From assembly GCA_023150875.1 (NCBI GenBank), contig JAKLKC010000055.1, forward strand, positions 1 through 41,743: DNA of 41,743 nucleotides, in the 5' to 3' direction. Below, in pieces: positions 1 through 41,743 of the stretch. The DNA comes from Myxococcota bacterium (GTDB lineage Bacteria > Myxococcota_A > UBA796 > UBA9615 > JAKLKC01). Within the stretch, counting starts at the first letter, position 1, and every line of letters begins with the position of its first letter. A program made the translations under genes and the position numbers. The notes below the pieces were generated by a model that searched no databases, was not told the origin of the DNA, and worked only from the letters and a program-made list of their open reading frames with translations.

Positions 1-1887
1 CGCCAGGGGCTCGCCCTCGGCCACCCTCCCCCCCTCCAAGCCCCGGAACAGGCCGACGTAGCGGACCTCCCCCGGCCGCGGCGGCGGGACCAGCCCCCGG
101 ACCCGCGCCCGGAACCCCGACGACGGCCCCCCCCACTCCCTCCACTCCCTCTCGACGCGACCCTCGGGATCGGGCAGGAAGACCAGCACGGGGCCCCCGG
201 AGTGGGGGTTGGGGATCTCGGCGCGCACCGCGAAGCCGGGGACGACGGGCACCCGCGGGCGATGCGCGATGTGGGGATCGGGGCCCATGGGCGGCCGGGT
301 GTCCAGGACCAGGGCGTCGAATCGATGGGCGAAGGCGACGAACCGCGTCGTCGAGCCCCGGGAGCTGTGGTAGCGCCGCGCGGGGTCCTCCTCCCACTCG
401 TGGTCGAACCGGAGATCGGCGCCGTCCCAGAGGTCGGGGGAGGCGCGGACCCTCATCATCCAGCCGTGGACGAAGATCTCCGTCCCCACCGTGGGGGAGT
501 GGACCCCGATCCGGGGCCCCGCCCAGTCCACCCGCGCCCGGAGCAGGGCGTGGTAGGCGAGGGGAGGGACGACCATCCGCAGGGCCGCCGGCCGGGCCCA
601 CCCGGAGTGCTGGAACGCCTGGTGGACCTCCCAGGGGGGAGTGACCCCGGCGGCGACCGGCGCCGGGGCGAGGTTCAGCGCGGCGAGGACGCCCACCGCC
701 CCCGCGGCGGCGGCCCGGCGGACGGAGGGGGCGGGGAGCCACGGCGCCGGGTGGCGGGTGAGGCGGTCCAGGCCCTCCCCCATCGCCGCGGCCAGCAGGG
801 GCAGCAGGGGCAGGAAGTAGCGGCTGTTCTCCCACGCGAAGACCGCCCCCACCACGGCGGCGGGGAACGCCGTCGCCCCGATGAGCACCGCCCGGCCGGG
901 GGCGTGGGGCCGGGCCCACGCCGCCACCAGGCACACCGTCGAGAACACGGCCAGGGGCGCGGACATCAGGTCCCGGCCCAGGGCGCGGGCCACGTCCTCC
1001 AGCGCGCTCTCCCGGTATCCGTCGGGGCGTGTGTTCGCCTCCACGAGCCCCGCCTGGTCCATGGCGTGGCCCAGGTACCAGGGCAGGGCGAGGACCAGCA
1101 CCGACGCCCCGATCCCCAGCAGGGCCGGGACGCCGGTCCTCGGGCGGGCCAGGGCCCGGACCGCCGTCAGGGCCAGCGGGACCACCAGGTACACCGCCGC
1201 CCCCTGCTTCGAGAGGATGGCGGCAGACACCACGGCCCCCAGCAGGGCCCCCCGCCTCCACGACGGGGGCACGGGCTCCCGGACCATCAGGAGTACCGCC
1301 AGCCCCACCCACGCCGCGGCGGCGAACTCCCCCTTGAGCACCCGCGAGAACCCGACGAACCCGGGCATCGCCAGCAGCGAACCCGCCGCCAGCACCCCGG
1401 CCCGGGGGGAGGCCCGCGCCGCCGCGATCCCGAAGGCCGCGGCGAGCAACAGGGCGGCGGAGATCAGGTTCGCCGCCCGCACGGCGCCGGGATCGCTCCC
1501 AAGGGCGAGGAGGACGGGGATCGCCTGGATCCGGGGCATGGGCGGGTAGATGTCGGTGGCGGGCGCCTTCCAGAGCTCCCTCAGGGCCGTCACCAGGGCC
1601 CCGTGCCGCCGCGCGTCCTGCTCGACGGCCAGGAACCTCCCGGCGACGCCCCTCTCGTCGAAGAGGGGCGGCAGGGAGTGGCGGGAGTCGAAGACCGCGT
1701 TGGAGGCGGCGAGGGCCAGGAGCATCGCCCCGAGGGCCAGCACCGGCGGCGGGAGGACCCGGGCGAGCGGACCCCGCCAGCCCTTCCGGGCGCCCGGCGG
1801 GGGTGCGGCCTGGCCACCCACCCGGCCCGGGCGGGTCGCTCCGCCTTCCTCTCCGCCCGTGGGGGAGGCCGCTCCGATGTCCCGCAT
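1..1887 (-). CDS. GT-C-type membrane glycosyltransferase, partial (runs off left edge)
   Basis: Reading the minus strand from an ATG at 1887 gives 629 codons without a stop to base 1, so the C-terminus lies outside the window. After a Pro/Gly-rich cytoplasmic start come many hydrophobic helices (for example around AAFGIAAARA, LLGIGASVLVLALPWYLGHA and FLPLLPLLAAAMG), then a soluble region of about 200 residues. A first-loop segment with FDERG, a later YPPMP segment and the helix-rich N-half plus soluble C-half resemble the GT39/ArnT class of GT-C enzymes, which use polyprenyl-phosphate sugars on the periplasmic side. It is divergent from a Nudix gene. A protein of similar design lies at 39797-41626. 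Family is inferred from topology and weak motifs; acceptor and sugar are unknown. Confidence 0.6.
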   Translation of the reverse strand, partial: MRDIGAASPTGGEEGGATRPGRVGGQAAPPPGARKGWRGPLARVLPPPVLALGAMLLALAASNAVFDSRHSLPPLFDERGVAGRFLAVEQDARRHGALVTALRELWKAPATDIYPPMPRIQAIPVLLALGSDPGAVRAANLISAALLLAAAFGIAAARASPRAGVLAAGSLLAMPGFVGFSRVLKGEFAAAAWVGLAVLLMVREPVPPSWRRGALLGAVVSAAILSKQGAAVYLVVPLALTAVRALARPRTGVPALLGIGASVLVLALPWYLGHAMDQAGLVEANTRPDGYRESALEDVARALGRDLMSAPLAVFSTVCLVAAWARPHAPGRAVLIGATAFPAAVVGAVFAWENSRYFLPLLPLLAAAMGEGLDRLTRHPAPWLPAPSVRRAAAAGAVGVLAALNLAPAPVAAGVTPPWEVHQAFQHSGWARPAALRMVVPPLAYHALLRARVDWAGPRIGVHSPTVGTEIFVHGWMMRVRASPDLWDGADLRFDHEWEEDPARRYHSSRGSTTRFVAFAHRFDALVLDTRPPMGPDPHIAHRPRVPVVPGFAVRAEIPNPHSGGPVLVFLPDPEGRVEREWREWGGPSSGFRARVRGLVPPPRPGEVRYVGLFRGLEGGRVAEGEPLA

Positions 1888-2022
1888 CGGCGCATGGTAT
1901 TCCCTAACGCTCGGTCGGGGCCATCCTGGGCCCCGATCTCGGGTCCGCCGGGGCGACGAGCCGGCCTCCGGGTCCGCTTCTTGCCGCCGCCCCGCCCCGG
2001 GGAGGCCGGCGCGGGGGTCTCG

Positions 2023-2493
2023 ATGGAACGACCCATGGCGGGGAGGACGACCGGGGAGGGTACGCCGACGGTCCACCGGGTCTCGGCGGGAGGCGTCGCC
2101 TTCCAGCGGGGGGACGGCGGGCCCCGGGTGGTGCTGGTGCGGGTGGGGTCGCCGGGCCGCTGGCAGCTCCCCAAGGGCCTGGTGGAGCCCGGAGAGACCC
2201 GGGAGGAGGCGGCGCGGCGCGAGGTCCGGGAGGAGGCGGGCATCGAGGCCACGCCGCTCGCTCCCCTGGACTCCGTGGAGTTCTTCTTCTCCGGCAGGGG
2301 CGCCGAGGGCGGGTACCGGGTCCACAAGCGCGTGTACTTCTTCCTGATGGAGTACGTCGGGGGCGACGTCGCCGACCACGACCGCGAGGTGGAGGAGGCC
2401 CGCTGGTTCACCCTCGACGAGGCCGCCGCCCGCCTGACCTACGACAACGAACGCTCCGTGCTCTCCCGAGCGCGCGCCCTCATCGGATCGTGA
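2023..2493 (+). CDS. Nudix hydrolase
   Basis: The 156-residue protein carries a complete Nudix box, GLVEPGETREEAARREVREE followed by AGI, which fits GX5EX7REUXEEXGU. This box binds Mg2+ and cleaves nucleoside diphosphates linked to another moiety. An upstream SAGGVAF strand and the WQLPKG lead-in are typical of small Nudix enzymes of the MutT/Ap4A-hydrolase kind, and EEARWFTLDEA near the end is a usual Nudix C-terminal helix. The substrate cannot be deduced. ATG 2023 is preferred; a second ATG at 2035 is possible. The stop codon overlaps a GTG that could open a longer form of the following nuclease gene. Confidence 0.88.
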   Translation: MERPMAGRTTGEGTPTVHRVSAGGVAFQRGDGGPRVVLVRVGSPGRWQLPKGLVEPGETREEAARREVREEAGIEATPLAPLDSVEFFFSGRGAEGGYRVHKRVYFFLMEYVGGDVADHDREVEEARWFTLDEAAARLTYDNERSVLSRARALIGS

Positions 2494-2669
2494 CCGCGCG
2501 CCCGGACCCGCTCGCGAGCGTGATCGCGCCCGTGCTCCCGCCCGTGATCGCGCTCGCGCTCCGGCCCGTGCCCGAGCCCGCGCTCCCCCTCACACTCCCT
2601 CCTCCCCGCGTGACACCCCTCCCAAGACCCGCTACCCTCCCCACCGCGCCCCTCCGCCCCGCATCCGCC
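2494..2669. repeat. Spacer with tandem 24-bp GC-rich repeat
   Basis: This gap between the Nudix and nuclease genes holds two adjacent 24-bp copies at 2520-2543 and 2544-2567 that agree at 21 of 24 positions, followed by a decaying third copy. A gctcgcgagc palindrome sits at 2510-2519. The frame of the downstream gene stays open through the tract and could add a 60-residue Pro/Ala-rich extension from GTG 2490, but the repeat character argues for non-coding sequence. Confidence 0.55.
2610..2638 (+). promoter_or_regulatory. Predicted sigma70-type promoter for nuclease gene
   Basis: A -35 box GTGACA (2610-2615; 5 of 6 to consensus) is followed after exactly 17 bp by TACCCT (2633-2638; 4 of 6). 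It lies about 30 bp before ATG 2670, which supports that start over the upstream GTG. Prediction by pattern only. Confidence 0.45.
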
Positions 2670-3647
2670 ATGCTCCTGCCCGACCTCGCCGCCATCCTGA
2701 AGGGCCGCCTGGAGTCCCCGGGCGAGCTCCTGACCGCTCCCGATCCCGCCGCCCTGGGCGCGGCGATCCTGCGGCAGCTCCGTCAGGCGCCCGAGGCCAC
2801 CGGCCCGGGCTTCCGGGCCTCCCAGCTCGGACGCTGCATCCGCCAGCTCGCCTTCCATCACCACGGCGTGCGGCCCGACGGGCGGGAGGTCGACTACCGC
2901 GCCCGAGCCACCTTCGCCCTCGGGGACGTCACCGAGCTGCTCCTGGTCACCGCCCTGGCCGAGGCCCTCGCCACCGGCGCCGCGCCGGGCTGGCGGCTGG
3001 GGGAGGTCCGGGGCGCCGGTGGCCAGGGGACGGTGGAGCTCGCGCTGGACGTCCCCACCCCCCGGGGGGGCGTGCGCGTCGTCGTCCCCGGGCACCCCGA
3101 CGGGATCCTGCACGGGCCCGGGGACCTCCCCGGCCAGCCGGTGGCGCTGCTGGAGGTCAAGAGCACGTCGTCCTACGGCTTCACCGCGTGGGAGCGCTCC
3201 CTCCGCTCCGGCGCCGGCGGCTGGGGCCCCGGCGACGCCTACTGGTGGCAGCTCCAGGCCTACCTCCACTCCGTCGGGGCGGCGTGGGGCTACGTACTGG
3301 CCCTCTGCAAGGACTCGGGGGCCATCGCGGGGTGGTGGCAGGAGAGGGACGAGGGCTTCCCGGAACGCCTGTCCCGGCGCCTGTCCCAGGTCGTGTCCTC
3401 GGCCGGTCCCCACGACGTCCCCCGGGAGGGCCCCGGCGGCCCCATCGGTCCGGTGGAGCGGATCGGCGCGCGGGGGCGGCCCCTGAAGGGCCACGGGGAC
3501 CTGCCCTCCTTCCCCTGCGGCTACTGCGCCTGGTACCGGCCGTGCTGGGGCCCCCGCCTGGAGGAGAGGGTGTCGGTGGACTGGCGCGGCCGTCCGTCCC
3601 GGGCGCTCCGACTCCGGGAGGAGACGGAGGGTGGCGAGGGGGCGTGA
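2670..3647 (+). CDS. PD-(D/E)XK nuclease with Cas4/AddB-type Fe-S cysteines
   Basis: The 325-residue protein has the RecB-nuclease core: GHPDG (D144), then LEVKS (E162, K164), then a Q-containing helix in WWQLQAYLHSVG. One cysteine near the N-terminus (C56, in GRCIRQ) and three near the C-terminus in CGYCAWYRPCW (C283, C286, C292; spacing C-x2-C-x5-C) match the four ligands of the 4Fe-4S cluster that staples Cas4 and AddB nuclease domains. Such enzymes cut or resect DNA ends. No cas gene, helicase partner or phage gene adjoins it, so it is an orphan that could serve repair or defence. It converges on the methyltransferase gene with a 25-bp gap. A GTG at 2490 would extend it by 60 low-complexity residues. 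Confidence 0.78.
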   Translation: MLLPDLAAILKGRLESPGELLTAPDPAALGAAILRQLRQAPEATGPGFRASQLGRCIRQLAFHHHGVRPDGREVDYRARATFALGDVTELLLVTALAEALATGAAPGWRLGEVRGAGGQGTVELALDVPTPRGGVRVVVPGHPDGILHGPGDLPGQPVALLEVKSTSSYGFTAWERSLRSGAGGWGPGDAYWWQLQAYLHSVGAAWGYVLALCKDSGAIAGWWQERDEGFPERLSRRLSQVVSSAGPHDVPREGPGGPIGPVERIGARGRPLKGHGDLPSFPCGYCAWYRPCWGPRLEERVSVDWRGRPSRALRLREETEGGEGA

Positions 3648-3672
3648 CCGCGCCCGCCTCCGCCCGGCTCAG

Positions 3673-4713
3673 TCACCGCCGCGGCTTCAGCCCCGGCACC
3701 AGCCACTGGGTCCCCGCGCGCAGGGGGATGGGACGCCCCGGCATCAACCCGGCGCCGGTCATCCAACCGGCGATCTCCGCCTCGGACCACGCCTTGGACG
3801 CGCTCGCCACCGCCCCATAGAGGTTCGCCAGGGCGCCGTGCTGGTCGCCGTGCTCGTGCCTCGGCGCCGCGTCGTAGACCACCAGCGTCCCCTCGGGGCG
3901 CAGCGCCGCCGCGGCCCGGGCGACGAGGTCGCGGTTCTGCTCGCCGTCGAAGTGGTGGATGAGCTGGCCGACGAAGACGATGTCGTAGGTCTCGGCCTCC
4001 AACTCGTCCCGGGTCGCGTCCCCGGCGCGGTGGACCACCCGGTCCCCCATGTCCTCCCGCGCCAGGAGGGGCGCGGCGTGCTCGATGGCCTCGGGCAGGT
4101 CCAGCACCGTGGACCGCAGGCCGGGATATCGCCGGCAGAACGCCACGGAGACGAACCCGTGGGACCCTCCCACGTCCAGCATCCGCCGGGGGTTCCGCCG
4201 CACCGGCGCCTTCCGCACGATCTCCGGAGCCGTGTTCCGGGCGAGGGAGTACATCGCCTGCTGGTAGAGCTTCCAGTCCGCCTGGGACATCTGGTCGTGC
4301 ATGTGGACGGTGTGCCCGGTGCGGACGTAGTCCTCGTACTGCTCGACGAAGCGCCACTCCACGAACTGGAAGAGCACTTTGTCGCGCAGGGAGCGGGGGC
4401 TGTCCTGGAGCAGCCACGTCCTCGCCAGGCGCCCCAGTCCGTACCTCCCCTTCCGCCGGGTGACGTACCCGGTGCCCGTCAGCGCGTCCAGCAGGCGGGC
4501 CACGGCCCGGGGGTCGCTGTCGCACCGCCGCGCCACGTCTTCCGCCGTGAGCGGCCCCTTCGCCAGCGCCTCGAAGGCGCCGACCTTGGTCGCCACCATC
4601 ACCGTCCGGGCCAGGAAGACCGAGATGAAGGTGTCGTACAGGGGGACCGGCGCCACGCCGGCCGCGACGGCCAGCCTCTCGGCGACGGACTCCGGGATCG
4701 CTCCCACGCGCAT
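3673..4713 (-). CDS. SAM-dependent O-methyltransferase with winged-helix N-domain
   Basis: The 346-residue protein has an N-terminal dimerisation/winged-helix region (about residues 15-110, including TKVGAFEALAKGPLTAEDVA) followed by a class I methyltransferase fold. Motif I is RMLDVGGSHGFVSVAF, an acidic residue (STVLDLPEAIE) caps the second strand, and VGQLIHHF is the post-motif strand. This layout is that of the O-methyltransferase family 2 / hydroxyneurosporene-type enzymes, which methylate small hydroxylated compounds. No biosynthetic partner lies beside it, so the substrate is unknown. ATG 4713 begins just before the conserved region; GTG 4824, preceded by cggag, would add 37 residues. 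Confidence 0.75.
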   Translation of the reverse strand: MRVGAIPESVAERLAVAAGVAPVPLYDTFISVFLARTVMVATKVGAFEALAKGPLTAEDVARRCDSDPRAVARLLDALTGTGYVTRRKGRYGLGRLARTWLLQDSPRSLRDKVLFQFVEWRFVEQYEDYVRTGHTVHMHDQMSQADWKLYQQAMYSLARNTAPEIVRKAPVRRNPRRMLDVGGSHGFVSVAFCRRYPGLRSTVLDLPEAIEHAAPLLAREDMGDRVVHRAGDATRDELEAETYDIVFVGQLIHHFDGEQNRDLVARAAAALRPEGTLVVYDAAPRHEHGDQHGALANLYGAVASASKAWSEAEIAGWMTGAGLMPGRPIPLRAGTQWLVPGLKPRR

Positions 4714-4882
4714 GTACACCTCGGCGCGTCGCCTCGCCTCGGCCCACGGGAGGACGGCGCGGGGACGCGGGGGTTGGAAGGCGGCCTCCGCCCGGCCGCA
4801 CCGTGCCGGCGCGACACGGTCCACGGGCGGACTCCGGGGACCGGTCCGGCGGGGCCCCTCCCCGACGCCCGGCGCCAGGGGA

Positions 4883-4910
4883 ACGCTACTTCCGGGGGGC
4901 GGGCGGTCAA
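4883..4910 (-). promoter_or_regulatory. Possible promoter for methyltransferase gene
   Basis: On the minus strand TTGACC (4905-4910; 5 of 6) is followed after 16 bp by TAGCGT (4883-4888; 3 of 6). The leader to ATG 4713 would be about 165 nt, or about 50 nt if translation starts at GTG 4824. The weak -10 keeps confidence low. Confidence 0.35.
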
Positions 4911-5102
4911 GGGCGGCGGTGCAAGGCTTCGGCACTCGCTCCCGTTCCCTGCGGCCCCGCCCGCGCCGCGGGAAGACGGATCGCCGCCCCCTCGCCCGGG
5001 ACACCTTGCCCCCGGACCCGGGAACGCTAGTATCCGACGTTGGCCCCGGCGCCGAACTGCTCACGGAAGGGCGCGACCCCGGGCCGGAGAGGACCCGACC
5101 CC
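4911..5102 (+). promoter_or_regulatory. Divergent spacer with predicted promoter for the histidine kinase operon
   Basis: Within this spacer TTGCCC (5006-5011) is separated by 16 bp from TAGTAT (5028-5033), giving a plausible sigma70-like promoter about 65 nt before ATG 5103. The ribosome site ggagagga lies 9 nt before that ATG. Nothing else was recognised in the spacer. Confidence 0.42.
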
Positions 5103-6500
5103 ATGATGCTGGCGTCGCCGACGCGGGCCCGGGGGACCTTTTCCCCGGCAGGCGATCCTCCCGGAGTGGACGCCCTCCCCTGGGGCTCCCACCTTTGCCA
5201 CTTCTACCGGACCGGAGGCGACCTGCTGGACGTCCTGATCCCCTTCTTCCGGGAGGGGATCGCGCGCCACGAGGCGTGCGTCTGGGTGGCCGCTCCGCCG
5301 GTGTCCGCGGGGGAGGCCCGGGCCGCGCTGGGGGCGGCCGTCGCCGACCTGGCGGAGCGGATCTCCCGGGGGCAGGTCGTCGTCGTCGGTCACCAGGAGT
5401 GGCGCGCCCGGGGGGCCGGCGCCACCGCGGTCGGCGACGCCCCCTGGGCCGTCGAGGCCGGCCGGGCCGCGGAGGGAGGCTTCCGTGGGACGCGGCTGGC
5501 AGGGAACGCCTCGTGGCTGGACCATGCCGCTCCCTGCGGCTGCGCCGAGCACGAGGGCCGGGTCCGCGAGGCGTTCGTCGCCCACCGGGTCGCCGGACTG
5601 TGCGGCTATCGCCTCGACCGCTGCGGCCCCATCGACGCCCTCGACGCGGCGCGAAGCCACCAGGCCACCCTGCTCCGCCGCGGCGGCCGGTGGGAGAGGA
5701 TCGAAGGGCCGTCGCCCCAGCGGGCCACGGAGGACCTCCACCGCCACGCCCTGGAGCTGGAGCGCCGCGTGGAGGAGCGCACGGCCCTCCTGGAGGACGC
5801 CCTCCGGGCCCGGGACGAGTTCCTCTCGGTGGCGGCCCACGAGCTCCGGACCCCCCTGGCTTCCCTGAAGCTCTACGTGGAGATCCTCGCCCGCGCCGCC
5901 CAGCGGGGCCCCCTGGACGCCGCGGACGCCTCGCGCCGCCTGGAGCGCGCCCGGGTGCAGTGCGACCGCCTGGACGCCCTGCTCAACAACCTGCTGGACC
6001 TCTCCCGGATCCGCTCGGGGAGGATCGCCCTCTTCCCCGAGGAGTTGGACCTGGCGGCGCTGGCGGGACAGGCCCATGCGCGCTTCTCCGACGAGCTCGC
6101 CCGGTCGGGCCGGCCGTTCCGGTTGGACGCCCCGGCGCCGGTGCTCGGACGTTGGGACCTGCTCCGCCTGGAGCAGGTGTTCAACAACCTCATCGCCAAC
6201 GCCGTCCGCCACGCCCCGGGCGCCGCGGTGGAGGTGTCCGTGCGGGCCCGCGCCGACCGCGCCCTGCTGACGGTGCGGGACGAGGGGCCGGGGATCGCCG
6301 CGGAGGTCCTCCCCTCCCTCTTCGAGAGCTACGCCCAGGCCACCCCCTCCCGGGGGGGGATCGGGCTCGGCCTCTGGATCGTCCGCCGGATCGTCGAGGC
6401 CATGGGCGGGACGGTGGCGGTGGAGAGCAGGCCGGGCCGGGGCACCGCGTTCACCGCGGACCTGCCGCTGCGGGCCGGCGGGGGGGAGGACCCGCCGTGA
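5103..6500 (+). CDS. MEDS-domain sensor histidine kinase
   Basis: The 465-residue cytoplasmic kinase begins with a MEDS domain (about residues 18-175): WGSHLCHFY, then DVLIPFFREGIARHEACVWV, the pattern of the MEDS/DcmR sensory family, first noted in methanogen and methylotroph regulators of one-carbon or hydrocarbon signals. A short coiled coil (HALELERRVEERTALLEDAL) leads to the HisKA H-box AAHELRTP with phospho-acceptor H246. The ATPase domain shows the N-box EQVFNNLIANAVRH, the G1 box DEGPGIA and the G2 box GIGLGLWIV. No membrane segment is seen, so the signal is likely intracellular. Start chosen by ggagagga 9 nt upstream. Its stop overlaps the response-regulator start (GTGA), so the two are co-translated partners. 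Confidence 0.88.
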   Translation: MMLASPTRARGTFSPAGDPPGVDALPWGSHLCHFYRTGGDLLDVLIPFFREGIARHEACVWVAAPPVSAGEARAALGAAVADLAERISRGQVVVVGHQEWRARGAGATAVGDAPWAVEAGRAAEGGFRGTRLAGNASWLDHAAPCGCAEHEGRVREAFVAHRVAGLCGYRLDRCGPIDALDAARSHQATLLRRGGRWERIEGPSPQRATEDLHRHALELERRVEERTALLEDALRARDEFLSVAAHELRTPLASLKLYVEILARAAQRGPLDAADASRRLERARVQCDRLDALLNNLLDLSRIRSGRIALFPEELDLAALAGQAHARFSDELARSGRPFRLDAPAPVLGRWDLLRLEQVFNNLIANAVRHAPGAAVEVSVRARADRALLTVRDEGPGIAAEVLPSLFESYAQATPSRGGIGLGLWIVRRIVEAMGGTVAVESRPGRGTAFTADLPLRAGGGEDPP

Positions 6501-6964
6501 CCGGGTCGGTCCTCGTGGTCGAGGACGATCCCGGCCTCGCCGAGGCCCTGGCGGAGGCGCTGGCCGGGGAGGGCTACCGGGTCCACGTCTCCCCCCACGG
6601 GGCGGCGGCCCTGGAGTGGCTGGGCGAGTCCCGCCGGCCGGACCTGGTGCTGGTGGACGTGATGATGCCGGTGATGGACGGTCCGACCTTCCGCCTGCGG
6701 CAGCTCGCGGACCCCGGCCTGGCGGCGATCCCCACCCTGGCGATGACCGCGGCCGTGGACCACCGCCTCTTCCAGATGCGGGTGGACGGCTGGCTCCGGA
6801 AGCCCATCCCCCTGGAGTCCCTGCTGGCGGCGGCCCGTCGCTGGTGCCCCACGGGAGCCCTCCCCCGCTGGGCGGGGGAACGCAGCGTGCCCCCCGGGGT
6901 GACGGGGCGGCACGCCCGGGGAGCCCCCGGCCCGGAGTGGCGCCCTGGCACGCCGGCGAAGTGA
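6497..6964 (+). CDS. Single-domain (CheY-like) response regulator
   Basis: The 155-residue protein is one receiver domain: acidic pocket EDDPG, phospho-acceptor D54 in LVLVDVMMPVMDG, switch Thr T84 in AMTA, and K102 in LRKP. After about residue 118 there is only a Gly/Pro/Arg-rich tail with no DNA-binding or enzymatic domain, so output must come through protein contact or phosphorelay. It starts at GTG 6497 inside the kinase stop codon, a GTGA overlap implying coupled translation and a cognate pair. The tail may be a linker of no fixed structure. Confidence 0.87.
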   Translation: MTGSVLVVEDDPGLAEALAEALAGEGYRVHVSPHGAAALEWLGESRRPDLVLVDVMMPVMDGPTFRLRQLADPGLAAIPTLAMTAAVDHRLFQMRVDGWLRKPIPLESLLAAARRWCPTGALPRWAGERSVPPGVTGRHARGAPGPEWRPGTPAK

Positions 6965-7112
6965 CGCGGGCGCGCGTCCGTGGCCGCGCTCCGCGCCTCC
7001 TCCCCCACCTTCGCCCCCTCCTCCCCACCCTCCCGTGCTACCCTATCTCCCGCGGAGCGCCCTCGGGGGCCGGTCCGAGCCGTGCCCGCGCCCCCGAGGT
7101 CCGCCCGCCGCC

Positions 7113-10100
7113 TTGCACGTCCTCATCGTCCTCCACGGAATGCCTCCCACGCCCGGGCGCACCGCCGTCGGGGCGGGGATCCGGGCCTGGTGCAACGGGG
7201 AGGGGCTGCGCGCCCGGGGGCACCGCGTCCAGTACGTGACCCGCGCCGAGGACCTGCCCGGCGCCGACGCTCCCATCTCCCTGGAGCTACCCGCCCTGGC
7301 CGGCGAGCCCGACGGGGGGAGCCCCGAGTCCCCAGGCGGGATCGGGCCCGTGGCGGAGGGCGGAGGGGACTCCCCGCGGGTCCGCCCCGGCTTCGCTCCC
7401 CCGGGGGGTCCCCTGGGCTCCCCGGGCAACCCCTTCTCGTTCGCCTCCCGGGAGGACCTCGTCCGCGTCGTCCGCCAGGCCTCGCCGGACGTCGTGCTGG
7501 TGGAGCAGTTCGAGGAGGCCCGGAAGCTCCACGGCCTGGGGATCCCCGTCGCCCTGGACCTCTTCGCCCCCCGCCTCCTTGAGGCGCAGTTCCAGGGCCC
7601 CCAGGCGGACCAGGAGGTCGTCCGCACCCTCGACGCCCTCAACCACGCGGATTTCTTCGTTTTTTCCAACGAGCGCCAGAAGGTGTTCTACCTGGCGCTC
7701 CTGGCCCTCGCGGGGGTGGACTGCACGCGCCCCCCGGTCGGCGTGGTGCCGGTCTCGTGCCCGCCGATCTTCCCCGAACCCCGCAAGCCTCGGAGCCCGG
7801 TCTTCGTCAGCGGGGGCGTGTTCTGGCCCTGGGCCGACCTCACCCCCGGCCTGAGGGTGCTCCAGGACCAGCTCGAGCGCAGGCGCAACGGGCGGGTGGA
7901 GGTCTTCGGCGGCGGCTACGCCATCCGGTCCGAGGCGACCCGCTACGCCGATCCCCGGGACGCCCTGCCCCCCTCTCGGCGGGTGCGCCACCGGGGACTC
8001 GTCCCCTTCGACCAGCTCCTGGACGAGTACGCCCGGGCCTCGGTCGCCTTCGACGTGATGGCCCGGAACCCCGAGCGGGAGATGAACCTCTCGTTCCGCC
8101 AGATCGACTACCTCCGCTGCGGGCTGCCCCTCGTCACCGCCCGCTTCCAGGAGATCGCGCCCCTGGTGGAGCGATACGGCGCCGGCTGGGTGGTGGACCC
8201 CGAGGACGAGGACGGGATCCGGGCGGTGATCGACACCGTCCTCGACGACCCCGACGCCATCGCCCGCGCGTCGGCGGCGGCCCAACGCCTGGCACGGGAG
8301 CACTTCACCTGGGACCGCACCCTGGACGCCCTCGCCGCCTTCGTGGAGTCCCCCCGCGTCCGCGAGAAGCGCCCCACCGTGCTCGCCGCCATGAGCAAGG
8401 TCACCACCGAGCTCTGGGCCGAGCACGAGGAGATCCCCCGCCTCAAGGAGGCCCTCGCCGACCAGGTGCGGGTCAACCAGAAGAAGACCGAGGAGGTCCT
8501 GGACCTCAACCGCCAGGTGTGGAAGCTCATCGACTCCGTGGACCGGATGAGCCTCTCGGTGGGGGAGGTGACCCGGTTCAAGTCCGTCGCCATCCAGTAC
8601 CTGGGCGAGCAGGAGGACCGGGCGCTCCGGGACGCCGAGGAGATCGGCCGGGAGCTGGAGCGCGCCCGCTTCGACCTCCAGAAGAAGGAGGACGAGCTCC
8701 GCGCCGCCCAGGACGGGGTCGAGAAGCTCAAGGCCTCCCACTCCGCCACCCTCGGGGACCTGGAGAGGGCCCGGGAGCAGGTCTTCGCCCGGGACCGGAC
8801 GGTGGCGGAGCTGCGCGCCCAGCGAGAGCGCGTGCTGCACCAGCTCACCGAGGCCCGGGCGGAGGCCCGCGACCTCGCCGGCGACCTCGCCAAGAAGGCC
8901 CAGGAGCTCGCCGGGGCCGAGGACCGCCTCGCCCTGGTGGCCGGGCGCGCCGAGGCCCAGGTCGTGGAGCAGGAGGGGCGCTTCCTGGCTCGCCTGGACG
9001 CGGCGGAGCACCGGGCCCGGGGGGTGGTGGAGGAGCTGCGGACCCGCCTGGACGACGCCCTCATCGAGAGGGACCAGGTCCGGCAGCGCATCGCCGAGCA
9101 GGACGCCGCCCTCGCCGGGCTGCGGGCGGACCTCCAGAAGAAGTCCAAGGAGATCGAGGACCTGGAGGACCTGAGGCGCGGGGAGCTGGCCCGGGCGGCG
9201 GGGGCGCTCACGGAGGCCCAGGCCCTCTTCGCCTCCCGCCTGGACGCCGCCGAGGTCGAGGCCCGCTCGGTCCTGGAGACCCTGCGCCACGAGGCCCAGG
9301 CCCTGCGCTCGGAGCGGGACGGGCTGCGGGTGAAGGTGGAGGGCTTCGAGCGGGCGATCCAGGAACTGAAGGGGGAACTGAACCGGAGGGCCGGCGAGCT
9401 GCGCGCCGAGAGGCAGGAGCGCCGGGCGGAGCAGCGGGAGCACGAGGCGACCCGGAGCCGGCTGGAGGCCGACTTCCACGCCCGGCTGGAGCGGGCCGAG
9501 GGGGAGGCCAGGAACGTGCTGGAGGGGCTCGCCGACCAGCTCGGCCGCGTCCGCAGCGAGAGGGACGGCCTGCGGCGACGCCTGGAGCGGGCGGAGAGCC
9601 AGCTCCCCGAGCTGAAGCGGGACCTTCGGAAGAAGTCGGCGGAGATCGAGGAGCTGTCGAAGGAGCTGGAGAGACAACGACGGGACGCCGCCGAGGGCCT
9701 GGTGCGGGCCGAGGGGCACTTCGCGGGGGTCCTGGCCACGGCCGAGGCCCACGCCGAGACGGTCTTCGCCGAGCTGCGCGAGCGCCTCCAGGCCGCCACG
9801 GACGATGCCAAGGCGGCGCGGGACCAGCTCGCCCGGACCGAGGAGGTCGTCCAGGAGCTCAAGCGCGAGACCCAGAAGCGCTACGCCGAGGCCCGGGAGC
9901 TGCGCCAGCGGATCAAGGAGGAGCGGCGCCTGCTGGAGGTCCGCTTCGCCGAGCAGCAGCGGGACGACGCGACGGCGGCGGAGGCGGCGGCGGACGCGGC
10001 CCGGGCCGAGCTGGACGCCGCCAGGGACGAGGCGGCACGGTTCCGGGTGGAGCGAGACAACCTCTCGGACCGCATCGCCCGCCACGAGGCGGACCTGCCC

Positions 10101-10829
10101 GTGCTGAGGCGGGACCTGGACAAGAAGAGCGCCGAGATCCGCGCCCTCGCGGCGGCCCTCAAGGGGGAGAGGGCCGAGAGGGAGCGGGTGGCGGCGGAGC
10201 TGGCCCACGACGCCCTGGCCCGGGTGGACGAGGCCGAGGCCGAGGCCCGGGCGAAGCTGGCGGAGCTGGTGGAGGAGGCCGCCCGCCTGCGGGGCGAGAG
10301 GGACCGCCTGGCGGCCCGGCTGGAGCGACACGGCGTCGAGGTGCCGGCCCTCAGGCAGGACCTGGCCAAGAAGGCCGCGGAGATCCGCGAGCTGACCGCT
10401 ACCCTGAAGCGCGAGAAGGCGGAGAGGGATCGGGTGGTGGGCGAGGCGGAGCGCCGCATGGTGGAGCGCCTGGAGGACGCCGAGGAGGCGGCCCGTGCCG
10501 CGGTCGCGGGGAGCCTCCAGGGCCTCGCCGTGGTCACGGCCGAGCGGGACACCGCCCGGGCGGACGTGGCGCGGCTCACGATGGTCCTCAAGGGCCTGCG
10601 CGCCGACGTGGACAAGAAGTCGGTGGAGCTCGCGGCCGAGGCGGGCCGCCAGCGCCGCCTGGTGGCGGAGTACGAGGCCCGGATCCGGACCCTGCTGGCC
10701 GAGGCCGAGGCGTCCGCGGCGGCGAAGGCCCCGCCCGCCGCGGTCGGCTCCGGGGGCCGGGGTGAGGGCGAGGAGGTCAGCCCGGAGTCAGCGCCACCCG
10801 GGACGCCTCCAGGCTCCCCTCCACGGTGA
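7113..10829 (+). CDS. GT-B glycosyltransferase fused to 82-residue-repeat coiled coil
   Basis: The 1238-residue protein opens with a GT-B (GT4-like) domain, about residues 1-410: N-terminal Rossmann strand LHVLIVLHG, then the donor-side region FRQIDYLRCGLPLVTARFQEIAPL. From about 427 to 1195 it is an uninterrupted charged, heptad-rich helix. Residues 591-1164 are seven consecutive repeats of exactly 82 residues each, keyed by DLxKKxxEI, a central RLxxAExEAR and RxERDxL...LxxLKR, followed by a truncated eighth. No membrane segment is seen; the coil could scaffold an envelope-polysaccharide complex. TTG 7113 starts right at the Rossmann strand; GTG 7035 is an alternative (1264 aa). The last 53 bp overlap the convergent lipoprotein gene. 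Confidence 0.82.
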   Translation: MHVLIVLHGMPPTPGRTAVGAGIRAWCNGEGLRARGHRVQYVTRAEDLPGADAPISLELPALAGEPDGGSPESPGGIGPVAEGGGDSPRVRPGFAPPGGPLGSPGNPFSFASREDLVRVVRQASPDVVLVEQFEEARKLHGLGIPVALDLFAPRLLEAQFQGPQADQEVVRTLDALNHADFFVFSNERQKVFYLALLALAGVDCTRPPVGVVPVSCPPIFPEPRKPRSPVFVSGGVFWPWADLTPGLRVLQDQLERRRNGRVEVFGGGYAIRSEATRYADPRDALPPSRRVRHRGLVPFDQLLDEYARASVAFDVMARNPEREMNLSFRQIDYLRCGLPLVTARFQEIAPLVERYGAGWVVDPEDEDGIRAVIDTVLDDPDAIARASAAAQRLAREHFTWDRTLDALAAFVESPRVREKRPTVLAAMSKVTTELWAEHEEIPRLKEALADQVRVNQKKTEEVLDLNRQVWKLIDSVDRMSLSVGEVTRFKSVAIQYLGEQEDRALRDAEEIGRELERARFDLQKKEDELRAAQDGVEKLKASHSATLGDLERAREQVFARDRTVAELRAQRERVLHQLTEARAEARDLAGDLAKKAQELAGAEDRLALVAGRAEAQVVEQEGRFLARLDAAEHRARGVVEELRTRLDDALIERDQVRQRIAEQDAALAGLRADLQKKSKEIEDLEDLRRGELARAAGALTEAQALFASRLDAAEVEARSVLETLRHEAQALRSERDGLRVKVEGFERAIQELKGELNRRAGELRAERQERRAEQREHEATRSRLEADFHARLERAEGEARNVLEGLADQLGRVRSERDGLRRRLERAESQLPELKRDLRKKSAEIEELSKELERQRRDAAEGLVRAEGHFAGVLATAEAHAETVFAELRERLQAATDDAKAARDQLARTEEVVQELKRETQKRYAEARELRQRIKEERRLLEVRFAEQQRDDATAAEAAADAARAELDAARDEAARFRVERDNLSDRIARHEADLPVLRRDLDKKSAEIRALAAALKGERAERERVAAELAHDALARVDEAEAEARAKLAELVEEAARLRGERDRLAARLERHGVEVPALRQDLAKKAAEIRELTATLKREKAERDRVVGEAERRMVERLEDAEEAARAAVAGSLQGLAVVTAERDTARADVARLTMVLKGLRADVDKKSVELAAEAGRQRRLVAEYEARIRTLLAEAEASAAAKAPPAAVGSGGRGEGEEVSPESAPPGTPPGSPPR
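8883..10604 (+). repeat. Seven tandem 246-bp units encoding an 82-aa repeat
   Basis: Units begin at 8883, 9129, 9375, 9621, 9867, 10113 and 10359, each 246 bp, with a partial eighth from 10605. I counted all seven residue by residue: every copy is 82 long with no insertion or deletion, although sequence identity between copies is moderate. A shorter, out-of-period relative (DLQKKEDELRA, 70 residues) precedes unit 1. Confidence 0.85.
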
Positions 10830-11724
10830 CGCCCAGCAGGTCCTGGGAGAAGCTCCCCACGAACGTGCCGGACTCGTCGAAGTCGGCGGTGTAGGGGGTC
10901 GGCAGCTCCCAGTACCAGATCACCAGCCCCAGCTCCCCCTCCACGTGGCCCGAGTCGGGGTCCATCTCGCCCCCGATCCCGAAGGCGATGTCCTGGCTGA
11001 AGAGGCCGAAGAGGTCGATGGTGCAGCCGGCGTCGCCGTCCACGGTCTCTCCCCAGGCGTCCACGACGAAGCTGGCCGAGCCGAGGCACGAAGTGTACAG
11101 GGGCGTGCCGTTGATCTCCGCCGACAGCGAGAGCCCGAACGTGCCGCTGTACACGCCGGCCCACTCGTGCTGCACCAGGACGCCCCCCACGGCGTAGGCG
11201 ACGCGGTCCCCGTTGGGCAGCTCGGCGCGGGCGGTGATGGTGTGGGTGCCGACGGGGAAGCCCTCCACCAGCCCCGAGGCCCCGACGTAGCTGAAGGAGG
11301 CGTCCTGATCGGTGCTCCACGCCACGTCGTCGAAGGGCAGTTCGTTCCCCCCTACCCCGATCACCACCGCTTCCAGCGGCATCGGCTCGCCGAGGGGGAC
11401 GAGGGAGCCCGACTCGGGGGAGAGGATCTCGATGACCGCCCCGTCGTACTCGCTGTAGTCCGGCCCGGTGTCGTCGTCTGCGGCGTCGTCGTCTGCGGTG
11501 TCGTCGTCTGCGGTGTCGTCGTCGGCCGTGGTGTCGTCGTCCGCGGTGTCGTCGTCCGCGGTGTCGTCGTCCCCGCCGGTGTCGTCGTCGGCGACGTCGT
11601 CGTCCCCCGTACCGCCCGCTCCCGTCACCTGCAGGGCGCCGGTGCCCGGCGCGCAGCCGGAGGCGATCCACCACGCCGCCCACGCGGCGAAGAGGGCGAC
11701 AGCGATGCGATGGGGCTGGACCAC
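10777..11724 (-). CDS. Surface lipoprotein with Asp-rich repeat linker
   Basis: The 315-residue protein has a signal peptide ending in a lipobox (WIASGC), then a linker of about 50 residues dominated by DDDTADDDT repeats, then a beta-rich domain starting near VIEILSPESGSLVPLGEP that resembles Ig-like segments of secreted proteins. The body contains a Cys pair and DAGCTIDLFG; no enzyme motif is visible. The acidic linker probably holds the domain away from the membrane, perhaps binding cations. GTG 11724 is chosen because aaggagg lies 8 nt upstream; ATG 11757 would add 11 polar residues before the signal peptide. The gene converges on the glycosyltransferase with a 53-bp antisense overlap. Function unknown. 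Confidence 0.78.
   Translation of the reverse strand: MVQPHRIAVALFAAWAAWWIASGCAPGTGALQVTGAGGTGDDDVADDDTGGDDDTADDDTADDDTTADDDTADDDTADDDAADDDTGPDYSEYDGAVIEILSPESGSLVPLGEPMPLEAVVIGVGGNELPFDDVAWSTDQDASFSYVGASGLVEGFPVGTHTITARAELPNGDRVAYAVGGVLVQHEWAGVYSGTFGLSLSAEINGTPLYTSCLGSASFVVDAWGETVDGDAGCTIDLFGLFSQDIAFGIGGEMDPDSGHVEGELGLVIWYWELPTPYTADFDESGTFVGSFSQDLLGVTVEGSLEASRVALTPG
11467..11615 (-). repeat. 15-bp tandem repeat encoding DDDTA/DDDTADDDT linker
   Basis: About ten units of a 15-bp repeat built on gtcgtcgt(c/g)(t/g)gcggt encode Asp-Asp-Asp-Thr-Ala in the lipoprotein. One segment, spanning more than 20 bp around tcgtcggcgacgtcgtc, recurs in the GH92 lipoprotein gene near 29826. Confidence 0.75.
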
Positions 11725-11811
11725 GGCGCGGACCTCCTTGCGGGACGGACGCATCATGCCACGGCGCGCCCAGGGCCGCGACCCCGCGCGGTGGGACCGC
11801 CCCCGGGGGAG

Positions 11812-12022
11812 CTAGTACCACGTTCCGAAGGTTCCTCCCCAGTTTCTCCGTTCCCAGGCCCACCCGATCCGGAACGTAGGGCGGGGGCTTGTCCCCCGCC
11901 GCGGGGCTTCGGCGGGGGACAAGCCCCCGCCCTACGGGGCCTCCCGTTCGCGGGACCGCGACGCCGATGAGCTGGAAGGCGGACTCAGAAACTGGGGAAC
12001 TCGCTCTGGAACGACGTACTAG
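11812..12022. mobile_element. MITE-like inverted-repeat element, 211 bp, CTAG ends
   Basis: Both ends read CTAGTAC inward. The outer 36 bp of the left end and the reverse complement of the right end agree at 27 positions, including a shared 11-bp CCCCAGTTTCT block. The centre (11875-11936) is a perfect 27-bp-arm palindrome with an 8-nt loop. The right 76 bp recur exactly, inverted, at 41668-41743, so this is a dispersed family. No transposase is inside. CTAG fits the YTAR target duplication of IS5-group transposases, which may mobilise it in trans. The right-hand CTAG supplies the stop codon of the neighbouring membrane-protein gene. Confidence 0.75.
11875..11936. repeat. Perfect 27-bp-arm palindrome (hairpin)
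   Basis: Arms 11875-11901 and 11910-11936 are exact reverse complements around the loop cggggctt. The arm is a GC-rich block containing cttgtcccccgcc. It lies at the centre of the MITE-like element and could fold in RNA or extrude as a cruciform; it may also act as a terminator between flanking genes. Confidence 0.85.
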
Positions 12023-12507
12023 TGTCCCTCGTGGTCGCCCACCGGGGCCGCCGCGTCCTGGCGCAGCTCGGGGTGGCGGATCAGCCCCCCTCCGTGGGCG
12101 GCGCGGGCCACGAGGGCGAAGCCCACCAGCCCCACCACCAGGGCGGCACCGGCGGCGCCGTCGGTCCACCGGGCCTTGCGGGCGTCCCCGACGATCCCCG
12201 CGAGCGCCAGGATCCCCGCCAGGACCAACGCCATCGCGGCCGGCTCCGCCGCCTCCTCGTGCTCGTGGATCAGGTCCTCGCTCACCCCCGGGAGGCCCTC
12301 CACCTGCTCCTCGGCCTCCTCGCCGCTCACGTTGGAGACCGCGCCCCCGAAGGCCGCCACCACCAGCAACCCGAGTCCGGCGCGCCGGAGCGTGGCGGCC
12401 AGCCCGGTCCGCCGCAGGACGGCCCAGCTCAGCAGGGCGGCGACGCCCAGCACCGACGCCACCACGGGCAGGTGGTTCACGGCCAGGTGGATCTGCGCTC
12501 CGTTCAT
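12019..12507 (-). CDS. Four-helix membrane protein, DUF2231-like
   Basis: The 162-residue protein has four predicted transmembrane helices (VASVLGVAALLSWAVL, AGLGLLVVAAFGGAV, AMALVLAGILALAGIV, AALVVGLVGFALVA), with conserved-looking histidines at QIHLAVNHLP, an acidic/His loop (LIHEHEEAAEP) and AHGGGLIRHPE at the C-terminus. This pattern recalls DUF2231-type membrane proteins found near cytochromes; the histidines might bind haem or metal, which is inference. Start ATG 12507 has ggag 9 nt upstream. Its TAG stop is part of the CTAG at the end of the MITE-like element, so insertion occurred exactly at, or just after, the stop codon. Confidence 0.7.
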   Translation of the reverse strand: MNGAQIHLAVNHLPVVASVLGVAALLSWAVLRRTGLAATLRRAGLGLLVVAAFGGAVSNVSGEEAEEQVEGLPGVSEDLIHEHEEAAEPAAMALVLAGILALAGIVGDARKARWTDGAAGAALVVGLVGFALVARAAHGGGLIRHPELRQDAAAPVGDHEGH

Positions 12508-12718
12508 CTGCGTCTGCTCCCAGGCCGGCCCGGGGGAGGGGGCGGGCGCGGCCCGCCGATTCTAGTGACGCCGCGCGGCCCGCGCCATGGTCGGGCGGGC
12601 GCGCTCGGGACCCGGTACCGGCGGTTGCGCGGCGACGGGGCCGCTGCCATGATCCGGGCCCCAGCCCGCCCCGGCCGGGGCTCCGCACCTCGTCATCGCC
12701 GTTCGCTGGAGGGCCGCC

Positions 12719-13078
12719 GTGGCCACCCGTCCCGAAGATCCCGCCCCCGAGGCGCCCGCCCTCCCCGCTCCCGGGGAGGCCCTCCCGTTCGAGGACGCCC
12801 TGTCGCGCCTCGAGGCCATCGTGCGCCGCCTGGAGGCGGGGGACGTACCCCTGGAGGCGTCCCTGGCGGACTTCGAGGAGGGGATCCGCCTCTCGCGCCT
12901 GTGCACCGGCCGCCTGGACGAGGCGGAGCGGAAGGTCGCCCTGCTCCTGGCCGAGGGGGACGGGATCTCCGAGGTGGACTTCGAGACCGGCGAGGTCCTG
13001 GCGCGGCGCGGGGGACGGGCCGCCCCGGCGGAGGACGCGTGCGAGGAGGACGACCTCGGGGACGAGGGCCTGCCTTGA
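12719..13078 (+). CDS. xseB: Exodeoxyribonuclease VII small subunit
   Basis: The protein is 119 residues, longer than the usual 70-85 because of a Pro-rich N-terminus and acidic C-terminus. The core PFEDALSRLEAIVRRLEAGDVPLEASLADFEEGIRLSRLCTGRLDEAERKV is the hallmark two-helix XseB sequence; in the enzyme several small subunits bind the XseA catalytic subunit for single-strand DNA degradation. The GTG start at 12719 is the first in-frame start before the core. Its stop overlaps the TTG start of the prenyl synthase (TTGA). xseA is not in the window. Confidence 0.93.
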   Translation: MATRPEDPAPEAPALPAPGEALPFEDALSRLEAIVRRLEAGDVPLEASLADFEEGIRLSRLCTGRLDEAERKVALLLAEGDGISEVDFETGEVLARRGGRAAPAEDACEEDDLGDEGLP

Positions 13079-13974
13079 ACCCCTCCGACCTGGAGGAGCG
13101 TCTCGCCCGCCGCCGCGCCGAGGTGGAGCGGGACCTCGCCCACCTGTGCACGGCGGGCCAGGCGCCGGGGCGGCTCGGAGAGGCGGTGGCCCACGCGCTG
13201 GAGGGGGGAGGCAAGCGCCTGCGGCCGGTGCTGGTGCTGGCGGCGTTCGACGCCGCCGACCGCGGCGGCCCGGGCGCGGCGTCCCGCCGCCGGGCGGCGA
13301 TCCCCCCCGCGGTGGCCGTGGAGCTGGTCCACACCTACTCCCTGGTCCACGACGACCTGCCAGCCATCGACGACGACGACACCCGGCGGGGCCGGCCCTC
13401 GTGCCACCGCGCCTACGGGGAGGCCGCCGCCATCCTCGCCGGCGACGCCCTCCTCACCGAGGCGTTCCGCGTCCTGGCCGATCCCCGGGGCTACCCCCCG
13501 GACACCCCCGCCCCCCTGGTCCGGGACCTGGTGGTGGCCCTGGCGGAGGCCGCGGGCCACCGGGGCATGGTGGGGGGCCAGGCGGTGGACGTCGGCCTGG
13601 CCGGCCCGGTGCGGGACGCCGAGTCCCTGGACGCCCTCCACCGGGGCAAGACCGGGGCCCTCTTCGTGTTCTCGGCGGTGGCGGGGGGGATGGCCGCGGG
13701 GGCGACGCCGGAGCGACTCGCCGCCCTGCGGACCTACGGCGACCGGCTCGGCCTGGCCTTCCAGATCGCCGACGACGTCCTGGACCTCGCCCAGGACGCT
13801 CCGGGAGAAGAGGCCGGCGGCCCCCCCTCCTACCCGGCCCTGCTGGGCGAGGCGGCCTCCCGCGCCCGGGCCCGCCAGCTCGCCGGGGAGGCGGCGGCGG
13901 CGGTGGAGGGATTCGGCCCCGGCGCCGCCCTCCTGGTGGACCTGGCCTGGCACGCGGCGGAGAGGCGCCGCTGA
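13075..13974 (+). CDS. ispA: Polyprenyl (farnesyl/geranylgeranyl) diphosphate synthase
   Basis: The 299-residue protein is a trans-isoprenyl diphosphate synthase. The first Asp-rich motif is HDDLPAIDDDDTRRGRPS (from D93) and the second is QIADDVLD (D233); GGGKRLRP and HRGKTGALF are the other conserved substrate-binding segments. These enzymes condense isopentenyl diphosphate with allylic diphosphates to give C15-C20 precursors of quinones and the undecaprenyl carrier. The HTYSLVHDDLPA context is closest to bacterial IspA. A TTG start at 13075 overlaps the xseB stop, indicating translational coupling. The usual next gene dxs is absent; tlyA follows after 38 bp. Confidence 0.92.
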   Translation: MNPSDLEERLARRRAEVERDLAHLCTAGQAPGRLGEAVAHALEGGGKRLRPVLVLAAFDAADRGGPGAASRRRAAIPPAVAVELVHTYSLVHDDLPAIDDDDTRRGRPSCHRAYGEAAAILAGDALLTEAFRVLADPRGYPPDTPAPLVRDLVVALAEAAGHRGMVGGQAVDVGLAGPVRDAESLDALHRGKTGALFVFSAVAGGMAAGATPERLAALRTYGDRLGLAFQIADDVLDLAQDAPGEEAGGPPSYPALLGEAASRARARQLAGEAAAAVEGFGPGAALLVDLAWHAAERRR

Positions 13975-14012
13975 GGGGGATCCGCCTCCCCCCCCGGCCC
14001 CTTCCCCTCCCC

Positions 14013-14774
14013 ATGGCCGCGCCCGTGTCCGGCAAGGAGCGCATCGACACCCTGCTGGTCCGCCGGGGCCTGGCCCCCAGCCGGGAGAGGGCGCGGGCCC
14101 TGGTGCTGGCGGGGAAGGTGCTGGTGCGGGACGCGGTGGTGGACAAGCCCGGCACCCTGGTGGACGCCGGGGCGGAGGTGCGCCTGCGGGGCGCGGACCT
14201 GCCCTACGTGGGACGGGGCGGCCTGAAGCTGGAGGGGGCGCTCCAGGACCTGGGGGTGGACCCCCTCGGGCTGGTGTGCCTGGACGTGGGGGCGTCCACG
14301 GGGGGCTTCACCGACTGCCTCCTCCAGCGGGGCGCGGCGAAGGTCTACGCCGTGGACGTGGGCACGGCCCAGCTCGCCTGGAAGCTCCGCGCCGATCCCC
14401 GGGTGGTCAGCCTGGAGCGCACCGACGTCCGGACCCTGGACCCCTCCCGTCTGGCCGAGCCGGTGGACCTGGCGGTGATCGACGCCTCGTTCATCTCGCT
14501 GCGGGGCGTGCTGCCCCCCGCGGCCCGGCTGGTGCGGCCGGGGGGGCGGATCCTGGCCCTGGCCAAACCCCAGTTCGAGGTGGGCCGGGCGAGGGTGGGC
14601 AAGAGGGGGGTGGTGCGGGACGAGGCGGACCGGGAGGCCGCCTTCGCCGCGGTGCGGGAGCTGGCGGAGGGGCTGGATCTCCTGCGGCTGGGGGAGGCGG
14701 ACAGCCGGCTCCCCGGGGCGAAGAGTGGCAACGTGGAGCGATTCTTCCTTCTCGCCCGGCCGAAGAGTCATTAA
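14013..14774 (+). CDS. tlyA: TlyA-family rRNA 2'-O-methyltransferase (hemolysin A)
   Basis: The 253-residue protein combines an N-terminal S4 RNA-binding domain (residues 8-68: RIDTLLVRRGLAPSRERARAL) with an FtsJ/RrmJ-like methyltransferase. SAM motif I is LDVGASTGGFTDCLLQRGA, and VIDASFIS, LALAKPQFEVG and SGNVERFF carry the D, K and E of the K-D-K-E set, with K in GRGGLKLEGAL. TlyA enzymes methylate ribose positions in 16S/23S rRNA and affect capreomycin sensitivity. Length is normal. ATG 14013 is the first plausible start. It ends the xseB-ispA-tlyA cluster. Confidence 0.93.
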   Translation: MAAPVSGKERIDTLLVRRGLAPSRERARALVLAGKVLVRDAVVDKPGTLVDAGAEVRLRGADLPYVGRGGLKLEGALQDLGVDPLGLVCLDVGASTGGFTDCLLQRGAAKVYAVDVGTAQLAWKLRADPRVVSLERTDVRTLDPSRLAEPVDLAVIDASFISLRGVLPPAARLVRPGGRILALAKPQFEVGRARVGKRGVVRDEADREAAFAAVRELAEGLDLLRLGEADSRLPGAKSGNVERFFLLARPKSH

Positions 14775-14838
14775 CCTCCCCCCGAGCGGCGCGAGCCGGA
14801 CCGGGGACGCCGGGACGGGAGAGGGAGCACGGATCACG

Positions 14839-15510
14839 ATGACGGTCGACGTCCAGGAACGCACCGGGTGCGCGAAGGAGAAGCGCAGGAAGCTGATCCT
14901 CGACGCGGCCCGCTGTCTCTTCCTCGATGCGGGGTTCGAGAGCGCCACCATGGACGACGTGGCGGAGCGCTCGCAGCTCTCGAAGGCGACCCTGTACCTG
15001 TACTTCCGCGGCAAGGAGGACCTCTACGTCGCCCTGCTCCACGAGGGACTCGACGTCCTGAACGCGGCGCTGCGGGCGGCGGCGGCGGAGCCCCTGCCCG
15101 CCCCCGAGCGCATCGCCGCCATCGGCAGGGCCTACGGCGCCTTCTACCGGGAGCAGCCCGCCCTCTTCCGCCTCCTGGCCCACTTCCACTCCCGCCAGGA
15201 CCGCCTGAGCGAGGACGTCGCCCAGCCCTGCGAGGAGCGGATGATGGAGGGCATGCGGATCCTCGCGGCGGTGGTGTCCGACGGCCTCCGGGAGGGCACC
15301 CTGACGAGCCCCTACCCGGTGATGGAGGTGGCGGCGATGTTCTGGGCCTCCAGCTATGGCGTCGCCCGCCTGCTCGCCTACAACTCCTGCCACGACTGCC
15401 TGGGCCTGGGGCCGGAGCTGGACACGGTCTCGGCGGTGGAGCACACCTGGGGGCTGCTGCTCCGGGGCCTGCTGGCCGGGGCCGCTCCCGACGGGACCGC
15501 CGCGCCATGA
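14839..15510 (+). CDS. TetR-family transcriptional regulator
   Basis: The 223-residue protein has the TetR DNA-binding domain at residues 14-62: KLILDAARCLFLDAGFESATMDDVAERSQLSKATLYLYFRGKEDLY, with the recognition-helix signature SKATLYLYF. The rest is an all-helical ligand/dimer domain with a Cys pair (NSCHDCLG). The inducer is unknown. The start ATG 14839 is preceded by gagaggga with a long spacer. The stop overlaps the MoxR start (ATGA), so the regulator is co-translated with the ATPase and probably controls this operon. Confidence 0.88.
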   Translation: MTVDVQERTGCAKEKRRKLILDAARCLFLDAGFESATMDDVAERSQLSKATLYLYFRGKEDLYVALLHEGLDVLNAALRAAAAEPLPAPERIAAIGRAYGAFYREQPALFRLLAHFHSRQDRLSEDVAQPCEERMMEGMRILAAVVSDGLREGTLTSPYPVMEVAAMFWASSYGVARLLAYNSCHDCLGLGPELDTVSAVEHTWGLLLRGLLAGAAPDGTAAP

Positions 15511-16349
15511 CGGCGGCCCGCGCCGAGGAGATCGCCCTGCGCCACCGCCTGGTGGGCCGCCGGGCCGAGCTGCGGGCCCTGCTCGCGTGCCTCTCCGCGG
15601 GTCGCCACGTCCTGCTGGAGGGGCCGGTGGGGGTGGGCAAGACGGCCCTGGCCCGGGCGGCGGCGGACGCCCTCGGCAGGGGGGTGCACCGGGTGGACGG
15701 CGACGGGCGCTACAGCGAGGCCCGCCTGGTGGGGCACCACGATCCGCCCCGGGTGCTGCGGGAGGGCTACGTGCCCGACGCCTTCGTGCCCGGCCCCCTG
15801 GCGGCGGCGATGGCGGAGGGGGCGGTCCTGCTGGTGAACGAGCTGAACCGGATGCCCGAGGGGGTGCAGAACGTCCTGCTGCCGGCGATGGACGAGGGCC
15901 TGCTGGTGGTCCCCCGCCACGGCGTGGTGCGGGCCCGGGAGGGCTTCGCGGTGGTGGCCACCCAGAACCCCCGGGAGTTCGTGGGCACGGGCCACCTCTC
16001 GGAGGCGCTGCTGGACCGCTTCGAGCTGCTGCGCCTGGAGTGGCAGGGGGAGGAGGAGGAGCGGCGGATCGTGGTGAAGGAGGCGCGGATCGGCGGGGAC
16101 GACGGGGCGCTGGTGGCGGAGGCGGTGGCGATGGTCCGGGCCACCCGGGGCCACCCGCGGCTGCGCCGGGGCGCCTCGGTGCGCGCCGCCGTGTCCCTGG
16201 TGGAGATCGCCGCGGGCCTGGGGGGCGCCCACGCCCTGGAGGAGGCCGCCCGCATGGCCCTGCCCACCCGGGTGGAGTGGGCCGAGGACGCCGATCCCGA
16301 CCTCGGCGCCCTGCTGCGGGAGCTGCTCCCGTCAAAAAAAAAGCCCTGA
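15507..16349 (+). CDS. MoxR-family AAA+ ATPase
   Basis: The 280-residue protein has Walker A GPVGVGKT (39-46), a Walker B region VLLVNELNRMPEGVQNVLL in which Asn replaces the usual Asp of DE, sensor 1 VVATQNP, and the arginine-finger region LSEALLDRFEL. MoxR ATPases work as chaperones with VWA proteins, often for metal insertion or complex assembly; the RavA-ViaA pair is the model. The VWA gene follows at once. The C-terminus reads SKKKP-stop and is encoded by an A9 run containing A-AAA-AAG, unlike the AAG codons used for Lys elsewhere in the gene; a -1 slip here would fuse it to the VWA protein. Start ATG overlaps the tetR stop. Confidence 0.9.
   Translation: MTAARAEEIALRHRLVGRRAELRALLACLSAGRHVLLEGPVGVGKTALARAAADALGRGVHRVDGDGRYSEARLVGHHDPPRVLREGYVPDAFVPGPLAAAMAEGAVLLVNELNRMPEGVQNVLLPAMDEGLLVVPRHGVVRAREGFAVVATQNPREFVGTGHLSEALLDRFELLRLEWQGEEEERRIVVKEARIGGDDGALVAEAVAMVRATRGHPRLRRGASVRAAVSLVEIAAGLGGAHALEEAARMALPTRVEWAEDADPDLGALLRELLPSKKKP
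16317..16349 (+). promoter_or_regulatory. Candidate -1 frameshift site (A-AAA-AAG) with upstream hairpin/SD-like element
   Basis: The A9 run (16334-16342) followed by G gives the dnaX-type slippery heptamer A-AAA-AAG at 16337-16343, phased with zero-frame codons AAA and AAG. A cggGAG-ctg-CTCccg hairpin (16317-16331) and an SD-like GGGAG (16318-16322, 14 nt before the heptamer) lie just upstream; the zero-frame stop TGA is at 16347. The -1 frame is open into the VWA gene. Direct proof is lacking; A9 could also cause transcriptional slippage or be an assembly indel. Confidence 0.5.
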
Positions 16350-16381
16350 AGCCGACCCTGGACCTGACCCGCTCGGCCACG

Positions 16382-17248
16382 ATGGCCTGGATGGGCCTGG
16401 ACGAGGAGACGGCCCCCTTCGTGGAGAGCCCGGAGTCCGAGCCCACCCCCGCCCGGATCCCGGCGGGCTGGGAGGCGGCCCGGAACTACCATCGCCTCAA
16501 GAAGGTCCTGGGGGACGCCCGGGCCAGGGAGGGAGTGAGGCGGGAGGCGGTGGGGGCGGTGCTGTCCCGGGCCCGGGCCCTCCTGCGCCACGGCGCCAGG
16601 CCCCGGCGGGACGAGGACCTCCCCTGGACGGAGGCCCCGGGGGGCGAGCTGGCGCTGGACGCCCTGGTGGACGAGGGGGTCCCCCCGGGGGCGGTGGAGC
16701 CCGACCAGGTCCGCGTGACGGTGCCGGCGCCCCGGCGCGCCGACGTGGTCCTGATGCTGGACATGAGCCTGTCGATGACCGGCGAGAAGGTGGCCCTGGT
16801 GGCCACGGCGGCGGCGGTGCTCTCCCTCCAGCTCGACCCCGAGGACCTGGCGGTGGTGGCCTTCGACCACCGGGCGACCCTCCTGAAGCGCCTGGGGGAG
16901 CGCGTCCCCCCCGACACCCTGGTGGGCCGCGTCCTGGACGTGCCCGCCGACGGCTTCACCAGCATCGAGGCGGGCATGCGGAAGGGCCTGACGGCCCTCG
17001 CCCGGGGCCGCCTGGGCCGCCGCCGCGGACTCCTGGTCACCGACGGCGTGTACAACGTCGGCTGGGACCCGACCCCCCTGGCCCGCCGCTTTCCCCGGTT
17101 GCACGTCGTCCAGGTGGGCGCCCCCGGGCCGGACCGCGGCCTCTGCGCCCGCCTGGCCAGCAACGGCCGCGGCCCCCTCCACGTCCTCCCGGACTACGAC
17201 TCCCTGCCCTCCCTCGCCCGCCGCCTGGTGGGGGAGCTGTTCCGCTAG
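16382..17248 (+). CDS. VWA-domain protein, partner of MoxR ATPase
   Basis: If translated alone from ATG 16382 it is 288 residues. The C-terminal half is a von Willebrand A domain with a full MIDAS: DMSLSM (DxSxS), the Thr of DGFTSIE and the Asp of LVTDGVYN. The N-terminal half is helical and basic. Such proteins bind Mg2+ and a client and act with the MoxR ATPase encoded just before. No ribosome-binding site is visible before ATG 16382, and the same frame is open upstream through the moxR end (LKPTLDLTRSAT reads as protein-like), so it may be made partly or wholly as a -1 frameshift product of about 580 residues. It ends against a hairpin and a convergent gene. Confidence 0.85.
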   Translation: MAWMGLDEETAPFVESPESEPTPARIPAGWEAARNYHRLKKVLGDARAREGVRREAVGAVLSRARALLRHGARPRRDEDLPWTEAPGGELALDALVDEGVPPGAVEPDQVRVTVPAPRRADVVLMLDMSLSMTGEKVALVATAAAVLSLQLDPEDLAVVAFDHRATLLKRLGERVPPDTLVGRVLDVPADGFTSIEAGMRKGLTALARGRLGRRRGLLVTDGVYNVGWDPTPLARRFPRLHVVQVGAPGPDRGLCARLASNGRGPLHVLPDYDSLPSLARRLVGELFR

Positions 17249-17251
17249 GCC

Positions 17252-17278
17252 CGGCGGCGGCGCGCCCCGGACCGCCGC
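17252..17278. terminator. Hairpin between convergent genes
   Basis: Arms ggcggcgg (17252-17259) and ccgccgcc (17271-17278) form an 8-bp GC stem with an 11-nt loop immediately after the VWA stop and touching the stop of the convergent propeller gene. No T tract follows, so it would be an atypical bidirectional terminator. Confidence 0.45.
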
Positions 17279-19060
17279 CTACCCCCCGCCCGGGGGAGGC
17301 CCTCCGCCCCCCGCCGCGCCCTTGGGGACCTCGATCCGCTCGAGGTACACGGCGAAGGACGGCCGCTCCACCCCCACGATCAGGGGCCAGTCGGGGGACC
17401 GCAGGAGCCGGTACTGGCCTTCGCCGTGCTTGCCCTTCGCGACCACCACCGGCAGGTCCACCCGCCTGCGCCCGGCGGCGTCGTCCAGGGACACCGAGAA
17501 GTAGGAGCGCCCCTTGGGGCTGATGGAGTCGGGACGGAGCGCCGAGGCGTCGTCGAGCCCGATCCCGCGGCCGGCGAGGAGCTCCCTCATCACTCCGCGC
17601 CCGAGCCACACCGAGGTCGCCCCCACCGTCTCCACTTCGTCCGGTGGGGCGTCCCCGAAGAAGTCGGAGTGGGACTGGGACTGGGCGAAGACCTCTGCGG
17701 GTACGCGCCGCCTCCCCGACCGGCCGTCCTCGGCGGCCCACGCGAACGTGATCCCCCCTCCGCCCACGTCCTCGATGGTGACCACGAAGTCCTGGAGCGA
17801 CATCTCCCTCCACAGGGTCGCGCCGGGGCGGCGGCCCTCGTACTGCACCAGGGCGTAGTGCAGCCGGGTGCCGGCGGCCATCCACGGGACGTCGGCCAGG
17901 GGAGGCGGCGCCGGGGGCGCGCCCGCGGCGCCCGCGAAGGGGACGACCTCCACCCTCGGCGCCGGTCCGTCCAGCCGCAGCACGACGACGGACCGGGCCG
18001 CCGCGCTCACCCCCGCCGACGCCGGGGCCCCGGCGAACGTCTCCTCGGCGAGGGTGGAGCCGTCGGTGGACGAGAGCACCACGAAGCCTTCCCGGTTGGC
18101 GAAGACGTCGTTCACCCCCTCGACGTCCATGGCCGTCGGCGGCGCGGCGCCCGGCCAGGGCCGCTCCCAGAGCACCGTCAGGTCCTCGGACCGGAGGGCT
18201 CCGATCCGCACCTTCCCGCCCGCGTCGGTCGAGAAGAACAGCAGGTTGCGGGGGGAAGGCATGGCGGGGACCATCCGGGGCACCGGGGCGATCCACAGGC
18301 GGTCCCCGGTGAGGGCGTCCACGCCGGACATCCACGCCCTGTGGGGCCTCACCAGCACGGCCCCCCCCGTCTGGACGGCCGTGAACGCCGCGGGATCCCC
18401 GGCCGTCGTCCACAGCACGCCGGGCAACTCGCTCCGGGCTTCGAGCCCCGCGGCGTCGTGGGCCGCGATCCCCGGGATCCCCTGGCCGCTCCTCTCGCCG
18501 ACACCGATCACCGTCCGCTCCCCCACCGCCTGCGCCGTCACCAGCGAAGCCGCGCCCAGGGGCAGGTCCCCCCGAGGTGCCCCGGTCCCAGCGTCGAAGA
18601 CCCGCAGGCGGCCGTCCGCCGCCGAGGCGTACACGCGCCCCCCCGCCAGGACGACGACGCCCAGGGGCGCGTCGACCTCCCTCCTCCACACCTCCTTCCC
18701 GTCCCGCGCGTCGATGGCGGCCAGGACCCGCCCGGCCCCGACGAGGGCCAGGGATCCGTAATGGTCGTACCAGAACGGACCGTGGAAGTCCGGCCCGTCC
18801 CTCCTCCGCTGCCAGGCGACGCTCCCGTCGGACCTCACCCCCGCCCACATCGCCCCCGTGCCCTCGGCGGACTCCGGCCACGCCAGCACGTGGACGTCGC
18901 CCGCGGCGATGAGCGCCGGCGGGGCCAGGCCCGGGAACACCTTCACGACGAGGTCCACGGGCAGGCTCGCCGCCCGGACCTCGCCGCCGGCGAGGACCCC
19001 GACGACGAGCGCCACCGCCGCGAACCCGATCCCCCGCGTCAACCGGCCCCGCTTCCCCAT
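17279..19060 (-). CDS. Secreted PQQ-like beta-propeller protein
   Basis: The 593-residue protein starts with a Sec signal peptide (cleavage likely after GGEVRA, near residue 30). Residues about 60-350 contain repeated PQQ/WD-like blades with the DxxTG-W or DARDGKEVW pattern (DARDGKEVWRREV, DAGTGAPRGDL, DALTGDRLWIAPV, SSTDGSTLAEE). The last 200 residues form a different beta-rich domain (GTRLHYALVQYEG to AVYLERIEVP) and end in a Gly/Pro-rich tail. Propellers of this sort scaffold envelope complexes or bind quinone cofactors; no catalytic residues are evident. ATG 19060 has gagga 6-7 nt upstream. It is divergent from the nucleotidase-barrel gene. Confidence 0.72.
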   Translation of the reverse strand: MGKRGRLTRGIGFAAVALVVGVLAGGEVRAASLPVDLVVKVFPGLAPPALIAAGDVHVLAWPESAEGTGAMWAGVRSDGSVAWQRRRDGPDFHGPFWYDHYGSLALVGAGRVLAAIDARDGKEVWRREVDAPLGVVVLAGGRVYASAADGRLRVFDAGTGAPRGDLPLGAASLVTAQAVGERTVIGVGERSGQGIPGIAAHDAAGLEARSELPGVLWTTAGDPAAFTAVQTGGAVLVRPHRAWMSGVDALTGDRLWIAPVPRMVPAMPSPRNLLFFSTDAGGKVRIGALRSEDLTVLWERPWPGAAPPTAMDVEGVNDVFANREGFVVLSSTDGSTLAEETFAGAPASAGVSAAARSVVVLRLDGPAPRVEVVPFAGAAGAPPAPPPLADVPWMAAGTRLHYALVQYEGRRPGATLWREMSLQDFVVTIEDVGGGGITFAWAAEDGRSGRRRVPAEVFAQSQSHSDFFGDAPPDEVETVGATSVWLGRGVMRELLAGRGIGLDDASALRPDSISPKGRSYFSVSLDDAAGRRRVDLPVVVAKGKHGEGQYRLLRSPDWPLIVGVERPSFAVYLERIEVPKGAAGGGGPPPGGG

Positions 19061-19142
19061 GGAGATCTCCTCGTCGCCCCGCGCGCCGACGGGGCGGGCG
19101 CCCGACCCCGCCGATGACGAGCGCCCGGGCGTCGTGTCGGCC

Positions 19143-19182
19143 ATTGTAGGAGGACTTCGCGGGCACGTCCTCCAGGTAGAAT
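19143..19182. promoter_or_regulatory. Back-to-back -10 boxes around an operator-like inverted repeat
   Basis: A minus-strand TACAAT (19143-19148) and a plus-strand TAGAAT (19177-19182) each match the -10 consensus at 5 of 6 positions. Between them ggaggac (19149-19155) and gtcctcc (19167-19173) form a perfect 7-bp inverted repeat with an 11-bp spacer, covering the -35 positions of both. The -35 hexamers are poor, which fits activator control. The two divergent genes would be co-regulated. Confidence 0.45.
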
Positions 19183-19244
19183 GCCCCCGCCCGTCACGGG
19201 GCGACCTCGCCGGTGGCCGGTCCGCGCGCGGGGATTGAGGAACG

Positions 19245-22200
19245 ATGCCCCGCCCCCCACTGCCCCCCCTCCGCCTCGCCGTCGCCGCCCTGCTGGCCGC
19301 GGCGCTCCCGCTGGCGCCCGCCGGGGACGTGGCGGCCGAAGACGTCGCGGACGCCGGCGCCGGGCAGCCGCCGCCCGGCGACGCCTCGCCCCCCGCCGCC
19401 CAGGGGACCCTCGTCCCCGCGGCGGGCTCCCCCGGGAGGAGGCTCGTCCGCATCGTGTACGACGGCGAGACCGGGGGGATCTCCTCGGGGCTGGCGGACC
19501 TCTCCGGCGCGGGGCTGCTCTACCGGGCCGCGAAGGAGGGGGGGGCCACCGTGGAGGCGCACCAGGCCACCCTGGGGGCCCTCTATCGAGAGGGGCGCTG
19601 GCTCTGGGCCGCGGGGGAGGCCACCCTCGAAGGGGCCACGTCCTTCCTCGCCGGCCCGGCCCTCGCCCCCGCGTCGCCCCCCGTCTCCGTCCCCATCCTC
19701 GACGGGGTGGACGGGGTCCTGCTCGCCCTCCCCACCGCGCCGGGCGCCCCTCCCCCGGATCCCGGCGCCCATCCGCTGTTCGTGGCGGGGCGAGGCGAGG
19801 GTCGCGAGGCCCGTTCCGGCACCCTCGCGCTGTGGCGCGCCGGGGACGGGAGGGAGGCCTGGGTGCTGGACACCCGCGGTGGGGACGGCCGCGCGGCCCT
19901 GGAGCCCGATCCCAACGCCTGGGAGGTGCGGGAGCGTGTCAGCCTCGGCGCGCGGTTCGCCACCGGTCCCGAGGACCTCGTCCTGCTGGCCAAGCGCGTG
20001 GGCGAGGGGACGCGGCGCAAGGCCGCCGTCCAGCGGGAGCTCGACGCCGTCCCGGAGGTCCCGGCCCTGTACGTGTCCGCGGGGGGCGCCGTGGAAGGGG
20101 CCTCGTTCCTGCGGGACCACGCCACGTCCCTGCACCGGCCGTACTCCTGGGAGGGCTATGGCGAGGCGCGCCTGCGCTTCCTCGCGCCCTCCCTCGCCGA
20201 GCTGGTCCCCGGCGTCGCCGCCCTGGCGGCCGAGTCCGCGGCGGCGGGCGTCGAGCTGCTGTCGTGCAACCTCGTGGATCCCCAGGGGAACCCCGTCTTC
20301 GGCACCACCGCCACGGTCGAGCTGGACGGCGTGAAGGTCGCCTTCGCCGGCCTCACCGATCCCTCCGTCTGGCCCCTCCTGGGCCCCGAGGTGAGGGCCC
20401 AGGTCGCCGTGGCCGAGCCCCTGCCCGCGCTGGAGCGATGCCTCGATGGGGTGGAGGCCGACCTCGTGGTGCTCCTCGCCACCCTGGCCCACGACACCCT
20501 CGCCGAGGTCGCCGGCCACGTCACCGGGGTCGACGCCGTGCTGGGGGACTTCTCGTCCGGCCTCGCCTCCGGGCGCGTCGAGGAGATCGTCGCCGCCCCC
20601 GAGGTCCCGGGCGGCCTCCCCCGGGACCGGCGGCGCCCCCTGCTGATCTCCCGCTCGTCGGGGGCCACCTACGGCGTGCTCACCGCCTCCATCGGACCGT
20701 ACAACACATTGGAATCATTGGAGAACCGCATCGTCACCCTGCCCCAGGAGCTGCCCCCGGACGACGGCCTCCTCCGGCGGGTCATGGCCATCCGCCAGCA
20801 GGTGTACCGCCAGTCCGAGGACGTGCTGATCCCCGATCTCGCCTCCCTCCCCGGTGGGGCCGCCGCCGGGGGCGCCGCGGCCGAGAGGCTGGACTACCGC
20901 CGCTGGCTCAACCTCGCCGGGAACCTCGTGCGGCGGAGCACCCAGGCCGACGTCGTGATGCTCCCTCCCCTTCCCTGGCCCTTCGACCTCTCCGGCCCCA
21001 CAAGGGAGATCCAGGCCCTGGCCTCCCTCGCCGTCCCCGATCGCCTGGTCTCCGTCCACGTCCGGGGCGACCTGCTGCGCCGCCTGCTCCTGCTGGCGTG
21101 GAGCGACGAGGGGACCCCGGACCGGGACTCCGAGTTCGGCGCCGACCTCCGCACCCGGGCCGGGCGGGCCGCCCCCATGGTCGCGGGCGCCGAGATCGGG
21201 GCGCGGGACATCGCCGCGTGGAAGGTGCGGGGCGGCGCCATCGCCGACGCCGAGACCTACCACGTCGTGCTCACCGACCGGATCGCCACCCGCCCCGACT
21301 TCGCCCGGATCCTGAGCGGCTCCAGGCTGCGAAGCCGGTTCCACCGGGCCCCGGGCGGCAACCACCTGCCCGCCCTCCTGGGCGGACGGGAGCTGGCCCT
21401 GAGGGACGTGGTGTTCCAGGGTCTCGCCTCGCTGCGGGAGCGGCACCCCGACTTCTCGCCCCGCTACGCCCGCCAGGTGCGCGCCCTCCTGCCCGGGTAC
21501 GGCGGCCAGGCGGAGCCCGCGGTGGTCGCCCGCCTGGACACCGCCGCCTTCCGCCTGCTGTGGAACCGTTCCTACGTGCCCGATCCCGACGCCTACGCCC
21601 AGGTCCAGGAGCCCCGGGCGAGCGCCGTCAACTCCTTCGACGTCGGCTGGAACGTCCTGGGGCGCGTGGGCGTCGAGACCCCCCGCGCCAACTGGATGAA
21701 TGTCCTGCTGGCCACCTACACCCTCTCCCGCATCGAGGGGGCGGAGCCCGCCGAGACCCAGGACGACCTGGCCCTCACCACCGAGCTCCAGGTCAAGCCC
21801 GCCGACGTCCCCGTGGGCAAGGGCGTGTCGCTGTGGCCGGTGGTGAACTTCACCTACGACTCCGTCTTCGACCTGCTGGAGAACGACGAGCACCCCCAGC
21901 GGGTCCTCCGGGAGGGGGTGGGGCTGCTGGTGCAGAAGCTCTGGAAGGCCCTCCCCAGCCTCAGGATCGCGGCCTTCGCCGAGCAGGACCTCTCCGTTTG
22001 GGGGGATCCCGCCTGGCAGGCGGGCCTCTCCGCGGGGCTGGTCCACGAGTGGCCGATCAAGCCGGTGAAGTGGCGCACCGACGTCGGCTTCTTCTACTGG
22101 TTCCCGGTCCCCAGCCAGGACCGCGCCGACGACCTGTCCTACAGCCTGAACGTGAAGTCGACCATCGCGGTGCCCATCGCCGGGTCCCTCGCCCTGTCCA

Positions 22201-22322
22201 CCTGGGCGGACGCGCTGCTCTTCCAACGCAAGGGCCTGGGGGAGGACCCGCCTCCCCCCGGGCTGTCCCTCATCGTCGGGGTGGACATCGGGTTCTCGGG
22301 GAGCCTGAGGGCCCGGTTCTGA
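19245..22322 (+). CDS. 5'-nucleotidase-like pseudoenzyme fused to C-terminal beta-barrel
   Basis: The 1025-residue protein has a signal peptide (about 1-31). Residues 200-450 resemble the end of a metallophosphoesterase domain of UshA type (VELLSCNLVDPQGNPVFGT, VKVAFAGLTDPS), but the metal site GGHTH is replaced by GDFSS near residue 435 and no DxH or NHE motif was found. Residues 560-690 resemble the 5'-nucleotidase C-terminal domain (LVSVHVRGDLLRRLL, YHVVLTDRIA). From about 793 to the end is an antiparallel beta pattern ending in ARF, the terminal Phe typical of outer-membrane barrels. The likely role is a surface nucleotide-binding or structural protein; activity is doubtful. gagga lies 4 nt before the ATG. 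Confidence 0.68.
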   Translation: MPRPPLPPLRLAVAALLAAALPLAPAGDVAAEDVADAGAGQPPPGDASPPAAQGTLVPAAGSPGRRLVRIVYDGETGGISSGLADLSGAGLLYRAAKEGGATVEAHQATLGALYREGRWLWAAGEATLEGATSFLAGPALAPASPPVSVPILDGVDGVLLALPTAPGAPPPDPGAHPLFVAGRGEGREARSGTLALWRAGDGREAWVLDTRGGDGRAALEPDPNAWEVRERVSLGARFATGPEDLVLLAKRVGEGTRRKAAVQRELDAVPEVPALYVSAGGAVEGASFLRDHATSLHRPYSWEGYGEARLRFLAPSLAELVPGVAALAAESAAAGVELLSCNLVDPQGNPVFGTTATVELDGVKVAFAGLTDPSVWPLLGPEVRAQVAVAEPLPALERCLDGVEADLVVLLATLAHDTLAEVAGHVTGVDAVLGDFSSGLASGRVEEIVAAPEVPGGLPRDRRRPLLISRSSGATYGVLTASIGPYNTLESLENRIVTLPQELPPDDGLLRRVMAIRQQVYRQSEDVLIPDLASLPGGAAAGGAAAERLDYRRWLNLAGNLVRRSTQADVVMLPPLPWPFDLSGPTREIQALASLAVPDRLVSVHVRGDLLRRLLLLAWSDEGTPDRDSEFGADLRTRAGRAAPMVAGAEIGARDIAAWKVRGGAIADAETYHVVLTDRIATRPDFARILSGSRLRSRFHRAPGGNHLPALLGGRELALRDVVFQGLASLRERHPDFSPRYARQVRALLPGYGGQAEPAVVARLDTAAFRLLWNRSYVPDPDAYAQVQEPRASAVNSFDVGWNVLGRVGVETPRANWMNVLLATYTLSRIEGAEPAETQDDLALTTELQVKPADVPVGKGVSLWPVVNFTYDSVFDLLENDEHPQRVLREGVGLLVQKLWKALPSLRIAAFAEQDLSVWGDPAWQAGLSAGLVHEWPIKPVKWRTDVGFFYWFPVPSQDRADDLSYSLNVKSTIAVPIAGSLALSTWADALLFQRKGLGEDPPPPGLSLIVGVDIGFSGSLRARF

Positions 22323-22393
22323 CGGTCGCGACCCCGGTTTGGATCGCCCACGTCCCCGACGCGATGCCGGGACTCCTGGGATCCCCCGGGCGG

Positions 22394-22422
22394 GCCGGCG
22401 GCGGGGGTGAGCCGCCGCCGGC
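22394..22422. terminator. Bidirectional hairpin between convergent genes
   Basis: Perfect 11-bp arms gccggcggcgg (22394-22404) and ccgccgccggc (22412-22422) around the loop gggtgag lie in the 112-bp gap between the barrel-protein stop and the hsp20 stop. There is no T tract; it may serve both genes. Confidence 0.5.
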
Positions 22423-22434
22423 GACCGCCGCCGG

Positions 22435-22878
22435 TCACTCCTTGATGGAGATCTGCTTCGCCGCCGCACCCTGGGCCTTGGGAAGCGTGAGGGTGAGGAC
22501 GCCGTTGCGGAACACCGCGTCCACGTGCTCGGAGTCGATGGTCTCGGGCAGCCGGAAGCTGCGCTGGAAGGTGCCGTAGCGCCGCTCCGTCATGTGCCAG
22601 TTCTCGCCCTCCTTCGCCTCCTCGGCGCGGGTCTCGGCGGAGATGGTGAGCACCCCCTTCTCGACGTTCACCTTCACGTCCTTGCGGTCGACTCCGGGCA
22701 GGTCGGCGACCACCACGAAGGCCTTGTCGGTCTCCTTGATGTCCACCGGGGGCGCGAAGGTGTCGGCCTCGCCGGTGCGCGCGGGGCGCGTGCCGAAGAA
22801 GCGGCTGATGACCTCGTCCCGGAACAGGTCGTCGAACAGGTTGGGGAACCGGCCGCGCTCGTAACGGATGGGATACAC
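22435..22878 (-). CDS. Hsp20-family small heat-shock protein
   Basis: The 147-residue protein is an alpha-crystallin-type chaperone. A short N-terminus (YPIRYERGRFPNLFDDLFRDEV) precedes the alpha-crystallin domain (about 45-135) with VDIKETDKAFVVVADLPGVDRKDVKVNVEKGVLTI and the conserved GVLTLTLPKA; the C-terminal ISI is the I-x-I motif that docks into neighbouring subunits. It holds unfolded proteins without ATP. GTG 22878 is chosen because aggaggcg lies 4 nt upstream; the reading frame extends further upstream without similarity. A good promoter lies about 120 bp before it. Confidence 0.93.
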   Translation of the reverse strand: MYPIRYERGRFPNLFDDLFRDEVISRFFGTRPARTGEADTFAPPVDIKETDKAFVVVADLPGVDRKDVKVNVEKGVLTISAETRAEEAKEGENWHMTERRYGTFQRSFRLPETIDSEHVDAVFRNGVLTLTLPKAQGAAAKQISIKE

Positions 22879-23004
22879 GGATCGCCTCCTCTCTCGGTGC
22901 CGATGGTGGCCGCTGCGTTCGGGACGGAGGTGCGCGACGTGGACGCCCCCGTCCAACTTCGTCCGGTCCCCGCGGAGGGCCCGGTGAATTCGGTTCGCTG
23001 CCAG

Positions 23005-23032
23005 AAGGTAGATCCGGCTCCGCCGCTGTCAA
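23005..23032 (-). promoter_or_regulatory. Promoter for hsp20
   Basis: On the minus strand TTGACA (23027-23032; perfect -35) is followed after 16 bp by TACCTT (23005-23010; 4 of 6). The -35 sits in CTTGACA, close to the sigma32 CTTGAA core, but no CCCCAT-like -10 is present, so a sigma70-type promoter is favoured. The leader to GTG 22878 is about 120 nt; no CIRCE element was seen. Confidence 0.55.
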
Positions 23033-23114
23033 GGAGCGGATCTCGAATGGGTGCAACGGGGGATGTGAATCAGGATTGCGCGGGCGGGTGGGGACGGAGG
23101 CAGGCGTCCGGGGT

Positions 23115-24062
23115 TCAGGCGTCGGCGGGGGGATCCGCCCCCGCTCCGACGGGAACGGTGCGCGGCCACGGGAAGTCGGGCCCGGGAGCGTCCACGACGT
23201 CGACCCGCCCCCCGAGCACGGGGTGGCGGAACGTCAGCTCGGCGGCGTGCAGCGCCAGGCGGGGGGCCCGCCCCTCGGGTGGACCGTACAGGACGTCGCC
23301 GACGACGGGATGCCCCGCCGCCGCCATCTGCAGGCGGATCTGGTGGGTCCTGCCCGTGAGGAGGCGGACCCAGAGCAGCGCGCGATCCCCTTCCCGGTCC
23401 AGGACGCGGTAGCGCAGGGCCATCTCCTGACCCCCCGGATCGGTCCCGGGCTCCACGGCGCGACGCCGTCCGTCCTCCACGACGAGGTGGTGGCGGAGCT
23501 CCGCCTCCTCGGGCTCCGGCGTCCCCAGGACCACGACCCGGTAGATCCGCACCGCGCGCCGCTGGGTGAAGAGGTCCTGGAGGGGACCGGCCGCGGCGGG
23601 GTGGATGGCGGCGACCAGCAGCCCGGAGGCGGGGGTGTCCAGGCGGTGGGGCAGGTGGACCCTGCCGAACCGCTCCTTCAGGAACGCCTCGACGGTCCCG
23701 GCGTCGGTCTCGCGCGTGGGCTGCGAGGGCATGCCCGCGGGCTTGGACACCGCGACGAGGAAGCGGTCGCTCCAGACGATCCGGGGCTCGGGAGCGCCGG
23801 GGGATCGGGCCGTCCGGGCCCGCTCCACCGCCCCGGGGAACGCCTCGATGCGCTGGCCCGGCGCCACGGTGCGGGACGCGACGCGCACCCTCTGTCCGTC
23901 CACCCTCGCGCCCCCCGCGGCGATCACCGCCCGGGCCCGGGTGCGGGAGAGACCGCAGAAGCGCGCCAGCGCCTGGTCCAGGCGCAGGGGCTCCCCTCCC
24001 TCCACCACCGCGCGGATGGGGTCCGAGGGTGTGGTCACGGACTCGGGGCCCAGGTCGGGCAC
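23115..24062 (-). CDS. RluA-family pseudouridine synthase
   Basis: The 315-residue protein has an N-terminal S4-like domain (LRLDQALARFCGLSRTRARAVIAAGGARVDGQRV) and an RluA catalytic domain. HRLDTPASGL carries the catalytic Asp, RTHQIRLQMAAAGHPVVGDVLYG is the conserved RluA motif II, and SKPAGMPSQP is the usual entry loop. It isomerises uridine in rRNA or tRNA; the exact site (RluC/RluD versus tRNA) cannot be told. It starts at GTG 24062, 22 bp after the exported-protein gene, in one apparent transcription unit. Confidence 0.9.
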   Translation of the reverse strand: MPDLGPESVTTPSDPIRAVVEGGEPLRLDQALARFCGLSRTRARAVIAAGGARVDGQRVRVASRTVAPGQRIEAFPGAVERARTARSPGAPEPRIVWSDRFLVAVSKPAGMPSQPTRETDAGTVEAFLKERFGRVHLPHRLDTPASGLLVAAIHPAAAGPLQDLFTQRRAVRIYRVVVLGTPEPEEAELRHHLVVEDGRRRAVEPGTDPGGQEMALRYRVLDREGDRALLWVRLLTGRTHQIRLQMAAAGHPVVGDVLYGPPEGRAPRLALHAAELTFRHPVLGGRVDVVDAPGPDFPWPRTVPVGAGADPPADA

Positions 24063-24084
24063 CGGGGCTCCGCAGCCAGGGTGT

Positions 24085-24594
24085 TCAGAGCCGCACCAGG
24101 AACATGACGTTGCCGGCGGCGCCGTGGTCGGGGGTGAAGGTCTCGGTGTCGAAGGTCTGGTCGAAGTCGACCTGGAAGCCGAAGCCCGCGGGGCCCTTGG
24201 GGAACACGTGCAGGCCCACCGACTCGTGGAAGCCCAGCAGCGAGGTCCCCGCCGCGGAGCCGCCGCCGATCCCGCCCCGAAGCGCGATGCGCCCCTTGGG
24301 CAGGGGCAGGTTCAGGCCCAGGTTGAAGTAGCCGAGGGCGTAGTTGTCGGCGCCGGCGCCGAACACCGGGGGCTGATCCCGGAACTCGCCGCCCAGGGTC
24401 AGGATCCCGAGGCGGAGGTCGGCGTTGACGCGGACGTCCAGGGTGGCCGGCCGCCAGTCCTTCATCGAGCCGCGGGCGCCAGCGCCGACGCCGAGGTCGA
24501 AACCGATGGGCAGGGCGGCGGCGGCTGGGCGGGATCCCGCCAGGAGGGCGGCGGTGGCGAGGGCCGCGGCGAGGGCGAGGGGAGAAGGGTTCAC
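24085..24594 (-). CDS. Small exported beta-barrel-like protein
   Basis: The 169-residue protein has a signal peptide ending in SRPAAA (near residue 26). The mature part alternates hydrophobic and polar residues in short strands (FDLGVGAGARGS, LDVRVNADLRLGILTLGGEF, ALGYFNLGLNLPLPKGRIALRGGIGGG, FGFQVDFDQTF), with FLVRL at the end, typical of an eight-stranded outer-membrane barrel of OmpA/OmpX size. No family was recognised. GTG 24594 has ggagg 5 nt upstream. It precedes the rluA-type gene. Confidence 0.65.
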   Translation of the reverse strand: MNPSPLALAAALATAALLAGSRPAAAALPIGFDLGVGAGARGSMKDWRPATLDVRVNADLRLGILTLGGEFRDQPPVFGAGADNYALGYFNLGLNLPLPKGRIALRGGIGGGSAAGTSLLGFHESVGLHVFPKGPAGFGFQVDFDQTFDTETFTPDHGAAGNVMFLVRL

Positions 24595-24822
24595 GGGGCC
24601 TCCAGGAGCGCCCAGGGGCGCGCGACCGCGGTGAATGCTGCACCATCGAGGCGATGGCGTCCACGCCGCACTAGAACGGCGGAAAAGCGGGAGGGGTTAC
24701 ACCGAACTTGCAACTCCCCCGCGGAGACCGTATACCCGCGGGGCGCCAGGGGAGCCTTCGCCCGCGCCGGGAAGGGGCCGCCCGGCACCCGGGAGCGGGC
24801 GGCGCGGCGGGATCCACGTCGA
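24595..24822 (+). promoter_or_regulatory. Divergent spacer with predicted plus-strand promoter
   Basis: TTGCAA (24708-24713) and TATACC (24731-24736), 17 bp apart, form a reasonable promoter for the membrane-protein/lipoprotein pair. TTGCAA is its own reverse complement, so it may also serve the minus-strand gene, but no matching -10 was found there. The leader to TTG 24823 is about 80 nt. Nothing else was recognised. Confidence 0.42.
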
Positions 24823-25413
24823 TTGCTGTCGTCTTCGTTGCTCGTCGGTGCGTTCCTGCTGGTGGTCGCGGCGACCTTCGCGGCCGCCGCCACCCTGCTG
24901 TACCGCCGCCACACCCGCGCGTGGCGGGAGTTCGGCCAGGCCCGGGGGATGGAGCTGCGCCGGGACCCCGGGCAGGGGACCCGCCTGCTGGGGCGCCTCC
25001 AGGGGCGGGAGGTCGAGGTCGGCATCGTCCGCATGGTCCGCGGGGGCAGCACGATCACCCACACCCGCTTCCGGGTCCGCACCGCCGCCGTCCCCCTTTA
25101 CCTCATCGAGAGGTCCGCCCCGGACCACCCCCGTCCGCCCGCCAGCGCCCTTCCCTTGCCCCTGCCCGAAGGGGTGGGGAGGCGCTACATCGCCGTGGCC
25201 GGTGCTCGGGACGCGGGGATCGCCCTGGTGGCCCGGGCCCGGCCCCACCTGGAGAGGGGCCCCCTGGTGGCCCTCTTCCCCGAGGGCGGGGACCTGGTGG
25301 CGGACGTGCGGGGGATCCTGGTCCGGGCGGAGCAGCTCCAGGCGGTGGTGTCGCTGCTGGAGGCGCTGGTGCCGCCGCCGGAGGGGGCCCCCATGGCGGG
25401 CGATGGGCGCTGA
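24823..25413 (+). CDS. Single-pass membrane protein of unknown function
   Basis: The 196-residue protein has one N-terminal membrane helix (SLLVGAFLLVVAATFAAAATLLY), a basic stop-transfer RRHTRAW and a soluble domain on the cytoplasmic side or in the periplasm (orientation not certain). The soluble part starts WREFGQARGMELRRDPGQGTRLLGRLQGREVEVGIV, a pattern seen in uncharacterised membrane-anchored domains (DUF3137-like at best). No ATG is available; TTG 24823 immediately precedes the helix and TTG 24838 is an alternative. The last 11 bp overlap the lipoprotein gene, so the two are one operon. Confidence 0.6.
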   Translation: MLSSSLLVGAFLLVVAATFAAAATLLYRRHTRAWREFGQARGMELRRDPGQGTRLLGRLQGREVEVGIVRMVRGGSTITHTRFRVRTAAVPLYLIERSAPDHPRPPASALPLPLPEGVGRRYIAVAGARDAGIALVARARPHLERGPLVALFPEGGDLVADVRGILVRAEQLQAVVSLLEALVPPPEGAPMAGDGR

Positions 25414-25885
25414 TCGCCCGCGGATCCGCCCGGAGATCGCCCGGATCGCCGCCCTGGCGCTGGCCGCGGGCGCGCTGGCCGGGTGTGGGGGCGCCGACCC
25501 CGACCGGGCCGAGGCGGAGGCCCGGGCCGCCCTTCGGGCGGGGGACGCCGCCGGGGCCGAGGGCCTGCTCCGGGGGGCCCTGGAGGACCACCCCCACCAC
25601 CGGGGCCTGCTCCTGCTCGCCTCGCGCCTCTACCAGTCGCCGGGCCCGGACGGGGAGGTCAAGGCCCGCCTCTCCCTCCACTACGCGCTGCGCGCCGGGG
25701 CGGCGGGGACGGCCCCGGACCCCGAGGCCGCGGGGCTGGCCTGCCGCGCCTACGCCCTCGCCGGCAGGTGGGAGGAGGCCCGCCGCGCCTGCGCCCGCGC
25801 CTCCCGGGAGGGCGGAGGCGAAGCGGCGGAGGAGGCGGCCCGTTCGGTGGAGGCGGGCCGGGTGCCCGAGGCCGGGGGCGACTAG
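25403..25885 (+). CDS. Lipoprotein with TPR-like helical repeats
   Basis: The 160-residue protein has a signal peptide ending in the lipobox LAGC (ALAAGALAGCGG). The mature chain is all-helical with alternating A/L/G positions typical of TPR-type repeats: DRAEAEARAALRAGDAAGAEGLLRGALEDHP, then RGLLLLASRLYQ, then AAGLACRAYALAGRWEEARRACARA. TPR lipoproteins often hold together envelope complexes. It overlaps the preceding gene by 11 bp, and its stop shares the CTAG tetranucleotide with the stop of the convergent AraC gene. Confidence 0.72.
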   Translation: MGADRPRIRPEIARIAALALAAGALAGCGGADPDRAEAEARAALRAGDAAGAEGLLRGALEDHPHHRGLLLLASRLYQSPGPDGEVKARLSLHYALRAGAAGTAPDPEAAGLACRAYALAGRWEEARRACARASREGGGEAAEEAARSVEAGRVPEAGGD

Positions 25886-26826
25886 GACCGCTCGGCGGAG
25901 GGAGACGGACCGGGGCCGGCCGCCCTCCCCCCTCGCCGCCACGTGCTCGGGCTGGTCCCGACGTGGCGCCGGAAGGCCCGGCTGAACGCGGCCTCGGAGC
26001 CGTAGCCGACCGAGGCCGCGACCTCGGCGACGCTGGCCTTGCCCCGGAGCCTGTCCCGGGCGAGCACCATCCGGAGCCGGGTGAGGTAGGCCAGGGGCGG
26101 TTCCCCCATCACCCGCGTCCACCGGTCGTAGAAGACGGTGCGGGAGAGGGCGACCCGGCGGGCGAGGTGGTCCGCCGTCCAGTCCCCCGCGGGCTGGTGG
26201 TGGACCAGCGCCAGGGCGGGCCCCAGGCAGGGATCCGCCGTCGCCCGGAGCCATCCCGCGGCCTCCCGGCTGAGGGCGTGGGAGCGGAGCCCTTGCAGCA
26301 ACAGCAGCTCGGCCACCTTCCCCGCGAAGTGCGCCGCCCCGGGGCGCCCCTCCGAGAGCTCCGCCCCCAGCAGCCGCACCGAGGCGTCCATCCACGCGCC
26401 GTGTCCGCCGCTCGCGGGGGCGTGCAGCACCGGGGGCATCGCCCGGAGCAGCAGGTCCCGTCCCGGGCCGGGGAACCGGAAGGTGCCACACACCACCGCC
26501 GCCCGCGTCTTCCCCGCGCCGGCCCGGACGCAGGGGAGCCCGTCGGCCCTCTCCACCGGCAGCGAGCGGAGGGGCACGGGGACCGCGTCCCGGGACGTGC
26601 GGATCACGTGTCCGTCCCCATGGGGCACCACCACGAAGTCCCCGGCGGCGAGGCGCAGCGGCGGCCCGCCGTCCCGGACGAACTCGGCGTCCCCCGCGAG
26701 GAGCACGTGGAAGATCGCCCCGTCCGCCCCCTCCGTCCGGACCGCGCACTCGCCCCGCATGTCCGCGCGGCTGAAGACCGATCCCTCGGCCCGGGCCAGG
26801 GAGAGCACGTCGCTCAGCGGATCCAT
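25882..26826 (-). CDS. AraC-family regulator with N-terminal cupin
   Basis: The 314-residue protein begins MDPLSDVLSLARAEGSVFSRADMRGECAVR, the standard opening of the cupin-type AraC group, with cupin strands through AGDFVVVPHGDGHVIR. The C-terminal 100 residues hold both HTH motifs: DWTADHLARRVALSRTVFYDRWTRVMGEPPLAYL and SVAEVAASVGYGSEAAFSRAFRRHVGTSP. The ligand is unknown. ATG 26826 matches the family start; ATG 26880 would add 18 residues. It is divergent from the small membrane protein/SRPBCC pair, its likely targets, and inverted repeats lie in the shared upstream region. Confidence 0.88.
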   Translation of the reverse strand: MDPLSDVLSLARAEGSVFSRADMRGECAVRTEGADGAIFHVLLAGDAEFVRDGGPPLRLAAGDFVVVPHGDGHVIRTSRDAVPVPLRSLPVERADGLPCVRAGAGKTRAAVVCGTFRFPGPGRDLLLRAMPPVLHAPASGGHGAWMDASVRLLGAELSEGRPGAAHFAGKVAELLLLQGLRSHALSREAAGWLRATADPCLGPALALVHHQPAGDWTADHLARRVALSRTVFYDRWTRVMGEPPLAYLTRLRMVLARDRLRGKASVAEVAASVGYGSEAAFSRAFRRHVGTSPSTWRRGGRAAGPGPSPSAERS

Positions 26827-26844
26827 GTGCGCCACCCCCGAACG

Positions 26845-26870
26845 CGGACGTCCGGCAAAGACATCCGGAC
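26845..26870. promoter_or_regulatory. Palindromes in AraC-divergent intergenic region
   Basis: CGGACGTCCG (26845-26854) is a perfect palindrome, and gtccgg (26850-26855) pairs with ccggac (26865-26870) across 9 bp. They sit 20-45 bp upstream of the regulator ATG at 26826 and 60-85 bp from the divergent gene, a natural position for an operator. Assignment to this AraC protein is inference. Confidence 0.4.
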
Positions 26871-26928
26871 GCTCCGCCATTCCATCACGGCCGGGACGGA
26901 TCGACAATCGCGGTCGAAGGAGGTGCAC

Positions 26929-27177
26929 ATGAACCGCACCCGCATCGCTACCGTCGCGAACTTCCTCTTCCCCGGCTCGGGCTACCTGATCCTGGGCGAG
27001 AAGTCCCCCCTGGGCGTCCTCTGGCTCGCGGGCGTGATCGGCCTCACCTACGTCGAGCTGAGCCTGAAGCCCCTGAATCCGGACCTGTACTGGACGATGT
27101 TCGCCTCGGTCTTCGTGATGAACATCGCCTTCGCCGCCGACGCCCACCGCCTCGGCCGCGCCCAGGAGAGGAGGTGA
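26929..27177 (+). CDS. Small membrane protein
   Basis: The 82-residue protein contains two to three membrane segments ([51 protein letters not shown]). The [14 protein letters not shown] opening resembles small TM2-like proteins, but no named family is certain. The start ATG 26929 has a strong ribosome-binding site, aaggaggt, 4-5 nt upstream. Its stop overlaps the SRPBCC start (GTGA). The pair is divergent from the AraC regulator and probably under its control. Confidence 0.72.
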
Positions 27178-27581
27178 GGGCGCCGGAGCGCATCGAGGTC
27201 GAGACCACCCTGCCGGCGCCGCCCGAGGAGGTCTACGCCGCCTGGCTGGACGGCGACGCCCACGGCGAGATGACCGGGGGCGAGGCCACCTGCGATCCCC
27301 GGGTGGGGGGCGCGTTCACCGCCTGGGAGGACTACATCTCCGGCCGGATCCTGGAGCTGGATCCCCCGACCCGCATCGTCCAGTCCTGGCGGAGCACGGA
27401 GTTCCCCCCCGGGGCTCCGGACAGCAGGCTGGAGGTGGAGCTGACCCCCGGGGACGGCGGGGGGACGAGGCTGGCGCTGCGCCACTCCGGGATCCCCGCC
27501 GGGCAGGGGGAGCGCTACCGGCAGGGCTGGGAGGACCACTACTTCGCGCCCATGCGGGCGTGGTTCGCGGCCCGGCGGTGA
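27174..27581 (+). CDS. SRPBCC / AHSA1-domain protein
   Basis: The 135-residue protein is a compact START/Bet v1-like domain: [31 protein letters not shown], then [34 protein letters not shown], then [31 protein letters not shown]. This is the AHSA1 (Aha1 C-terminal-like) pattern, with a hydrophobic cavity that binds lipids or small ligands. The GTG start lies in the stop of the small membrane protein with ggagagga just upstream, so they are co-translated. Confidence 0.85.
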
Positions 27582-27613
27582 GCGGACGGCGCGCCGGCGG
27601 GCGGGCGGGCGGG

Positions 27614-29962
27614 TCAGCGCCCCCAGTCCGCCGGCGCCCCGGAGAGCTCGAAGGCGAGCACGCCCCCGGAGGCGATCCGGTCGTGGGTGAGCCAGGGATC
27701 GGCCAGGGGCTCGCCGTCCAGGGCCGCCGCGGCCACGTAGGGGGCTTCGGCGCCGGCCCCCGGGGCCTCGATCGCCAGGTCGCCCCCGTCCAGGTGCAGG
27801 GTCGCCCGCGGGAAGAGGGGTGCGCCCACCCAGTAGCGGTCCGTGCCCGCCACGGGGTAGAGCCCGAGGGCCGCGAACACGTACCACGCCGAGAGGGTCC
27901 CTCCGTCGTCGTTCCCGTCCAGGCCGTCCGGGCCCAGGCGGTACTTGGTGTCCATCACCCACCTCACCCACCTCTGGGCCAGATCGGGGCGGCCCGCTTC
28001 GACGAACAGCCACGGGGCGTGGATGTCCGGCTCGTTGCCGTGCCAGTAGTAAGGATCGAAGAGGGCCGTGTCCGCCTGCTGGGCCGAGAGGTCGAAGAAC
28101 TCCGAGAGCCGGGCGACGAAGGCCTCCTCCCCGCCCATCGCCTCGATCAGCCCCGGGGGGTCGAAGGGCACGGACCACACGGTCTGCCAGGCGTTGGCCT
28201 CGGTGTACCAGTCCTCCCAGGTCACGTCCGAGGCGCGCTCCGCCCAGGTGCCGTCGGCGAAGCGCCCCTCCAGGAAGCCGGTCTCGGGGTCGAAGAGGCC
28301 CCGCCAGCCCCGGGACCTCTCCCGGTAGCGGGCGGCGTCCTCTTCCCGGCCCAGGGCGTCGGCCAGCAGGGACAGGGCGTGGTCGTCGTTCGCGTACTCC
28401 ATCGTCACCGACGTGGCGCCCCCCACCTCGTCCGCCGCGCACCAGCCCCGCTCCACGTACCCCTCCAGCCCCGGGCGCCCCCCGTAGCCCACCCCCGGGG
28501 GGAGGGTGCCGTCGGCGCCGGCCACCATCCCCTCCCAGGCGGTCTCGACGTCGAAGTCCACGATCCCCTTGAGGTAGGACTCGGCGATCACGATGGTGGC
28601 GCTCTCCCCCACCATCGAGCCGCTGTCCGCCGTGCCCGCCGGCCACTGGGGCAGCGCGCCCCCCTGCTCGTACATCCGCACCAGGCTGATCACCGCGTCC
28701 CGCTGGCGTCCCGGGGCGAGGAGGGCCAGCAGGGGGTGCTGGGTGCGGTAGGTGTCCCAGAGGGACATGTTGGAGTGGTACACGAAGCCGTCGGCGACGT
28801 GGTCCTCCCCGTCGAAGCCCCGGTAGGAGCCGTCGGCGTCGGTCAGAACGTCGGGCATCAGCATGGAGTGGTACAGGGCCGAGTAGAAGATCCCCTGCTC
28901 CTCCTCGGTGCCCCCCTCCACCTCCACCACCCGCAGCGCCTCCTCCCAGGCGGCCTCGGTGGCGGCGGCGACCTCGCCCAGCGACTGGCCCGCCACTTCC
29001 GCCTCGCGGTTGCCCCGGGCGGCCTCCACCCCGCGGAAGGAGATCCCCACCTCCACCGCGACCTCGCCCCCCTCGGGGAGGTCGAAGCGGAGCCAGGCCC
29101 CCACGTCGGCGCCCCCCTCGGCGGAGGGGCTCCCCTCGGCGAGGACCCCGTCGGTCCAGGTGCCGGACGAGGCGGGGGGCGGGTCGAAGCGGAGCGAGTA
29201 GTACACCACCACGCCGTCTCCCCGCCCCGCGAGGCCCCCCTGGTGCAGGGTCCACCCCTCCACCACCCCGTCCTCCGCCCCGACGTCCACCCGGGCCGAG
29301 GGGCAGGAGTTCTCGCCGAGGGCGTGGGAGGGGTCGACGATCACCACGGGATCCAGGCCCGCGGGGAAGGTGTAGCGGTGGACCCCCGCCCTCACGGTGG
29401 CGGAGAGCTCCACCCGGATCCCGGTGTCGTCCAGGGTGACGGCGTAGTACCCGGGGCGCGCCTCCTCGGTGTCGTGGGAGTAGGGGGAGCGCCACCCCTC
29501 CTCGTCGGTCTTCGCGCCGTCCATCCCCGAGGTGGGCATGAGCAGGACGTTGCCCAGGTCGGCGACCCCGATCCCGTGCAGGCGCACCTGGCTGAAGCCG
29601 TCCAGGTAGGCGTCCTCGTACCAGTAGCCCGAGCAGTGGTAGAAGCCCGGGGCGCCGAAGTCGGAGCTGCTGTCGGGACCGGGCCGCACCATGCCGAAAG
29701 GGGCGCTGGGACCGGGAAAGGCGCTGCCCACGCCGAAGCCCATGCCGCCCGTGCCGACGAAAGGATCGACACGATCGACGGCTCGCCCTTGAAATCCGGT
29801 CCCCGAATTGCCATCGGGAGTGGTATCGTCGTCGGCGACGTCGTCGTCGGCCGCGCCCGGGGAGGCGCAGCCGGCCGCCGCCAGGCACGCCGCGAGGCAC
29901 CCGGCGGCGGCGGCCCGCGCGGCGCGGGGTGGAACGGGCGGAGTGCGGTACGGTGCGGGCAT
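27614..29962 (-). CDS. GH92 alpha-mannosidase-like lipoprotein
   Basis: The 782-residue protein has a signal peptide with lipobox LAAAGC, a short Asp-rich linker ([10 protein letters not shown]), then the GH92 fold from [27 protein letters not shown]. Diagnostic GH92 segments include [24 protein letters not shown], a [15 protein letters not shown] loop and the [23 protein letters not shown] motif, where the acidic pair binds Ca2+ and the catalytic base. GH92 enzymes are Ca2+-dependent exo-acting alpha-1,2- (or 1,3/1,4-) mannosidases that trim mannans or N-glycans. It sits on the envelope. ATG 29962 is the start nearest the signal peptide. Divergent from the RecQ-type helicase. Confidence 0.9.
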
Positions 29963-30079
29963 GGTCCCGGCATGGTACGCCCGGGGGCCACGCGCTTGCA
30001 TCCTCGACGGCGATCCCCAGAATCGGCGACCCGAGCGTGCGCCTCCGCAGGCGCGTCCGGATCGGGCGGGAGAGTCCCG
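29963..30079. promoter_or_regulatory. Divergent spacer between GH92 and RecQ-type genes
   Basis: This 117-bp gap must hold promoters for both directions, but no hexamer pair convinces me. gggagag 5-10 nt before GTG 30080 is a ribosome-binding site. A near-direct repeat (cgggcatggt / ccggcatggt) covers the GH92 start. Confidence 0.3.
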
Positions 30080-32968
30080 GTGGAAGAACGGCAGAACGGC
30101 GCGGTGCGCCCCGAGGAGCCCGGCCGTCGTGGGGGACGCAGGCGCCGGAAGAGGCGTCGCGGGCCCAAGGGCGAGGGCGGGCCGGTGGACGACGCGCTGC
30201 TGGCGCAGCTCCGGCGCACGTTCCGGATCAAGCAGTTCCGGCCCGGCCAGCGCGAGGTCATCGAGTCGGTCCTGGAGGGGAGGGACACCCTCGCCATCAT
30301 GCCCACGGGGTCGGGCAAGTCCCTGACCTACCAGCTCTCCTCGATGCTCCTGCCGGGGCTCACCATCGTGGTGTCGCCCCTCATCGCGCTGCTGAGGGAC
30401 CAGGCCGAGAAGCTGACGGCCCTCGGGCTGGACGGCTCGCGCCTGGACTCCTCCCGCACCGCCAAGGAACGGGAGGCGACGATGCGCCTCATCGAGGAGG
30501 GCCGGGCGAAGCTCCTGCTGATCACCCCCGAGGGGGCCGCCTCCGAGACGTTCCGGAAGCGGATCTCGGGGCGGGAGATCTCCCTCTTCGTCGTCGACGA
30601 GGCCCACTGCGTCTCCCAGTGGGGGCACGACTTCCGGCCCAGCTACCTCGCCCTGAAGACGGTGGTGGAGGAGCTGGGGCGGCCGCCGATCCTGGCGCTG
30701 ACCGCCACGGCGACGCCCCTGGTGCGGGACGACCTCCTCCACCAGCTCGGGATGAAGGACGTCCGCAAGGTCGTCGCCCCACCCCACCGGCCCAACCTCG
30801 CCTTCGAGGTGGAGACCCCCTCGGGGCAGGTGGACAAGCTCAAGGCCCTGATCCGGCGGATCCGCAAGATCCCGCGGCCCGGGATCGTGTACTGCGCCAC
30901 GGTGCGGGAGGTCGAGACCGTGTGGGCGGTGCTCAAGAAGGCCCGGATCCCCGCGGAGATGTACCACGGCCGCCTGCTCAAGGCGGAGCGGGACCAGGCC
31001 CACGAGGCCTTCATGTCGGGGCGCAAGCCGGTGGTGATGGTGGCCACCAACGCCTTCGGGCTGGGCGTCGACAAGCCCGACATCCGCTTCGTGATCCACC
31101 ACCAGGTGCCCGGGTCCCTGGAGTCCTACGTCCAGGAGGCCGGGAGGGCCGGGCGCGACGGCAAGCCGTCCCGGTGCATCCTCCAGTACGACCCCGCGGA
31201 CCTCGACATCCAGGAGCACTTCCTGGAGCAGCAGTACCCCACCCGCAGCCAGGTCCGGCACGTCGCCGAGGCCCTCAAGGACTGGAGCGGCGCCGACGGC
31301 CGGACCGTGTCCCTGCGGGACCTCGCCCTGGCGGCCCACGTCCCCCAGACCCGCACCCGGGTGGTGCTGCGCCTGCTGGTGGACATCGGCTTCGCCAAGG
31401 AGAACGAGGGCGGCGAGTTCACCATGGCGGAGCAGCCGCCGCCCCTCATCGAGGCGGAGAGGGCGTCCGCGACCTACGACGTGCAGCGGATCCAGGACCG
31501 GCGGCGCCTGGACGAGATGGTGAAGTACGCCACCACCACCGAGTGCCGCTCCGCCTACGTCCGGCGCTACTTCGGGGACGAGGACCCGCCCACCTGCGGG
31601 ACCTGCGACAATGACCGGCGCGCCGCGGGGGAGCTCGCCGCGGAGCCGGTGGAGGAGGACCTGGAGCCCCTGCTCCCCTCCCGCCGTCCCCGCCAGCCCC
31701 GGGGCGCCAGGCCGGCCCCCCGGAAGGACCGGGCGAGGGGTGCCCCGGGGGCGTCGAGGCAGGGAGCGCGGCGAGGTGCCGCCCCGGCGAGGCCCACCCG
31801 GCCCCCTCCCGCGCCCGCCGCCGCCCCCCCCGCGGAGGAGGGACGGAAGAAGAGGCGGCGCCGCAGGGGCCGCAACCGGAACGCCGAGGGAGCCACGGGG
31901 GCGGCGGAGGCGAGCGCCGTGCCGGTGGCGGTCCCGGCGGCTTCGCCGAGCCAGCCCGCGGGGCCCCAGGGCGAAGCGGCGGGCGAAGAGGCGCGCTCCC
32001 GCCGCCGCCGCCGTCGCCGCCGCCGCGGGCGGGGCGCCGGGGCCGAGGGAGCGGCGGCGGCCGCCACCGGCGCCGCGGCCACCGGGGCGACCCGGGGATC
32101 CGCGCCTCAGGGCGCCGGGGAGAGGCCGGCCGATCCCGCCCGCGGGCCGTCCCCCCCCGAGGAGGGGACCGGCAGGAAGAGGCGGCGCCGCAGGCGCGGT
32201 CGGGGGCGAGGGACGGGGGAGGCCCCGGGCGCCCCGAGGCCCGCTCCGGAGGTCCGGGGGAGGGAGCCGGCCACTGGGGGGGCACGGCGCGTCGAGGAGG
32301 AGTGGCGATCCGGGGACTCGCCCTGGGACGAGGCGGCGTGGCGTTCCGAGGCGCCGCGACGGGCCGAGCCGGAGACGCCACGGGAGCCCAGCCTGGAGGC
32401 GCGTCCTTCCGAAGCCGCCGACCCGATACCGGCCCTCAGGAAGAGGGCCGCGAGGGCGAGGCCGGCACCCGAGGCGACGGCGCCCGAGGCGACGGCACCC
32501 CAGGCGACCGAGCCGACCGCGACCCCGAGGAAGCGGGCGCCCGGGGCGAGGCCGGCGCCCGAAGCGCCGCCGCCCGAGGCGCCTTCCCCGGGGGCGACCT
32601 CTGCGGCCGCGGCCCCCAAGAAGAGGGCGCCCAGGGCGAGGCCGGCGCCCGAAGCGCCAGCGCCCGACGCACCCCCCGTAGCGACCGCGGCCCCCAAGAA
32701 GAGGGCATCGAGGGCGCAGCCGGCATCCGAGGCGCCGCCCGAGGCGGCCGAGGCGACCGCGATCCCCAAGAAGAGGGCGCCCAGGGCGCGCCCGGCGCCC
32801 GAGGCACCCCCACCGGGGCCCGCGCCCGAGGCCGCCGCCGTGGCGGCACCCGCCCGGACGCGACGCTCGCCCGCGGCCCGTGCGACGGCGGTGGCCTCCC
32901 CGGAGGCCCCGGCGGAGGGCGGCCCGGCGCCCGCGGCCGCCCGGAGGACCCGCCGGGCGAAGGGCTGA
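30080..32968 (+). CDS. RecQ-type helicase with long basic repetitive tail
   Basis: The 962-residue protein has an Arg-rich start ([13 protein letters not shown]), then a RecQ helicase core: [15 protein letters not shown], Walker A MPTGSGKS (from residue 74), DEAH box VVDEAHC (D173) with the aromatic-rich [11 protein letters not shown], and [25 protein letters not shown] in domain 2. A RecQ zinc site ([20 protein letters not shown]) follows near residue 507. No HRDC domain; instead about 450 residues are disordered, Ala/Pro/Arg-rich, with three Arg blocks and five copies of [14 protein letters not shown]-like units, like histone H1 tails. RecQ unwinds DNA forks and recombination intermediates 3'-5'; the tail probably adds DNA affinity. 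gggagag precedes GTG 30080. Confidence 0.88.
32440..32815 (+). repeat. Five imperfect units coding for [14 protein letters not shown]-type tail
   Basis: Within the helicase tail, units of 24-30 codons begin with (K/R)[12 protein letters not shown] and continue with an Ala/Pro/Thr spacer. DNA identity between units is high over the basic part and low over the spacer, as expected from repeat slippage. Confidence 0.7.
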
Positions 32969-32997
32969 ACGGGAACGGGTCCCCATCGGCGGGCTCA

Positions 32998-33033
32998 CGC
33001 GGGGGGGGGACGGCGTCCCCGGCTCCCCCCGCG
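32998..33033. terminator. Compound hairpin between convergent genes
   Basis: Outer arms cgcggggg (32998-33005) and cccccgcg (33026-33033) enclose an inner hairpin ggggac-ggc-gtcccc (33006-33020). It lies in the 85-bp gap between the helicase and GH31 stops and could end both transcripts; no T tract. Confidence 0.5.
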
Positions 33034-33053
33034 CCGCGCCCGCGCCCCGGCCG

Positions 33054-35633
33054 TCAGGGACCCAGCCCCCGCACCGTCACGATCCTGCCCTCTCCCGCCA
33101 CGCCGCTCTCCACCCGGGCCTCCAGGAGGGCCCCGGCGGAGTCGTGCAGGGACGCTCCCGCGCCCGCGGACAGCCAGATCCGGGCGTCGTCCCCCGGGCC
33201 CGGGGAGAGGGTGCAGGGGGAGCTCCCCGACGCCTCGCCCCCCGGGCACTCCCCCACCGCCTGCCCGCCCGCGTCCACCCACCCGACGAGGGGCGCCCCA
33301 CCCCCGGCGACCTGCTCCAGCTCGATCCCCCAGTCCTCCCGGGTGGAGGGAGCGGCCGCTCCCGCCCGCCCCTCGGCGCCGGCGAACCACAGGGCCTCGG
33401 TGAACTCCGGCACCTCGGACGACGACAGCAGCCCCGCCACGGGGCCCGGGACCGCCGTCCGCACCCCCTCGTCCAGCAGCGGCACCCACGTCCCCGCCCG
33501 CACCCACACCGGGATCGACGCCGCCGCGTCCCCCTCGAAGGCGGGCGCGTCCGCCTGGACCTCCCCACCTCCCTGGCGCGCTCCGCCCCCCGTCCACGGC
33601 ACCCAGGAGGCGCCCGCGGGGAGCGCGCAGGTCCGCCCCGTGGCCCCCTCGGCCAGGACCGGGTAGACGGCGATCCCCTCCCCCACCAGGAACCAGTCCT
33701 CCGCCCGGCGCGCCCCCTCGTCCCCGGGGAAGTGCAGGGCGGGGTGGCGCCAGGACGGCATCCCCGTCCGGGTCGCCTCCAGGTGCAGGCCCCTCCACAG
33801 GGGGAGCAGGCGCATGTGCAAGTGCGCGAACTCACGGAAGAAACCCGTCGACGCCTCGTCCCGGTCCCAGGACCAGTTGTCGTCGGCGTAGGCCCCGTGG
33901 TGGGTCCGCATCACCGGCGTCCAGGCGCCGAGGGCCGTCCACCTGCGGAACAGCTCCTCGGTGCTGGGAGGCACGCCGAAGGAGGAGTAGCCGGCGACGT
34001 CGTGGGCGAACGCGGCCACCCCCGCCAGCCCCAGCCCCACGCCGATGGGCACCACCGTGGGCAGTCCGTCGTCGGTGCCGAAGGAGGTCTGCTGGTCCCC
34101 CGCCCAGATCACCGGCGCGATGGCCCCGCTGCCGGTGAAGCCCGAACGGGCGAAGTACACCGGGGGCTCCCCCGGGGGCGCGATCCCCACCGCGAGGTCC
34201 CGGTTCGCCCGCTGCCAGGCCAGGGGATAGGCGTTGTGGGCGTAGCGACCGGGCCCCGGCTCCACCGCCGCCCCCACCGGCAGCCACTCGGCGTAGTCCG
34301 CCATCCACGAGCCGAACCCCTGCTCCGCCATCCGCCCCACGGCCTCCCCGAGGAGGCCCAGCCCCGCGTCGCTCCACAGGTCCAGGAGCCCCACCTCGTC
34401 GAAGAGGGGGCCGGGGAAGGTCAGGGCCTCGCCGTCCCCACCCACCACGTACGCCCCCGCCACCGCCGCGTCCTGGGCCGTCCGGGTCCCCTCGGTCAGG
34501 AAGGGGTTCACGTAGCCCTGGAAGCGGAGGCCGTGGCCCAGGAGCCACTCCGCGAGCCCCGGCAGGTCCGGGTAGAGCGCCGTGTCGGGGTACCAGTCGT
34601 AGCGCAGGTGGTAGCCCGTGGCCCCCTCCTCGCCCCCCACCCAGTCCTCGGTCCAGATCGCCGAGGCGGGGACGTCCGCGGCCCGCAGGCGCTCCACCTT
34701 CTCCTGCACCCGCTCCTGGCCCCCGACGGCGTCGATCCACACCCCGAAGGCCCAGTCCGGCAGCGGGGGAGGGCGCCCGATCCGCTCGGTCACCTGGGCC
34801 TGGAGCGCCGCGCCCGTCCCCCCGGCGAAGAGCCTCACCGTCGCTTCGGCCCCCTCCATCGCCATCGTCCAGACCCCGGGATCGGCGGCACAGAGGTCGA
34901 AGACCGACCGGGACGTGCCGTCGTGGAGGACGGCGAAGGGCACCTCCCGCCCCAGGTCGTGGAACAGCGGCACGGGGAAGTACGAGGTGGAGTGGTGACC
35001 CCGGAGGAACCAGTCGTCGGGGGGCTCGTCCGACTCCGCCTTGCCGATCCCCTGCTCCGAGACCCACACCGGCAGCCGGTGGCCGCGATGGTCCGTGGCG
35101 GCGGTCTGGGCGCCGAAGCCCATGAAGGCGTCCCCCTCGGCGCAGGCGAAGGAGAGGCCCACCCGCGGCACCCGCCCCTGCGACTCGGCCTCGGAGGCGA
35201 CGGAGACGTCCAGGGCGATCCGCAAGGACATCTCGCCCCGCCCCTCGGCGTCCCACAGAGCGCGGTCGGTGGGGAAGGAGACCTCCAGGGCGCCGATCCG
35301 CCGCCCCCCGGGGCCGACGACGTCCCAGCCGCCCCCCTCCCGGGCCTCCAGCGCCTCCGCCCGGAGGGTCCAGGCGACGTCGTCGTGGAACAGGAACGCC
35401 CCGTATGCCTCCTCGACCTCCGCCGACACCGCCTGGGCCTCGATCCCCCCCGGGAGCAGCTCCAGGAGCGGCGCGCCGCCCGCCGTCACCGTCAGCTTCG
35501 CCCGGGCCTCGTCGGCGGCGACCTCGAAGGGGGTGTCGGCGGCCCCGGGGGCCGGCGGATCCTCGGGATCCCCGCACCCGGCCCCGAGGACCAGGGCGGC
35601 CCCGAGGGGGAGGAGTCGGACGGGATCGGGCAC
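33054..35633 (-). CDS. GH31 alpha-glycosidase-like lipoprotein
   Basis: The 859-residue protein has a short signal peptide with lipobox LGAGC, an N-terminal beta-sandwich and a GH31 (beta/alpha)8 barrel. The nucleophile motif GSWMADYAEWLP (D446) matches the sulfoquinovosidase/YihQ-type variant of the GH31 signature, and GDQQTSFGTDDGL (D513) holds the likely acid/base; RSGFTGS, HDVAGY and RWTALGAWTPVMRTHHG are further GH31 landmarks. GH31 enzymes retain alpha-glucosides, xylosides or sulfoquinovosides; the substrate here is unproven. GTG 35633 is chosen by ggaggag 8 nt upstream. With the GH92 gene it suggests surface glycan use. Confidence 0.86.
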   Translation of the reverse strand: MPDPVRLLPLGAALVLGAGCGDPEDPPAPGAADTPFEVAADEARAKLTVTAGGAPLLELLPGGIEAQAVSAEVEEAYGAFLFHDDVAWTLRAEALEAREGGGWDVVGPGGRRIGALEVSFPTDRALWDAEGRGEMSLRIALDVSVASEAESQGRVPRVGLSFACAEGDAFMGFGAQTAATDHRGHRLPVWVSEQGIGKAESDEPPDDWFLRGHHSTSYFPVPLFHDLGREVPFAVLHDGTSRSVFDLCAADPGVWTMAMEGAEATVRLFAGGTGAALQAQVTERIGRPPPLPDWAFGVWIDAVGGQERVQEKVERLRAADVPASAIWTEDWVGGEEGATGYHLRYDWYPDTALYPDLPGLAEWLLGHGLRFQGYVNPFLTEGTRTAQDAAVAGAYVVGGDGEALTFPGPLFDEVGLLDLWSDAGLGLLGEAVGRMAEQGFGSWMADYAEWLPVGAAVEPGPGRYAHNAYPLAWQRANRDLAVGIAPPGEPPVYFARSGFTGSGAIAPVIWAGDQQTSFGTDDGLPTVVPIGVGLGLAGVAAFAHDVAGYSSFGVPPSTEELFRRWTALGAWTPVMRTHHGAYADDNWSWDRDEASTGFFREFAHLHMRLLPLWRGLHLEATRTGMPSWRHPALHFPGDEGARRAEDWFLVGEGIAVYPVLAEGATGRTCALPAGASWVPWTGGGARQGGGEVQADAPAFEGDAAASIPVWVRAGTWVPLLDEGVRTAVPGPVAGLLSSSEVPEFTEALWFAGAEGRAGAAAPSTREDWGIELEQVAGGGAPLVGWVDAGGQAVGECPGGEASGSSPCTLSPGPGDDARIWLSAGAGASLHDSAGALLEARVESGVAGEGRIVTVRGLGP

Positions 35634-35844
35634 GGCGGGCGCTCCTCCCAGCGGGCCACCCAGTGTACCGCGCCCACGCCCCCGAGTCGCGGCGGGTGCC
35701 GCCCCGGCGGGAAGGCGCTCCCGCCGCCCCGAGGGCCTCCGGGCCGTCTGGCACGACTCCTGTAGGCCGGGGGAGCCAAGGTGACGGCGGGAGAGCCGGT
35801 CCAGTTCCGGCGCGGCGGACCCCGTTGCCGGAAAGGACTGCTCC
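35634..35844. promoter_or_regulatory. Divergent spacer, mostly featureless
   Basis: This 211-bp gap separates the GH31 lipoprotein from the plus-strand membrane protein. TACACT on the minus strand (about 35665-35670) could be a -10 for the GH31 gene but lacks a -35. ggaaagga lies 7 nt before ATG 35845. Nothing else is supported. Confidence 0.3.
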
Positions 35845-36699
35845 ATGGCCAGGGACACGCTCGTCAACGAGCGGGGGCCGTTCGAGAACTACGCGACGCC
35901 GCTGTCGGGGCTGTCGGTGAGCTGGGGGGCGATCCTCGCCGGCGCCACGGCCACCCTCGGCGCCGCCCTCGTCATCTGGGCCCTCACGCTCGCCATCACC
36001 CTCTCGGCGACCGAACCGACGGTGGACTCGCTCCAAGGCGCCATCGTCGCCCTCGTCGTCACCGGGATCATCTCCATCCTGATCGGGGCGGCCGTAGGTG
36101 GTGCGGTGTCGGTGTACCTCACCGGCCACCCCAGCCGGAAGCTGGGCGCGGCCCACGCCTTCACCGCCTGGGCGGTCGCCTTCCTGGTCTACAGCGTGGT
36201 GAGCTGGTCCATGGTGGGGAACCTCGCCGGCAGGCTCACCCAGGTGACGGTGGCCACGACCACCGCCGCGGTGCAGACCGCGGGGGGCGTGGTGGGTGGC
36301 GTGGCCGCCGGGCCCGCGGCCCTGGACCAGCGCGCCATCAACCTGCTGACCGCCCTGGGCTACCCGCCCGAGCAGGCGCAGGCCATGGTGGCCGACGCCC
36401 AGACGGCGATCCAGAACGTCCTTCGGGGGCGCACGGCGGTGGTCCCCGAGGGGGCCCCCGAGGACATCGCCGTCCAGGCGCGGGGCGCCCTGGACGCGGT
36501 GATCGACTGGGCCGCGGGCCTGAGCTGGATGTGGTTCGGCACCTGGTTCCTGGCGGGCGGCATCGCCGTCGGCGTGGGGATCGCGGTGGCCAGCCGCATC
36601 CGCAAGGACCTGTCCCACCGGCCGGAGATCGCCCCCATCGCGCCTCCCCCCGAGGTGCCGCGCGCCTACCCCACGCAGCCGCCGCCTCCGAGCGTCTGA
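35845..36699 (+). CDS. Multi-pass membrane protein of unknown function
   Basis: The 284-residue protein has four to five membrane helices: WGAILAGATATLGAALVIWAL, GAIVALVVTGIISILIGAAV, FTAWAVAFLVYSVVSWSMV, a Gly/Ala-rich stretch (TTAAVQTAGGVVGGVAAG) and MWFGTWFLAGGIAVGVGIAV. Between helices 3 and 5 is a soluble segment of about 60 residues (INLLTALGYPPEQAQAMVADAQTAIQNVL). The N-terminal SVSWGAILAGATATLG start is common in uncharacterised membrane proteins loosely called PhnA-like. A Pro-rich cytoplasmic tail ends it. ggaaagga lies before the ATG, and a strong terminator follows. Confidence 0.72.
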   Translation: MARDTLVNERGPFENYATPLSGLSVSWGAILAGATATLGAALVIWALTLAITLSATEPTVDSLQGAIVALVVTGIISILIGAAVGGAVSVYLTGHPSRKLGAAHAFTAWAVAFLVYSVVSWSMVGNLAGRLTQVTVATTTAAVQTAGGVVGGVAAGPAALDQRAINLLTALGYPPEQAQAMVADAQTAIQNVLRGRTAVVPEGAPEDIAVQARGALDAVIDWAAGLSWMWFGTWFLAGGIAVGVGIAVASRIRKDLSHRPEIAPIAPPPEVPRAYPTQPPPPSV

Positions 36700-36715
36700 T
36701 GGGGGGTGCCCCCTT

Positions 36716-36750
36716 GGAGACCGGCCCCCCCGCCCGGGGGGCCGGTCTCC
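36716..36750 (+). terminator. Strong intrinsic-type hairpin
   Basis: A perfect 15-bp stem (36716-36730 with 36736-36750) around the loop cgccc follows the membrane-protein stop by 16 bp. The 3' side reads gtcgtctt, only weakly T-rich, but the stem strength is high. Confidence 0.75.
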
Positions 36751-36837
36751 GTCGTCTTGCGGGCGGCCCGACGGTAGCGCAGCCCCGCGACGGCGCGTAA
36801 CATGCCCGCAGCCTGCCCCGCGGGAGGAGGATCCCCC

Positions 36838-36990
36838 GTGCCCCTCGACGATCGCCTGAAGATCCTGGTCGCCTCGGTGCTCCTCTGGGGCTCGATGCTC
36901 GGGGCGACCCTCTACGCCGGACACGTCCTCGCCCTGCGCTCCCTGGCGGCCCACGACGCCGGTGGCGCCGGGATGTCCTCGGGGGGCTGA
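36838..36990 (+). CDS. 50-residue small membrane protein
   Basis: GTG 36838 is preceded at 6-7 nt by ggaggagg, one of the strongest ribosome sites in the window. The product has a short polar start (PLDDRLK), one membrane helix (ILVASVLLWGSMLGATLYAGHVLAL) and a Gly/Ser/His tail. No family is recognised. An in-frame ATG at 36802 is less likely because it lacks such a site. It stands alone between a terminator and a 200-bp spacer. Confidence 0.6.
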   Translation: MPLDDRLKILVASVLLWGSMLGATLYAGHVLALRSLAAHDAGGAGMSSGG

Positions 36991-37189
36991 CGGCCCGGGG
37001 CCGCGGTCCTCGTCCTCTTGCCGCCTCGCGGCCTCGCCTTCCGCGGCGGAGCGCCGAAGAGAGCGGGGGCGCGGAACGAGGGTCGACAGGCCCGCCCGGG
37101 CGTGGTCTGCTCGCCATCGGCGCTCCCGACCGGCGAGCACCCGGGAGCGAGTGGATCCGCCCCGCGGATCCCAGGGAAGGGGAAGGGCG
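36991..37189 (+). promoter_or_regulatory. Spacer with hairpin beside RmlC ribosome site
   Basis: In this 199-bp gap ggatccgc (37153-37160) and gcggatcc (37164-37171) form a perfect 8-bp stem with a 3-nt loop. The purine run with ggaaggggaaggg directly after it (37174-37187) is the ribosome-binding site of the epimerase-like gene. The hairpin may end the upstream transcript or shape translation. No promoter pair is convincing. Confidence 0.4.
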
Positions 37190-37675
37190 ATGGAGGGCGA
37201 ACGGCCGGCCCCTCGGGGCCGCATCCACGGGGTGGTGGTCAAGCCCCTCCGGGTGATCCCCGACGAGAGGGGGCGCCTGATGGAGATCCTCCGCCGGGAC
37301 GACCCGTTCTTCCAGGGCTTCGGCCAGGTCTACGTGACCACCGCCTACCCGGGGGTGGTCAAGGGCTGGCACTACCACAAGGTCCAGACCGACCACTTCG
37401 CGGTGGTGTCGGGCATGTTAAAGCTGGTGCTGTACGACGACCGCGAGGGCTCCCCCACCCGGGGGCGGGTGGAGGAGTTCTTCATCGGGGACCACTCCCC
37501 CCTCCTGGTGAGCGTCCCCCCCCTGGTCCTCCACGGCTTCAAGGGGATCGGCGAGAGGGAGGCCGTGGTGATCAACGTCCCCACCGAGCCCTACCGCCAC
37601 GACGACCCCGACGAGTACCGCCGCCCCCACGACGATCCCGGGATCCCTTACGACTGGGCGCGCCAGGACGGGTAG
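37190..37675 (+). CDS. RmlC-like sugar epimerase/isomerase (cupin)
   Basis: The 161-residue protein has the dTDP-4-dehydrorhamnose 3,5-epimerase fold: RVIPDERGRLMEILRRDDP, then the active-site region GVVKGWHYHKVQTDHFAVVSGMLKLVLYDDR, in which the WHYH His and the DHFAVV strand match RmlC, then PPLVLHGFKGIGEREAVVINVP. RmlC proper is about 180 residues; this shorter version with an acidic C-terminus (RHDDPDEYRRP) may act on another dTDP-4-keto sugar. No rmlA, rmlB or rmlD is adjacent. It converges on cobT with a 3-bp gap. Confidence 0.8.
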   Translation: MEGERPAPRGRIHGVVVKPLRVIPDERGRLMEILRRDDPFFQGFGQVYVTTAYPGVVKGWHYHKVQTDHFAVVSGMLKLVLYDDREGSPTRGRVEEFFIGDHSPLLVSVPPLVLHGFKGIGEREAVVINVPTEPYRHDDPDEYRRPHDDPGIPYDWARQDG

Positions 37676-37678
37676 GGT

Positions 37679-38743
37679 CTAGGCCCCGGAGTCGGTGACC
37701 CCGGCGTCGCCGAAGGTCGCCATCTCGGCCAGGACCCGCACGGCGGACTGCACGAGGGGGATCGCCAGGGCCGCGCCGCTTCCCTCCCCCAGCCGCAGGT
37801 CCAGATCCAGCAAGGGCGCGAGGCCGAGGGCGCGGAGCACGTGGCGGTGGCCGTCCTCGACGGAGCGGTGGGAGGCGACGAGGTGGCCCACCACCCGGGG
37901 GCACAGCCGCGCCGCCACCAGGGCCGCGGCCCCGGTGATGAAGCCGTCCAGCACCACCGGCACCCGCCGCGCCGCCGCGCCCAGGATCAGCCCGGCCAGC
38001 CCGGCGATCTCGAAGCCGCCGAGGGCGGCGAGCACCCCCAGGGGATCGGCGGGATCGGGGGCGTTGACGGCGATGCCCGCCTCGATGGCGGCGACCTTCC
38101 GGGCCAGCCCCGAGGCGTCGACCCCCGTGCCCCGCCCCACCACCTCCCGCACCGGGGCGCCGGTGAGGACCGCGGCGAGGGCCGAAGAGGAAGTGGTGTT
38201 GCCGATCCCCATCTCTCCCGTGCAGATCAGGTCCGCCCCCTCGTCGGCGAGCCGGCCCGCCAGCACGGCGCCCTGGAGGACCCCCCGGGCCGCCGTCGCC
38301 CGGTCCATCGCCGGCCCGGCGGTGAAGTCCGCGGTGCCCGGCCCCAGCCTCAGGTCCTCCACTCCCGGATTCTCCACCGGGACCGCGACCCCCAGGTCGG
38401 CGACCACCACCCTCGCCCCGGCCTGGCGGGCGATCACGTTGATCGCCGCGCCCCCGCGGACGAAGTTCAACACCATCTGGAAGGTGACCTCGGGGGGGTA
38501 GGCGCTCACCCCCCGCGCGGCGACCCCGTGGTCCGCCGCCATCACCACCACCACCGGGCTCGCCACCCGAGGCGAGGCGGTCCCCTGGGAGGCCGCCAGC
38601 CGGCAGGCCAGGGACTCCAGGCGGCCCAGGCTGCCCCGGGGCTTGGTCTTCTGGTCCATCGCCCTGCGGGCCGCCTCGGAGGCCCCCTCGTCGGCGGGGG
38701 GGACGAGGGCGAGGAGGGACTCCAGGTCGGGGAACGGGGTCAC
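37679..38743 (-). CDS. cobT: Nicotinate-nucleotide:dimethylbenzimidazole phosphoribosyltransferase
   Basis: The 354-residue protein matches CobT along its length: RAMDQKTKPRGSLGRLESLA, VVVMAADHGVAARGVSAYPPEVT, GEMGIGNTTSSSALAA, LDGFITGAAALVA, and the catalytic-base motif LGEGSGAAL (E320, equivalent to E317 of the Salmonella enzyme). It makes alpha-ribazole phosphate for the lower ligand of cobalamin. GTG 38743 is the start that fits the family N-terminus. A TATGAT-like -10 lies 66 bp upstream. No other cobalamin gene and no cobalamin riboswitch is visible. Confidence 0.95.
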   Translation of the reverse strand: MTPFPDLESLLALVPPADEGASEAARRAMDQKTKPRGSLGRLESLACRLAASQGTASPRVASPVVVVMAADHGVAARGVSAYPPEVTFQMVLNFVRGGAAINVIARQAGARVVVADLGVAVPVENPGVEDLRLGPGTADFTAGPAMDRATAARGVLQGAVLAGRLADEGADLICTGEMGIGNTTSSSALAAVLTGAPVREVVGRGTGVDASGLARKVAAIEAGIAVNAPDPADPLGVLAALGGFEIAGLAGLILGAAARRVPVVLDGFITGAAALVAARLCPRVVGHLVASHRSVEDGHRHVLRALGLAPLLDLDLRLGEGSGAALAIPLVQSAVRVLAEMATFGDAGVTDSGA

Positions 38744-38808
38744 GGGATCTCCGCCTCGCCCGGGCCGGCGCGGGAGGGGCCGGGGCCCGCGCCCCCGGCG
38801 AGGGCGAC

Positions 38809-38814
38809 ATCATA
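38809..38814 (-). promoter_or_regulatory. Possible -10 box before cobT
   Basis: TATGAT on the minus strand (5 of 6) sits in the 88-bp gap between DUF423 and cobT. No matching -35 at 16-18 bp is seen (TCCTGA there), so it is only a weak candidate. Confidence 0.3.
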
Positions 38815-38831
38815 CCGCCCGCCCCCGTCGC

Positions 38832-39206
38832 TCAGGAACCCGCGCGCGCCACGCCCCAGGCCAACAGGACCCAGCCCGCGACGAGGGCGAGGCCCCCCAG
38901 GGGGGTGATGGCCCCGAGCCAGCGCGCGCCGCTCAGGGCCAGGGCGTAGAGGGTCCCCGAGAACACCGCGATCCCGCAGGCGAAGAGCCAGCCCGAGGCC
39001 GTCACCGCCGCCGAGGGCCAGCGGGAGGCCGCCCACGCCACCGCCAGCAGGGCGAGGGCGTGGTAGAAGTGGTAGCGGACGCCGGTCTCGAAGACCGCCA
39101 GCAGGTCCGGGGGGACGCGCCGCCGCAGCCCGTGGGCGCCGAAGGCCCCCAGGACCACCGCCAGACCCGCCAGGCCGCTGCCCAGGGCGAAGAAGATCCG
39201 GTCCAT
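38832..39206 (-). CDS. DUF423 membrane protein
   Basis: The 124-residue protein has four membrane helices. FFALGSGLAGLAVVLGAFGAHGLRRRV, then DLLAVFETGVRYHFYHALALLAVA, then FACGIAVFSGTLYALALSGARWLGAITPLGGLALVAGW are the conserved DUF423/YgdD segments. The family is widespread, of unknown function. Start ATG 39206. It follows msrB with a 24-bp gap, in one minus-strand transcript. Confidence 0.92.
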   Translation of the reverse strand: MDRIFFALGSGLAGLAVVLGAFGAHGLRRRVPPDLLAVFETGVRYHFYHALALLAVAWAASRWPSAAVTASGWLFACGIAVFSGTLYALALSGARWLGAITPLGGLALVAGWVLLAWGVARAGS

Positions 39207-39230
39207 GTCCTTGCTCCCTCGCGCGCCGGG

Positions 39231-39785
39231 TTACGGCCCGCCCGTGGACGCCTCGAAGTCGAGGGCGGCGGAGTTGATGCAGTACCGGCGCCCGCCGGAG
39301 GGGCCGTCGTCGAAGACGTGTCCGAGGTGGGCGGCGCAGCGGGCGCACACGACCTCGGTGCGGACCATCCCATGGTCGCCATCGGCGAGGAGGGAGACAT
39401 AGGCGGGGTCCAGGGGACGGGTGTAGCTCGGCCAGCCCGTGCCGGAGTCGAACTTGTCGGCGGACGAGAAGAGGGGGAGCCCGCAGGCCACGCAGCGGTA
39501 GGTGCCGGCCTCGTGGGTGTTCCAGTACTTCCCGGTGAACGCCACCTCCGTCCCCTTCTGACGGGTGATCCGAAACTGCTCGGGGGTGAGCCGGGACCTC
39601 CACTCCTCGGGGGCCCGAACCACCGGGCGCACCTCCAGGCCCGGCAGGGCGGGCTCGCCCGGAGCGGGGCGGACCACCCCCGGCGGACGTTCCGCGGGAT
39701 CCGCCGATGCCCCCGCGAGACGGGTCCCGCAGGCCCCGGAGGCGGCGGCGAAGGCGAGGACAGCCAGGACGGCGAGGGGGCGCAT
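39231..39785 (-). CDS. msrB: Lipoprotein methionine-(R)-sulfoxide reductase B
   Basis: The 184-residue protein is an MsrB domain behind an N-terminal export signal with a probable lipobox (ASGAC). Two CxxC zinc motifs (CVACG and CARC), the substrate loop FDSGTGWPSY and the active-site Cys in RYCINSAAL are present. Secreted MsrB repairs oxidised methionine in envelope proteins. ATG 39785 has ggag 8 nt upstream. It is 11 bp after the glycosyltransferase stop and upstream of DUF423 in one apparent operon. Confidence 0.93.
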   Translation of the reverse strand: MRPLAVLAVLAFAAASGACGTRLAGASADPAERPPGVVRPAPGEPALPGLEVRPVVRAPEEWRSRLTPEQFRITRQKGTEVAFTGKYWNTHEAGTYRCVACGLPLFSSADKFDSGTGWPSYTRPLDPAYVSLLADGDHGMVRTEVVCARCAAHLGHVFDDGPSGGRRYCINSAALDFEASTGGP

Positions 39786-39796
39786 CGGGACCACTC

Positions 39797-41626
39797 CTAT
39801 GGGTTCCCTGGCCGCCGGGGGGATCGCCGGCCCGGGGAGGGACGCCGTCCCTTCGAGGGAGGGCGGGGCCGAGGGGTTTCGGCGGATCGCCAGGGACGGC
39901 GGGGGCGATCCCCCCGCAGCTCCCACACGAAGAGGCCCGCCCGGGGAGGCTCCTCCCCGGGCGCGGGCGGGCTCGGCTCCGGCAGGGGCACCGGAACGGC
40001 CCCCTCGCCCATGGCGTGGAAGGCCCCCAACAAGGCGGCGTCGTCCTCCCAGCCCTTCCAGCGGTCCATGGCCGCGACCACGTCCTCGTCCCGGGGCCAG
40101 GATCGCAAGGGATCGCCGCTCACGTACACGAAGAAGCGGGCCGTCCCCCAGCGCTCCCGCACCGCCTCGGGGTTGAGCAGGGCCCCGTCCACCTCCCGGG
40201 TGCCGAAGCGCAGCTTGGCCATGGGCTCGGCGAAGACCTCGGGGAAGTCCTCGCTGTCGGACAGGAGCACCACCCGGTCCCGCCCGGGGTCGAAGCCCGC
40301 CCGCGCCAGGGCCCGCTCCGCCTCCCCCAGGTCCGCCGGGGCGGGTCGGGGCGGCGACGCCTGGGTCAGCTCGTGGTCGGCCCACCACGACGGGAAGGGG
40401 CTGCCCCCCGCCAGCGCCCGCAGCGCGCGCCCCCCGGGATCGGGGCCGTCGGCGGGCACCAGGGGCCGCCACAGGCCCGTCAGCGCCGCGTGCTGGTGCA
40501 CCCCCAGCACCACCAGCGCCGCCACCCCCGCCCGCCTCGCCCAGGGGCGGCGCAGGTCGTCCAGGGCCGCCGCCGTCAGCAGCGCCAGGGCCGGCAGGGC
40601 CGGGACCGTGTAGAAGGGCTGCTTCTTGTGGATCAGGGTGAACAGGGCGATGGAACCCAGCCCCCACGCCACCACCAGCCGCTCGTCGTCCCGGGGCCCG
40701 TGGCGGAGCACGGCGCGCACCCCCAAGAGGGCCGCCACCCCGAGGGCCAGGCCCATCTGGGAGTCCAGCAGGCTCACGCCGTAGTAAGCCCAGTTCGTCC
40801 AGTGCCACAGGCCCCGGCGCTCCGTGGCCTCGCCGGTCTCGATGACCTCTCCCGCGACCACCTGGCCGGCGATCTCGGCGAGGTGGATCCGCGCGAAGTT
40901 GAGGTAGTAGTAGCCGCAGAGGGCCAGGGCCAGCAGCGCCGCCATCCCGGCGTGGGCCAGCACCCGCCGCCGCCCCACCCGGCCCGCCGCCCCCCGCAGG
41001 CCGTCCCACAGGGCGAGCGCCGCGGGGAGGCCCAGGAAGAGGGCGAAGGACAGCCGGTCCGCGAGCATCCCGAGCCCCGCCAGGGCGCCGAACGCCAGGC
41101 TCGCCCGACGCCGCCGGAACCCCGAGCTCGCCGCCAGCGCCCACACCGAGGCCGCCACCATCGCCGTCAGGACGACGTTGGGCTCCAGCCGCCGGGCGTT
41201 CCCGAAGACCGAGGGGTAGAGGAGGCACAGCACCGCGGCGAGGGCCCCCGCCCGGGGCCCCCGGAGGCGCGCCCCCAGCCCGTACACCGACGCCGCCAGC
41301 ACTCCCAGCCACAGCACGTTCGAGGCCGCCGCGGCGTCCTCACCGGGTCCCCACGCCCCCATGAACGCCGCCGCCCCCAGGTGGAGCAGCGGGGGGTAGT
41401 ACTCCTCGAACAGGTAGTAGTGCAGCCCCGGCAGGTCCCCCGCCCGCAGCCGATAGAACACCTCCGCCGCGAACGACAGGTGCATGAACTCGTTCTGGAA
41501 CCCGTCGGGGAGGCCGTTGGCCCGCAGCCAGGCCCAGGTGGTCGCCCCGTGCAGGAGCACGGCGAGGGCGACCACCGCCGGCCAGATCGGGCCGTCGGGG
41601 CGGGGGCGCAGGGTCGGATGGGCCAC
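39797..41626 (-). CDS. GT-C-type membrane glycosyltransferase
   Basis: The 609-residue protein has about ten membrane helices in its first 400 residues, a first-loop region with FQNEFMHLSF and EYYPPLLHLG, the pattern of GT39/ArnT-like GT-C enzymes, and a soluble C-terminal part with a VVLLSDSEDFPEVFAEPM strand and a basic Pro/Arg tail. Such enzymes move sugars from polyprenyl phosphates to acceptors in the periplasm. A similar protein is at the left edge. GTG 41626 is used; no ribosome site is clear. It begins 41 bp from the second copy of the MITE-like element. msrB, DUF423 and cobT follow. Confidence 0.75.
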   Translation of the reverse strand: MAHPTLRPRPDGPIWPAVVALAVLLHGATTWAWLRANGLPDGFQNEFMHLSFAAEVFYRLRAGDLPGLHYYLFEEYYPPLLHLGAAAFMGAWGPGEDAAAASNVLWLGVLAASVYGLGARLRGPRAGALAAVLCLLYPSVFGNARRLEPNVVLTAMVAASVWALAASSGFRRRRASLAFGALAGLGMLADRLSFALFLGLPAALALWDGLRGAAGRVGRRRVLAHAGMAALLALALCGYYYLNFARIHLAEIAGQVVAGEVIETGEATERRGLWHWTNWAYYGVSLLDSQMGLALGVAALLGVRAVLRHGPRDDERLVVAWGLGSIALFTLIHKKQPFYTVPALPALALLTAAALDDLRRPWARRAGVAALVVLGVHQHAALTGLWRPLVPADGPDPGGRALRALAGGSPFPSWWADHELTQASPPRPAPADLGEAERALARAGFDPGRDRVVLLSDSEDFPEVFAEPMAKLRFGTREVDGALLNPEAVRERWGTARFFVYVSGDPLRSWPRDEDVVAAMDRWKGWEDDAALLGAFHAMGEGAVPVPLPEPSPPAPGEEPPRAGLFVWELRGDRPRRPWRSAETPRPRPPSKGRRPSPGRRSPRRPGNP

Positions 41627-41652
41627 GGGGGGAGGGTGCCGGAGGCGCGCCG

Positions 41653-41667
41653 CCCGCGCAACGCGGG
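41653..41667. repeat. Short hairpin beside element copy 2
   Basis: cccgcg (41653-41658) and cgcggg (41662-41667) form a 6-bp stem with loop caa, touching the CTAG end of the element and lying in the leader of the glycosyltransferase gene. Confidence 0.5.
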
Positions 41668-41743
41668 CTAGTACGTCGTTCCAGAGCGAGTTCCCCAGTT
41701 TCTGAGTCCGCCTTCCAGCTCATCGGCGTCGCGGTCCCGCGAA
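41668..41743. mobile_element. Second copy of MITE-like element (truncated by window edge)
   Basis: These 76 bp are identical, as reverse complement, to 11947-12022, beginning CTAGTACGTCG. The rest of the copy lies beyond the window. It sits just upstream of the glycosyltransferase start. Confidence 0.8.

Follow-up and report, generated by a model that had tools for sequence, protein, structure and literature searches.

In a genome of the Myxococcota, one gene very probably yields two proteins, an AAA+ ATPase and an AAA+-VWA fusion, by a conserved, programmed transition to the -1 frame, with the slip frequency setting the ratio between them. The gene (15507-17248 on the forward strand) lies in a stretch of 41,743 nucleotides, the contig JAKLKC010000055.1 of a Myxococcota bacterium (assembly GCA_023150875.1, own genome 6.92 Mb), which is called the window in the following. 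In 31 of 31 relatives with a readable junction, a run of adenines occupies this very position and stands in the identical frame relation to the VWA domain, and it is this consistency that makes it very probable that both parts of a ring-shaped chaperone are derived from one gene.

Translation in the zero frame would end 4 nt past the A-run and give the free AAA+ ATPase, and a fraction would change to the -1 frame at the A-run, continuing through a flexible linker into the VWA domain to give the AAA+-VWA protein. I infer from this arrangement the production of the fusion and its amount, and predict that the free AAA+ and the AAA+-VWA proteins would assemble as a mixed ring with VWA domains on few of its subunits. 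This would most likely be a ring with one VWA subunit, similar to NorQ6:NorD1, and comparable to midasin with its single VWA for six AAA modules. With few VWA-bearing subunits per ring, the frequency of slipping would set the AAA+ to AAA+-VWA ratio.

The gene and its probable slip site

The zero-frame product, an AAA+ ATPase of the NorQ/CbbQ/MoxR type (15507-16349, forward strand), starts with the ATG at 15507 and has 280 residues, ending in PSKKKP*. Its start overlaps by 4 nt (ATGA) with the stop of an open reading frame for a TetR-family regulator (14725-15510, forward strand; Pfam TetR_N, E 2.4e-15), the start of which is perhaps downstream of 14725; given this overlap, the regulator and the AAA+ gene probably share an operon. 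On the other side, a gene for a PQQ/BamB-like repeat protein (17279-19453, reverse strand) is convergent with the frameshifted gene, and an open reading frame of 1025 amino acids (19245-22322, forward strand) is without a Pfam match at E 0.001.

The junction in the window reads CTG CTC CCG TCA AAA AAA AAG CCC TGA, with the A9 run, the putative slip site, at 16334-16342 and the zero-frame stop TGA at 16347-16349 (both forward strand). The initial annotation had pointed to a heptamer A_AAA_AAG in the right phase close to this TGA, and it is indeed located at 16337-16343 (forward strand), overlapping with a second in-phase heptamer, A_AAA_AAA, at 16334-16340. Both would result in the identical -1 product of 580 amino acids (...SKKK-ALKPTLDLTRSAT...). 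As the genome encodes both tRNA-Lys(CUU) and tRNA-Lys(UUU), and the former may read AAG and reduce slipping at A_AAA_AAG, A_AAA_AAA would be the likelier heptamer of the two. The -1 frame is entered at GCC 16343 and continues without a stop through the linker and the VWA domain to 17248, in agreement with the fusion of about 580 residues that had been proposed. This extension (16343-17248, forward strand) counts 301 amino acids, consisting of the linker (ALKPTLDLTRSAT...) and a VWA domain with the MIDAS residues DMSLS...T...D; the full products of the relatives range from 557 to 586 amino acids.

The run was initially described as an oddity at the end of a MoxR ATPase in a genome poor in A-runs, and the counts bear this out. 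A9 runs occur twice in the 6.92 Mb of the own genome, both strands included, the next longest A-run in the window is six, and none of the eight other lysines in the AAA+ and VWA ORFs is encoded by AAA. The other A9 run of the genome (C92:175472-175480, locus L077) encodes an in-frame KKK within the long uninterrupted ORF of an ATPase/TPR-like regulator, and is itself a possible spot of unprogrammed or programmed slippage. In 124,874 bases of related loci, no further runs of A7 or longer were found on either strand.

Junctions in related genomes

A search with the VWA protein gave 26 good relatives from the same class (46-51% identity); further members of the class were added later, as were two relatives in other families of the phylum, outside the class (34-36% identity), and a scan of genome contigs gave one relative, at the same locus as L010. 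The gene is present in 32 of 71 genomes of the class and in 34 of 379 sampled genomes of the phylum, where the class matches are counted again and few candidates per genome were scored; the profile searches covered the Myxococcota. Junctions could be read in 31 relatives (VWA identities of 34-51%) and the window, i.e. in 32 separate genomes. These are draft assemblies split into many contigs, one or more of them a metagenome bin, with many of the rows being kin.

In all 32 junctions, the AAA+ ORF terminates at a run of A7, A9 or A10 and the VWA domain follows in the -1 frame, with a heptamer of the X_XXY_YYZ type in the zero-frame phase at the ORF overlap (32/32). An A8 run is present at none of the 32. 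The initial annotation had suggested comparing the junction among related genomes; every readable case has the run and the -1 relation, and neither an in-frame fusion nor two separate genes with a conserved start were found among the readable junctions of the 31 relatives. Stops in the -1 frame were counted in three loci, L015, L019 and L070, and from the printed sequence each looks like the codon upstream of the slip that leads into the A-run, which would leave no independent upstream entry to the -1 frame in these loci. In L018, a stop is present close to the start of the AAA+ match, and I place it before the true start of the gene.

The phase of the run is constrained as well. All 16 A7 runs are found in the phase xxA_AAA_AAA, the one phase that makes A_AAA_AAA. 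The residue before AAA AAA in these genes varies between Ala, Pro, Arg and Ser (GCA/CCA/CGA/TCA) with a codon that always ends with A; in these genes, codons ending with A are a 2-6% choice for those residues, and 8% of the lysine codons are AAA, so that the nominal product for these choices amounts to about 10^-56, kinship ignored. The A9 and A10 runs are spread over phases 0, 1 and 2; nine adenines in a row contain an in-phase heptamer in whichever phase they stand, so that no phase is forbidden, and each of these runs retains one. Judged from its presence in all 32 junctions, the lack of other A7+ runs in these loci and the codon choices, the slip site is kept beyond chance and beyond what the protein would demand.

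Ribosomal or transcriptional slippage

In nearly all A7 sites, a stable stem is predicted 4-7 nt past the heptamer when the 60 bases downstream are folded. Compared to control positions of the same genes, the median percentile of the downstream fold is about 0.12 for the A7 sites versus about 0.77 for the A9/A10 sites (Mann-Whitney p 7e-6, kinship ignored). The stem also covaries: in the nine A7 sequences that can be aligned, 92% of the cells are paired and 5 of the 11 pairs have changed on both sides, a result equalled by none of 500 shuffles and approached nowhere by slid registers. L026 is a weak member among the A7 hairpins, and L073 is an A9 site with some structure. The A9 site of the window has no strong hairpin downstream of its heptamer (z -0.33), as was remarked initially, and such a hairpin is likewise absent from almost every A9/A10 site. 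A search against Rfam gave no match. On the basis of A_AAA_AAA and the covarying hairpin, the A7 relatives are taken to use ribosomal -1 frameshifting.

The elements upstream are less telling. The GGGAG and the hairpin that the initial annotation had noticed before the run are present, but the role of stimulators similar to those of dnaX did not hold up: the SD-like GGGAG ranks at the 31st percentile of the control positions in this gene of 76% GC and the hairpin, considered as a slippage signal, at the 60th, and neither is conserved. Across the set, SD-like elements upstream are not enriched either (median percentile about 0.53 in both the A7 and the A9+ groups). A hairpin that abuts the run on its upstream side is a stimulator of transcriptional slippage, and such hairpins are not enriched in the A9+ sites versus elsewhere.

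For the A9/A10 genes, including that in the window, RNA polymerase could add one A in some of the transcripts (A10 in the window), from which normal translation would yield the fusion, with the A7 genes being ribosomal. I would give this a little less than an even chance, and it concerns the mechanism only, as the same two products would result. Many bacterial genomes avoid slippage-prone runs at a length of nine, and the A9 run in dnaX of Thermus is used in this manner, as opposed to the ribosomal frameshifting in dnaX of E. coli (PMC1088944). The A9/A10 runs lack the downstream hairpin of the A7 type, they occur in all three phases, and A8 is missing from the series, all of which is in line with slipping of the polymerase. 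However, every A9/A10 run also contains an in-phase ribosomal heptamer, so that the phase cannot discriminate between the two mechanisms, and both the lack of enriched upstream hairpins and the few independent switches argue against it. In a tree of the proteins from which the columns of the junction had been left out, the run class (A7 versus A9+) needs four changes, and two independent switches are located on well-supported branches. With so few switches, a connection of the hairpin with the length of the run is suggested rather than proven, and a trade-off between the two is a good lead, not an established rule.

At the A9 run of the window, ribosomal -1 slippage by tRNA-Lys(UUU), transcriptional insertion of one A, or both are possible. 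More tentatively, and with some doubt on my part, evolution could have exchanged the level of decoding within this single family of a single phylum, with slipping by the ribosome at A7 with a hairpin and by RNA polymerase at A9/A10 without one, as interchangeable means to set the same ratio. These genes offer a natural set, A7 with and A9 without hairpin, for probing the use of ribosomal versus transcriptional slippage.

Alternatives to a programmed frame transition

Alternatively, the VWA protein may be made from an internal codon of its own by reinitiation or coupling, in which case there are two separate genes and the A-run is incidental. NorQ and NorD, as well as other MoxR/VWA partners, are encoded apart, and the ATG in the window lies 32 nt past the stop codon. 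However, this first in-frame ATG past the slip (16382-16384, forward strand) has a weak SD score of -1.7 kcal/mol, consistent with the earlier remark that it has no ribosome site, and its position is not conserved. Across the set, the first in-frame start is found anywhere between 20 and 260 nt past the run, in positions and with SDs that are not conserved and with mostly poor SD scores, and L025 has no in-frame start before 260 nt. Moreover, in the alignment of the VWA/-1 region of the window with 25 relatives, the motif KPTLNLTxSAT directly follows the slip, ahead of any start codon, and it is conserved in several families. Free genes would also be expected to vary in their frame, which is -1 in 32 of 32 cases. 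I consider separate genes very unlikely, and a programmed -1 transition within one gene the better reading.

Even less credible is a phase-variable on/off switch by replication slippage, as in a contingency locus: A9/A10 runs are mutable, but the in-frame state is observed in no genome, and A7 with a hairpin serves half of the family. An indel in the A-run from assembly or sequencing, with an in-frame fusion as the real gene, had been raised at the outset and homopolymers are prone to such errors, yet it is excluded for the family because 32 separate genomes with runs of A7, A9 and A10 share a single frame relation, and for the window it is extremely unlikely.

Identity of the protein and gene neighbourhood

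The AAA+ half matches AAA_5 (74 bits) and AAA_3 (63 bits) in Pfam. Its AlphaFold2 model (pLDDT 90.6) has NorQ (TM 0.81-0.83 by target) and CbbQ2 as the best fold matches, with BchI far weaker, and its profile ranks midasin first among the PDB sequences, with a score that sums several AAA modules, followed by NorQ, MoxR, CobS and CbbQ. The VWA half matches Pfam VWA_2 (E 4.6e-6), and its model (pLDDT 85) matches NorD over most of the length, generic VWA domains and the MIDAS domain of midasin. Models and sequence point to a MoxR/NorQ-type AAA+ protein nearest to NorQ/CbbQ, with a NorD-similar VWA domain bearing MIDAS residues. I also considered membership of the frameshifted chelatase genes, fs-chlD, and rejected it: TIGR02442 scores 48 bits versus a cut-off of 779 bits, Pfam Mg_chelatase matches part of its model with about 21 bits, and with BchI far below NorQ as a fold match, the kinship to ChlI/ChlD is of the general AAA+ kind.

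The gene neighbourhood is partly informative as a clue to function. In L113, L119 and L123, a GMC oxidoreductase gene and a gluconate 2-dehydrogenase subunit-3-like gene are located directly upstream of the AAA+ gene on the same strand, and in L112, L115, L117 and L122 a gene for a Bax1-I membrane protein takes that place, also on the same strand. Known pairs of MoxR and VWA proteins, such as NorQD, mature oxidoreductases, and by this analogy my guess for genomes with the upstream GMC oxidoreductase, such as L113, L119 and L123, is that an oxidoreductase could be the client of the chaperone.

Comparison with known systems

The literature on myxobacterial frameshifting, and on MoxR or VWA proteins with ribosomal frameshifting, contained nothing relevant, with subscription journals being sparsely covered. 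I found no earlier description of a frameshifted NorQ-type AAA+-VWA gene, and a report elsewhere is possible. Gene callers will split such a gene in two.

NorQ-NorD and CbbQ-CbbO similarly combine an AAA+ ring with a VWA partner, and the two halves of the present protein have NorQ and NorD among their best fold matches; those systems are, however, two separate genes, whereas here one gene and a frameshift would give a covalent AAA+-VWA protein. In NorQD, there is one NorD per NorQ hexamer (PMC9976466), and a finger of the VWA protein enters the pore (PMC9976466, PMC13036017). Midasin/Rea1, the best AAA+ profile match in the PDB, has AAA+ modules and a VWA domain in one chain, but this is a long eukaryotic chain with a single VWA for its six AAA modules, in contrast to the single subunits and the frameshift proposed here. 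In dnaX, too, slipping on an A-run (ribosomal in E. coli, transcriptional in Thermus) gives two lengths of an AAA+ subunit; the shift in E. coli shortens the product, whereas the present one would lengthen it, and a conserved SD stimulator is not found here.

The closest known case is fs-chlD, in which the small and medium subunits of Mg/Co-chelatase are made from one gene (PMC3711429, PMC9227772) and which is known in several phyla (PMC9227772); frameshifting on the A-run of chlD-type genes reached 10-63% when measured in E. coli (PMC3711429, PMC5009743). As in the present gene, the zero frame encodes an AAA+ protein and a -1 shift on A_AAA_AAR an AAA+-VWA protein, so that one gene would provide two ring subunits. 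A downstream structure is present in many cases of fs-chlD, as it is in the A7 relatives of the present gene. The AAA+ family is different, the present gene being NorQ/CbbQ/midasin-like, and it is not a member of fs-chlD, although it appears to work alike. It would be a second AAA+/VWA machine, from an AAA+ family other than the chelatases, that makes both parts of its ring by a frameshift, which suggests that selection acts to maintain the proportion of subunits with a VWA domain to those without.

What the first reader, a model, noticed from the sequence alone, without database searches (positions are those of the whole stretch)
19245..22322. Metal-less 5'-nucleotidase-like domain fused to a putative outer-membrane barrel
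UshA-like landmarks are present, but the GHTH metal motif reads GDFSS and no DxH or NHE is found, so catalysis is probably lost. The C-terminal 230 residues look like a barrel ending in Phe. A nucleotidase fold fixed to its own barrel is unusual and may act as a surface receptor or nucleotide-binding adhesin.
Basis: partly seen in the sequence, partly recalled or inferred. Interest (0 to 1): 0.6.

Follow-up and report, generated by a model that had tools for sequence, protein, structure and literature searches.

The report
Dead nucleotidase on outer-membrane barrel
This gene makes an outer-membrane barrel protein that carries a former nucleotide-cutting enzyme which has lost its metal site; many Myxococcota share it, so the old enzyme has probably been reused as a structural or binding part.

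Summary
Window 19245-22322 (+) encodes one intact 1025-residue protein: signal-like N-terminus, UshA-type metallophosphoesterase fold (with a ~170-residue insertion after its first strand), 5'-nucleotidase C-terminal domain, 26-residue linker, and a 12-strand outer-membrane barrel ending in Phe. Structure prediction plus PDB search puts residues ~61-735 on the UshA/CD73 fold; a homologue modelled at pLDDT 82 shows the same architecture. Profile alignment to metal-intact UshA proteins confirms that the metal/catalytic positions are gone in the window protein and in its family (33 rows: N116 and H117 0; H252 0; H254 1). It is not one damaged gene but a phylum-wide pseudo-nucleotidase/barrel family (barrel found in 51 of 377 Myxococcota genomes searched). 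A second clade keeps the pocket motifs without a complete metal site, which suggests stepwise decay. Best reading: a non-catalytic periplasmic UshA-fold module fixed beneath a small barrel, acting as scaffold or gate. That role is inferred, not shown.

The parts
19245..19322 (+). Signal-peptide-like N-terminus (residues 1-26; arginines, then a run of Ala/Leu)
   Evidence: Read from the translation; no signal-peptide predictor was run.
19437..19478 (+). Strand 1 of the metallophosphoesterase fold (residues 65-78); place of the DxHG motif, here without D-x-H
   Evidence: Model strand 39-48 and VIA alignments that begin near model residue 38; G74 and G78 each in 28 of the 30 rows that reach it.
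19479..20012 (+). Insertion between strand 1 and the rest of the phosphoesterase domain (residues 79-256)
   Evidence: 150-185 residues in 30 of 33 rows, the other three 45, 60 and 133 (three rows lack strand 1); low confidence in the window model, confident in the L057 model; absent from the second clade as read from its sequences.
20013..20807 (+). Core of the metal-less metallophosphoesterase domain (residues 257-521): G281 for D84, L317/A318 for N116/H117, E319 kept, T413 for H217, F436 and S438 for H252/H254 (E. coli UshA numbering recalled)
   Evidence: hhalign, ligand census, VIA Z 22.8, rmsd 3.3, 261 aligned to 3gve.
20910..21440 (+). 5'-nucleotidase C-terminal domain, degenerate (residues 556-732)
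   Evidence: Pfam PF02872 E 0.0024, below cut-off; hhalign to UshA; VIA alignments reach about model residue 708.
21441..21518 (+). Linker between the UshA-like module and the barrel (residues 733-758)
   Evidence: 26 residues here, 16-33 in the 33 rows.
21519..22319 (+). 12-strand outer-membrane barrel (residues 759-1025), ends in Phe; conserved acidic residues E837, D840, D915 at the presumed outer ends of strands
   Evidence: Strands from the two models (strand 3 of the window, 817-831, is a helix in the weak window model and was placed by homology to L057); dyad test; Foldseek matches of the L057 model to OmpG and autotransporter barrels, E 1e-5 to 1e-4; conservation.

Best explanation
The gene encodes an outer-membrane protein in which an inactivated UshA-type 5'-nucleotidase (metallophosphoesterase domain plus C-terminal domain) is fixed by a short linker to the N-terminal, periplasmic end of a 12-strand barrel. 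Supported by prediction and homology: the fold, the fusion, the loss of the metal site, and the conservation of the whole arrangement across the phylum. Inferred: the module sits in the periplasm directly under the barrel and works without catalysis, as a scaffold, gate or hand-over site for whatever passes or docks at the barrel, much as Vps29 reuses a phosphoesterase fold for binding. The conserved acidic residues at the barrel's presumed outer end are the likeliest contact with the outside (ion or ligand).
For: Fold: Foldseek top hits are 5'-nucleotidases (2z1a E 5.8e-18); VIA Z 23.7 to E. coli UshA with 422 residues aligned (overall rmsd is large, 19.9) and Z 22.8, rmsd 3.3, 261 aligned for the phosphoesterase domain alone. 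Homologue L057: mean pLDDT 82.3, pTM 0.76, Z 23.0, rmsd 4.0, 431 aligned to UshA 1ho5. Metal site lost: N116 0, H117 0, H252 0, H254 1, D84 8, H217 5 of 33 rows. Family: 40 of 377 genomes at E <= 1e-25 with the full profile, 51 of 377 with the barrel profile at E <= 1e-8. Barrel: 12 strands in the L057 model, dyad pattern reached by 0 of 2000 shuffles; E837 and D840 33 of 33, D915 32 of 33. Neighbours shared only by small groups of loci, so it seems to act alone.
Against: No direct evidence for localisation or for any ligand. The window's own model is weak in the insertion and much of the barrel (mean pLDDT 58.3). The relative placement of module and barrel could not be inspected (no coordinates or PAE were available). 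The window itself departs from the family at one otherwise conserved acidic site (V874, E in 32 of 33). Scaffold or gate is a default reading of a conserved dead enzyme, not a demonstrated role.
Confidence: 0.5

Rival explanations
1. Autotransporter-like protein: the UshA-like module is a passenger carried through or with the barrel to the cell surface, where it acts as receptor or adhesin.
For: 12 strands and N-terminal placement match classical autotransporters (recalled), and Foldseek lists Hbp, EspP, NalP and EstA barrels among the barrel hits. A short helix precedes strand 1 in the L057 model (633-643).
Against: The porin OmpG scores as well or better in the same list; no autotransporter Pfam model was hit at E <= 10 (a weak test); the linker is 16-33 residues and the predicted helix about 11, short for crossing a barrel with the module outside.
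Confidence: 0.2
2. Nucleotide or nucleoside receptor/channel: a Tsx-like pore with a pseudo-nucleotidase that captures nucleotides beneath it.
For: In a second clade of 11 proteins the C-terminal domain keeps the pocket motifs: GGD in 10 of 11 and an aromatic at the PFxN position in 10 of 11, and PF02872 scores E 7.4e-12 and 4.5e-11 in two of them. Tsx is a 12-strand channel (passage read in PMC6123736).
Against: In the window's clade those motifs are gone: PFDN aligns with VPDR/AVPD and GGSGF with RPDFA. No Tsx model hit in Pfam. Neighbour genes are not nucleotide-uptake genes.
Confidence: 0.15
3. A catalyst with a new active site in the same cleft.
For: Strong new conservation in the phosphoesterase part: R257 31, R298 30, E319 31, N342 33, D430 33 of 33 and GD at 434-435 (G 25, D 26 of 33).
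Against: These residues include no set of metal-binding histidines; several may simply hold the fold. No other enzyme family matched.
Confidence: 0.1
4. A decaying gene without function.
For: Loss of catalytic positions; two of the more distant relatives carry in-frame TAG codons (G245 one, G334 two).
Against: The window frame is open over 1025 codons, and relatives at 27-32% local identity keep all parts in the same order; residues in module and barrel are invariant across 33 rows.
Confidence: 0.03

Closest known systems
UshA / CD73 / NadN 5'-nucleotidases (COG0737)
   Same: Two-domain fold and domain order; VIA Z about 23 over about 430 residues for the homologue model.
   Different: Metal and catalytic residues lost; large insertion after strand 1; fused to an outer-membrane barrel; substrate pocket lost in the window clade.
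NCBIfam NF041198 UshA-like PCGU/PCGC proteins (including selenoproteins)
   Same: Best curated sequence match (E 8.5e-8, residues 319-433); a member-like protein in the same genome, L022, also lacks the usual metal motifs (read by eye).
   Different: 31.2 bits against a cut-off of 275; no PCGU/PCGC motif; no CxxCH C-terminus; barrel instead.
Vps29 and other phosphoesterase folds used as scaffolds
   Same: Phosphoesterase fold used for binding (title of Collins et al. 2005 seen in the reference list of PMC7539009; otherwise recalled).
   Different: Eukaryotic, cytosolic, one domain, no membrane barrel; only an analogy.
Classical autotransporter barrels (NalP, EspP, Hbp, EstA) and porin OmpG
   Same: Barrel of similar size; Foldseek E 1e-5 to 1e-4.
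   Different: OmpG has 14 strands (recalled) and no soluble module; autotransporter passengers are outside; no family-level sequence match.
Pfam DUF3078
   Same: Weak but repeated match at the same barrel segment in 7 proteins (E 8.4e-4 to 0.33).
   Different: Never reaches the curated cut-off of 25 bits in the proteins scanned.

Membership tests
5'-nucleotidase / UshA family | UshA two-domain fold | tested here: met
   hhalign (by prediction).
5'-nucleotidase / UshA family | Two-metal site (DxH, D, NHE, H, HxH) | tested here: not met
   Census of 33 rows and the window residues. Ligand numbering of E. coli UshA recalled.
5'-nucleotidase / UshA family | Nucleotide pocket of the C-terminal domain (aromatic at PFxN, GGD) | tested here: not met
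   Window and its clade. Second clade keeps each motif in 10 of 11.
5'-nucleotidase / UshA family | Pfam 5_nucleotid_C at its curated cut-off | tested here: not met
   18.4 bits against 23.6.
NF041198 UshA-like PCGU | Curated score 275 bits and PCGU/PCGC motif | tested here: not met
   31.2 bits; motif absent from the translation.
Outer-membrane beta-barrel proteins | Even number of amphipathic strands closing a barrel, aromatic C-terminus, signal peptide | tested here: met
   By prediction only; signal peptide by eye.
Type V autotransporters | Autotransporter barrel family and pore-spanning helix | tested here: inconclusive
   No Pfam autotransporter hit; Foldseek fold similarity; short helix in the L057 model.
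Type V autotransporters | Passenger on the cell surface | not testable with these tools
   Needs localisation experiments.
Tsx nucleoside channels | Tsx family sequence and nucleoside-binding sites in the pore | tested here: inconclusive
   No Pfam hit; pore residues not examined.
DUF3078 | Curated Pfam cut-off | tested here: not met
   11.8 bits in the window, best 20.1 in a relative, cut-off 25.

The most novel reading that the evidence does not exclude
Myxococcota carry an undescribed class of outer-membrane protein in which a 5'-nucleotidase lost catalysis and became the fixed periplasmic module of a 12-strand barrel, with one lineage still holding the nucleotide pocket (ligand-gated or ligand-sensing) and the window's lineage having lost it and gained a ~170-residue insertion (pure scaffold or gate).
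Probability: 0.4. Interest if true: 0.6.

Novelty: new variant of a known kind. Interest (0 to 1): 0.45.

Why it matters
It adds a family, matched by no Pfam or NCBIfam model at cut-off in the window protein, that joins a pseudoenzyme to an outer-membrane barrel, and it appears to preserve intermediate stages of decay (metal site lost first, pocket later). That makes it a test case for how periplasmic enzymes become structural parts, and automated annotation could easily mislabel its members as 5'-nucleotidases.

Tried and rejected
Chance resemblance was rejected by profile comparison, structure search and full-length relatives. A conserved operon was sought: among the 40 gene clusters printed, shared neighbours occur only in small groups of loci (a DNA ligase and a Rho gene near the three same-order copies, DUF1385 and RF-1 genes near two of them, a protein kinase gene near three others, an M16 peptidase gene near a few), none suggestive of a pathway. 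The divergent PQQ_2/BamB-like gene next to the window gene was not in any printed cluster. A tree of the UshA part (66 sequences, 390 columns) did not settle whether the two barrel-bearing clades share one fusion event: the 33-member clade has support 0.64, the 11-member clade 0.99, and they are not sisters under midpoint rooting. Published description was sought with eight searches that ran; no listed title or abstract start describes a UshA-like protein fused to an outer-membrane barrel, but the library is open-access only and the terms were few. The first genome-contig scan with the window protein alone found no relative. The fold lists are dominated by nucleotidases, so the absence of other folds for the insertion or the barrel means nothing.

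Rows left out: of the relatives, the 33-row census omits L046 (no ORF found by my pattern), fragments (G001, G068, G282), interrupted genes (G245, G334), G034's copy is included as L040, and L086/G093 (barrel only) and L098/G081 (matched only in the UshA part) are omitted. The UshA control set keeps 11 of 21 loci, those whose reading frame contains GNHE.

Full report
What is there. The window gene at 19245-22322 (+) is one open frame of 1025 codons and the only match in its 6.9 Mb genome assembly.

The fold. Curated sequence models see only traces: NF041198 (UshA-like) at E 8.5e-8 and 5_nucleotid_C at E 0.0024, both under their cut-offs; no meaningful solved structure is found by sequence (one hit at E 0.082). 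An AlphaFold2 model of residues 27-1025 from nine sequences has mean pLDDT 58, but mostly 74-93 over the phosphoesterase core and up to 89 in parts of the C-terminal domain. Foldseek returns 5'-nucleotidases first; VIA-align gives Z 23.7 to UshA and Z 22.8 with rmsd 3.3 over 261 residues for the phosphoesterase domain alone. A homologue, L057, models much better (mean pLDDT 82.3, pTM 0.76), matches UshA at Z 23.0, rmsd 4.0, 431 residues, and shows a 12-strand barrel with separate hits to OmpG and autotransporter barrels.

The missing metal site. Against 11 UshA proteins with GNHE, from related genomes and the window's own, hhalign aligns 416 columns at E 3.4e-17. At the ligand positions the window has G281, L317, A318, T413, F436 and S438; strand 1, placed by the model and outside the hhalign range, has no D-x-H. 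Among 33 rows (window included) N116 and H117 are never kept, H252 never, H254 once, D84 in 8, H217 in 5; the glutamate of NHE is kept in 31. Other residues became invariant or nearly so: R257, R298, N342, D430.

The barrel. Residues 759-1025 form 12 strands. Hydrophobic/polar alternation is reached by 0 of 2000 shuffles in both the window and L057. With 12 strands both ends lie in the periplasm, so the N-terminal module does too unless it is exported through the pore (inference). Acidic residues at the presumed outer ends of strands are strongly conserved: E837 and D840 in 33 of 33, D915 in 32 of 33, and E at 874 in 32 of 33, where the window is the exception. One relative (L086) carries the barrel without a recognisable UshA part, so the barrel is a separable domain.

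The family. With the full profile, 40 of 377 phylum genomes match at E <= 1e-25; with the barrel profile, 51 of 377 at E <= 1e-8. The extra matches include a second clade (11 proteins read) with the same domain order, E 7.3e-40 to the first by profile comparison over 690 columns, but without the insertion. It keeps fragments of the metal site (N of NHE in 5 of 11, D-x-H in 1 of 11, H117 in 0 of 11) and, unlike the window clade, the nucleotide-pocket motifs (GGD 10 of 11, aromatic at PFxN 10 of 11). This pattern suggests that catalysis went first and the pocket later. A tree could not show whether the two clades descend from one fusion.

Interpretation. The proposed role as surface receptor or nucleotide-binding adhesin is the weaker part: default topology, linker length (16-33 residues) and loss of the pocket speak against it for this clade. 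I favour a periplasmic pseudo-nucleotidase fixed under a small barrel, serving as scaffold or gate; the fold, fusion and metal loss are well supported by prediction and homology, the role is inference. Of the eight literature searches that ran, none listed such a fusion; I read passages of PMC2398784, PMC13188914, PMC7549365, PMC7539009 and PMC6123736 and otherwise only listings.

Noticed in passing
own genome G000:C103:117458-118918 (L021): UshA-like selenoprotein candidate: reading TGA as U gives a PCGU motif followed by PKNPLGG; over the NF041198 cut-off (290 bits), with CxxCH heme-like motifs downstream.
   Followed up: partly
own genome G000:C103:210773-212197 (L022): A second, soluble-looking UshA-like protein (PCGC form) that by eye also lacks the usual metal motifs and carries CxxCH motifs; the genome holds both intact (L026, L027) and degenerate UshA proteins.
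   Followed up: no
L086 (G093), C-terminal part of an 802-codon frame: The same barrel without a UshA part, preceded by a Glu/Pro-rich, probably disordered stretch.
   Followed up: partly
window 24085-24594 (-): Short secreted-looking protein that by eye resembles a small outer-membrane barrel; no Pfam match at E <= 0.01.
   Followed up: no
window 17279-19081 (-): Divergent neighbour with PQQ_2/BamB-like repeats (E 4e-15); not in the printed shared clusters of the other loci.
   Followed up: partly
window 27614-29050 (-): Glycoside hydrolase family 92 catalytic domain (E 7.9e-153).
   Followed up: no
G245:C96:84924-87731 (L077) and G334:C155:3745-6765 (L083): Relatives with one and two in-frame TAG codons in draft assemblies: broken genes or assembly errors.
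   Followed up: no
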